In this document: piece by piece, positions 1-39,339 of the stretch | Layout of the letters: every line of letters starts with the position of its first letter | Position numbering within the stretch: the first letter of the stretch is position 1 | Assembly (NCBI RefSeq): GCF_013816785.1 | Contig: NZ_JACDDV010000015.1 | Span: forward strand, 1 to 39,339 | From: Sphingomonas sp. | GTDB lineage: Bacteria > Pseudomonadota > Alphaproteobacteria > Sphingomonadales > Sphingomonadaceae | DNA length: 39,339 nucleotides | Reading direction: 5' to 3' | Made by a program: the position numbers and the translations under genes | Notes under the pieces: generated by a model | Seen by the model: the letters and a program-made list of their open reading frames with translations, nothing else | Database searches by the model: none | Told to the model about the DNA's origin: nothing

Positions 1-15
1 TCACTCGACCTGGCG

Positions 16-573
16 ATGATGGCATCTGCATCATCCATGACCCGCTCGGCTCCCCGCTTGGAGACCGAGCGGCTCGTTCTTCGCGATTTCACCCGCGACG
101 ACCTCGACGCCCATGCGGCAACGCTAGGCGATATCGAGGTGATGCGTAACATCGGCGGCGAAGCCCTGACCCGCGAGGACGCGATGCGGCGCATCTTCAT
201 GGCCGTCGGCCAATGGCCGGTGCTCGGCTACGGCATGTGGGCGGTTGAACGGAAGAGCGATGAGCGGATGGTCGGCCATGTCGGTTTTTTCGACATGGCG
301 CGCGACATTCAACCAAGCCTGACGGGCCTGCCGGAGATGGGATGGATCTTCGACACCTGCGTCCACGGACAGGGCATTGCGCGCGAGGCTTGCGACGCTG
401 CTTTAACCTGGCTTGACAGAGTTGTCGGGCCGATCGAGGTCCCGGCGATCATCAGCCTCGGCAATGAGGCCTCGATGAAGCTGGCCGAACGTCTTGGCTT
501 CGTCCGCGAACCGGACGGCATCTACAAGAATGAGCCGATCGCTATCTTCCGCCGGCCCGCAGGTGGTCGGTGA
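16..573 (+). CDS. GNAT family N-acetyltransferase (RimJ/RimL-like)
   Basis: Predicted cytosolic acetyl-CoA-dependent N-acetyltransferase of about 185 residues, a normal size for the RimJ/RimL branch. The N-terminal ETERLVLRDF strand (about residues 16-25) is the usual opening of this family. H117-G-Q-G-I-A sits where the acetyl-CoA pyrophosphate loop (Q/RxxGxG/A) is expected, and N150 followed by LAERLGF is the typical end of motif B. The substrate cannot be told; it may be a small molecule, a ribosomal protein or a toxin. The ATG at 16 overlaps a TGA at 17-19 that would close an upstream frame lying mostly outside the window (ATGA coupling). An ATG at 37 is an alternative start that would drop seven poorly conserved residues. 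Family assignment is firm; substrate is unknown. Confidence 0.85.
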   Translation: MMASASSMTRSAPRLETERLVLRDFTRDDLDAHAATLGDIEVMRNIGGEALTREDAMRRIFMAVGQWPVLGYGMWAVERKSDERMVGHVGFFDMARDIQPSLTGLPEMGWIFDTCVHGQGIAREACDAALTWLDRVVGPIEVPAIISLGNEASMKLAERLGFVREPDGIYKNEPIAIFRRPAGGR

Positions 574-612
574 ACGGCGGCGCTCAAGGTTGCCGCTCAT
601 TCACACCAGTTT

Positions 613-641
613 TTGCTTTACGCGAAATGATTCAGTCTAAA
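613..641 (+). promoter_or_regulatory. candidate sigma70 promoter of the sensor kinase gene
   Basis: TTGCTT at 613-618 and TCTAAA at 636-641 are separated by 17 nt, a partial match to the vegetative consensus. A transcript starting 6-8 nt downstream would begin only a few bases before the ATG at 653. There is no Shine-Dalgarno in front of that ATG. Inferred by eye only. Confidence 0.3.
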
Positions 642-652
642 TAACGCCGGCC

Positions 653-1756
653 ATGGCGGAGGGTTCGACCGTAGAGGAAAAAGAGCGCCAACGCATGGCG
701 GCCGTGCGGCGCTACGATATTCTCGACAGCCCACCCGACGGCGTTTTCGATCGCATCACGGCGCTCGCCGCGCGACGGCTCGGCGTCCCCATTTCGATCA
801 TCAGCATCGTCGATGACGATCGCATCTGGTTTAAATCGCATCATGGCGTTCCGGTCGACCAGATCGGCCGCGAGCCCGGCCTGTGCGCGTCCGCCATTCT
901 TTCCGACGACCCTCACATTCTCTCCGATGCCAGGCTCGATCCCCGCTCGCTTGCCAACCCGTTGGTCGCGGGCGATTTCGGCCTGCGCTTTTACGCCGGC
1001 GTGCCGCTGACCACCAGCGACGGCCATAATCTCGGCACGCTGTGTGTGATCGACAAGGAGGCTCGCGCCATCGATCAGGAGCAGATCGAGGATCTCAAGG
1101 ACCTCGCGTCGGTAGTCATGGATCAGCTCGAACTGCGGCTGTCGGCGCGCCGCGCAGTATCGCGGGCTGAGTTAATGGCCAAGGAAATCGACCATCGGGT
1201 CATGAACAGCCTCCAGTTCGTATCGGGGCTGCTCACGATGCAGGCGCGGTCCGCTGACCAGGATAATGTTGCGGCCTCGCTGCATCTCGCCGCGAACCGA
1301 GTTGCCGCGATCGCGCAGGTTCACCGCCATTTCTACACCGAAGATACCGAGCGGACATCGTGCATCGAGTTTGTCCGTCGGCTGGTCACGGAACTGCAGA
1401 CGGTCCTTGGGCGGATCATCACCGTGCAAGGCGACGAGGGCGATGTGCCGACAATCTGGATTCAGCCGATTGGCCTGATCGTCAACGAACTTGTCACCAA
1501 CGCGGCCAAGCACGGCAAGGGGCAGATCGACCTGCAGTATGAAAAGGGGCCGGACGGGCATGCGCTGATCGTTTCGGACGAAGGGCGCGATCTGCCGGAC
1601 GATTTCGATCCCGCCGCGGCCACCAAGAGCTTAGGCATGCGCGTCGTGACCTTGCTTGCCAAACAGCTCCGTGGCGAACTGACCGCCGGCCGGCGGCCGG
1701 ACGGCGGTACTTGTTTCAAAGTGGCCTTTCCCGACCCGGAGGACCAGGCGGATTAG
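653..1756 (+). CDS. GAF-domain sensor histidine kinase, HisKA_2 type
   Basis: Soluble sensor kinase of 367 residues without membrane segments. Residues about 30-160 form a GAF domain ([20 protein letters not shown], then [22 protein letters not shown]), a likely small-ligand or redox sensor. Residues about 165-240 are a HisKA_2 dimerisation domain with phosphoacceptor H181 in [12 protein letters not shown] HATPase domain follows with N-box N278-ELVTNAAKH. The G1 box reads DEGRDLP (309-315), so the usual last glycine of DxGxG is D313, and nucleotide binding may be altered. Kinases of this class often act in the general stress response (PhyR/EcfG) of alphaproteobacteria, but no response regulator is adjacent, so the partner is unknown. 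The 3' end overlaps convergent gcdH by 4 nt. No SD is seen before the ATG; see the promoter entry for possible leaderless translation. Confidence 0.88.
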
Positions 1757-2943
1757 AAGGCGCTGATTCCGGTGATCGCGCGGCCGATGATCAGGGCGTG
1801 GACGTCGTGCGTGCCCTCGTAAGTGTTGACGGTTTCCAGATTGGCGGCGTGGCGCATGACCTGGAATTCGGCGCTGATACCGTTGCCGCCGTGCATGTCG
1901 CGCGCGGTGCGGGCGATGTCGAGCGCCTTCCCGACATTGTTTCGCTTAATCATGCTGATCGTCTCGGGGATTAGCTCGCCCGCGTCGAGGCGGCGGCCGA
2001 CGCGCAATGCGGCCTGCAGGCCCAGCGTGATCTCCGTCGCCATATTGGCCAATTTGAGCTGAACTAGCTGGTTGGCCGCCAGCGGGCGGCCGAATTGCTT
2101 GCGATCGAGCGTATATTGGCGCGCGGCGTGATAGCAGGCCTCGGCGGCTCCCATGCTGCCCCAGCTGATGCCGTAGCGGGCGCGGTTCAAACAGCCGAAT
2201 GGGCCTTTCAAGCCTTGGACATTAGGCAGCAACGCATCCTCACCCACCTCGACCTCGTCCATCACGATCTCGCCGGTGATTGAGGCGCGAAGCGACAGCT
2301 TCATGCCGATCTTGGGCGCGCTGAGGCCCTTCGTCCCTTTTTCAAGGACGAAGCCGCGGATCGCACCGCCATGTTCTTCCGATTTAGCCCACACGACGAA
2401 CACATCGGCGATCGGCGAATTGGTGATCCACATCTTCGACCCGGATATGCGGTAGCCGCCGGCGGTCTTGGTCGCCTTCGTCCGCATCCCGCCAGGGTCG
2501 GAGCCGGCGTCGGGCTCGGTCAGGCCAAAGCAGCCGACCAGCTCGCCCGAGGCCAGGCCGGGAAGATATTTGCGGCGCTGGTCGTCCGAGCCATAGGCGT
2601 TGATTGGGTGCATCACGAGCGAGCTTTGCACCGACATTGCCGATCGATAGCCCGAGTCCACCCGTTCGACCGCCCGACCGATCAATCCGTAGCTGACGTA
2701 CCCTAAACCGGCACCGCCAAATTCTTCCGGAATGGTCGCGCCGAGGAGGCCGAGCTGGCCCATCTCGCGCATGATCTCGCGGTCGAAATTCTCGTCGAGA
2801 TAGGCCTCGGTGACCCGCGGCTGGAGCCTCTCCTGAGCGTACCCCTCGGCGGTATCGCGGACCAGCCGCTCCTCTTCCGTCAGCTGATGGTCGAGGTCGA
2901 ACGGATCGGCCCAGTCGAACGGCAGGATGGTGGGTTCGCCCAC
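1753..2943 (-). CDS. gcdH: glutaryl-CoA dehydrogenase (acyl-CoA dehydrogenase family)
   Basis: FAD enzyme expected to oxidise and decarboxylate glutaryl-CoA to crotonyl-CoA in lysine/tryptophan catabolism, passing electrons to ETF. Its 396 residues match the family length. The acyl-CoA dehydrogenase signature is clear: [17 protein letters not shown] (about 137-153) and [19 protein letters not shown] (about 164-182). The C-terminal region has the GCDH hallmarks [20 protein letters not shown] and [15 protein letters not shown], in which E376 is the expected catalytic base. These motifs separate it from short-chain or isovaleryl-CoA dehydrogenases. It stands alone, converging with the sensor kinase, with no other glutarate-pathway gene adjacent. 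The start gives the normal N-terminus ([18 protein letters not shown]). Confidence 0.93.
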
Positions 2944-3016
2944 GGCGTCGTGCTCCGCGATATCGGTTAAAAATCGTCTGCTCCTTAGCGCTAGGCCAGG
3001 AGTCGCGCCAGCCCGG

Positions 3017-5095
3017 TCAGTCGAACGCCTGCTTGACCGTCAGTCCGAAGCTCCGGTGGTTGTTGCGGTCCCGGAATTCGCGCGCGCCCGGCTGGTCGAC
3101 CGACCGATTGGGAAAGAAGTAGATGCGCTCACGCTGGCCGTGGGTCGACAGAAGGTTGTGGACGTCGAAAGTGACCGTGGTCCTCGTCGACGGTCGATAT
3201 TCGACGAAGGCCGTCGCGAATGGTCCGCCGTTAAAGATCGAATCGAGCTCGGCGATGCGGAAGAAAGTGATCTTCGAATTGTCACTGACCGTCAGCCCGT
3301 AGGCGAATTTGGCGAGGTCCTGACGATATTCCGCCTGCCATTGCCATTTGGGAAGAGAGTCGCTGAACATGCGCGAGCGGCCGCTGAGCGGATCTTTGAC
3401 GCTGCGGTCGCGCACCGTGCCGGTCAGCTTGAGCCGCGCGCCCTTGAGCCCCAGGCGGGCCAGCGGCGCGTCGATCGTCGCTGCGGCGAATTTGGCGGTG
3501 CCGCTGCCAATGTTGCCGGGCGCGTCGAAGCCGTCTTCGGTCAGGATCCGGTCCTGCAGTAGGCTGACCTTGTCATAGCCCAGTTCGACCTTGGCGAGGC
3601 CGTCGCCGAGGATTGGATGCTCGATCGTCGCCCGCGCTTCCCACGCGCGCTGGGGCAGTAGCTCGGCATTGCCACCGTTGACCCGATCGTTGGCCAATTC
3701 GGCGACGCTGATGAAGTCGTAGAAATTAAGCTGCGCGACTGTCCGCTTGGCCGACAGTTGGATGTGCCAGCCGCCGCCCGGTTTCCAGTCGAGCGACAGG
3801 CTCGGCTTGAGGAAGGCGAGGGACCGTTTCGCCTCGGTGTCGCCGCTGACGGTCAGGCGCGACCGCTCATAGGTCAGGCGGGCGTCGGCGCGCAGCTTGG
3901 CAGACAGGTTCCGCCCGGCGTTGACATAGATTTCGCCGCGCTTCTCGCTGACGACAGCATTGTCGATCGGCAAGTCGATCCGGGTGCGCCCGCCGCCGTC
4001 CCCGATGACGAACAAGTCGACTTGGCTATCGAGCTTATTGAACGCGATCTCGCCACCGGTCTCGACACTGAAGCCGGCCAGGTTGGAGCGCGACCACACC
4101 AGCCGGCCGATGGTCTCGCCGTAACTCGACACGTCGCTTTGGGCGAAGCCGCCCAGGACGTCGTCGCCGATGATATTGAGCGCGCCGTCCTGGTTGTCGC
4201 GGTGGCGCCGGGTGGCGAGGCCGACCAGCTTGATCGCGCCGCCCGCGAGCGGCCGGGTGACGTCACCGCCGATTTCGAACGAACGGTTCTTGTAAAGCTG
4301 ATCGAGCGTGTCGTCGCGTTCAGGACGGGCGACCGGCACGACATGATTGTCCTGGTGAAACTTCAAGCGGCCGGTCGAGTAGCGGACGTTTGCGCGGATC
4401 GCCCGGTCGGGTCCATTCTGCAATGCCCAGTTGGCCGAAGCGTAAGGAAAGAACTCCTCATAATCATTGGCCTTGCGCCGAAACTCGAAGGGCTCATGCG
4501 ACGGCAGGAAAATCAGCGAGTCGGTGCCCTCATCGTTACGCCGAACGTGGTTGCTACCGGCCGACAGGTTTAAGGTCGACTTGCCGCGCTTGATGAAGGC
4601 CGAGGCGCTGACGTCGGGGTCGATGAGGCCAGTGAAGAGCCGCTTGGCGGACAAGGTAACGTTGCCGTCGATCCCCGTTTCGTCGGACAGGATCACGTTC
4701 AGCACCTGCGCCTTGCCCGAATAATCGGCTCCGTAGAGATCGCCTGGGCCGACCTCGACGCGGATCACACGCTTCGCCGGGATGCGGGCGAGAATCGTTT
4801 GGAGGGTGTCGGATTTGGATGACGGCCGCGATCCGCTAATCACGACATTACCCGCCGCCCCGGCGAATCCGCGCACATCGCCATTGCCGAGATCGAGCTG
4901 GAAGCCGGGAATGCGCTGGGCGATATCGAGCGCGCTGGTCGGAGCGTAGGTAGCGAAATAGGCCGCCGGATAGACGGTCGCGCGGCCCTGAACGATGGAT
5001 GTCGGGGCAGAGGCCGGCTCGGCAAGCTGAGCAATCGCCGGAGACGCCGACAGGGCGAAGGTGCTGATGCACGCGGCAAATGAAATGATATGCAT
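3017..5095 (-). CDS. TonB-dependent outer membrane receptor
   Basis: Outer-membrane gated channel of 692 residues. An N-terminal signal peptide (about residues 1-22, ending ASPAIA-Q) is followed by a plug-like region with [32 protein letters not shown]-type sequence (about 55-90) and the conserved [35 protein letters not shown] segment (about 104-140). The rest is alternating aromatic/polar beta-barrel sequence. No clear TonB box is visible, and the ligand cannot be inferred. It resembles the many sphingomonad receptors with a short plug. The start is supported by GAGGAG six nucleotides before the ATG. No ABC importer, hydrolase or FecIR pair is adjacent, so it is an orphan receptor. The divergent neighbour is 400 bp away and of different base composition. 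Confidence 0.88.
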
Positions 5096-5498
5096 CGAAG
5101 CTCCTCTTTGTTTGGGGGCCGATGCAGGGCGCCGTGACGAATGGCGAGTGGCGTTCGACCAGCCGACGAACGGATCGACCCTGGGGCGGGATAAGAGAAC
5201 GGTGGACCGATCGCGCGGGAGATAGATGTATGGGTGGCTTGCAGATTGTAGTTGACCGCCAGTTGCCGCACAGGGCCCCGATGCTTGGATTCTTTTTCGA
5301 CAACGACGACACAGATTTTGTGTGCAAGATAGGCGAGGCGCCCTGAAGGTTCAGAGACTCCATTGCATATCTCGCCACCGGAGTTATCCCCGCAGAATGA
5401 GAAAGAATTTGTTTTACGGGAAACTAACTACAGCAACACGGATCAAGTGAGCACTTGGGGCGGTCCGTACTTGAACGTTCGCGTAAGGGGCCTCATCA
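5096..5498. other. 403-bp intergenic region between TonB receptor and acyltransferase
   Basis: No convincing ORF. It should carry the divergent promoters of both neighbours, but I cannot define them. A small perfect inverted repeat (ACACA-GATTT-TGTGT) lies at 5309-5323 and could be an operator half-site pair or chance. Base composition becomes AT-richer from about 5390 towards the acyltransferase, marking the edge of the lower-GC islet. No tRNA-derived direct repeat was found. Confidence 0.5.
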
Positions 5499-6671
5499 TT
5501 GAATCGGCCTGAGGCAGCCCACCCAAGGGTAAAGCGGGGAACATCAAAAGCCAGCCGGGCCTTTCTCGGGGTGGACGTGCTTCGCTTCTTGGCCGCGCTT
5601 TCGGTTGTCTTATTCCACCTTTCCTTCGCAAGCTGGATTGAGCCTACGGCCAATGTCTCGACTGAATTTTCCGAACAAATAGTAGCGATCGGCAGCCCAT
5701 TTCGATGGGGCTGGACCGGGGTTCAGACTTTCTTCGTAATAAGTGGCTTCGTAATTGCCTTTTCTGCAAGCGGTCTCCGACCAGCCACATTTATTCGGAA
5801 TCGGTTTCTCCGGCTCTATCCAGCCGTGTGGATCTGCGCAACGATTACACTGTTGGTTGCCGACTGGGCCGATAACAATCCTCTTGGCCCCTACTTTCGC
5901 TCACTTATCCTGTGGCCATTGCCGACTTGGATTAGCGGCGTTTACTGGACTCTGGCTGTTGAAATGGCATTCTATGCCGTTGTTGCTGCCGCGATTCACC
6001 TGAAGATCAGAATCGTAACCGTAGGCATTGCGCTGGGTTTGTGGAGTTCAATTTATTGGGCTTTCAGATGCCTAGACTATATTAGCGGCGGCCACCTTGA
6101 GGCTCTATTCGACTTGCCTCAGAGTCCGCTGGGCATGATTACGCTCCTCTCTTCAGGGTGCCACTTCGCACTGGGAGTTCTGATCTGTTCCTCACTGCAA
6201 GCGCCCCCTTCGCGCCGGATACGGGCCCTCATTTCGGCCATTGCCTTCACGGCTGCAATTGAGGTTGCGGCGACCGCTAAGCAATACATCGACGTACAGG
6301 GCGGCGATTATCGTGACATCTGGCAACCAATGGTGATCTGGGGCACCTCAATGGCTGCGTTCCTGTGTTCGGTAGTTTTCAACGGCAAAGTCTGGGGGGT
6401 GTTAGGAGGACGAGCCAAACTGATTAGAAACTTGGGACTAATCACATATCCTTTGTACCTTGTTCACCACGAACTCGGTGTTAGGGTCATGGAGATTTCG
6501 AGCGTTTTCGCACCCGCGCTATCCCTATTGTTCGGCGTGTTCGTTGTTATCGGGGTGGCTTGGATTGCGATGGTGGCGGAGGGCAATCTGCGGAGGTCAT
6601 TGGACGCGTATCTGCCAGGGTCGATGCCGTCTAGGGATCAGGCCGTCACGAACCGTCGCGCGAAGCCGTGA
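5499..6671 (+). CDS. acyltransferase family 3 membrane protein (OafA/YrhL-like)
   Basis: Integral membrane O-acyltransferase of 390 residues, probably modifying a surface polysaccharide, lipid or peptidoglycan-linked sugar from a cytoplasmic acyl donor. Family signatures in order: DVLRFLAALSVVLFHLSF (about 25-42, with the conserved R and H), TFFVISGFVIAFSAS (about 77-91) and FIRNRFLRLYPAVWI (about 97-111). About ten hydrophobic segments follow. The start is TTG at 5499, supported by AAGGGG at 5485-5490 with an 8-nt spacer. Base composition is clearly lower in GC than the neighbours (31 G/C of 60 bases in 5581-5640 against 44 of 60 in 9601-9660), and the gene abuts a tRNA gene, which suggests horizontal acquisition. 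No glycosyltransferases are adjacent, so the acceptor is unknown. Confidence 0.88.
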   Translation: MNRPEAAHPRVKRGTSKASRAFLGVDVLRFLAALSVVLFHLSFASWIEPTANVSTEFSEQIVAIGSPFRWGWTGVQTFFVISGFVIAFSASGLRPATFIRNRFLRLYPAVWICATITLLVADWADNNPLGPYFRSLILWPLPTWISGVYWTLAVEMAFYAVVAAAIHLKIRIVTVGIALGLWSSIYWAFRCLDYISGGHLEALFDLPQSPLGMITLLSSGCHFALGVLICSSLQAPPSRRIRALISAIAFTAAIEVAATAKQYIDVQGGDYRDIWQPMVIWGTSMAAFLCSVVFNGKVWGVLGGRAKLIRNLGLITYPLYLVHHELGVRVMEISSVFAPALSLLFGVFVVIGVAWIAMVAEGNLRRSLDAYLPGSMPSRDQAVTNRRAKP

Positions 6672-6823
6672 CAGCAAAATATTGTGAGAGTCTAGTAAGC
6701 CCACACCTAATCGAAATCATCGGGCCGCCTGAAGGACAGTTAGGTCGTTATATTCACGCCAATGTCACCATGGAATTCTTCCTAGCCGCTCGGATGGAAG
6801 AAGCCGAACTAGATGATTCCTGA
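6668..6823 (+). CDS. possible 51-aa ORF coupled to the acyltransferase (unknown)
   Basis: A GTG at 6668 overlaps the acyltransferase stop (GTGA) and opens a 51-codon frame ending at TGA 6821-6823. The product would contain HLIEIIGPPEGQLGRYIHAN and end MEEAELDDS. I do not recognise it. It has no strong Shine-Dalgarno and no signal peptide or membrane segment. Its composition is like the lower-GC acyltransferase. It may be a real translationally coupled small gene, a remnant of a larger one, or chance. Confidence 0.3.
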   Translation: MTAKYCESLVSPHLIEIIGPPEGQLGRYIHANVTMEFFLAARMEEAELDDS

Positions 6824-6912
6824 AAAAGGCTATTCCTAGCGCGCGGCGATTCGAGGAGCCTTTGTGATAAAATTTCGTAGCAAATAGGAAAGTCGGTTAG
6901 TTCTAATGAACA

Positions 6913-7002
<90 letters not shown>

Positions 7003-7016
7003 TTCAGCTTCGCCGA

Positions 7017-7043
7017 ATTATGCGACGACGATGGGCTGTGCAA
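7017..7043 (-). promoter_or_regulatory. candidate promoter of tRNA-Ser
   Basis: On the minus strand TTGCAC (7043-7038) and CATAAT (7022-7017) lie 15 nt apart, 15 nt before the mature tRNA 5' end. The hexamers are good but the spacer is slightly short. Inference by eye. Confidence 0.4.
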
Positions 7044-7115
7044 GGCGCGGGATGAATGCGATGGGCGGGGCCCATCGGGACGGCTAGCGTCGTGGCATGT
7101 GAGTGGAGCGTAAGA

Positions 7116-8231
7116 ATGAGGGCGAGGCGGATGATTGCGGTGTGGGCATTGGGTGCAAGCGCGGCCGCGTTCGCCCAGTCCGATCCACTGGCGCCGCTGT
7201 CCGATGTGCCGCGGCCGGCGACGATCTCGATCGTCCAAGCCACCCCCTATCGGCCGTCCCTTGCGCCGAGCACCAGCCTGACCGGGTTCGCCGCCTACAA
7301 ACAAACGCTGATCGGCCGGGCGCGGTTGGCGGGGGTGCGTGACGCGACGATTCAGGCGGTAATTCCCTTCCTGTCCTTGAGCAGCCGCGTCATCACGCTC
7401 GACCGCGGCCAACCGGGCGGAGTTAACAACCCCAACAGCGTACCGCCGTTCGCGCCCTATCGCCGTGCGCATGTGACCAGCTCGCTGATTGGGCGCGGCC
7501 AGGCGCGCTATGCGGCCTACGCCGGGCAACTGGCGGCGATCGAGCGGCGTTTCGGGGTCGAGCCGCAGGTGCTGATTGCAATTTATGGCCATGAGACCAG
7601 CTACGGCACGGTCACCGGCTCGTTCGACCTGCTAACCGCGCTGGCGACGCTCGCTTATGAGGGCCGGCGGCGCGAGCTGTTCGAGAGTGAGTTCATCGCT
7701 GCGCTCAAGCTTCTCGACCGCGGCACGCCGCGCTATCGACTGAAGGGCAGCTGGGCGGGCGCAACCGGCTATCCGCAGTTCATGCCCTCGGCAGTGCTGC
7801 GACTGGCGACCGACGGCGATGGCGACGGCAGCGCCAATATCTGGGGCAACGAGGCCGACGGGCTGGCCTCGATCGCCGCCTATCTGCGCGATGCCGGGTG
7901 GAAACCCAACGTCCATTGGGGGATTCCGGTGCAGGTGCCGGCGACCCTCAATCGCACCGCAATCGTCAGCCGGCTGGTCGCGCCGCGCTGCGCCCCGGTC
8001 TACAAGCGGCACAGCCAGTGGAAGACGATGCGCGAATGGCGTGCGCTCGGGGTCCAGCCGCTTGGGCGCACCTTGGCTGAAAACGAGATGGCGACACTGA
8101 TCGAGCCCGACGGTCCCTATGCCACCGCCTATCTGCTGACCATCAACTACCGGGCAATTCTCGACTATAATTGCTCGAACTTCTACGCGCTTTCGGTTGG
8201 CTTGCTGGCGGATGCGATAGCGCGACGTTGA
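7116..8231 (+). CDS. lytic murein transglycosylase, MltB-like (SLT_2)
   Basis: Periplasmic peptidoglycan hydrolase that would cleave the MurNAc-GlcNAc bond with formation of 1,6-anhydroMurNAc. The start is placed at the ATG at 7116 because GGAG lies 7 nt upstream and the protein then begins with a signal peptide (MRARRMIAVWALGASAAAFA, cleaved near residue 20). An in-frame ATG at 7056 would bury this signal. The product is 371 residues. Catalytic E160 sits in AIYGHETSYG, followed by LLTALATLAYEGRRRELFESEF and the family block SWAGATGYPQFMPSAVLRLATDGDGDGSANIW. The C-terminal half continues the SLT_2 fold; no separate SPOR or PG-binding domain is seen. No lipobox is present, so it is soluble rather than a lipoprotein. 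It precedes the carboxypeptidase gene by 75 bp, a sensible cell-wall pairing. Confidence 0.92.
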   Translation: MRARRMIAVWALGASAAAFAQSDPLAPLSDVPRPATISIVQATPYRPSLAPSTSLTGFAAYKQTLIGRARLAGVRDATIQAVIPFLSLSSRVITLDRGQPGGVNNPNSVPPFAPYRRAHVTSSLIGRGQARYAAYAGQLAAIERRFGVEPQVLIAIYGHETSYGTVTGSFDLLTALATLAYEGRRRELFESEFIAALKLLDRGTPRYRLKGSWAGATGYPQFMPSAVLRLATDGDGDGSANIWGNEADGLASIAAYLRDAGWKPNVHWGIPVQVPATLNRTAIVSRLVAPRCAPVYKRHSQWKTMREWRALGVQPLGRTLAENEMATLIEPDGPYATAYLLTINYRAILDYNCSNFYALSVGLLADAIARR

Positions 8232-8306
8232 AGCCCCTCGCGCTCTACCATCGCAACCGATAGACAGGCCACTGATTCACCCGATTGCCTGGAGCCCGCC
8301 TTTCCC

Positions 8307-9482
8307 ATGATCCGCGCCACCCTGACCCTGACCGCCGCCTCGCTGCTCCTCGCCTCGGCCGCGCCCGCCAAGGCGCCGCCATTCGGTACGCCGGCGCCGA
8401 TCGCTTATCTGATCGACCTGTCGTCGGGCGCCGTGTTGCTGACCAAGGACGCCGACAAACGAATGCCGCCGGCGTCGATGGCCAAGATGATGACCACCGA
8501 AGTCGCGTTCGAGCTGATCGACAAGGGCCAATTGCCGTTGAACAAAAGCTGCACGGTGCGGCCGGAGACGTGGCAGAAGTGGCATGGACCACAGGCAGGA
8601 TCGACCATGTTTCTGTCGGTCAACGAGCAGGTCAGCGTCGAAAATTTGCTCCACGGCATCGTCACCTTGTCGGGCAACGACGCCTCGGTGGTGCTCGCCG
8701 AATGCATCGCCGGAACCGAGGAAGCGTTTGCGGCGCAGATGAACGAGCTCGCTAAAAAGCTCGGCCTCGCCAACAGCAATTTCGGCAATTCGAATGGCTG
8801 GCCTGATGAGGGGCGGACCTACGTCACCGCGCGTGACCTGGCGGCGCTGGCGCGGGCCTCGATCGAGCGCCATCCTAAGCTTTACAAGCAGTTCTACGGG
8901 CAGCCAAGCTTCACCTGGGGCAAGACGCTCGGCTCGGGCGCCGACATTACGCAAGCCAACCGCAACCCCATCCTCGGCAAGATCGCGGGGGCGGACGGGC
9001 TGAAGACTGGGCATACCGACGAAGCAGGCTATGGCTTCACCGGATCGGCCGAGCAAAACGGTCGGCGGCTGGTAATGGTCGTCGCCGGCCTGTCGAGCTT
9101 CAATCAGCGCATCGAGGAATCGGTGCGAATGATGAACTGGGGCTTCAATGCCTGGCAAGCCAAGCCATTGTTCAAGGCCGGCGCGCAGGTCGGGACGGCC
9201 AAGGTTCAGCTAGGAAGCGATTCCGAGGTCGCGTTGCTCGCGCCGCGCGATCTGGCGGTGACCATCCCGGCTGGCCTTGGCAGCAAGACTTCGATGAAGA
9301 TTCGTTATTCGGGTCCGATCAAGGCGCCGTTCGCCAAGGGCGCGCATGTCGCCGACCTGATCGTCAATAGTCCCGACACCGGCGAGCAGGTGATGCCGCT
9401 GGTCGCCGCCGAGGAGGTGAGCGAAGCTGGGTTCTTCACCCGCGCCTGGCTCGGTTTTAAGCAACTCTTCGGCATGGCCTGA
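8307..9482 (+). CDS. D-alanyl-D-alanine carboxypeptidase (PBP5/6 family, class C low-mass PBP)
   Basis: Periplasmic penicillin-binding protein that trims the terminal D-Ala of peptidoglycan stem pentapeptides. A signal peptide covers about residues 1-22 (ending APAKA). All three active-site motifs are present: S57-M-A-K60, S122-G-N124 and K233-T-G. The region after about 300 is the C-terminal beta-rich PBP5_C-like domain, ending with AGFFTRAWLGFKQLFGMA, a likely amphipathic membrane-anchoring helix as in PBP5. At 391 residues it has the normal length. It starts the tightly packed run into tmk, holB and metG, so it may be the first gene of that operon, or be co-transcribed with the transglycosylase upstream. 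The exact paralogue name (dacA/C/F) cannot be decided. Confidence 0.93.
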   Translation: MIRATLTLTAASLLLASAAPAKAPPFGTPAPIAYLIDLSSGAVLLTKDADKRMPPASMAKMMTTEVAFELIDKGQLPLNKSCTVRPETWQKWHGPQAGSTMFLSVNEQVSVENLLHGIVTLSGNDASVVLAECIAGTEEAFAAQMNELAKKLGLANSNFGNSNGWPDEGRTYVTARDLAALARASIERHPKLYKQFYGQPSFTWGKTLGSGADITQANRNPILGKIAGADGLKTGHTDEAGYGFTGSAEQNGRRLVMVVAGLSSFNQRIEESVRMMNWGFNAWQAKPLFKAGAQVGTAKVQLGSDSEVALLAPRDLAVTIPAGLGSKTSMKIRYSGPIKAPFAKGAHVADLIVNSPDTGEQVMPLVAAEEVSEAGFFTRAWLGFKQLFGMA

Positions 9483-9489
9483 CCGCATA

Positions 9490-10119
9490 GTGGGTCGCGG
9501 ACGATTCATCAGCCTTGAAGGCGGGGAGGGGGTCGGCAAATCAACCCAGATCGCCGCCTTGGCCGAAGCGCTCGAGGGGCGCGGCGTAAGGGTCGTCATC
9601 ACCCGTGAACCAGGCGGGAGCCCCGGCGCCGAAGCGGTTCGCCGGCTGCTACTCGAAGGCGAGGAAACGCGCTGGAATTCCCGCGCCGAAGCCCTGCTGT
9701 TCGCCGCCGCGCGCGCCGACCACATAGAGAAGACGATCCAACCGGCGATCGAACGCGGCGAATGGGTGTTGAGCGACCGATTCGTTGATTCAAGTCTCGC
9801 CTACCAAGGCGAAGCGGGCGGCCTTGGCATCGAAGCGGTGCGCGATCTGCACCGCTTCGGCAGCCTCGATTTTCTTCCCGACCGGACACTAGTGCTGACT
9901 CTCGACGAAGCCGAAGGAGCGGCGCGAGCTCGCGTCCGCGATGGCCATGGCGGCGACCGCATCGGCTCGCGCCCGCCATCTTATCATGCGGCGGTCGACG
10001 CGGGTTTCCGGACTGTGGCGGCGAGCGAGCCGGACCGGGTCAGGCTGGTCGACGCCAGCGGCCCCGCGGCGACGGTCACCGCGCGGCTGCTCTATGCGCT
10101 CGGCGACTTGTTGCCATGA
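9490..10119 (+). CDS. tmk: thymidylate kinase
   Basis: Phosphorylates dTMP to dTDP with ATP, an essential step of dTTP synthesis. The 209-residue product has the P-loop GGEGVGKST (11-19), the DR motif D96-R97 in LSDRFVDSSLAYQG, and a LID region (ARARVRDGHGGDRIG) followed by the YHAAVDAGFRTVAASEPDRV block. The start is GTG at 9490, only 7 nt after the carboxypeptidase stop. The stop overlaps the holB ATG by 4 nt (ATGA), indicating translational coupling. The tmk-holB order is common in proteobacteria. Confidence 0.96.
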   Translation: MGRGRFISLEGGEGVGKSTQIAALAEALEGRGVRVVITREPGGSPGAEAVRRLLLEGEETRWNSRAEALLFAAARADHIEKTIQPAIERGEWVLSDRFVDSSLAYQGEAGGLGIEAVRDLHRFGSLDFLPDRTLVLTLDEAEGAARARVRDGHGGDRIGSRPPSYHAAVDAGFRTVAASEPDRVRLVDASGPAATVTARLLYALGDLLP

Positions 10120-11081
10120 TCGAGGGACAGGAACGTGCGGTCGAGCGGTTCACCAGCGCGTGGGACTCCCGCCGGTTGCACCACGCCTGGCTGCTCGCCG
10201 GGCCGCGCGGGGTGGGCAAGGCAAGTGTCGCCCGGCTTGCGGCCATGCGCGTGCTGGCCGAAGCGGCGGGGCCGACGATCGAACTGCCTGGCCTTGAAAC
10301 TCCCCCCGATCATCCAGTGGCGAAGCTGTTGGCCGCGGGCAGTCATCCCGACTTTCGCTGGCTCGAACGACTCGAGCGGCCGACCGGAGGGCTGGCGCGC
10401 AACATCAGCGTCGACCAGGTGCGTTCGCTCGGCGACTTGTTCTCGGTCACACCGTCGCTCAGCCCGTGGAGGGTGGTGGTGATCGACGCTGCCGACGATC
10501 TCGAAGCTTCGGCGGCCAATGCACTGCTTAAAATGCTCGAAGAACCGCCTGCCAATTCACTGTTCTTCCTTGTCAGCCATGCGCCGGGGCGGCTGTTGCC
10601 GACAATCCGCTCACGCTGCCGCCGGCTGGACTTCGCGCGGATCGGCGATGACGCCATGACGTCATTGCTGAGCCGTTCGCTAGCCAGGGAAAATTCGAGC
10701 GAAATCGAGAAAGTGGTGACCGCTGCCAACGGCTCAATTGGCCGCGCGCTGGCGATCGCCGAGCTCGACCTGGCACCGCTCGAAGCCGAAGCACGGGCAA
10801 TTTTGCGCGAGGGCGACGCCGACAACGGCCGACGATCGAAGCTGGCCAGCGCGCTGGCCCCCAAGGGAGCGGCGGAACGCTATGCGGCTTTTCTTCAGCT
10901 GGTCCCCGGCCTCGTCGCGCGCGAAGCGATCGCGATGAGCGGGGAGGCGAGGGGGCGCGCTATCGACGCCTATGTTCAGGTACGGGAGACCGTCGCGCTA
11001 GCGCCTCGGCTCTCGCTCGATCCCGCGGCGACGGTGTTCCAACTGGGAACGATCCTCGCCTCGGTCGCCTTGAAGCGCTAG
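10116..11081 (+). CDS. holB: DNA polymerase III subunit delta'
   Basis: Clamp-loader subunit that works with gamma/tau (dnaX, also in this window at 33.9-35.5 kb) and delta to load the beta clamp. The N-terminal AAA+ domain has Walker A-like GPRGVGKA (29-36), a Walker B region (WRVVVIDAADDLEASAANALLKMLEEPP, about 119-146) and the sensor/SRC element LPTIRSRCRRLDF. The zinc-module cysteines of E. coli delta' are not present, which is common in alphaproteobacteria. The C-terminal helical collar domain extends to residue 321. It starts by ATGA overlap with tmk and is followed after 24 nt by metG. Confidence 0.94.
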   Translation: MIEGQERAVERFTSAWDSRRLHHAWLLAGPRGVGKASVARLAAMRVLAEAAGPTIELPGLETPPDHPVAKLLAAGSHPDFRWLERLERPTGGLARNISVDQVRSLGDLFSVTPSLSPWRVVVIDAADDLEASAANALLKMLEEPPANSLFFLVSHAPGRLLPTIRSRCRRLDFARIGDDAMTSLLSRSLARENSSEIEKVVTAANGSIGRALAIAELDLAPLEAEARAILREGDADNGRRSKLASALAPKGAAERYAAFLQLVPGLVAREAIAMSGEARGRAIDAYVQVRETVALAPRLSLDPAATVFQLGTILASVALKR

Positions 11082-11105
11082 GGCGCTGCCGCTAGGGGCT
11101 GAGCC

Positions 11106-12611
11106 ATGGCCGAGCCCTATTATATCACCACCGCGATCAGCTATCCGAACGGCAAGCCGCATATCGGCCATGCCTATGAAGCGATCGCCGCGGACGCCAT
11201 GGCGCGTTTTCGTCGCGCGCAAGGTCGCAACGTGCGCTTCACCACCGGGACCGACGAGCATGGCCTGAAAATGATTCAGACGGCACGGGGGGAGGGTCGC
11301 GATACGCTCGACTTCGCAACAGAAATGTCGTCTTATTTCAAAAATATGTGCGCGATCTTGAATATATCATATGATTGTTTCATGCGCACGAGTGATGCTG
11401 CCCATCATGAATCTAGCATCGCGCTGTGGAAGGCGATGGAGGCGTCGGACGATCTGTATCTCGATCGCTACGAAGGCTGGTATTCGGTCCGCGATGAAGC
11501 CTTTTACGAGGAAAGCGAGCTAGTCGGCGGGAAGGGGGGCGAGAAGCTCTCTCCGCAGGGCACCCCGGTCGAATGGACGGCTGAGGAAACCTGGTTCTTC
11601 CGCCTGTCGAAATATCAGGACGCCTTGCTCGCCCTCTACCGTGACCAGCCTAACTTCATTCGCCCCGAAAGCCGCCGCAACGAGGTGACCCGCTTCGTCG
11701 AGGGCGGACTAAAGGACCTCAGCGTCTCACGCACCAGCTTCGATTGGGGCGTGCCGGTGCCCGGATCGCCAGGGCATGTCATGTATGTCTGGGTCGATGC
11801 GCTCAACGCTTACATGACTGCGGTCGGATATCCCGACACCAGCGGCGACTATGCGCGATATTGGCCGGCCGACGTTCACCTGATCGGCAAGGATATCGTG
11901 CGGTTTCACGCGGTATATTGGCCGGCTTTCCTGATGTCGGCCGGGTTACCATTGCCAAAGCAAGTGTTCGGCCATGGCTTCATCCTCGCCAAGGGTGGCG
12001 AGAAAATGTCGAAATCCCTCGGCAATGCCGTCGACCCGATGGACATGGCCGACCGCTACGGGGTCGACGCGCTGCGCTATTTCCTGCTGCGCGAAGTGAG
12101 CTTCGGCCAGGACGGCAGCTACAGCCACGAAGCGATCGTCAACCGCGTCAACAGCGAGCTAGCCAACAGCTTCGGCAACCTCGTCCAGCGCAGCCTGTCG
12201 ATGATTTTCAAGAATTTGGACGGCATTCTTCCTGCGGCCGGTGACGCTCAAGACGACCAAGACTTGCTCGCCGCGGTTAAGAAAGGCTGCGAAGATCTGG
12301 CGACAGAGTTCGATCGCTTCGCCTTTTCCCAAGGGCTTGAGGCGTGGATGGGCGCGGTGTTCGCCTGCAACGCCTATGTCGACGCCCAGGCGCCATGGAC
12401 CCTCAAGAAAAGCGACCCCCAGCGGATGGCGGCGGTGCTCGGTACGCTGGTTGCTGCGGTGCGCGCGCTGGCCAAGGCAGTGGAGCCGGTCATTCCCAAA
12501 TCGGCCGAAGCGCTGATCGCTTTGATCGACGCCGCCAAGGACGGATCACCAATCGCACAGCCCATACCCATCTTCCCGCGGCTTGAGGTGGGTGAGGAGG
12601 AGGCCGCGTGA
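11106..12611 (+). CDS. metG: methionyl-tRNA synthetase
   Basis: Class I synthetase charging tRNA-Met. The 501-residue protein has HIGH-motif H19-I-G-H22 within YPNGKPHIGHAYEAIAADAMAR and KMSKS at 300-304. An anticodon-binding helical domain occupies the C-terminal third. The connective-peptide region lacks the four zinc-knuckle cysteines of the E. coli enzyme (around GWYSVRDEAFYEESEL), so this is the zinc-less form. There is no C-terminal tRNA-binding OB-fold extension. The gene overlaps tatD by 4 nt (GTGA at 12608-12611), so downstream genes are probably translationally coupled. Confidence 0.97.
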   Translation: MAEPYYITTAISYPNGKPHIGHAYEAIAADAMARFRRAQGRNVRFTTGTDEHGLKMIQTARGEGRDTLDFATEMSSYFKNMCAILNISYDCFMRTSDAAHHESSIALWKAMEASDDLYLDRYEGWYSVRDEAFYEESELVGGKGGEKLSPQGTPVEWTAEETWFFRLSKYQDALLALYRDQPNFIRPESRRNEVTRFVEGGLKDLSVSRTSFDWGVPVPGSPGHVMYVWVDALNAYMTAVGYPDTSGDYARYWPADVHLIGKDIVRFHAVYWPAFLMSAGLPLPKQVFGHGFILAKGGEKMSKSLGNAVDPMDMADRYGVDALRYFLLREVSFGQDGSYSHEAIVNRVNSELANSFGNLVQRSLSMIFKNLDGILPAAGDAQDDQDLLAAVKKGCEDLATEFDRFAFSQGLEAWMGAVFACNAYVDAQAPWTLKKSDPQRMAAVLGTLVAAVRALAKAVEPVIPKSAEALIALIDAAKDGSPIAQPIPIFPRLEVGEEEAA

Positions 12612-13387
12612 CCCTGATCGACAGCCACTGCCACCTCAATTACGCCGGCCTCGCCGAGCGGCAGGAGGAAGTGCTGGCGACCGCCCGGGGGCGCGGAGTG
12701 CGTGGCTTTCTCAACATATCGACCCGGCAAAGCGAGTGGGACGAGGTGGTCGGCGCGGCCGAGCGTCACGCCGACGTCTGGGCGAGCATCGGCGTTCACC
12801 CGCACGAGGCCGACGCCCATCCTGATCTTGGCGCGGCAGCGCTAGTCCAGGCGGCGCAGCACCCGAGGGTGATTGCGATCGGCGAGTGCGGGCTCGATTA
12901 TTATTACGACAAGTCCGACCGCGCCGCACAGCGCGAGCGGTTCGCCGCGCATATCGAGGCGGCGCGCGAGACGGGCCTGCCGCTGGTCGTCCACACCCGG
13001 GTCGCCGAAGAGGACACTGCCGAAATTCTGATGCGAGAAACGGGCATGGGCAGCGTCACCGGCGTTTTGCACTGTTTCACCGGCAGCGCCGAGCTGGCCC
13101 GCACGGCGCTCGATCTCGGTTTCTACATTTCTCTGTCGGGCATCGTGACCTTTAAGAACGCCAAGGACTTGCAGGAGGTGGCTAAGACCATCCCATACGA
13201 CCGGCTGCTGGTCGAGACCGACTCGCCCTTCCTCGCGCCCGTGCCGCATCGCGGCAAGCCGTGCGAGCCGGCTTTCGTCGCCGACACCGCCGCTTTCCTC
13301 GCCGATTTGCGCGGCGAGCCGCTCGACGAGCTTGCCGCGGCAACCACCGACAACTTCTTCAAACTGTTCGGAAAAGCGGCGGCGTGA
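12608..13387 (+). CDS. tatD: TatD family metal-dependent hydrolase
   Basis: TIM-barrel metal-dependent hydrolase of the TatD family, whose members are DNases/exonucleases and are also linked to D-aminoacyl-tRNA deacylation. The 259-residue protein has the metal motif H7-C-H9 (IDSHCHLNYAG), the glutamate in IGECGLDYYYD, histidines in LPLVVHTR and VLHCFTGS, and the terminal aspartate in ETDSPFLAP, so the metal site is complete. It starts at GTG 12608 overlapping the metG stop (GTGA) and ends overlapping the GTG of the next gene (GTGA). The metG-tatD-MBL order is widely seen in alphaproteobacteria. Confidence 0.93.
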   Translation: MTLIDSHCHLNYAGLAERQEEVLATARGRGVRGFLNISTRQSEWDEVVGAAERHADVWASIGVHPHEADAHPDLGAAALVQAAQHPRVIAIGECGLDYYYDKSDRAAQRERFAAHIEAARETGLPLVVHTRVAEEDTAEILMRETGMGSVTGVLHCFTGSAELARTALDLGFYISLSGIVTFKNAKDLQEVAKTIPYDRLLVETDSPFLAPVPHRGKPCEPAFVADTAAFLADLRGEPLDELAAATTDNFFKLFGKAAA

Positions 13388-14148
13388 GGCTGCGGATTCT
13401 CGGTTGCGGGACATCGTCCGGGGTGCCTCGGATCGGCAATGACTGGGGCGATTGCGACCCTGAGGAGCCGAGCAACCGGCGTACACGCTCCTCGATTTTG
13501 ATCGAGAGCGATAACCAGCGGCTGCTGGTCGACTGCGGCCCCGACTTGCGCGAGCAACTCCTCGCTGCTGGCACGGCTGACCTTGATGGCGTGATCGTCA
13601 CGCATGACCATGCCGACCGTTGCCATGGCATCGACGATTTGCGGCAGGTCGCGCACCATAACAGCCGGCCGGTGCGGCTGCTGGCGCGCGCGGACACGCT
13701 CGATCGCCTTCGCAGGCGCTTCGACTATGCCTTTGCGGGGACGCCGCTTTATCCAGCGGTGCTTGATCCGGTGGCGATCGAAGGCGAATTGCCCCTGGGT
13801 GCGGCACGGCTGAGCTTCGTCGATCAGCCGCATGGCGGGATTACCTCGCTCGGCATTCGCGTCGACGAGGGCGACCGCTCGGCGGGTTATGCCATCGATT
13901 TCCACGAGCTGACGCCCGACATGGCAAGCTTGTACGAAGGCGTCGGGCTGTGGATTTGCGACTGCCTGCGCCGCAAGCCACACCCGACCCATGCGCATCT
14001 CGATTCCGTGCTCGGTTGGGCGCGCGACTTGAACGTCGGGCAATTGCTGTTGACCCATCTCGACAAGAGCATGGATTATGCCACGTTGGCGGCCGAGCTT
14101 CCCGACTGGGCCGCGCCGGCTTACGATGGGCAGGAGATCGACCTGTGA
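13384..14148 (+). CDS. MBL-fold metallo-hydrolase (PhnP-like)
   Basis: Cytosolic metallo-beta-lactamase-fold hydrolase of 254 residues. The start is the GTG at 13384, which overlaps the tatD stop (GTGA) and gives the standard opening LRILGCGTSSGVPRIGNDWG. Metal-site motif H74-D-H76-A-D78, with H81, sits in VIVTHDHADRCHGIDDLR; a later histidine lies in the QLLLTHLDKSMDY segment. Closest in type to PhnP/cyclic phosphodiesterase relatives, but no phn genes are nearby and it is part of the metG-tatD unit, so the substrate is unknown. A longer frame opening at 13261 would run through tatD and is not the likely start. It ends overlapping the GTG of the protease gene. Confidence 0.92.
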   Translation: MRLRILGCGTSSGVPRIGNDWGDCDPEEPSNRRTRSSILIESDNQRLLVDCGPDLREQLLAAGTADLDGVIVTHDHADRCHGIDDLRQVAHHNSRPVRLLARADTLDRLRRRFDYAFAGTPLYPAVLDPVAIEGELPLGAARLSFVDQPHGGITSLGIRVDEGDRSAGYAIDFHELTPDMASLYEGVGLWICDCLRRKPHPTHAHLDSVLGWARDLNVGQLLLTHLDKSMDYATLAAELPDWAAPAYDGQEIDL

Positions 14149-14732
14149 GCAACGACGTGATGCTCGGCAGCCTCTACATATTGATGGCTCTGATGTTGGT
14201 TGTCGGCTCGCTCATCGTTCGCCGCGAACCGTTCGCTAAAATGGCGACGATGGCGCTCGCCTGGATTGCGATCTTCGGTGCCGGCTTCGTGCTGTTCACC
14301 TTCCGCGACGATTTGGGCTACGTCGCCAAGCGGTTGAAGGCCGAAGCGACCGGGGTGCCGGTCGTCGAGGGACGCGAGCTGCGCATCCCGATGGCCATCG
14401 ACGGCCATTTCTGGGTCGAGGGACGACTCAACGGGGTTGGGGTCAAGTTCCTAGTCGACAGCGGCGCTACCATGACCACCATTAGCCGTCCGGCCGCCGA
14501 AGCCGCCAGGGTCGCGATTGGCGCCAACCGCGACCAGGTCGTGCAAACCGGCAATGGACTGGTCCGCGTCGCCAGCGGCCGCGCATCAAGCCTCGTCATC
14601 GGATCGATCGAACGGCGCGATCTCGGACTGCACATTGCCGACGACGAGGATTTTAACGTGCTTGGGATGAACTACTTATCGTCCCTGGACCGATGGAGCG
14701 TCGAGGGGCGCTGGCTGATCCTGAAAGGATGA
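14145..14732 (+). CDS. membrane-anchored retropepsin-like aspartic protease (clan AA, TIGR02281 type)
   Basis: Predicted single-aspartate retropepsin-type protease of 195 residues with two hydrophobic segments at about 7-25 and 33-52, followed by a soluble domain. The catalytic signature is FLVDSGATMTTIS with D105, and the second family block is FNVLGMNYLSSLDRWSVEGRWLIL near the C-terminus. Such half-size proteases act as dimers. The soluble domain would lie in the periplasm if both segments cross the membrane with an external C-terminus; I cannot fix the topology. It starts at GTG 14145 overlapping the MBL gene stop (GTGA) and is the last gene of the run that begins at the carboxypeptidase. 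Its substrate is not known. Confidence 0.88.
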   Translation: MSNDVMLGSLYILMALMLVVGSLIVRREPFAKMATMALAWIAIFGAGFVLFTFRDDLGYVAKRLKAEATGVPVVEGRELRIPMAIDGHFWVEGRLNGVGVKFLVDSGATMTTISRPAAEAARVAIGANRDQVVQTGNGLVRVASGRASSLVIGSIERRDLGLHIADDEDFNVLGMNYLSSLDRWSVEGRWLILKG

Positions 14733-14764
14733 AAAACGGTCCGCATTGCCTTTCATTTTACATA

Positions 14765-14785
14765 ATACTTATTATCATACTTATT
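14765..14785. repeat. AT-rich direct repeat upstream of mazG
   Basis: The 9-mer ATACTTATT occurs at 14765-14773 and again at 14777-14785, a 12-bp period. The first copy also belongs to a perfect inverted repeat ATAATA-CT-TATTAT (14762-14775). The block is strikingly AT-rich in a GC-rich genome and lies about 54 nt before the mazG ATG, so it probably contains promoter and/or operator elements. No unique -35/-10 pair can be chosen. Confidence 0.5.
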
Positions 14786-14838
14786 GAACTGAGGCCCCCG
14801 GCCATGAAATCCGCCATTTTTAGCACTCAGGACTATCC

Positions 14839-15594
14839 ATGAGCCTCGACCGCCTCGTCGCCATCATGAAACGGCTCCGCGACCCGATTGACGGGTGCGA
14901 ATGGGATAGCGTGCAGATTTTCGCGACGATCGCGCCCTACACGATCGAGGAAGCCTATGAGGTCGCTGATGCGATCGAGCGTGACGACATGGAAGCGCTC
15001 GCCGACGAGCTCGGCGATTTACAACTCCAGGTCGTGTTTCATACGTGCATGGCCGAGGAAGCAGGCCATTTCACCCTGGCCGATGTGCTGCAGAGGATTT
15101 CTGACAAGCTTGAGCGCCGCCATCCGCACATTTTCGGCGATGCCGCCGAAGGCGGCCATCATTTGTGGGAGCAGATCAAAGCCGAGGAACGCGCCGCCTG
15201 CCCCGACAAAAGCGCGCTCGCCGGCGTCGCCATGGCGCTCCCTGCCCTCGAACGCGCCGCCAAGTTACAGAAACGCGCTGCGCGGACCGGATTCGACTGG
15301 CCCGATATCGATGGCCCCAAGGCCAAGATACTCGAGGAACTCGAGGAGATCTCCGAAGCGTCGCCCGAGGAGTTGGAGGACGAGGTCGGTGACCTGCTGT
15401 TCGCTGCGGTCAACTTCGCACGACATCTCAAGATCGATCCCGAAGAGGCACTGCGTAAGGCCAATCGCAAGTTCGAGCGGCGCTTCCGGGTGATCGAATC
15501 GGCACCCGGCTTCGAGACCATGAACCTAGATGAAAAAGAAGCGCTATGGGCTGCCGCTAAAGCCGCTGGTAGCGCGCCCAATTCTCCGGGCTGA
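14839..15594 (+). CDS. mazG: nucleoside triphosphate pyrophosphohydrolase MazG
   Basis: Hydrolyses (d)NTPs to the monophosphate and pyrophosphate, acting as a house-cleaning enzyme and modulator of starvation responses. The 251-residue protein has two MazG repeats. The N-terminal one contains RLRDPIDGCEWDSVQIF and the metal-binding YTIEEAYEVADAIE...ELGDLQLQVVFH. The second has ILEELEEISEASPEELEDEVGDLLFAAVNFARHL (about 157-191), keeping the ExxE...ExxD acidic pattern. An AGGA six nucleotides before the ATG supports the start. The last 38 nt overlap the 3' end of hflX on the opposite strand. Confidence 0.95.
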   Translation: MSLDRLVAIMKRLRDPIDGCEWDSVQIFATIAPYTIEEAYEVADAIERDDMEALADELGDLQLQVVFHTCMAEEAGHFTLADVLQRISDKLERRHPHIFGDAAEGGHHLWEQIKAEERAACPDKSALAGVAMALPALERAAKLQKRAARTGFDWPDIDGPKAKILEELEEISEASPEELEDEVGDLLFAAVNFARHLKIDPEEALRKANRKFERRFRVIESAPGFETMNLDEKEALWAAAKAAGSAPNSPG

Positions 15595-16855
15595 GCTTGA
15601 CCGCGAGGTGTAACTGTTCGCCCTCTGAACGCTGGTCGAGCACATTGCCGCGCGCATGAAGCCATGCCAACCGCAACCCGTCACCGGCATCGAGCCGTAG
15701 GTGATGCGCAACACCGCCCGAGTGTAGAAAGAGGCTTACCGCCTCGCGCAGCGTGTCGACCCCCTCCCCGGTCAATGCTGAGACCGCGACCACCTCGTTG
15801 CGCCGTCCCGCTTCACCGACCAGCTCGGCGCGCTCGTCACCGCCCAGCAGGTCGAGCTTGTTCCACACCTCCATCCGCGGCGGCGAGCCGTCTTCGTCGA
15901 GTCCGAGCGAGGCGAGCACCGTCTCGACATCGGCAGCCTGCGCCGCGCTGTCGGGATGGGCGATGTCGCGGACGTGAAGGATGAGGTCGGCCGACGACAC
16001 TTCCTCCAAGGTAGCGCGGAAGGCGGCAACCAGTTCGGTTGGCAGGTCGGACACGAAGCCGACCGTGTCGGACAGGATCGCTTTGTCGAAGCCGGGGATT
16101 TTGACCTGTCGCATGGTTGGGTCGAGCGTCGCGAACAGCAAGTCCTGAGCGATCACCGATGCTTGGGTCATGCGATTGAAAAGCGTCGATTTTCCGGCGT
16201 TGGTGTATCCGACGAGGGCGATTACGGGCCACGGCGCCTTCTGCCGGCGGTCGCGGTGGAGGCCGCGGGTGCGCTTGACCTGCTCGAGCTCCTTGCGGAT
16301 GCGCGCCATGCGGTCGCGGATCAGCCGCCGATCCGCCTCGATCTGGGTTTCGCCTGGACCGCCCAGAAAGCCAAAGCCGCCGCGTTGCCGCTCAAGGTGC
16401 GTCCAGCTGCGTACCAGCCGCCCAGCCTGATAATCGAGGTGAGCCAACTCGACCTGTAGCCGTCCCTCGGCGGTGGCGGCGCGCTCGCCGAAAATCTCGA
16501 GGATAAGGCCGGTGCGGTCGATGACCTTGCATTTGGTCATCTCCTCGAGGTTTTTTTGCTGCACCGGGCTCAACGCGGCATCAACGATCAGCAGGCTCGC
16601 CTTTTCCTCCTCGGCCAGCGCGGCAATCTCGTCGATCTGCCCCTTGCCAAGCAAGCTGGCAGGCCGGGCCTGACGCAGCCGGTAGCTGTGCCGCGCGACC
16701 ACGTCGATGCCGATCGCCATGGCGAGGCCGGCAGCCTCCTCGATGCGCGCGTCGAGCGAACGCAGGTTGCCTAGTCCCGCGCGATCCGGAACGACCAGCA
16801 GCGCCCGCTCGCCTCGCGAGACGCCGCCGTCCTCACTGCGGTTGAAGACGCTCAG
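15557..16855 (-). CDS. hflX: GTPase HflX, probable CTG start
   Basis: Ribosome-associated GTPase that splits stalled or heat-damaged 70S ribosomes. The conserved body has [18 protein letters not shown] (about 160-177) and the G domain with GYTNAGKST (216-224), DTVGF and NKLD. The first ATG, at 16720, would remove the conserved N-terminal [10 protein letters not shown]...[13 protein letters not shown] segment. In the open frame upstream of 16720 there is no ATG, GTG or TTG; a stop lies at 16877-16879. A CTG at 16855 is preceded by GGGAG with a 7-nt spacer, overlaps the hfq stop (CTGA), and would give [11 protein letters not shown]... and 432 residues, the normal family length. I therefore place the start there. 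The 3' end overlaps mazG by 38 nt on the other strand. Confidence 0.92.
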
Positions 16856-17328
16856 TCGCCGTCTCCCGCCGGCTCGCTAAGGTCAAGCGGGTGGCCCGGT
16901 TGCAGCGTCGAAATGGCATGCTTGTAGACCAGCTGGACCTGTCCGCCGCGCTCCAGCAGCAACGAGAATTGGTCATGCCCCGCGACCGCGCCCTGCAACA
17001 TAACACCGTTGACCAAGAAGATGGTCATCGCCTCCCGTTCGCGCGCCGCTGCCTGGAGGAACAGATCTTGAAGCGGCGGTCGCTTGCCATTGCCTCCCTC
17101 CGGCAGGGCAAGGTCGCTCGGCGCAATGGCTGGCATGACGGTCGAGATCGCGTGTTTGTAGACGAGCAGTGAATTGCCGTCGCGACGCAACAGGAGCGAA
17201 AAAGGGTCAAACCAGGTAATGATTCCCTGCAGCTTGACGCCTTTCATCAGGAACACCGTGGTCGGGGACTTCGTGCGCCGAATATTGTTGAGGAATTGAT
17301 CCTGTAGACTCAAGCCTTTGTCGGGCAT
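16852..17328 (-). CDS. hfq: RNA chaperone Hfq with two tandem Sm domains
   Basis: Post-transcriptional regulator that binds sRNAs and mRNAs; a normal Hfq is one Sm domain of 65-80 residues forming a hexamer. This 158-residue protein contains two: domain 1 at about 7-66 ([12 protein letters not shown] ... VYKHAISTV) and domain 2 at about 84-145 ([14 protein letters not shown] ... VYKHAISTL), joined by a Pro/Gly-rich linker. Both keep the proximal-site YKHAIST motif (57-63, 135-141). By alignment to E. coli Hfq the rim patch RRER is RRTK in domain 1 and ARER in domain 2; Q41 is Pro in domain 1 but kept in domain 2; K31 is kept in domain 1 but Met in domain 2. Three chains would make a pseudo-hexamer. 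It sits 8 nt after ntrX and overlaps hflX. Confidence 0.96.
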
Positions 17329-17336
17329 TATTTAAA

Positions 17337-18715
<1,379 letters not shown>

Positions 18716-18716
<1 letters not shown>

Positions 18717-20986
18717 CAGACCGGATCCTCCTCGTCAAATTCATCGCCATCCGGACGACTCGGGTCGCCGGCGGGCTGTTCACTTTCCAGCTCAGCCAGG
18801 CGGCGGGTATCGAAGGCCATCCGCACCCGGGTTCCCCCACCGTCGCGGTCCAGAAAGGCGATTTCGCCAAAATGTTCCTCAACGATCTTCTTGACGATCG
18901 CCAGGCCGAGCCCGGTGCCGCGGATGCGGGTCGTCATATAGGGCTCGGTCAGCCGCTCGCGATCCTCGGGCAGGCCGACGCCCGTATCGGTCAGTTCGAT
19001 CACCAGCAGGTCGCCATCGTGCCGTAAGCTCAGGTCGATGCGATCTCCGTCGGGGCTCTGCTCGCCGCGGTTGCGCCGTGCCTCGATTGCCTCGACCGCA
19101 TTCTTGACAATGTTGGTCAGCGCCTGGCCGAGCTGGCGCCGGTCGCAGACGAGGCGGATCGCGCCGCCTGGCGGATCGAGCATGAAGCCGATGCCGGGAT
19201 GCGCCACTTCGTGCAGGAACAGCGCGGCGCGGGCGACATCGTGGATATTCTCGGAGCGAAACACCGGCTTGGGCATCCGCGCAAAGCTGGAGAATTCGTC
19301 GACCATGCGCCGCAGATCGCCGACCTGACGGACGATGGTTTCGGTCAGGCGAGCAAAGGTTTCGGGATCGGTCGTCACCTCCGCGCCATAGCGCCGCTGC
19401 AGCCGCTCGGCGGCCAGTTGGATCGGGGTCAGCGGATTCTTGATTTCGTGCGCGATCCGCCGGGCAATGTCCGACCAGGCGGCGCGGCGCTGGTCACTTA
19501 GCTGGTCGGTGATGTCGTCGAAGGTCAGCACCGAGCCGTCGGCGTAGCGCATGCGCTTGACCGCCAGCGTGCGTTGTCCCTCCGCCGCCTGGACCAGCAC
19601 CGTTGCTTCGCGGGCCTCGCCCGCCAAAAATTCATTCAGTTCGCTCGACATCTCGGCAAGATCGCGGTTCTCGATCCCCTCGTCGCCCTGCGCGAGCAGA
19701 GTTTCGGCCGAGCGGTTGGTGAGCAGGATCCGCCCCTGGCCGTCGACCGCGATCACCCCCGCAGTCACGCTCGACAGCACCGCCTCAATGAACGCCCGAC
19801 GAGTGTCGAGCTGAGAATTGGCGGCGATCAAGGCGCCGGTCTGTTCCTGAAGCCGCCCTGTCATCCGGTTGAACGCGGTGCCCAGCGTGGCGATTTCGTC
19901 ATTGGCGTGGGTAACATCGACCCGCGCGGTGAGATCGCCCTCCTCGACCCGCCCGACCGCCTCGACCATCTCCTCGACCGGCCGCAACAATCGATCGGCG
20001 AGCTTCAATGCCGCGAATATCGCCAGCGCGACGATCAGCAGCGAACCTCCCAGCAAGGCGCCGTTGAAGCGCAACTGATTGGTCCGGCTCCGTTCGAGCA
20101 AGGCGCGATAGTCGGTAAGAACACCATTGGCGCTTTCGATCTGTTGCCGGAAGTCAGCGCTGACTTGGCGAGCAACGAACAGATAGCTGTTGTTGGCTTT
20201 GAGCGGCGTCAGCACCGCGATTCTGCCCGGCGTCAACACCTCTGCGGCTTGGGTCGATCCCTTGAGCTGCCCGATCGCCTGCGCCAGCCGCGATGGGTCG
20301 ATCAACCCGTCATAGTAATTGACGCCGCGCGCCACCGTGACCTTGCCGGTTTCGGATACGGTGACGACCGCCGCTTCGTTAAGGCTTCGTTGATAGGTCT
20401 GATAGGCAAGATATTCGTCGAACCTGGGATTGGCGACCGGATCGCTGCCGAGAAAGCGGTAGAAATCGGCCGACATCGTCACCGCTTCAGCGCCGACCCG
20501 ATTGACCTCGGTCGTGTAAGTCGACTGGGCCAGCTGTACGGTGTTCTCAAGCATTCCACGCGCACGATCGGAAAACCAGAATTCCAGCCCCGACTGCAAA
20601 AGCAGCGAGGCGAAGATGGCAACCAGCACGGTCGGCACCGCAGCGATCGCCGAAAACAGCGCGACCAGTTGGGTATGAATTTGTCCGGTGCCCATGGCCC
20701 GTTTGATCGCGCGATCCTTGGCCAGTTTGCGCGACCACAGCACCATCAGAGCAATCGAAGGGATTAGATTGGCAATCAGGAGAAAAGCAATTTGCGGCGG
20801 AGAGAGCATCGCACCGGGCGCAGCGTCGCGCCGAAGCACGATGAAGCTGAAACTGACGATCGCAACGAGTGCGAGGGCGCATCCAATCATCGCCCAGTCG
20901 AACAGTCGCCCGCTTTCCCGCTCGCGCGCCAGCCAGCTACCTTTAAGCGGTGTGATCAGGTCGGAATCGGCCACGTGCGCATCCAT
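18716..20986 (-). CDS. ntrY: nitrogen/redox sensor histidine kinase NtrY
   Basis: Membrane sensor kinase of 756 residues. Three hydrophobic segments lie in the first 160 residues (about 29-53, 66-90, 112-140). A periplasmic sensor region follows and ends in another membrane helix (about 310-330). Then come a HAMP domain (LADRLLRPVEEMVEAVGRVEEGDL), a PAS domain (AVLSSVTAGVIAVDGQGRILLTN), a HisKA domain with phosphoacceptor H513 in IARRIAHEIKNPLTPIQLAAERL, and a HATPase with the N-box NIVKNAVEAIE and G boxes DTGVGLPEDR and GTGLGLAIVKK. All catalytic motifs are intact. The gene is first in ntrY-ntrX-hfq-hflX, 51 bp after dusB. Unlike the usual alphaproteobacterial order, no ntrB or ntrC separates it from dusB. 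Confidence 0.95.
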
Positions 20987-21013
20987 GCGGCTCCAGCCCT
21001 AGCACGGTCGCGT

Positions 21014-21041
21014 TGCATAAAAAACACAGTTGGGCGGTCAA
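21014..21041 (-). promoter_or_regulatory. candidate sigma70 promoter of ntrYX-hfq-hflX
   Basis: On the minus strand TTGACC (21041-21036) is followed after 16 nt by TATGCA (21019-21014), leaving about 20 nt to the ntrY ATG from the predicted start of transcription. The -35 hexamer overlaps the dusB stop codon. This would let ntrY be expressed separately from dusB. Inference by eye. Confidence 0.4.
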
Positions 21042-22036
21042 GCCGCCGATTTTGCAAGCCAAGGTGAATAGAAGTCGCGCAGCATCGCAACGACCACCCT
21101 TGGATCGTCCTGCGTGTTGACCCGGTTGCGGAACTCCGCCGAGCCGGTCAGTCCCTTGGTGTACCAGCCGATGTGCTTGCGCGCGAGGTTGACCCCGGTT
21201 TGCACGCCGTAAAGCGATTGCATGGCGTCATATTGCTCAAGAATGACGTCGAGCTGCTCGTCGAGCGACGGATCGGGCTTGCGACCGCCCGGGCCAAGGT
21301 CGGCGATCACCTGCCCAAGCAGCCACGGCTTGCCGTACGCTCCGCGGCCGATCATCACCCCATCGGCGCCAGACTGCGACAGCGCGGTGCGTGCGTCCTC
21401 GATGCTGCAGATGTCGCCGTTGACGATCACCGGCAGATTGGTCGCCTGTTTGACCCGGCGGACGAACCCCCAGTCGGCGCTGCCCTTGTACATCTGGTTC
21501 CGAGTGCGGCCGTGGACGGTGATCATGCGGACCCCCAGCCCTTCGGCGATCCGCGCCAGTTCGGGCGCGTTCAAGCTGTCGTGGCACCAGCCCATGCGCA
21601 TCTTGAGCGTCACCGGCAATTTGACAGCCTTGACCGTCGCCTCGATGATCGATGCGGCAAGCTTCAGGTCGCGCATCAGCGCCGAGCCGGCGTCGCCATT
21701 GACGACCTTCTTCACCGGGCAACCCATATTGATGTCGATGATCGCCGCGCCGCGCTGCTCGTTGAGTTTGGCCGCCTCCGCCATTTCATACGGCGCGCAG
21801 CCGGCGAGCTGCAGCGACACCGGTTCTTCGCTCGGATCCCACGCCGCCTTCTGCAACGACTGTCGAGTCTCGCGGATCATCGCCTGGCTGGCGATCATCT
21901 CGCTCACCGTCAGCCCCGCGCCATAGCGTTTGACTACCCGTCGGAACGGCAAGTCGGTAACGCCGGTCATCGGCGCGAGGATCACGCCGGCGTCGATGGT
22001 CACCGGACCGACGGAGATGGGCTTCAGCATCGTCAT
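21038..22036 (-). CDS. dusB: tRNA-dihydrouridine synthase (DusB/NifR3)
   Basis: FMN-dependent enzyme reducing specific uridines of the tRNA D-loop with NADPH. The TIM-barrel core begins LAPMTGVTDLPFRRVVKRYGAGLTVSEM. The catalytic cysteine is in NMGCPVKKVVNGDAGSALMRD, and further motifs are VTLKMRMGW, ITVHGRTRNQMYKG, VNGDI and MIGRGAYGKPWL. The start is placed at the ATG at 22036 (MTMLKPISVGPVTIDAG), giving 332 residues. The frame extends to 22093 but the extra 19 residues (Pro-rich) are not family-like and would overlap the divergent ispDF start. No good SD distinguishes ATG 22036 from ATG 22030. NifR3/dusB is the classic upstream neighbour of ntr genes. Confidence 0.94.
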   Translation of the reverse strand: MTMLKPISVGPVTIDAGVILAPMTGVTDLPFRRVVKRYGAGLTVSEMIASQAMIRETRQSLQKAAWDPSEEPVSLQLAGCAPYEMAEAAKLNEQRGAAIIDINMGCPVKKVVNGDAGSALMRDLKLAASIIEATVKAVKLPVTLKMRMGWCHDSLNAPELARIAEGLGVRMITVHGRTRNQMYKGSADWGFVRRVKQATNLPVIVNGDICSIEDARTALSQSGADGVMIGRGAYGKPWLLGQVIADLGPGGRKPDPSLDEQLDVILEQYDAMQSLYGVQTGVNLARKHIGWYTKGLTGSAEFRNRVNTQDDPRVVVAMLRDFYSPWLAKSAA

Positions 22037-22086
22037 GGGAAGCCGTGCCTTTACAGATGGCGGGCCAAGCGGGCAAGGCGGCGGCC

Positions 22087-23238
22087 ATGCCAAAGACCGG
22101 CCAGTCTGTGACCGCCCTCATCGTCGCCGCCGGAAAAGGGTCGCGCATGGGCGGCGCCCTGCCCAAGCAATTTCGCAAGCTGGCCAGCAAGTCGGTGCTC
22201 GCCCATGCGGTCGACGCACTGGCGTCACATCCACACATCATTGCGGTCCGCGTCGTGATCGCGGCCGGTTGGGAGGAGCAGGCGCGCGCGGCCCTGGGCT
22301 CGCGCGATGTCGGCGACTTCATCGTCGGGGGCGTCGAGCGAACGGACAGCGTTCGCGCCGGACTAGCCGCGATCGACGAGGGCATTGTCTTGGTCCATGA
22401 CGCCGCCCGCCCCTTCTGCCCCCATGGCGTCGTCGACCGGCTGCTGGCTGCGCTCGACGACACCGACGGAGCGGTTCCAGTCTTGCCGGTCGCCGATACG
22501 CTGGCCAAGGGCGGCCGGATTCTCGATGCGATCGTTGACCGGACGTCGTTGCTGCGCGTTCAGACTCCGCAGGCGTTTCAAGTTGAAGACTTGCTGTTCG
22601 CCTATCGGGAAGCCGGCGGCGGAGCGCCGACCGATGAGTCGAGCGTCATGGTCAACGCCGGCCTGAAGATCGCCGCAGTCGCGGGGGATGCGATGCTGGA
22701 GAAGGTAACCTCGCCCGCCGACTGGCTGCGGGCCGAGCAAATGCTGTCCGCCCGCCTGGTCAGCCGTACCGGCATGGGGTTCGACGTCCATGCGTTCGCC
22801 GGCGAAGGGCCGATCATGCTCGGCGGCATCGCCATTCCGCATGAGTGCGGGCTCGCCGGGCACAGCGACGCCGACGTCGTTCTCCACGCGATCACCGACG
22901 CATTGCTCGGCGCCGGCGGGTTCGGCGACCTCGGCGAGCATTTCCCGCCTTCCGACCCGCAATGGAAGGGCGCCAGCAGCGACATCTTCCTCGCTCGCGC
23001 CGCGGCCCTCATCCGCGACGCGGGGGGGATCATCGATTTCGTCGACTGCACCGTGATCGGCGAGGCTCCCCGCGTCAGTTCCTACCGGGAAGCGATGCGT
23101 CGCCGTGTTGCGGACATCCTAGGATTGGCCGAAGGACAGGTCAGCATCAAGGCGACGACCACCGAAAAACTGGGTTTCACCGGCCGCCGCGAAGGGCTCG
23201 CGGCGCAGGCTGTCGCGACGATCCGCATGGAGGCATGA
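22087..23238 (+). CDS. ispDF: bifunctional IspD/IspF: MEP cytidylyltransferase and ME-cPP synthase
   Basis: Fused enzyme of the MEP isoprenoid pathway. The IspD half (about 1-220) makes CDP-ME from MEP and CTP and shows ALIVAAGKGSRMGG with the nucleotide-binding Arg/Lys, then VLVHDAARPF and TSLLRVQTPQAF. The IspF half (about 226-383) forms ME-2,4-cyclodiphosphate and has the metal site in GFDVHAF, plus GHSDADVVLHAITDALLGA and SIKATTTEKLGFTGR. The middle step (IspE) is not encoded here. Fusion of IspD and IspF is common in alphaproteobacteria. I prefer the ATG at 22087, which gives MPKTGQSVTALIVAAG; the frame also contains ATG 22057 and GTG 22045. It overlaps or abuts pncC, so the two are co-transcribed. 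Confidence 0.95.
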   Translation: MPKTGQSVTALIVAAGKGSRMGGALPKQFRKLASKSVLAHAVDALASHPHIIAVRVVIAAGWEEQARAALGSRDVGDFIVGGVERTDSVRAGLAAIDEGIVLVHDAARPFCPHGVVDRLLAALDDTDGAVPVLPVADTLAKGGRILDAIVDRTSLLRVQTPQAFQVEDLLFAYREAGGGAPTDESSVMVNAGLKIAAVAGDAMLEKVTSPADWLRAEQMLSARLVSRTGMGFDVHAFAGEGPIMLGGIAIPHECGLAGHSDADVVLHAITDALLGAGGFGDLGEHFPPSDPQWKGASSDIFLARAAALIRDAGGIIDFVDCTVIGEAPRVSSYREAMRRRVADILGLAEGQVSIKATTTEKLGFTGRREGLAAQAVATIRMEA

Positions 23239-23240
23239 CG

Positions 23241-23747
23241 ATGGGCGATTATCTGCTCCCCGATGAACTGGTCGCCAAGGCGCGCGAGGTGGTCGAGACC
23301 AACATCGCCGCCGGGCGCCGGGTCGCGGTCGCCGAAAGTTGCACCGGCGGATTGGTCAGCGCCGCCATTACCGAGATCGCCGGATCGTCCGAGATGTTCG
23401 AGGCGGGCTATGTTACCTACTCGAACAGCTCGAAGATGGCCGAGCTCAAGGTCTGCCTCGACGTCGTCGAAACCTTCGGCGCGGTTAGCATTGCCACCGC
23501 CTGGGCGATGGCGCAAGGCGCGCTGGAGGCGTCGCAGGCCGATGTCGCCGTCGCCATAACCGGCATCGCCGGACCTGACGGAGGCACTGTGCAGAAGCCG
23601 GTCGGAACGGTCGTCTTTGCCCGCGCTGAGCGGCTCGATGGTCCCGACAAAGTCGTGGCCGACCAGAAATTATTCGACGCCAGCGGCGGGCGCTCCGCCG
23701 TGCGGCTTCAGGCGGCGCTTTGCGCGCTCGAGTTGCTGATGCCGTAG
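23241..23747 (+). CDS. pncC: nicotinamide-nucleotide amidase (CinA C-terminal domain, PncC)
   Basis: Deamidates NMN to nicotinic acid mononucleotide in pyridine nucleotide salvage. The 168-residue protein is a stand-alone CinA C-terminal domain with VAVAESCTGGLVSAAITEIAGSS (catalytic Ser in ESCTGG), YVTYSNSSKMAEL, and AITGIAGPDGGTVQKPVGTV. Two ATGs are possible. ATG 23235 overlaps the ispDF stop (ATGA) but lies only 1 nt after GGAGG (23229-23233). ATG 23241 has the same GGAGG with a proper 7-nt spacer, so it is chosen. The C-terminal 40 nt overlap the 3' end of the COQ10/RatA-like gene on the other strand. Confidence 0.93.
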   Translation: MGDYLLPDELVAKAREVVETNIAAGRRVAVAESCTGGLVSAAITEIAGSSEMFEAGYVTYSNSSKMAELKVCLDVVETFGAVSIATAWAMAQGALEASQADVAVAITGIAGPDGGTVQKPVGTVVFARAERLDGPDKVVADQKLFDASGGRSAVRLQAALCALELLMP

Positions 23748-24169
23748 AGCGCGGCGGCGCGTTGTTCAAAGGCGCCGGTCATGCGACGAAGCGCCCGGTC
23801 GAACATTGCCCCCGCCAGGCTTTCGAAAATGCGCGACCGGAACGCGAAGTCGACCGAGAAACAGACTTTGGTTCCGCCGTCCGGCTCGGGCTCGAAACGC
23901 CACTCATTCTTCAAATATTTGAGCGGGCCTTCGATGTAATCGACCACGATATGCGTCGGCCGCTGCTTGGTCACCCGGCTGGTGAACCGCTCCTTGAACG
24001 CATTGAAGCCAACGATCAGGTCCGCAATTATTTCGGTGTCGCTCGCCGACCGCACCCGGACCGCCGTCACCCACGGCAGGAACTCGTCGTAGCGTTCGAC
24101 GTCGGCGACGAGATCGAACAATTGCTCAGGGCTGTAGGGAAGGTGCGTGGTCTCGCTATGGCGGGGCAT
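23708..24169 (-). CDS. COQ10/RatA-like START-domain (SRPBCC) protein
   Basis: Small lipid-binding-fold protein of 153 residues, related to COQ10 of mitochondria and to bacterial RatA. Family sequence is clear throughout: the opening of the fold (SPEQLFDLVADVERYDEFLPWV, about residues 13-34), LIVGFNAFKERFTSRV, and VCFSVDFAFRSRIFESLAGAMFD. In alphaproteobacteria this gene commonly follows lipA, as here (4 nt after the lipA stop on the minus strand). The likely role is ubiquinone binding and support of respiration rather than a toxin, even though automated pipelines often label it a type II toxin RatA. No antitoxin gene (RatB) is adjacent. The 3' end overlaps pncC by 40 nt. Confidence 0.9.
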   Translation of the reverse strand: MPRHSETTHLPYSPEQLFDLVADVERYDEFLPWVTAVRVRSASDTEIIADLIVGFNAFKERFTSRVTKQRPTHIVVDYIEGPLKYLKNEWRFEPEPDGGTKVCFSVDFAFRSRIFESLAGAMFDRALRRMTGAFEQRAAALYGISNSSAQSAA

Positions 24170-24173
24170 CTCC

Positions 24174-25100
24174 TTACCCCATCCGCGCCAGCTGCTCCGC
24201 CCGTGCCGCCTGCATTTTCGCGAAGTCGTCGCCGGCGTGATAGCTGGACCGAGTCAGCGGGCTTGCCGCGACCAGCAGGAAGCCCTTGGCTCGGGCGATC
24301 GCCGCATAGGCCTTGAACGCATCCGGCGTCACAAACTCCTCGACTGTGGCATGACGCGGAGTCGGTTGGAGATATTGTCCCATGGTCAGGAAATCGATTG
24401 CGGCCGAGCGCATGTCATCCATCACCTGGTGAACCTCGCGTCGCTGCTCACCCAGGCCGACCATCACGCCCGACTTGGTAAAGATCGACGGGTCGAGCTT
24501 CTTGACCGTCTCAAGCAGCCGGAGCGACGCGTAATAACGCGCGCCGGGGCGGATCGTCGGATAGAGCCTCGGCACGGTTTCGAGGTTGTGGTTGTAGACG
24601 TCGGGTCGCGCCGCGACAATCGCCTCGACCGCGGCGTCATGCTTGTTGCGGAAGTCGGGCGTCAGTATCTCTATCGTCGTGTCGGGCGTGGTCCGACGGA
24701 GCGCCTCGATAACCTTGACGAACTGGCTCGCCCCGCCGTCGGGCAGGTCATCGCGGTCGACCGAGGTGACGACGATATGTTTGAGGCCCAGCGCGGCGGC
24801 GGCATCGGCGGTGTGCTGGGGCTCCAGCGCATCGACCGCGCGCGGCATGCCGGTCTTGACGTTGCAAAAGGCGCAGGCGCGGGTGCACGTATCGCCGAGG
24901 ATCATCACCGTGGCGTGTTTCTTGGTCCAACATTCGCCGATGTTGGGGCAGGCCGCCTCCTCGCACACGGTCGCAAGGTTGAGCGAGCGCATCAGACGGC
25001 GCGTTTCGGCATAGCCCTCGCTGACCGGCGCCTTGACGCGGATCCAGTCGGGCTTGCGTTGCCTTGGCGCGGTCGGTGGCACGGGAAGCGGTGCGTTCAT
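24174..25100 (-). CDS. lipA: lipoyl synthase
   Basis: Radical-SAM enzyme inserting two sulfurs into octanoyl groups on the E2 and H proteins. Both [4Fe-4S] sites are complete: the auxiliary cluster cysteines C46, C51 and C57 ([13 protein letters not shown]) and the radical-SAM triad C72, C76, C79 (CTRACAFCN). The C-terminal RSSYHA serine is present. The start is set at ATG 25100 ([21 protein letters not shown]), giving 308 residues, the usual size. The open frame extends 65 residues further upstream but that part is not family-like and would run over the divergent carbonic anhydrase start. No clear SD is seen before 25100. The gene is followed by the COQ10-like gene, a conserved pairing. Confidence 0.95.
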
Positions 25101-25183
25101 GCTGGGCCAGATAGCGATTGCCGTGCCCGCTTGCCACCCCTCCCCGCCTCGACTAGTCGCCGCCGTGTGAGCGGGAGACGGCA

Positions 25184-25816
25184 ATGATCGGGTTCGACGC
25201 GCTGCTGGCCGGCTACCGCCGCTTCCGCGAGAATCGTTACGAAACCGAGCGCTCCCGCTGGCGTCAACTGGCGGAAGGCCAATCGCCCCAGGCAATCATC
25301 ATCGCCTGCTGCGACAGCCGCGCCGACCCGGCGACCATCTTCGACAGCGATCCCGGCGAGATATTCGTCGTCCGCAACGTTGCCAACCTAGTCCCCCCGT
25401 TCGAGGGCGGCGGCGGGCGCCACGGGGTGTCGGCAGCCCTCGAATTTGGGGTTACCCAACTCGGCATCGGGCAGATCGTGGTGATGGGCCATGAACGCTG
25501 CGGCGGCATCCACGCGGCGTTGACCGGCCAATTCCATAACGCGCCCGCCGGCGAAGGCGGGTTTGTCGCTCACTGGATGAGCCAAATCGACGAAAGCGCG
25601 GCGAGGATTGCAGCGGAGCATGGCACCGATGAGGGGGCGGCACGAATTTTGGAGGAAGTCGCGATCCGCCAGAGCCTGGCCAATCTGCGCACTTTCCCGT
25701 TCGTCGCGGAGCGCGAGGCGGCGGGCGCGATGACACTGCTCGGGTGCCATTTCTCAATCCGCGAGGGGCAGCTATACGTTCTCGACGAGGCGGAAAATAT
25801 CTTCCGCCCCGCCTGA
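25184..25816 (+). CDS. beta-class carbonic anhydrase
   Basis: Zinc enzyme interconverting CO2 and bicarbonate. The 210-residue protein has the ligand and dyad motif C42-x-D44-S-R46 ([11 protein letters not shown]) and the second zinc pair H103 and C106 in [11 protein letters not shown]. The segment [17 protein letters not shown] and the C-terminal block [15 protein letters not shown] are typical of the plant/E. coli Can type. A GGGAG a few bases before the ATG supports the start. It is divergent from lipA with an 83-bp gap. It is predicted to be cytosolic; no signal peptide is present. Confidence 0.95.
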
Positions 25817-25834
25817 ACCTCTACCGCTAACTAA

Positions 25835-26179
25835 CTAGCAGCGCGTGTTATAATCGTAGATCGGGTTGCCGTTCTGATCGACGTAATAGCAATAGCCACG
25901 GGTGTCGCGATAATATTGGCGACCCTTGATGACTGCCCCAGCGACACCGCCGAGCACCGCGCCAACGACCGCGCCCGTAATCGGGTTCACGCCCGGCAGG
26001 ACGGCACCGACCACAGCACCGGCAACGCCGCCGAGCGCCGCGCCGGCCGCCGCGCGCCCGGTTTGCGGGTTGTTGTAGCCATTGTTGCCATAAGGATCGT
26101 TATAGCCGTACGGATTGGTCGCGCAGGCCGAAAGTGCCAAGCTGCTGGCCAAGGTCGAAGCGAGAAGTAAGCGTTTCAT
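25835..26179 (-). CDS. glycine-zipper 2TM-domain lipoprotein
   Basis: Small (114 aa) lipoprotein with lipobox L-S-A-C19 after a short signal peptide (MKRLLLASTLASSLALSAC). Residues about 22-42 are Asn/Tyr/Gly-rich (PYGYNDPYGNNGYNNP). Residues about 45-88 form a glycine zipper with repeated GxxxG-type spacing (AAGAALGGVAGAVVGAVLPGV, then GAVVGAVLGGVAGAVI). The C-terminus is YCYYVDQNGNPIYDYNTRC. Such proteins are envelope components, often stress-related (SlyB/OsmB/Rcp-like). The function is unknown beyond that. A GAGGAA a few bases before the ATG supports the start. It converges with the carbonic anhydrase gene. Confidence 0.88.
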   Translation of the reverse strand: MKRLLLASTLASSLALSACATNPYGYNDPYGNNGYNNPQTGRAAAGAALGGVAGAVVGAVLPGVNPITGAVVGAVLGGVAGAVIKGRQYYRDTRGYCYYVDQNGNPIYDYNTRC

Positions 26180-26301
26180 GGGTAGGTTCCTCTTCGATAC
26201 ACAGGCACAATTGCCCGCCCCTGCAAGAAAGATAGCGTGCAGCCGCCGATTTCGTTCCGTCCCCGTTGCGGTCGAAAGCGGTCAAGCGGAAAGAAAATCC
26301 G

Positions 26302-27036
26302 ATGACTGACCGTAACGAATACGCCGACCCCGAGCTGAATATCGCTTTGCTGATCGATGCCGACAATGCCTCGCCCGACCATCTCGATGAGGTGTTGCTG
26401 GTACTCGGCGAGCTCGGCACGATCAACGTTCGTCGTGCCTATGGCAATTGGGCCAAGACCAGCCTCAAGGGCTGGGGCCTGCTGACTGGCCAGCACTCGA
26501 TCGTGCCGATGCAGCAGTTCGACGTGGTCAAGGGCAAGAGCGCGACCGATATGCGGATGACGATCGATGCGATGGACCTACTCTACCGCGGTCATGTCGA
26601 CGGGTTCGGAATCATGTCGAGCGATAGCGATTTCCTTCCTCTCGCCCAGCGCATCCGTGAGGACGGCCTGCCCTGCTACGGCTTCGGCACCGCCAAGACG
26701 CCGATGAGCTTTCAGCAGAGCTGCACCCGCTTCTTCGACGTCGCCGCGCTGGTTCACGACAATCAGGACGCGCTCGAGGCGCCGCTGGCCGGCGAAGGAC
26801 AGCGTCAGGTTGATACCGAGTTGCTGAAAGTCCTTGGCGCGGCGTTCAAGGCGTCGAAGCGCGACGAGGAAGGCTATGCCTCGCTGTCCGAGATGGGCCA
26901 GCGAGCCAAGGCCGTGTCGAGCTTCGCGGTCAGGAACTATGGCTTCACCCGCCTCAGCGACCTGATCAAGGCAGTGCCCAACTTCGGCACCAGAATCGGC
27001 ACCGACGGACGGATGATGGTCAAGCGGCTGCGCTAA
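26302..27036 (+). CDS. NYN-domain (LabA/DUF88-like) putative ribonuclease with C-terminal OST-HTH/LOTUS-like domain
   Basis: The N-terminal NYN domain (about 10-150) of this 244-residue protein belongs to the PIN-like nuclease superfamily. It shows the acidic residues of the fold in IALLIDADNAS and MSSDSDFLPLAQRIREDG, plus KGKSATDMRMTIDAMDLLY, so the metal site appears intact. The C-terminal part (about 180-244, AFKASKRDEEGYASLSEMGQ...YGFTRLSDLIKAVPNF) looks like an OST-HTH/LOTUS RNA-binding module. Together these suggest RNA binding or cleavage; the target is unknown. The start is ATG 26302, with GGAAAG upstream. A 12-codon extension to 26266 is possible but not needed. Confidence 0.85.
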   Translation: MTDRNEYADPELNIALLIDADNASPDHLDEVLLVLGELGTINVRRAYGNWAKTSLKGWGLLTGQHSIVPMQQFDVVKGKSATDMRMTIDAMDLLYRGHVDGFGIMSSDSDFLPLAQRIREDGLPCYGFGTAKTPMSFQQSCTRFFDVAALVHDNQDALEAPLAGEGQRQVDTELLKVLGAAFKASKRDEEGYASLSEMGQRAKAVSSFAVRNYGFTRLSDLIKAVPNFGTRIGTDGRMMVKRLR

Positions 27037-27058
27037 CCCCTATTCGCTGTGTGGCCTA

Positions 27059-27081
27059 GCCGACACAGTCGGCAAATTCTT
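27059..27081 (+). terminator. possible terminator after the NYN gene
   Basis: A perfect 6-bp stem GCCGAC-ACA-GTCGGC (27059-27073) starts 23 nt after the NYN stop and is followed by AAATTCTTT. The U-tract is poor, so this is a weak intrinsic terminator candidate. Confidence 0.35.
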
Positions 27082-27093
27082 TAAATTCTGGCC

Positions 27094-27118
27094 GGAACCC
27101 GCCTCCGCTTGACAGGTT
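27094..27118 (+). promoter_or_regulatory. EcfG-type general-stress promoter candidate (PAS gene)
   Basis: GGAAC at 27094-27098 is followed after exactly 17 nt by GTT at 27116-27118, matching the alphaproteobacterial EcfG/sigma-T consensus (GGAAC, 16-17 nt, GTT). It lies 21 nt before the TTG start of the PAS gene. The identical architecture recurs before the next gene. Confidence 0.55.
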
Positions 27119-27139
27119 TTTCCGCCGGGAGCTCATCAC

Positions 27140-27718
27140 TTGCCATCATTGCAAGCCAATACTGCCACGGCGCAAGATTATCTCGACACGGCCATCGAAG
27201 CGCTCGCCAACTCCAAGGCGCCGTGCCGAGCGATGCTCGATGCCTTGCCGGTTCCGGTTTACACCACCGACACCGCCGGGCTGGTGACCTACTGGAACCG
27301 CGCCTGCGTCGCCTTCGCTGGCCGCGAGCCGCAGCTCGGCGAGGATCGCTGGTGCGTTACCTGGCGGCTTCATACGACGGACGATGAGCCCTTGCCCCAC
27401 GACCGCTGCCCGATGGCGGTAGCGATCAGGGAGCAGCGCCCGATGCGCGGCGCCGTGGCCATCGCGATGCGGCCCGACGGTCGCCGCAAGGCCTTCACGC
27501 CCTACCCCACTCCCCTGTTCGACGCCGACGGCACCTTGACCGGCGCGGTCAACATGCTGATCGACGTCAGCGAAGGGCAAGCAACCGCGCTCGCCGGGCA
27601 AGCCGCGCACTGCCGGCGCCTGGCGACTTCGATGACCGACCGCCACACCACGACATTGCTTGAGCGGATGGCCCGCGGCTACGACCGCAACGCTCGCGCC
27701 CTGACCTCCCCCGCCTGA
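27140..27718 (+). CDS. single PAS-domain protein, no output domain
   Basis: Cytosolic protein of 192 residues with one PAS domain covering about 25-145: ALPVPVYTTDTAGLVTYWNRACVAFAG, then YPTPLFDADGTLTGAVNMLIDVSE. There is no kinase, GGDEF, HTH or other output domain; the C-terminal 45 residues are Arg/Ala-rich and may be helical. It could be a free-standing sensor that docks on another protein. The start is TTG at 27140, supported by GGGAG at 27127-27131 with an 8-nt spacer. An EcfG-like promoter lies immediately upstream. Cysteines at 67, 74 and 95 region (WCVTWRL, DRCPM) could be redox-active, but this is speculation. It precedes two stress-type genes in the same direction. Confidence 0.82.
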   Translation: MPSLQANTATAQDYLDTAIEALANSKAPCRAMLDALPVPVYTTDTAGLVTYWNRACVAFAGREPQLGEDRWCVTWRLHTTDDEPLPHDRCPMAVAIREQRPMRGAVAIAMRPDGRRKAFTPYPTPLFDADGTLTGAVNMLIDVSEGQATALAGQAAHCRRLATSMTDRHTTTLLERMARGYDRNARALTSPA

Positions 27719-27724
27719 ACCGCC

Positions 27725-27749
27725 GGAACGCGGGCGCGGCCCGTTGGTT
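27725..27749 (+). promoter_or_regulatory. EcfG-type general-stress promoter candidate (PPOX gene)
   Basis: GGAAC at 27725-27729, a 17-nt spacer, then GTT at 27747-27749, 31 nt before the ATG of the general stress protein gene. Same spacing as the promoter candidate at 27094-27118. The gene downstream belongs to a family commonly under general stress control, which supports the call. Confidence 0.55.
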
Positions 27750-27780
27750 GAACCGGCAACCATCGGCAGGGGAATGACGG

Positions 27781-28284
27781 ATGTTCGGCACGGACCAGGC
27801 GCCCAAGGACAAGCTCGAAAAGAAATTCTGGGACGAGCTTGAGGATTCGCCATTCGTCATGCTCGGCCTGCAAGGGGTTGAAGACAGCCGCACCCGGCCG
27901 ATGGCGGCGCAGCTCGACGGTAAGACCATCTATTTCTTCACATCGCGCAGCGAGCACCTCGCCCAAGGCCTCAAGAACAGCAACCGCGCGGTCGCGACCT
28001 TCGCCGCCAAAGGGCACGGCCTGTTCGCCCACATCCACGGCACGCTGAAAGAGCATCAGGACCGCGCCACGATCGACAAATTGTGGGGCCCGATCACCGC
28101 CAGCTGGTACAAGGACGGCAAGGACGATCCCGACCTGCTGCTCCTGAAGTTCGACGCCGAAAAGGCAGAGATCTGGGAGGCAGAGGCGGGAGCGACGCTC
28201 AAGGCTGCGGCGCTCAAGATGCTGTTTGACATCGATCCGGGCAAAGAACATCAAGACGACCACAAAGCCAACGTGGAGTTGTAA
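27781..28284 (+). CDS. pyridoxamine 5'-phosphate oxidase-fold general stress protein
   Basis: Split-barrel flavin-binding-fold protein of 167 residues, related to general stress protein 26 of Bacillus. Typical sequence elements: FWDELEDSPFVMLGL, the DGKTIYFFTSRSEHLAQGLK strand pair, RAVATFAAKGHGLFAHIHGT, and ASWYKDGKDDPDLLLLKFDAEKAEIWE. A flavin or F420 ligand is possible, but the enzymatic activity of the family is unclear. The start has AGGGGA with about an 8-nt spacer. DoxX starts 1 nt after its stop, so the two genes form an operon under the EcfG-like promoter. Confidence 0.88.
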   Translation: MFGTDQAPKDKLEKKFWDELEDSPFVMLGLQGVEDSRTRPMAAQLDGKTIYFFTSRSEHLAQGLKNSNRAVATFAAKGHGLFAHIHGTLKEHQDRATIDKLWGPITASWYKDGKDDPDLLLLKFDAEKAEIWEAEAGATLKAAALKMLFDIDPGKEHQDDHKANVEL

Positions 28285-28285
28285 C

Positions 28286-28720
28286 ATGATGAGGGGGATC
28301 GACACCGGGCGCTGGGCCGGCCCGGGCCTGAGCCTGCTGCGGATCGTCACCGGTCTGCTGTTTATGGAGCATGGCACGTCGAAGCTGCTCGATTTTCCGC
28401 ACGTCGACATGCCGATGGCGATCACCGTCGGCTCGCTGCCCTGGATCGGCGGGTTGCTCGAGCTTGTTGGCGGCGCGCTGCTGGTGATCGGGCTGTTCAG
28501 CCGGATCGCCGCGTTCATCCTGGCGGGTGAAATGGCGGTCGCCTACTGGATGTTCCACGCCCCGCAATCGCCATTCCCGGTCCAGAATAGCGGCGACGCG
28601 GCGATCCTTTACTGCTTCATTTTCCTGGCGATTGCCGCGATGGGCCCGGGTCCGTGGAGCGTCGATGCCGCGATGCGCACCCGGCGAATTGTCGAGACCA
28701 AGGTCGACGAGGGGATTTGA
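28286..28720 (+). CDS. DoxX family membrane protein
   Basis: Four-helix integral membrane protein of 144 residues. Hydrophobic segments lie at about 12-26, 46-68, 70-92 and 103-124. The family motif is LSLLRIVTGLLFMEHGTSKLL near the N-terminus, followed by PWIGGLLELVGGALLVIGLFSRIAAFILAGEMAVAYWMFH. DoxX relatives are linked to redox and oxidative-stress membrane complexes; no activity can be assigned here. The start is ATG 28286, with GGAG 8 nt upstream, just after the PPOX gene stop. An earlier in-frame ATG at 28226 lies inside the PPOX gene and is rejected. Confidence 0.9.
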   Translation: MMRGIDTGRWAGPGLSLLRIVTGLLFMEHGTSKLLDFPHVDMPMAITVGSLPWIGGLLELVGGALLVIGLFSRIAAFILAGEMAVAYWMFHAPQSPFPVQNSGDAAILYCFIFLAIAAMGPGPWSVDAAMRTRRIVETKVDEGI

Positions 28721-28867
28721 CCGGCAGAATTCATGTTTCGACGGCGGATGCCCAGCGTTCGCTAAGAGCGTGAATCCTCATCTCGGTCGCCTGTTCGGGC
28801 GCTAGGGTAAGGAAATGCCAATGGCCCTTCTCTTCGCTCCTCAGTCATACGGGCGCGGTGACGGTGA

Positions 28868-29452
28868 TCATGGCTTCTTCTGCCAGTCGTATTGGGCGAG
28901 CCGGCGTCCCGCGGCGCTGTCCTCAATCAACTGGGTCAGGCGGCGCACACGGGTCTCGGGTTTCTTGGCGCGGGTGATCCAGTGGAGCACCGTTTTGCGG
29001 TAGCTCGCCGGGCGCCCTTCCCAATCCGCCCAAGCGGCTACGTCCTTGCGAAACTGCCGCTCCTCATCCGAGGTCAGCTCCTTTTGCACATTCTCATAAG
29101 CATAAACGCCGCTCTTATGCTTATTCTCCTCATAGGCTCGCTCGCCTTCCGCGGTCATTAACCCCGCTGCCTTCAGCGCTTCGAACCGCTCGACATTGAC
29201 CTTGCTCCAGATGCTGCCCTTGCGCCGCGGCGTGAAGCGAATGGTGTAGCTCTCATCGCCGAGCGATTTCCGTACCCCGTCAATCCACCCGAAGCACAAA
29301 GCCTGATCCCGCGCCTGTGGCCAATCGATCGATGGCTTGCCGGTCGATTTCTTCCAGAAGCCGACGAGGAGTTCGGGCGCGGTTCCGTGGTTCCTTTCCA
29401 GCCAGTGGCGGAAATCAACGTCTGTAGGGAAGAAGGCAGGCGCGCTCGTCAT
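28868..29452 (-). CDS. YdeI/OmpD-associated family protein
   Basis: Cytosolic protein of 194 residues with the YdeI/OmpD-associated domain. The N-terminal FRHWLERNHGTAPELLVGFWKK and DQALCFGWIDGVRKSLGDESYTIRFTPRRKGSIWS blocks are the strong family signatures. The C-terminal EGRPASYRKTVLHWITRAKKPETRVRRLTQLIEDSAAGRR is the OmdA-like tail. Members have been linked to antimicrobial peptide/bacteriocin protection, but the mechanism is unclear. The start is ATG 29452 (MTSAPAFFPTD), preceded by AAGG with an 8-nt spacer; the frame could extend 13 residues to 29491. It lies 40 bp downstream of the unknown 114-aa gene in the same direction. Confidence 0.88.
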   Translation of the reverse strand: MTSAPAFFPTDVDFRHWLERNHGTAPELLVGFWKKSTGKPSIDWPQARDQALCFGWIDGVRKSLGDESYTIRFTPRRKGSIWSKVNVERFEALKAAGLMTAEGERAYEENKHKSGVYAYENVQKELTSDEERQFRKDVAAWADWEGRPASYRKTVLHWITRAKKPETRVRRLTQLIEDSAAGRRLAQYDWQKKP

Positions 29453-29492
29453 AGTGACAACCTTAGGGTTTCGCTTAGCGGAGACGCGCACC

Positions 29493-29837
29493 CTATTTTA
29501 ACAGGCAAAGCTGGGCGATCTCATCAACGCTGCTGAGGGGATTTGATTCAAGCGCGAAGCAAATCGATACGTGGCCGTCGGGCAAATCGATGACCAGCTG
29601 ATAGAAATTCCCATAGCGGATAAGGATGTATCGCATGCCCCCGCAATCGATCTCGCCACGCTGCCGGGCAAGTTTTAGGAGTGTCGGATTGACCAGAAGT
29701 TCTTCGTACTTGTCCGATTCTGACGACGACGCGGCGTTCAGGTCTTCTTTCACAGCGCTGGAAAGCGATCCGCCGCGGTACAAGGCCACGTACCGGATTG
29801 CGGATGACACGGCAAAAATCTGATCAATCAAATTCAT
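29493..29837 (-). CDS. conserved-looking hypothetical protein, 114 aa
   Basis: I do not recognise a named family. The protein is soluble with no signal peptide or membrane segment, and is mixed helix/strand: MNLIDQIFAVSSAIRYVALY (helix, then strand) followed by SDKYEELLVNPTLLKLARQRGEID and MRYILIRYGNFYQLVIDL. The pattern, a helix, a YRGG turn and two beta strands, resembles small roadblock/Bet v-like sensor folds in outline only. Base composition is a little lower in GC than the neighbours. No strong Shine-Dalgarno precedes ATG 29837. It is followed by the YdeI-like gene and preceded 62 bp away by ettA, which is on the same strand upstream. Confidence 0.65.
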   Translation of the reverse strand: MNLIDQIFAVSSAIRYVALYRGGSLSSAVKEDLNAASSSESDKYEELLVNPTLLKLARQRGEIDCGGMRYILIRYGNFYQLVIDLPDGHVSICFALESNPLSSVDEIAQLCLLK

Positions 29838-29899
29838 CTGACAACGCCCGTCTGAAAATCTTGGAGTATATTGATCCGATTTGATTTGGCGTCGCGGAT

Positions 29900-31579
<1,680 letters not shown>

Positions 31580-31674
31580 CGGGTCGCGATTCCTTTGGAT
31601 AGGTGGGATTTGGACGAGCGTTTAGGGGATGCGTGACTACTTTTCCAGCCTCCGCATCGGTCGAGGAGAAAGTG

Positions 31675-31797
31675 GTTCGCGGAGAGGCGCAGAGGGGTTA
31701 CCCACTTCGACGACGCCAGCCGTCCATTCTCGATTGTCGTTATGCGAGGCGGCTTAGCCGGCGCGACATCTCCGCGCCTCTGCGTCTCTGCGCGAAA
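31675..31797. repeat. intergenic imperfect inverted repeat
   Basis: Two arms in the ettA/acyl-CoA ligase gap are inverted copies. The left arm reads TTCGCGGAGAGGCGCAGAGG (31676-31695) and the right arm is its near-complement CCTCTGCGTCTCTGCGCGAA (31778-31797), about 18 of 20 bases pairing, separated by about 80 nt. The CTCTGCGTCTCTGCG string is the kind of motif that recurs between genes in many GC-rich genomes, so this looks like a REP-like element. A small internal stem is also present (CGGCTTAGCCG, 31750-31760). Confidence 0.6.
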
Positions 31798-31818
31798 CTC
31801 TTTCTTGGGCTTCGCTCG

Positions 31819-33462
31819 CTAGTCCCGCCCAACCATGTCGGTGGCGTCAGCGAAGCGGTAGTCGCGGAATTGGTCACGCAGCGTCTTTTTGCTCAGCTTG
31901 CCGGTGGCGGTGTGGGGGAGCTCGTCGACGAACTCGATCGCGTTGGGCAGCCACCATTTGGCGACTTGACCGGCGAGGTAATTGCGGATGGTGGCAGCGC
32001 AAACCTCGCTGCCCGGTGCGCGGACACAGAGTAACAGCGGGCGTTCGTCCCACTTGGGGTGTGCGATGCCGATTGCTGCCGCCTCGGCCACGCCGGGACA
32101 GCCGACGGCGGCGTTTTCGAGGTCGATCGAGCTGATCCACTCGCCGCCCGACTTGATCACGTCTTTCGATCGGTCGGTGATCTGCACCGTGCCGTCGGGA
32201 TGGAGCGTGGCGACGTCGCCAGTGTCGAACCAGCAATCGGCGTCGGTGGAATCCTCGGCCGCCCGGAAATAGCGCTGGATGACCCACGGCCCGCGTACCA
32301 GCAGCCGGCCGCTCGTGTGGCCGTCGCGTGGCAATTCCACGCCCTCGTCGTCGACGATGCGCAACTCGACTCCGAACGGCACGCGGCCCTGGCGGCTGAT
32401 ATAGTCGATCTGCTCGTCATCGGTCATCGCTTCCCAGCCGAGGGGCCGTGCGCCACACGTTCCGATCGGCGAGGTTTCGGTCATGCCCCAGGCGTGACCG
32501 ACATCGATGCCATGATTGCGAAACCATTTAATCATCGCCCGCGGCGCGGCCGAGCCGCCGATGGTCACCTGCTTCAAGTCCCCAGGCTGCTCGCCGGTGC
32601 TCTCGATATGCTCGATCATCGTCAGCCAGATTGTCGGCACCCCGGCGCTGTGGGTGACCCCTTCCTCGCGAAATAGGCGGCACATCGTGGCCGGCCGGTA
32701 ATCGGCCGACAAAACCAGCTTGCAGCCGGTTGCCGGCGCGGCCCACGGGATGCCCCAGGCGTTGGCATGGAACATCGGCACGATCGGCAGGACTACCGAG
32801 CGCTTCGACAGGTTGAATATATCGGGGCCGATCTCCACCAGTGTGTGGAGCAAGGTCGAACGATGTTCGTAAAGCACGCCCTTGGGATTGCCGGTGGTGC
32901 CGCTGGTGTAGCACAGGGCGCAGGGCTCCCGCTCGTCGCCGTCGACCCAGGTATAGTTGCCGTCGTGGGCCGCGATCCAGTCGGCAAATGCCCAGTCTCC
33001 AGCGGCACCGCCGCTCGAGCCGGTGGGCGGGTCGAAGCAGATATAATGCTCGATTCCCGGCCAGCGCGGCTTCATCCGTTCGACCAAGCCGGCGAATGCT
33101 TGGTCGTAGAGCAACACCCGGTCGCCAGCATGGTTGGCGATATAGTCGAGCTGATCCTCGAACAGCCGGGGATTGATCGTGTGGAGGATGCCGCCCATCC
33201 CGATCGCGCCATACCACGCGGTGAGATGGCTGCCGTGGTTCATCGCCAGCGTGGCGATGCGTTCGCCCTTTTTGATGTCTAGCGCTTCGAGGGCCTGCGC
33301 CATTCGGCGAGCGTCCTTCGCGATTTTGCGCCACGTCGAGCGCGTTACCAAGCCGTCGGCCCAGGCGCTGACGACTTCGCCGTCGCCATGTTCGCGCTCG
33401 GCATGGTCAACCAGCCGCATCACGCGGAGCGGCCAATGCTGCATGGCTCCCAATGTCGTCAC
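31819..33462 (-). CDS. fatty-acyl-CoA ligase (AMP-binding, AlkK-like)
   Basis: Adenylate-forming enzyme of 547 residues that activates fatty acids to acyl-CoA using ATP. The P-loop-like motif is [17 protein letters not shown] (about 192-208). The A5-type motif [10 protein letters not shown], the hinge region [24 protein letters not shown] and the catalytic lysine in [15 protein letters not shown] near the C-terminus are all present. The sequence resembles the medium/long-chain group. The N-terminus [22 protein letters not shown] is usual for AlkK-like enzymes. There is no adjacent beta-oxidation gene; gcdH lies 29 kb away and is not clearly linked. Chain length preference cannot be read from the sequence. 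Confidence 0.92.
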
Positions 33463-33531
33463 GCCAGTTCCCGCGCGTTATCTCAATCGAGCGCGGCGAG
33501 GGTGGCGCGCTAATGGCTGAGATGCAAGGAC

Positions 33532-33855
33532 TTAGAACGGCAGCTTGAAGCCTGGCGGCAGGGACATGCCAGCGGTCAGCTCCTTCATTTGCTCACCCGC
33601 AGCCAGGTCAGCCTTGCCCCGCGCATCGCTGAGCGCGGCCGCGATCAGATCCTCGAGCATCGCTTTCTCGGACGCAACGATCAGGCTGTCGTCGAGCGAC
33701 ACGCCGAGGATGCGGCCCTTGGCGGTGGCCTTTATCTTGACCAACCCGCCGCCCGAAACGCCCTCGACCTCGATCTTGTCGAGATTGTCCTGCGCGCTGG
33801 CGAGCTGCGCCTGCGCGGCTTCGGCCATTTTCATAATGTCGTCGAGGCTGGGCAT
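33532..33855 (-). CDS. YbaB/EbfC nucleoid-associated protein
   Basis: Small DNA-binding protein of 107 residues, a homodimer with tweezer-like helices in its characterised relatives. Typical sequence: a long N-terminal helix (MEMAKMA-type: IMKMAEAAQAQLASAQDNLDKIEVEG), then GGGLVKIKATAKGRILGVSLDDSL and the helix DLIAAALSDARGKADLAAGEQMKELT, ending GMSLPPGFKLPF. The gene starts where dnaX stops (the ATG shares one base with the dnaX stop), the standard dnaX-ybaB pairing. The usual third partner recR is not next to it; the acyl-CoA ligase follows instead. Confidence 0.95.
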   Translation of the reverse strand: MPSLDDIMKMAEAAQAQLASAQDNLDKIEVEGVSGGGLVKIKATAKGRILGVSLDDSLIVASEKAMLEDLIAAALSDARGKADLAAGEQMKELTAGMSLPPGFKLPF

Positions 33856-35486
33856 CAGGCTTCCTTCCGATCGATCGATTCAAGCTCGGCGCCTGGAAAT
33901 TCGGCAAGCAGCGCCGCAACATTCGGCTCCTCAAGCACCGCCGCGCGCATTTGTTCCTCGGCCATCGCTTCCTGCTGGTGGAGCGAAGGCGAGCCGCCCC
34001 CGTCGGTCAGGCGAACCTGCCAGACAAGTCCGGTCGCCTGCTTGGCGGCGGCGGCCAGGTCGCGGGCGAAATCGGCGCCCAACGGCTTGAGGGGCTTCAA
34101 GACGATCTCGCCGGGCGCGAAGCCGACCAGCCCGACATGATCGCGCAACTGAACACCTAGCAATTGCCGCCCCTGCTCTTCGACGGCGGCGACCAAAGCC
34201 GGAAAATCGAGCGGTGCGGCGGATTTTGGTTCGGGGCCGGCGGGGGGCGGTGCTGATTGAGAGGAAACGGTCGCTCCTCCTCCCGCGAGCAGCGCGGCGA
34301 GCGCCGACGGGTCGGGCATTTCGGCGGCATGGATCAGGCGCAACAGCACCATCGTCGCCGCCTCGTGCGGATCGGGCGCGATGATGACGTCGGTGAGTCC
34401 CTTGAGCAGCAACTGCCACAGGCGGTGGATGTTGCCCCAACTGAGACGCGCGGCGAGGTCGGCAGCTGCCTCGCGCTCCTCTGCCGAAATAAGCATGTCG
34501 GCATGGGCGCCGGCCTTGGCGCGGGTGACGGCGTGGAGCGATTCCATCAGGCCGCGCAGCAGCGAGGCGGGATCGATGCCGAGCGAATGCGCCTCGTCGA
34601 GCTGGGTCAGCGTCGCGGTGACGCCCCCGGTCAGCAGCGTCTCGAGCAGCCGGCGTATGCGACCGCGGTCGGCCTGGCCGAGCATGTCGCGCACTTGCGC
34701 CGCAGTCACCCTGCCCTCCCCACGGGCGATCGCCTGATCGAGGATCGATAAGCCGTCGCGGGCCGAGCCTTCGGCGGCGCGGGCGATCGCTTGCAGCGCT
34801 TCCTCCTCGGCCTCGACCCCTTCCGCGTCGGCGACAAATGCAAAATGCGCAGCGAGTTTGTCGGCCGGGATGCGCCTCAAATCGAACCGCTGGCAGCGCG
34901 AAAGGACAGTTACAGGCACTTTCGACACTTCGGTCGTGGCGAACAGGAATTTGACGTGCGCCGGCGGCTCCTCGAGTGTTTTCAAAAGCGCATTGAAGGC
35001 GTTCTTCGACAGCATATGGACTTCGTCGATGATGTAGATTTTGTAGCGCGCCGAGACAGCCGAATAGCGCACCGCCTCAATGATCTCGCGCACATCGTCG
35101 ACCCCGGTGTGCGACGCGGCGTCCATCTCGATCACGTCGATGTGCCGCCCTTCGGCAATCGCCCTGCACGGCTCGCATGCTCCGCACGGATCAATCGTCG
35201 GCCCGCCTTGCCCGTCCGGGCCGATGCAGTTCAATGCCTTGGCGACCAGCCGTGCGGTCGACGTCTTGCCGACTCCGCGCACCCCGGTCAGCAGGAAGGC
35301 ATGGGCGATGCGGTCGCGCGAAATGGCGTTGCCCAGCGTCGTCACCATCGCATCCTGGCCGATCAACTCGGCGAAGGTCTGCGGACGATATTTGCGCGCC
35401 AGCACGCGGTACGGCGACGCCTTGGCGGGCGGTGACGCCCGCTCGGGCAGGTCGAGGCCGAGGCCTGGCGATTCGGGGTCGTTCAT
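33855..35486 (-). CDS. dnaX: DNA polymerase III subunits gamma and tau
   Basis: Clamp-loader motor and replisome organiser, partner of HolB encoded at 10.1 kb. The AAA+ domain has Walker A GVRGVGKTS, the zinc-binding cysteines (ALNC...DPCGACEPCRAI), the DEVHMLSKNAFNALLKTLEEPP Walker B/sensor block and the SRC element (VLSRCQRFDLRRI). Domain III follows, then a shorter tau-specific C-terminal region (about 400-543) with a LVAAVEEQGRQLLGVQLRDHV segment. At 543 residues the protein is shorter than E. coli tau (643). I see no A-rich slippery heptamer that would make gamma by frameshifting. The start at ATG 35486 gives MNDPESPGLGLDLPERASPPAKASPYRVLARKYRPQTF-type sequence. Confidence 0.95.
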   Translation of the reverse strand: MNDPESPGLGLDLPERASPPAKASPYRVLARKYRPQTFAELIGQDAMVTTLGNAISRDRIAHAFLLTGVRGVGKTSTARLVAKALNCIGPDGQGGPTIDPCGACEPCRAIAEGRHIDVIEMDAASHTGVDDVREIIEAVRYSAVSARYKIYIIDEVHMLSKNAFNALLKTLEEPPAHVKFLFATTEVSKVPVTVLSRCQRFDLRRIPADKLAAHFAFVADAEGVEAEEEALQAIARAAEGSARDGLSILDQAIARGEGRVTAAQVRDMLGQADRGRIRRLLETLLTGGVTATLTQLDEAHSLGIDPASLLRGLMESLHAVTRAKAGAHADMLISAEEREAAADLAARLSWGNIHRLWQLLLKGLTDVIIAPDPHEAATMVLLRLIHAAEMPDPSALAALLAGGGATVSSQSAPPPAGPEPKSAAPLDFPALVAAVEEQGRQLLGVQLRDHVGLVGFAPGEIVLKPLKPLGADFARDLAAAAKQATGLVWQVRLTDGGGSPSLHQQEAMAEEQMRAAVLEEPNVAALLAEFPGAELESIDRKEA

Positions 35487-35511
35487 GGGGTGGGTTTAGG
35501 ACTTCCCTTTG

Positions 35512-35581
35512 GTCATTGCGAGGAGCGTAGCGACGCGGCAATCCATTCGCCGCTGGATTGCTTCGTTGCGCTCGCAATGAC
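35512..35581. repeat. 70-bp palindromic intergenic element (REP-like)
   Basis: The outer arms are GTCATTGCGAG (35512-35522) and CTCGCAATGAC (35571-35581), perfect complements. The inner arms are GCAATCCA (35538-35545) and TGGATTGC (35554-35561), also perfect, with an 8-nt loop. The core of CATTGCGAG and GCAATCCA is a recurrent intergenic palindrome in many alphaproteobacteria. It lies between the SRP RNA gene and dnaX, so the SRP transcript would run into it. It could also act as a transcription barrier. Copy number in this genome cannot be known from one window. Confidence 0.75.
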
Positions 35582-35589
35582 GATTGTGG

Positions 35590-35684
35590 GGGTGGAAGCC
35601 GATGACCCGGGACGAAATCGTTGTGGCTGCTTCCTTCCGGATCTGACCAGGTTGGCGACAGCCCCGCCCACCGACTTCCAAGCG
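35590..35684 (-). ncRNA. ffs: small bacterial signal recognition particle RNA (4.5S type)
   Basis: On the minus strand the universally conserved SRP loop sequence TCCGGAAGGAAGCAGCC is present, preceded by the complementary CTGGTCAGA and GGGGCTGTCGCC. The outer stem pairs GGAAGTCGGTG (35679-35669) with CATCGGCTTCC (35604-35594), with only G-U wobbles. The RNA is about 90-95 nt and binds Ffh. Ends are approximate. The gene sits between the ferredoxin gene and dnaX, all on the minus strand. Confidence 0.93.
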
Positions 35685-35724
35685 GGCATATGGCGAGGGT
35701 CGCGCCGCAGCGCAAGCGGCAGCG

Positions 35725-36057
35725 CTAGCGGTCGAGGTTGTAGGCCGCGCTGGGCATCAGCACCGTCAGTTCGTCGAGCTCTTCGCTCAGCATGATCTGG
35801 CACGCCAGCCGCGACGTCCGCGTCACGTGCGCGGCGAGGTCGAGGAGGTCGTCTTCTTCTTCGCTGGCGGGCGGCAGGCGCTCGAAATGCTCGGCCGCGA
35901 CGATGACATGGCAGGTCGAACAGGCCATTGCCCCTTCGCAGGCCCCTTCGAGCGGTTGGCCCTCTCCTTGGGCAAGGTCGAGCAGGTTGATGCCTGCGGC
36001 TGCTTCGACTTCGCGGTCAAGGCTGCCGTCCGGGCGAAGAAAGCGGACGCGGGTCAT
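35725..36057 (-). CDS. [2Fe-2S] ferredoxin (adrenodoxin-like)
   Basis: Electron-transfer protein of 110 residues. The cluster cysteines are C40, C46, C49 and C86 (CEGAMACSTC, then LACQI), the Cx5Cx2C...C pattern of ISC-type ferredoxins. The start is ATG 36057, which overlaps the cysteine desulfurase stop (ATGA). The open frame upstream would run through that gene and is rejected. Position after two cysteine desulfurases points to Fe-S cluster assembly as its job, probably supplying electrons. It ends 40 nt before the SRP RNA 5' end. Confidence 0.94.
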   Translation of the reverse strand: MTRVRFLRPDGSLDREVEAAAGINLLDLAQGEGQPLEGACEGAMACSTCHVIVAAEHFERLPPASEEEDDLLDLAAHVTRTSRLACQIMLSEELDELTVLMPSAAYNLDR

Positions 36058-37166
36058 GCCGGCAGGATCGCCTGTGCGCGCGCCGCCTCGTCGATACGGC
36101 GGCAGGCCGAGGCCAATTCCTCCTCGCCAGTATATCGGCCGAAGCCGAGGCGGATCGACGACCGGGCTTCGCGATCGGTCAGGCCGATCGCGCGCAGGAC
36201 ATGGCTCGGCCGACCCGACCCGCTGGCGCAAGCCGAACCAAGCGAAAAAGCGAGATTGCGCAAGTCCGAGATCAGACGGGCGGCATCAAGGCCATCGCGC
36301 CGAAGGTTGAGATTGCCGTGGTAACGCTCGGCCATACCGCCATTAATTGTCCAGCCTTTCCCGAATGCTGCAAGCGCATGTTTAGAAAGTTTCTTAACAT
36401 GCGCAGCGTCGGCATCGCGCCGCTCGACCGCCAGCCGCGCCGCCTCGCCGAAGCCGGCGCATAGCGCTGGCGAAAGCGTTCCCGATCGCATTCCCTGCTC
36501 CTGTCCGCCCCCATGGACCAACGGGCTAGGGTCGGAGCCGCGCCGCATCCACAGGCCGCCGACCCCCTTGGGGCCGTGGATCTTGTGGCCGGAGATGGCG
36601 ATTAGGTCGGCGCCGGCCGGAAGCGACATGCGACCGAATCCCTGCGCCGCGTCGCACAGCATCAGCGCGCCATGAACATGCGCCAGCTCGGTCAACTGGG
36701 CGATGGGCTGGATCACGCCGATCTCGTTATTGACCAGCATCGCTGCAACCATCGCGGTGCGGTCGTCGATCGCCTCGGCGGCCTCCTCGAGATCGACCAG
36801 GCCATCGCGCCCTACCGGGAGCCGCACCACCTCGATACCACGGTCTTCGAGCCATTCGGCGGTGTCGAGCACGGCGGCGTGCTCGGTGGCGATGGTCACC
36901 AACTTGCGCCGCTTGGAGCGCTCGAAGCTACCTTTGATCGCCCAGTTGATCGCCTCGGTCGCCCCCGACGTGAAGGCGAAGCGGCCCCCCTCGACGCCGA
37001 TTGCGGTCATGATGCGATCGCGCGCCACTTCGATCTCGGCTGCCGCCTCTCGTCCCCATGTCGAGGGGCTGTGGGGATTGGCGAATTTTTCCTCGATCCA
37101 GGGGCGCATCACAGCCGCGACTTCGGGTGCGAGGGGCGTTGTCGCTTGATAGTCGAGATAGATCAT
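36054..37166 (-). CDS. cysteine desulfurase (IscS/NifS family), second copy
   Basis: PLP enzyme that takes sulfur from cysteine as a persulfide on an active-site cysteine. The 370-residue protein starts at ATG 37166 (MIYLDYQATTPLAPEV), overlapping the stop of the upstream paralogue by 4 nt (ATGA). Motifs: TSGATEAINWAI, TEHAAVLD (PLP pocket histidine), PLP lysine K195 in SGHKIHGPKG and catalytic C313 in LGSACASGSGRPSHVLRAIGL. Both key residues are present, so the enzyme should be active. Together with the paralogue and the ferredoxin it forms a minus-strand operon. It is closer to IscS in the C313 loop than its partner is. Confidence 0.95.
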   Translation of the reverse strand: MIYLDYQATTPLAPEVAAVMRPWIEEKFANPHSPSTWGREAAAEIEVARDRIMTAIGVEGGRFAFTSGATEAINWAIKGSFERSKRRKLVTIATEHAAVLDTAEWLEDRGIEVVRLPVGRDGLVDLEEAAEAIDDRTAMVAAMLVNNEIGVIQPIAQLTELAHVHGALMLCDAAQGFGRMSLPAGADLIAISGHKIHGPKGVGGLWMRRGSDPSPLVHGGGQEQGMRSGTLSPALCAGFGEAARLAVERRDADAAHVKKLSKHALAAFGKGWTINGGMAERYHGNLNLRRDGLDAARLISDLRNLAFSLGSACASGSGRPSHVLRAIGLTDREARSSIRLGFGRYTGEEELASACRRIDEAARAQAILPA

Positions 37167-38242
37167 GCGGCCCGTTGGACCCGGTCGGCGATGCGGTGCC
37201 ATTCGGCGAGGAATGCATCGACCTCGATTTCGCTCGTCGCCGGGCCGAAGCTAATGCGCAGGAATCCGCCGGCGACGTCGGGCGCGACGCCCATTGCCGC
37301 GAGCACCTCGCTCTGCTTCATCTTGCCCGATGAGCAGGCGCTGCCCGCGGACACGGCGATCCCGGCAAGGTCGAACTGGACCAGCAACGACGCGCTCGAT
37401 GCGCCGGGCAGCGCAACCGCGCCGATGTTCGGCAGGCGCGGGCTGGTCTCGCCGATCACGACGCCCCCGCTGGACCGGACCCCATCGTCAAGCCGCGCCC
37501 GCAACGCGGCAAGGCGATCCATGTCGTAAGGCTGGGCGGCCAACGCTGCAGCGAAGGCGAGCGCGCCAGGCATGTCCTGCGTCCCCCTGCGATAGCCCTT
37601 CTCCTGCCCACCGACGGGATCGAGTGTGGCGAGATCGCGAACCAGAAGCGCGCCGACGCCCGGTGGGCCGCCGAGCTTGTGCGCGGACAGGGCGATGAAG
37701 TCCGCATCGGGAAGCGGCGCTTTGCTTGCGCTTTGCGCGCAGTCAGCCAGCAGCAGCGACCCCGCTTCCCGAATGCGTGGCGCGAATCGGTCGAGCGGCT
37801 GCAAGATCCCGGTCTCGTTGTTGACCGCCTGGATCGCGATCAGCGTCGGGCCGTGCGCAAGGGTCGCGTCGAGTACTTCCTCGTCGATCAAGCCGTCGGC
37901 ACCGACCGGAATGACGCGAGAGCGCTCGCCCATCGCGTGGGGGACGATGGCATGCTCGGTCGCTCCGTGCGCTCGACCGGGAATGCGGGCGCGCGCGGCG
38001 ACGATCTCGACCGCCTCGCTAGCGCCGCTCGTGAAAATGACGTCATGCCGCCATTCGAGCGCGCCGGCGAGGGCGGTGCGGGCTTCCTCGAGCAAGGCGC
38101 GCGCGGCCCTCCCCTCGCCGTGCGGCGAACTCGGGTTGGCCCAGACGTCGAACCCGCGTTGCATCGCGGCGCGCGCCTCTGGCAGCACAGGCGTAGTCGC
38201 GGCATGGTCGAGGAAAATGCGGGCAGGCAAGGTAGCGTACAT
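37163..38242 (-). CDS. cysteine desulfurase (NifS family), first copy
   Basis: PLP-dependent desulfurase of 359 residues, a divergent paralogue of the next gene. It opens MYATLPARIFLDHAATTPVLPEA; PLP lysine K189 is in SAHKLGGPPGVG and catalytic C303 in SAGSACSSGKMKQSEVLAAMG. The active-site loop is intact. The gene has the shorter substrate-binding loops of the NifS-like group. It stops 4 nt into the second desulfurase, so the two are translationally coupled. The divergent alpha/beta hydrolase gene lies 101 bp upstream, with a CCTATATAGG palindrome in the shared promoter region. No iscU, suf genes or Rrf2 regulator are in the window; they may be to the right beyond it. Confidence 0.93.
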   Translation of the reverse strand: MYATLPARIFLDHAATTPVLPEARAAMQRGFDVWANPSSPHGEGRAARALLEEARTALAGALEWRHDVIFTSGASEAVEIVAARARIPGRAHGATEHAIVPHAMGERSRVIPVGADGLIDEEVLDATLAHGPTLIAIQAVNNETGILQPLDRFAPRIREAGSLLLADCAQSASKAPLPDADFIALSAHKLGGPPGVGALLVRDLATLDPVGGQEKGYRRGTQDMPGALAFAAALAAQPYDMDRLAALRARLDDGVRSSGGVVIGETSPRLPNIGAVALPGASSASLLVQFDLAGIAVSAGSACSSGKMKQSEVLAAMGVAPDVAGGFLRISFGPATSEIEVDAFLAEWHRIADRVQRAA

Positions 38243-38343
38243 CCTGTCGTTGCCTAAGGAAGCTGCTGCCCTATATAGGAGCCGTCGCCGCCACGCACCC
38301 GTCTCGCGGCCGATTTTTCACATCTGTTTCCAAGCGAGCGCCC

Positions 38344-39000
38344 ATGCCCGAAGTGATTTTCCCCGGACCCGAAGGCCGCCTTGAGGGCCGCTTCAGCCCG
38401 GGGCCGCGCCCGCGCGCGCCCGTGGCAATGATCCTCCACAGCCACCCGCAGGCCGGCGGCACGATGAACAACAAGCTGGTCCAGCTGCTCCACAAGGACT
38501 TCGTGCGCCGCGGCTTTGCCACGCTGCGCTTCAACTTCCGCGGCGTCGGCAAGAGCCAGGGGACGTTCGACAACGGCATCGGCGAATTGTCCGACTCGGC
38601 CAGCGCGCTCGACTGGGTCCAGCAGATCCATCCCGAGGCCGAACAGACGTGGGTCGCCGGCGTGAGCTTTGGCGCGTGGATCGGCATGCAATTGCTGATG
38701 CGCCGGCCCGAGATTCGCGGCTTCATCTCGGTCGCGCCGCCGGCCAACATGTATGACTTTTCGTTCCTCGCGCCCTGCCCCGCCTCCGGGATCATCATCC
38801 AGGGCGAGGCCGACGAGGTGGTCACCCCGCTCGCGGTGCAGAAGCTAGTCGACAAATTGCGCACCCAGCGCCACATCACCATCGCCCACGACACCATCCC
38901 CGGCGCCAACCATTTCTTCGCCAACGAGATGGATTTGCTGATGAAAAGCGTCGACAAATATCTCGACTATCGCCTCGACCCGAGCTGCCCGATCCGGTGA
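38344..39000 (+). CDS. alpha/beta hydrolase
   Basis: Serine hydrolase-fold protein of 218 residues. Elements: ILHSHPQAGGTMNNKLVQLLHKDF (oxyanion-type HxxPxxGG region), the RGVGKSQGTFDNGIGEL loop, nucleophile elbow GVSFG with S108, and a late histidine in PGANHFF. No signal peptide is present. This dienelactone hydrolase-like small family is frequently found next to Fe-S assembly genes in alphaproteobacteria, which fits the divergent cysteine desulfurases, but the substrate is not known. The start at ATG 38344 follows the 101-bp divergent promoter region. Confidence 0.9.
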   Translation: MPEVIFPGPEGRLEGRFSPGPRPRAPVAMILHSHPQAGGTMNNKLVQLLHKDFVRRGFATLRFNFRGVGKSQGTFDNGIGELSDSASALDWVQQIHPEAEQTWVAGVSFGAWIGMQLLMRRPEIRGFISVAPPANMYDFSFLAPCPASGIIIQGEADEVVTPLAVQKLVDKLRTQRHITIAHDTIPGANHFFANEMDLLMKSVDKYLDYRLDPSCPIR

Positions 39001-39004
39001 ATCG

Positions 39005-39181
39005 CTAAACCGTCCAAATCAGCACGTTGATCACGAATACCAGACCGCAGGCGGTCATCAGCAGGCCGCGCTTGCGGTCGGTGCGAAGCGCGCGCAGGCC
39101 GAAAATCAGGAGCAGCGCGGCGGCCAGCATCGTGATCGCCAGCACGGCGGAAACAAACTTGCTCAGGATTAATCCTTTCAC
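39005..39181 (-). CDS. small two-TM membrane protein, unknown function
   Basis: A minus-strand frame from GTG 39181 to TAG at 39007-39005 encodes 58 residues: KFVSAVLAITMLAAALLLIFGL, then RALRTDRKRGLLMTACG, then LVFVINVLIWTV. Two hydrophobic helices flank a basic cytoplasmic-type loop, so it is likely a two-TM inner-membrane protein. The start is uncertain: GTG 39181 has AAGAAGG almost touching it, whereas CTG 39166 has AAAGGA with a 6-nt spacer and would yield a 53-residue product. It converges with the alpha/beta hydrolase gene. I do not recognise a named family. Confidence 0.6.
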   Translation of the reverse strand: MKGLILSKFVSAVLAITMLAAALLLIFGLRALRTDRKRGLLMTACGLVFVINVLIWTV

Positions 39182-39215
39182 GCCTTCTTAACGGTGGGCG
39201 CTGCATGATGTCGCC

Positions 39216-39339
39216 ATGCCCGATGTCCAGCAGCAACAGGCGCGCCTTGAAGAGGCGTTCGAGCGGATCGAGGAAACGATCCTGCCGTGCATCGCGATGA
39301 TGCTCGACACGCTGCTCGATGCTTCGGCCAACCTCGCCA
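39216..39339 (+). CDS. partial CDS running off the window end, unknown
   Basis: From ATG 39216 an open frame continues to the window end without a stop: MPDVQQQQARLEEAFERIEE, then TILPCIAMMLDTLLDASANLA. The 41 residues look helical with a Gln-rich start; no family can be named. ATGs at 39205 and 39208 are in other frames or lack support. Confidence 0.5.
   Translation, partial: MPDVQQQQARLEEAFERIEETILPCIAMMLDTLLDASANLA

What the first reader, a model, noticed from the sequence alone, without database searches (positions are those of the whole stretch)
16852..17328. Tandem-domain Hfq with complementary divergence at RNA-contact sites
The chain carries two Sm domains. Against E. coli Hfq, domain 1 keeps R16/R17 of the rim but has T and K for E18/R19, keeps K31 and has Pro for Q41. 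Domain 2 has Ala for R16 but keeps R17-E18-R19, has Met for K31 and keeps Q41. Both keep YKHAIST at the proximal face. A trimer of such chains would be a pseudo-hexamer with alternating rim and distal contacts, suggesting subfunctionalisation. Fused Hfqs may be known in related sphingomonads, but the alternating pattern deserves a look.
Basis: partly seen in the sequence, partly recalled or inferred. Interest (0 to 1): 0.65.

Follow-up and report, generated by a model that had tools for sequence, protein, structure and literature searches.

The report
Double-barrelled Hfq with unequal halves
This gene makes a fused double copy of the RNA-handling protein Hfq, a form already known from sphingomonad bacteria, and comparing many relatives shows that its two halves have been kept different in a fixed way, so three chains would build a ring with two alternating kinds of RNA-contact surface.

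Summary
In detail: 16852-17328 (-) encodes one chain with two Hfq domains and the residues named are there. It is the ordinary hfq, between ntrX and hflX, the only one found in the genome. Tandem Hfq is known: PMC2877685 (2010) reported it in Zymomonas and six other Sphingomonadales species and asked whether three chains make the ring. Two asymmetries are fixed instead. In the distal-face turn domain 1 is K28/K31 and domain 2 N28/M31 in 157 of 157, while 71 of 71 single-domain Hfqs are N28/K31: one lysine each became two plus none. At proximal position 41 the polar residue sits in domain 1 in 115, both in 3, domain 2 in 39, all of the window's genus set: a side switch. A divergent subclade (11 more) breaks parts of this. 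Best reading: one fusion, then unequal specialisation in an alternating pseudo-hexamer. The ring and its RNA binding are inferred, not shown.

The parts
16852..17328 (-). hfq, tandem (two Sm domains), 158 aa
   Evidence: ORF; PF17209 twice; TIGR02383 and NF001602 above cut-off, NF010691 (tandem model) 214.6 bits against cut-off 270
17128..17307 (-). Domain 1 (residues 8-67): canonical alphaproteobacterial-type Hfq domain
   Evidence: model residues 5..76 align to Caulobacter Hfq 6gwk at Z 10.2, rmsd 1.0 over 71
17074..17127 (-). Linker, residues 68-85
   Evidence: between the two matches; P64 to Q8 spacing 16-27 residues over 177 tandem rows; low pLDDT block 71-80
16885..17073 (-). Domain 2 (residues 86-148): diverged Hfq domain
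   Evidence: model residues 82..150 align to Hfq 4mml at Z 9.3, rmsd 1.0 over 67
17269..17280 (-). Domain 1 rim patch R16-R17-T18-K19 (E. coli numbering)
   Evidence: three basic residues at 16/17/19 in 157 of 157 distinct tandems
17035..17046 (-). Domain 2 rim equivalent A16-R17-E18-R19
   Evidence: not conserved: RER at 17-19 in 4 of 39 (genus set) and 2 of 118 (rest)
17230..17247 (-). Domain 1 distal-face turn with K28 and K31
   Evidence: K28, K31 in 157 of 157; two basic residues at 27-32
16996..17013 (-). Domain 2 distal-face turn with N28 and M31
   Evidence: N28, M31 in 157 of 157; no basic residue at 27-32
17203..17205 (-). Domain 1 position 41 (Pro; Asn in 118 of 118 tandems outside the genus set)
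16969..16971 (-). Domain 2 position 41 (Gln; Leu in 114 of 118 tandems outside the genus set)
17337..18716 (-). ntrX, upstream neighbour (context)
   Evidence: NF051870 751.6 bits; synteny
15557..16720 (-). hflX, downstream neighbour (context; true start probably further upstream)
   Evidence: TIGR03156 440.3 bits; frame stays open upstream

Best explanation
It is the genome's housekeeping Hfq, in which one intragenic duplication and fusion, in an ancestor of most of the window's family, made a two-domain chain. Three chains most likely close into a pseudo-hexamer with alternating domains (inferred). Both domains keep the base-pocket residues of the proximal face (Q8, F42, K56, H57) and the distal face (F25, Q33, Q52, T61) nearly throughout, so six U pockets and six A/R pockets should remain. 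Three features are shared unequally: the basic rim patch that promotes annealing is kept only by domain 1 (three of six rim sites); the lysines of the distal turn went from one per domain to two in domain 1 and none in domain 2; and the polar contact at proximal position 41 is carried by one domain, domain 1 in most of the family and domain 2 in the window's genus. The sequence facts are shown; the ring, the binding consequences and any benefit are inferred.
For: Two PF17209 domains in one ORF. Single origin: the 26 domain 1 rows and the 26 domain 2 rows each fall on one side of one branch in a 72-row tree, domain 2 stem 0.33 against 0.033 for the main domain 1 clade. In 199 genomes of the family the K28/K31 codon motif is in 166, and in none of the 27 whose match to the query has only single-domain strength (pattern read backwards: no match in the rows listed). 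In 289 genomes of the class it is in 4, all of the window's family, and the N28/M31 motif is in the same 4. Eight single-domain members of the family read in full are N28/K31/W38/N41, so they look pre-fusion rather than secondary losses. Fixed or hardly overlapping differences between the domains at 5 of 59 positions tested: 28, 31, 38, 41, 63. Parsimony changes over 157 tandems: rim positions 100 in domain 1, 247 in domain 2; distal set 11 and 13. Same locus, ntrX-hfq-hflX, in 46 of 48 named tandem loci; the other two, short stretches of 3357 and 3650 bases, have ntrX but no hflX. AF2 model of one chain: pLDDT 87.2, pTM 0.82, two Sm folds. Roles of the sites from passages read: rim arginines, position 41, N28 (PMC10628458; PMC9890229), N28/K31 (PMC8121710), K31 (PMC12262471).
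Against: No trimer was modelled or measured. The tree has 62 columns and no starred branch (SH-aLRT 77 for domain 1, 89 for domain 2). A divergent subclade of the window's own genus (11 sequences) keeps K28 in domain 1 but has R31 there, lacks M31 in domain 2 in 8 of 11, has no polar residue (N/Q, or N/Q/R/K in domain 2) at position 41 in either domain in 7 of 11, and has almost no acidic tail, so the pattern can be given up. Five of the 39 genus-set members have Arg, not Gln, at domain 2 position 41, and three tandems elsewhere have N in domain 1 and Q in domain 2. In simulations N28 and K31 contact RNA through their backbones, and E. coli K31A has a mild regulatory effect, so M31 may cost little.
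Confidence: 0.75

Rival explanations
1. Complementary subfunctionalisation: each domain keeps a different half of the rim and distal contacts and both halves are under selection.
For: Residues in the window as described; position 41 does behave as an either-or site (115 domain 1 only, 39 domain 2 only, 3 both, 0 neither of 157, counting N/Q in domain 1 and N/Q/R/K in domain 2).
Against: Domain 2 rim is variable and often acidic; R17-E18-R19 in 6 of 157; domain 1 keeps all three basic rim residues in 157 of 157.
Confidence: 0.12
2. The fixed differences are an assembly code, not an RNA-binding split: 28, 31, 38 and 63 make D1-D2 contacts differ from D1-D1 and D2-D2 contacts so that only the alternating ring closes.
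For: Positions 38 (W to A/G/S/T/R) and 63 (M to Q) are not among the usual RNA contacts (recalled, no call), yet hardly overlap between domains; both domain folds look intact in the model.
Against: 28 and 31 lie in the distal-face turn reported to touch RNA. No coordinates were available here to ask which of these positions face a neighbour.
Confidence: 0.3
3. Relaxation: after fusion only domain 1 matters; domain 2 is a structural filler whose rim and loop drift.
For: Domain 2 has more changes (791 against 482 over positions 7-66); its rim is lost; the divergent subclade erodes domain 2 further.
Against: Domain 2 is invariant at Q8, N28, M31, Q33 and F42 in 157 rows, and at K56, H57 and T61 in the 156 rows with letters there, and has Q/R41 throughout the genus set; drift would not leave M31 without a change in 157.
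Confidence: 0.15

Closest known systems
Tandem Hfq of Zymomonas mobilis (ZMO0347) and other Sphingomonadales; NCBIfam NF010691/PRK14091
   Same: Two Sm domains in one Hfq chain; PMC2877685 (passages) already asks whether three chains form the ring. Three relatives from the window's family pass the NCBIfam model's cut-off.
   Different: The window's protein scores 214.6 bits against a cut-off of 270; position 41 polarity is swapped relative to the rest of the family. The Zymomonas sequence itself was not read here.
Single-domain alphaproteobacterial Hfq (Caulobacter, PDB 6gwk)
   Same: Same fold; single-domain loci also lie beside hflX (31 of 32) and often ntrX (20 of 32, some cut by contig ends); same proximal and distal pocket residues.
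   Different: One domain; N28, K31, W38 in 71 of 71 and N41 in 70 of 71 collected singles.
E. coli Hfq
   Same: Sm fold and named RNA-contact positions.
   Different: One domain with R16-R17-E18-R19 and Q41; misleading as reference for which residues are 'kept'.

Membership tests
Hfq (Pfam PF17209, NCBIfam TIGR02383) | Score above the curated cut-off | tested here: met
   169.5 bits against 27; 166.5 against 61.7
Hfq (Pfam PF17209, NCBIfam TIGR02383) | Sm fold of the domains | tested here: met
   Predicted model only; both domains align to solved Hfq chains, Z about 9 to 10
Hfq (Pfam PF17209, NCBIfam TIGR02383) | Six-fold (or pseudo-six-fold) ring | not testable with these tools
   No multimer prediction or coordinates offered
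Hfq (Pfam PF17209, NCBIfam TIGR02383) | Binds sRNA and mRNA | not testable with these tools
   Needs bench work
Tandem Hfq NF010691/PRK14091 | Two consecutive Hfq domains in one chain | tested here: met
Tandem Hfq NF010691/PRK14091 | Score above the curated cut-off of 270 bits | tested here: not met
   214.6 bits, 215.9 in the genome search. So not filed as a member of that model; common descent with tandem relatives rests on synteny and on the domain tree

The most novel reading that the evidence does not exclude
Sphingomonad Hfq is an obligately asymmetric trimeric ring with two classes of RNA site: a fixed 2+0 redistribution of distal-turn lysines made at the fusion, a rim active at three of six positions, and a proximal polar contact that can be handed from one domain to the other, as apparently happened once in the window's genus, perhaps by way of a state in which both domains carry it (such a state is seen in three tandems outside the genus set).
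Probability: 0.5. Interest if true: 0.62.

Novelty: new variant of a known kind. Interest (0 to 1): 0.45.

Why it matters
Bacterial Hfq is normally six copies of one subunit, so an ordinary mutation changes all six sites at once. A natural chain with two fixed subunit types lets three be changed and three left: it would show whether annealing needs all six rim patches and whether the mRNA (distal) and sRNA (proximal) sites need six-fold repetition. It is also a bacterial parallel to the move from homomeric to heteromeric Sm/Lsm rings in eukaryotes (general knowledge, no call). The position 41 switch gives a natural swap between domains to test.

Tried and rejected
Secondary loss of domain 2 as the origin of single-domain members of the family: rejected for the eight read (L190-L197), because all carry N28 rather than domain 1's K28. 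Horizontal or extra-copy origin: not supported, one hfq found in the genome and the standard locus. Independent tandem Hfqs elsewhere: loci L089, L091 and L092, whose long matches suggested a second domain, have single Hfq domains; in the class search the rows listed show full-length tandem matches only in the window's family, but that list is cut off. Genome G001 (another family) had two Hfq matches; the stretch fetched holds one single-domain gene, the other was not located. Solved tandem Hfq: none in the PDB lists returned, which show the best matches only. Trimer geometry: no coordinates of the model were among the files of the Python box, so whether position 28 of one domain faces position 31 of the next could not be asked. 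The genus name: not established; looking up Sphingomicrobium followed a guess from genome size and shows nothing.

Rows dropped or to be known: L181 (genome G253, domain 1 split between two frames) was left out of all residue counts. Of 177 tandem rows, 168 domain pairs are distinct; L001, L002 and L113 are the window itself, and the 26 tandems of the tree include it twice. After the window (L001, L002) and L033 were moved from the 'other' set to the genus set: L033's two domains are identical to those of genus locus L116. One tandem row of the 118 has gaps in domain 2 from position 46 on. The 80 regions fetched were picked by hand from listed rows, so better-scoring genomes are favoured; the 80 named loci are the best of 583. 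The count of 27 single-domain-strength genomes was made by hand from the E-values (about 1e-24 to 1e-28); 8 of them were read in full. Of the 33 genomes without the K28/K31 motif the other 6 are 5 with no hfq match and G094 of the divergent subclade. The tree used for the parsimony counts was made from the same columns.

Papers: passages only of PMC2877685, PMC6563040, PMC8121710, PMC9890229, PMC10628458, PMC12262471, PMC5770649, PMC9797736; the rest are search listings. That the fixed D1/D2 differences were not found in print rests on the nine searches in an open-licence library; a 2002 survey of Hfq phylogeny (recalled) was not held.

Full report
WHAT IS THERE. The minus-strand ORF 16852-17328 (158 aa) holds two Hfq domains: Pfam PF17209 at E 1.1e-50 with two stretches, placed at 17128-17307 and 16885-17073 in the own-genome search, which lists no other Hfq match in the 2.28 Mb assembly. 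The gene lies between ntrX (17337-18716) and hflX (15557-16720), with ntrY beyond. The same ntrX-hfq-hflX order is found in 46 of 48 named tandem loci; the other two are short stretches (3357 and 3650 bases) with ntrX and no hflX. Of 32 named single-domain loci 20 have both neighbours and 31 have hflX; some lack room for ntrX. So this is the standard hfq gene, doubled.

HOW WIDESPREAD. In 246 genomes of the order, the window's family (163 genomes) has two Hfq matches in 155 and one in 8; the seven other families (83 genomes) have one match in 76, two in 1 (G001) and none in 6 (counted by hand). In 61 genomes of the genus, 58 have a match, and it spans both domains in all but G253, whose reading frame is broken. 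In 289 genomes of the class the tandem model passes its cut-off in 3, all of the window's family; the window's own protein gives 215.9 bits, under the cut-off of 270. Tandem Hfq in this order was published in 2010: PMC2877685 states that ZMO0347 has two Sm-like domains, that proteins of six other Sphingomonadales species do too, and that it should be tested whether three proteins form the ring (passages). NCBIfam holds a 176-position model that aligns across both domains.

ONE FUSION. I collected 177 tandem rows and 71 single-domain rows (dropped rows are listed under Tried and rejected). In a tree of 72 domain rows (70 different), all 26 domain 1 rows lie on one side of one branch (SH-aLRT 77) and all 26 domain 2 rows on one side of another (89); the domain 2 stem is 0.33 changes per column and that of the main domain 1 clade (24 rows) 0.033. 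With 62 columns this is weak support, but it agrees with the discrete characters below. Eight single-domain members of the same family read in full have the ancestral residues N28, K31, W38, N41.

WHAT IS FIXED. Of 168 distinct tandem domain pairs, 11 belong to a divergent subclade of the genus and are treated apart. In the other 157, five of 59 positions (7-65) show fixed or hardly overlapping letters (at most 2%) between the domains: 28 (K against N), 31 (K against M), 38 (W against A/G/S/T/R), 41, and 63 (mostly M against Q). Positions 28 and 31 are absolute: 157 of 157. Counting basic residues in the turn 27-32 gives one in 71 of 71 single-domain Hfqs and two plus none in 157 of 157 tandems. 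As a check by DNA pattern, the K28/K31 motif occurs in 166 of 199 family genomes; the 33 without it are 27 with a match of single-domain strength, one divergent tandem (G094), and five with no hfq match. In the class sample K28/K31 and N28/M31 each occur in the same 4 of 289 genomes, all of the family.

POSITION 41. In 118 distinct tandems outside the genus set, domain 1 is N in all 118 and domain 2 is L in 114, Q in 3 and P in 1. In the 39 of the genus set (window included) domain 1 is A 25, P 6, S 4 or T 4 and domain 2 is Q in 34 and R in 5. With N/Q in domain 1 and N/Q/R/K in domain 2 counted as polar: domain 1 only 115, domain 2 only 39, both 3, neither 0; three changes on the tree. With N/Q alone in both domains, the five R rows would be 'neither'.

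THE RIM. At positions 16, 17 and 19 domain 1 is basic at all three in 157 of 157. Domain 2 is basic at all three in 11, at none in 19, and holds at least one acidic residue in 73 of 157 (totals do not depend on the later regrouping). R17-E18-R19 as in the window occurs in domain 2 of 4 of 39 and 2 of 118. In the genus set domain 2 does keep R17 in 33 of 39, and outside it R16 in 88 of 118, so single rim residues survive. Parsimony changes at rim positions 13 and 16-20 are 100 in domain 1 and 247 in domain 2; at the distal set 11 and 13; over positions 7-66 482 and 791. The patch as a whole is therefore kept by domain 1 alone; there is no complementary half.

WHAT BOTH KEEP. Q8, F42, K56, H57 (proximal pocket) and F25, Q33, Q52, T61 (distal pockets) are conserved in both domains apart from a few rows (domain 1 of the genus set: Q33 is T or S in 4 and Q52 is L in 1; domain 2: Y25 in 2; one cut row). 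The AF2 model of one chain has pLDDT 87.2 and pTM 0.82 with two Sm folds; domain 1 aligns best to Caulobacter Hfq 6gwk (Z 10.2, rmsd 1.0 over 71) and domain 2 to Hfq chains such as 4mml (Z 9.3, rmsd 1.0 over 67).

MECHANISM. Shown: the fusion, its locus, the fixed differences. Inferred: three chains close an alternating ring; six base pockets per face remain; the rim works at three of six positions; the distal turn's positive charge alternates two and none; the position 41 contact alternates. The roles of these sites come from passages read: the arginine patch speeds annealing, position 41 contributes a base contact in the proximal pocket and N28 a water-mediated contact in the distal site (PMC10628458); residues 13, 16, 17 and 41 coordinate an RNA hairpin in a Pseudomonas complex (PMC9890229); in simulations N28 and K31 contact ARN repeats through their backbones (PMC8121710), which weakens any argument from their side chains; in E. 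coli K31A lowers total chimera counts to 28% of wild type with a mild effect on regulation (PMC12262471). Whether D1's extra lysine compensates for D2's missing one, or the pair is an assembly code, cannot be told without a trimer structure.

THE DIVERGENT SUBCLADE. Eleven genomes of the genus have a shorter, fast-evolving tandem (43-55% identity to the window over the match). They keep K28 (11 of 11) and have R31 (11 of 11) in domain 1, but M31 in 3 of 11 domain 2s, a two-residue gap in the domain 2 helix, linkers of 16-17 residues, no polar residue at 41 (by the rule above) in 7 of 11, basic rim in domain 1 at all three sites in 4 of 11, and almost no acidic tail. All 11 still have ntrX upstream; hflX is seen in 8 of the 11 short stretches. 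This counts against a universal need for the asymmetry.

VERDICT. I found no account of it in nine searches of an open-licence library, which leaves out most subscription journals.

Noticed in passing
L170-L180 (genomes G094, G165, G246, G212, G154, G170, G235, G153, G151, G287, G216): A subclade of the window's genus carries a fast-evolving, shortened tandem Hfq that has lost most of the acidic tail together with part of the domain 1 rim and domain 2's distal Q33, at the same locus.
   Followed up: partly
15557-16870 (-): The hflX frame stays open upstream of the first ATG (16720) past the end of hfq, so the true start is probably upstream and the listed ORF is short.
   Followed up: partly
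L181 (genome G253): hfq domain 1 is split between two reading frames; sequencing error or a broken gene, not resolved.
   Followed up: no
L103 (titled Bordetella sp.) and L091 (titled Candidatus Marinimicrobia): Both hold alphaproteobacterial-type Hfq; the bins are probably mislabelled or mixed.
   Followed up: no
G001 and G520: Genomes outside the family with two Hfq matches, possibly two hfq genes.
   Followed up: no
6913-7002 (-): tRNA-Ser (tga), the only tRNA gene found in the window.
   Followed up: no
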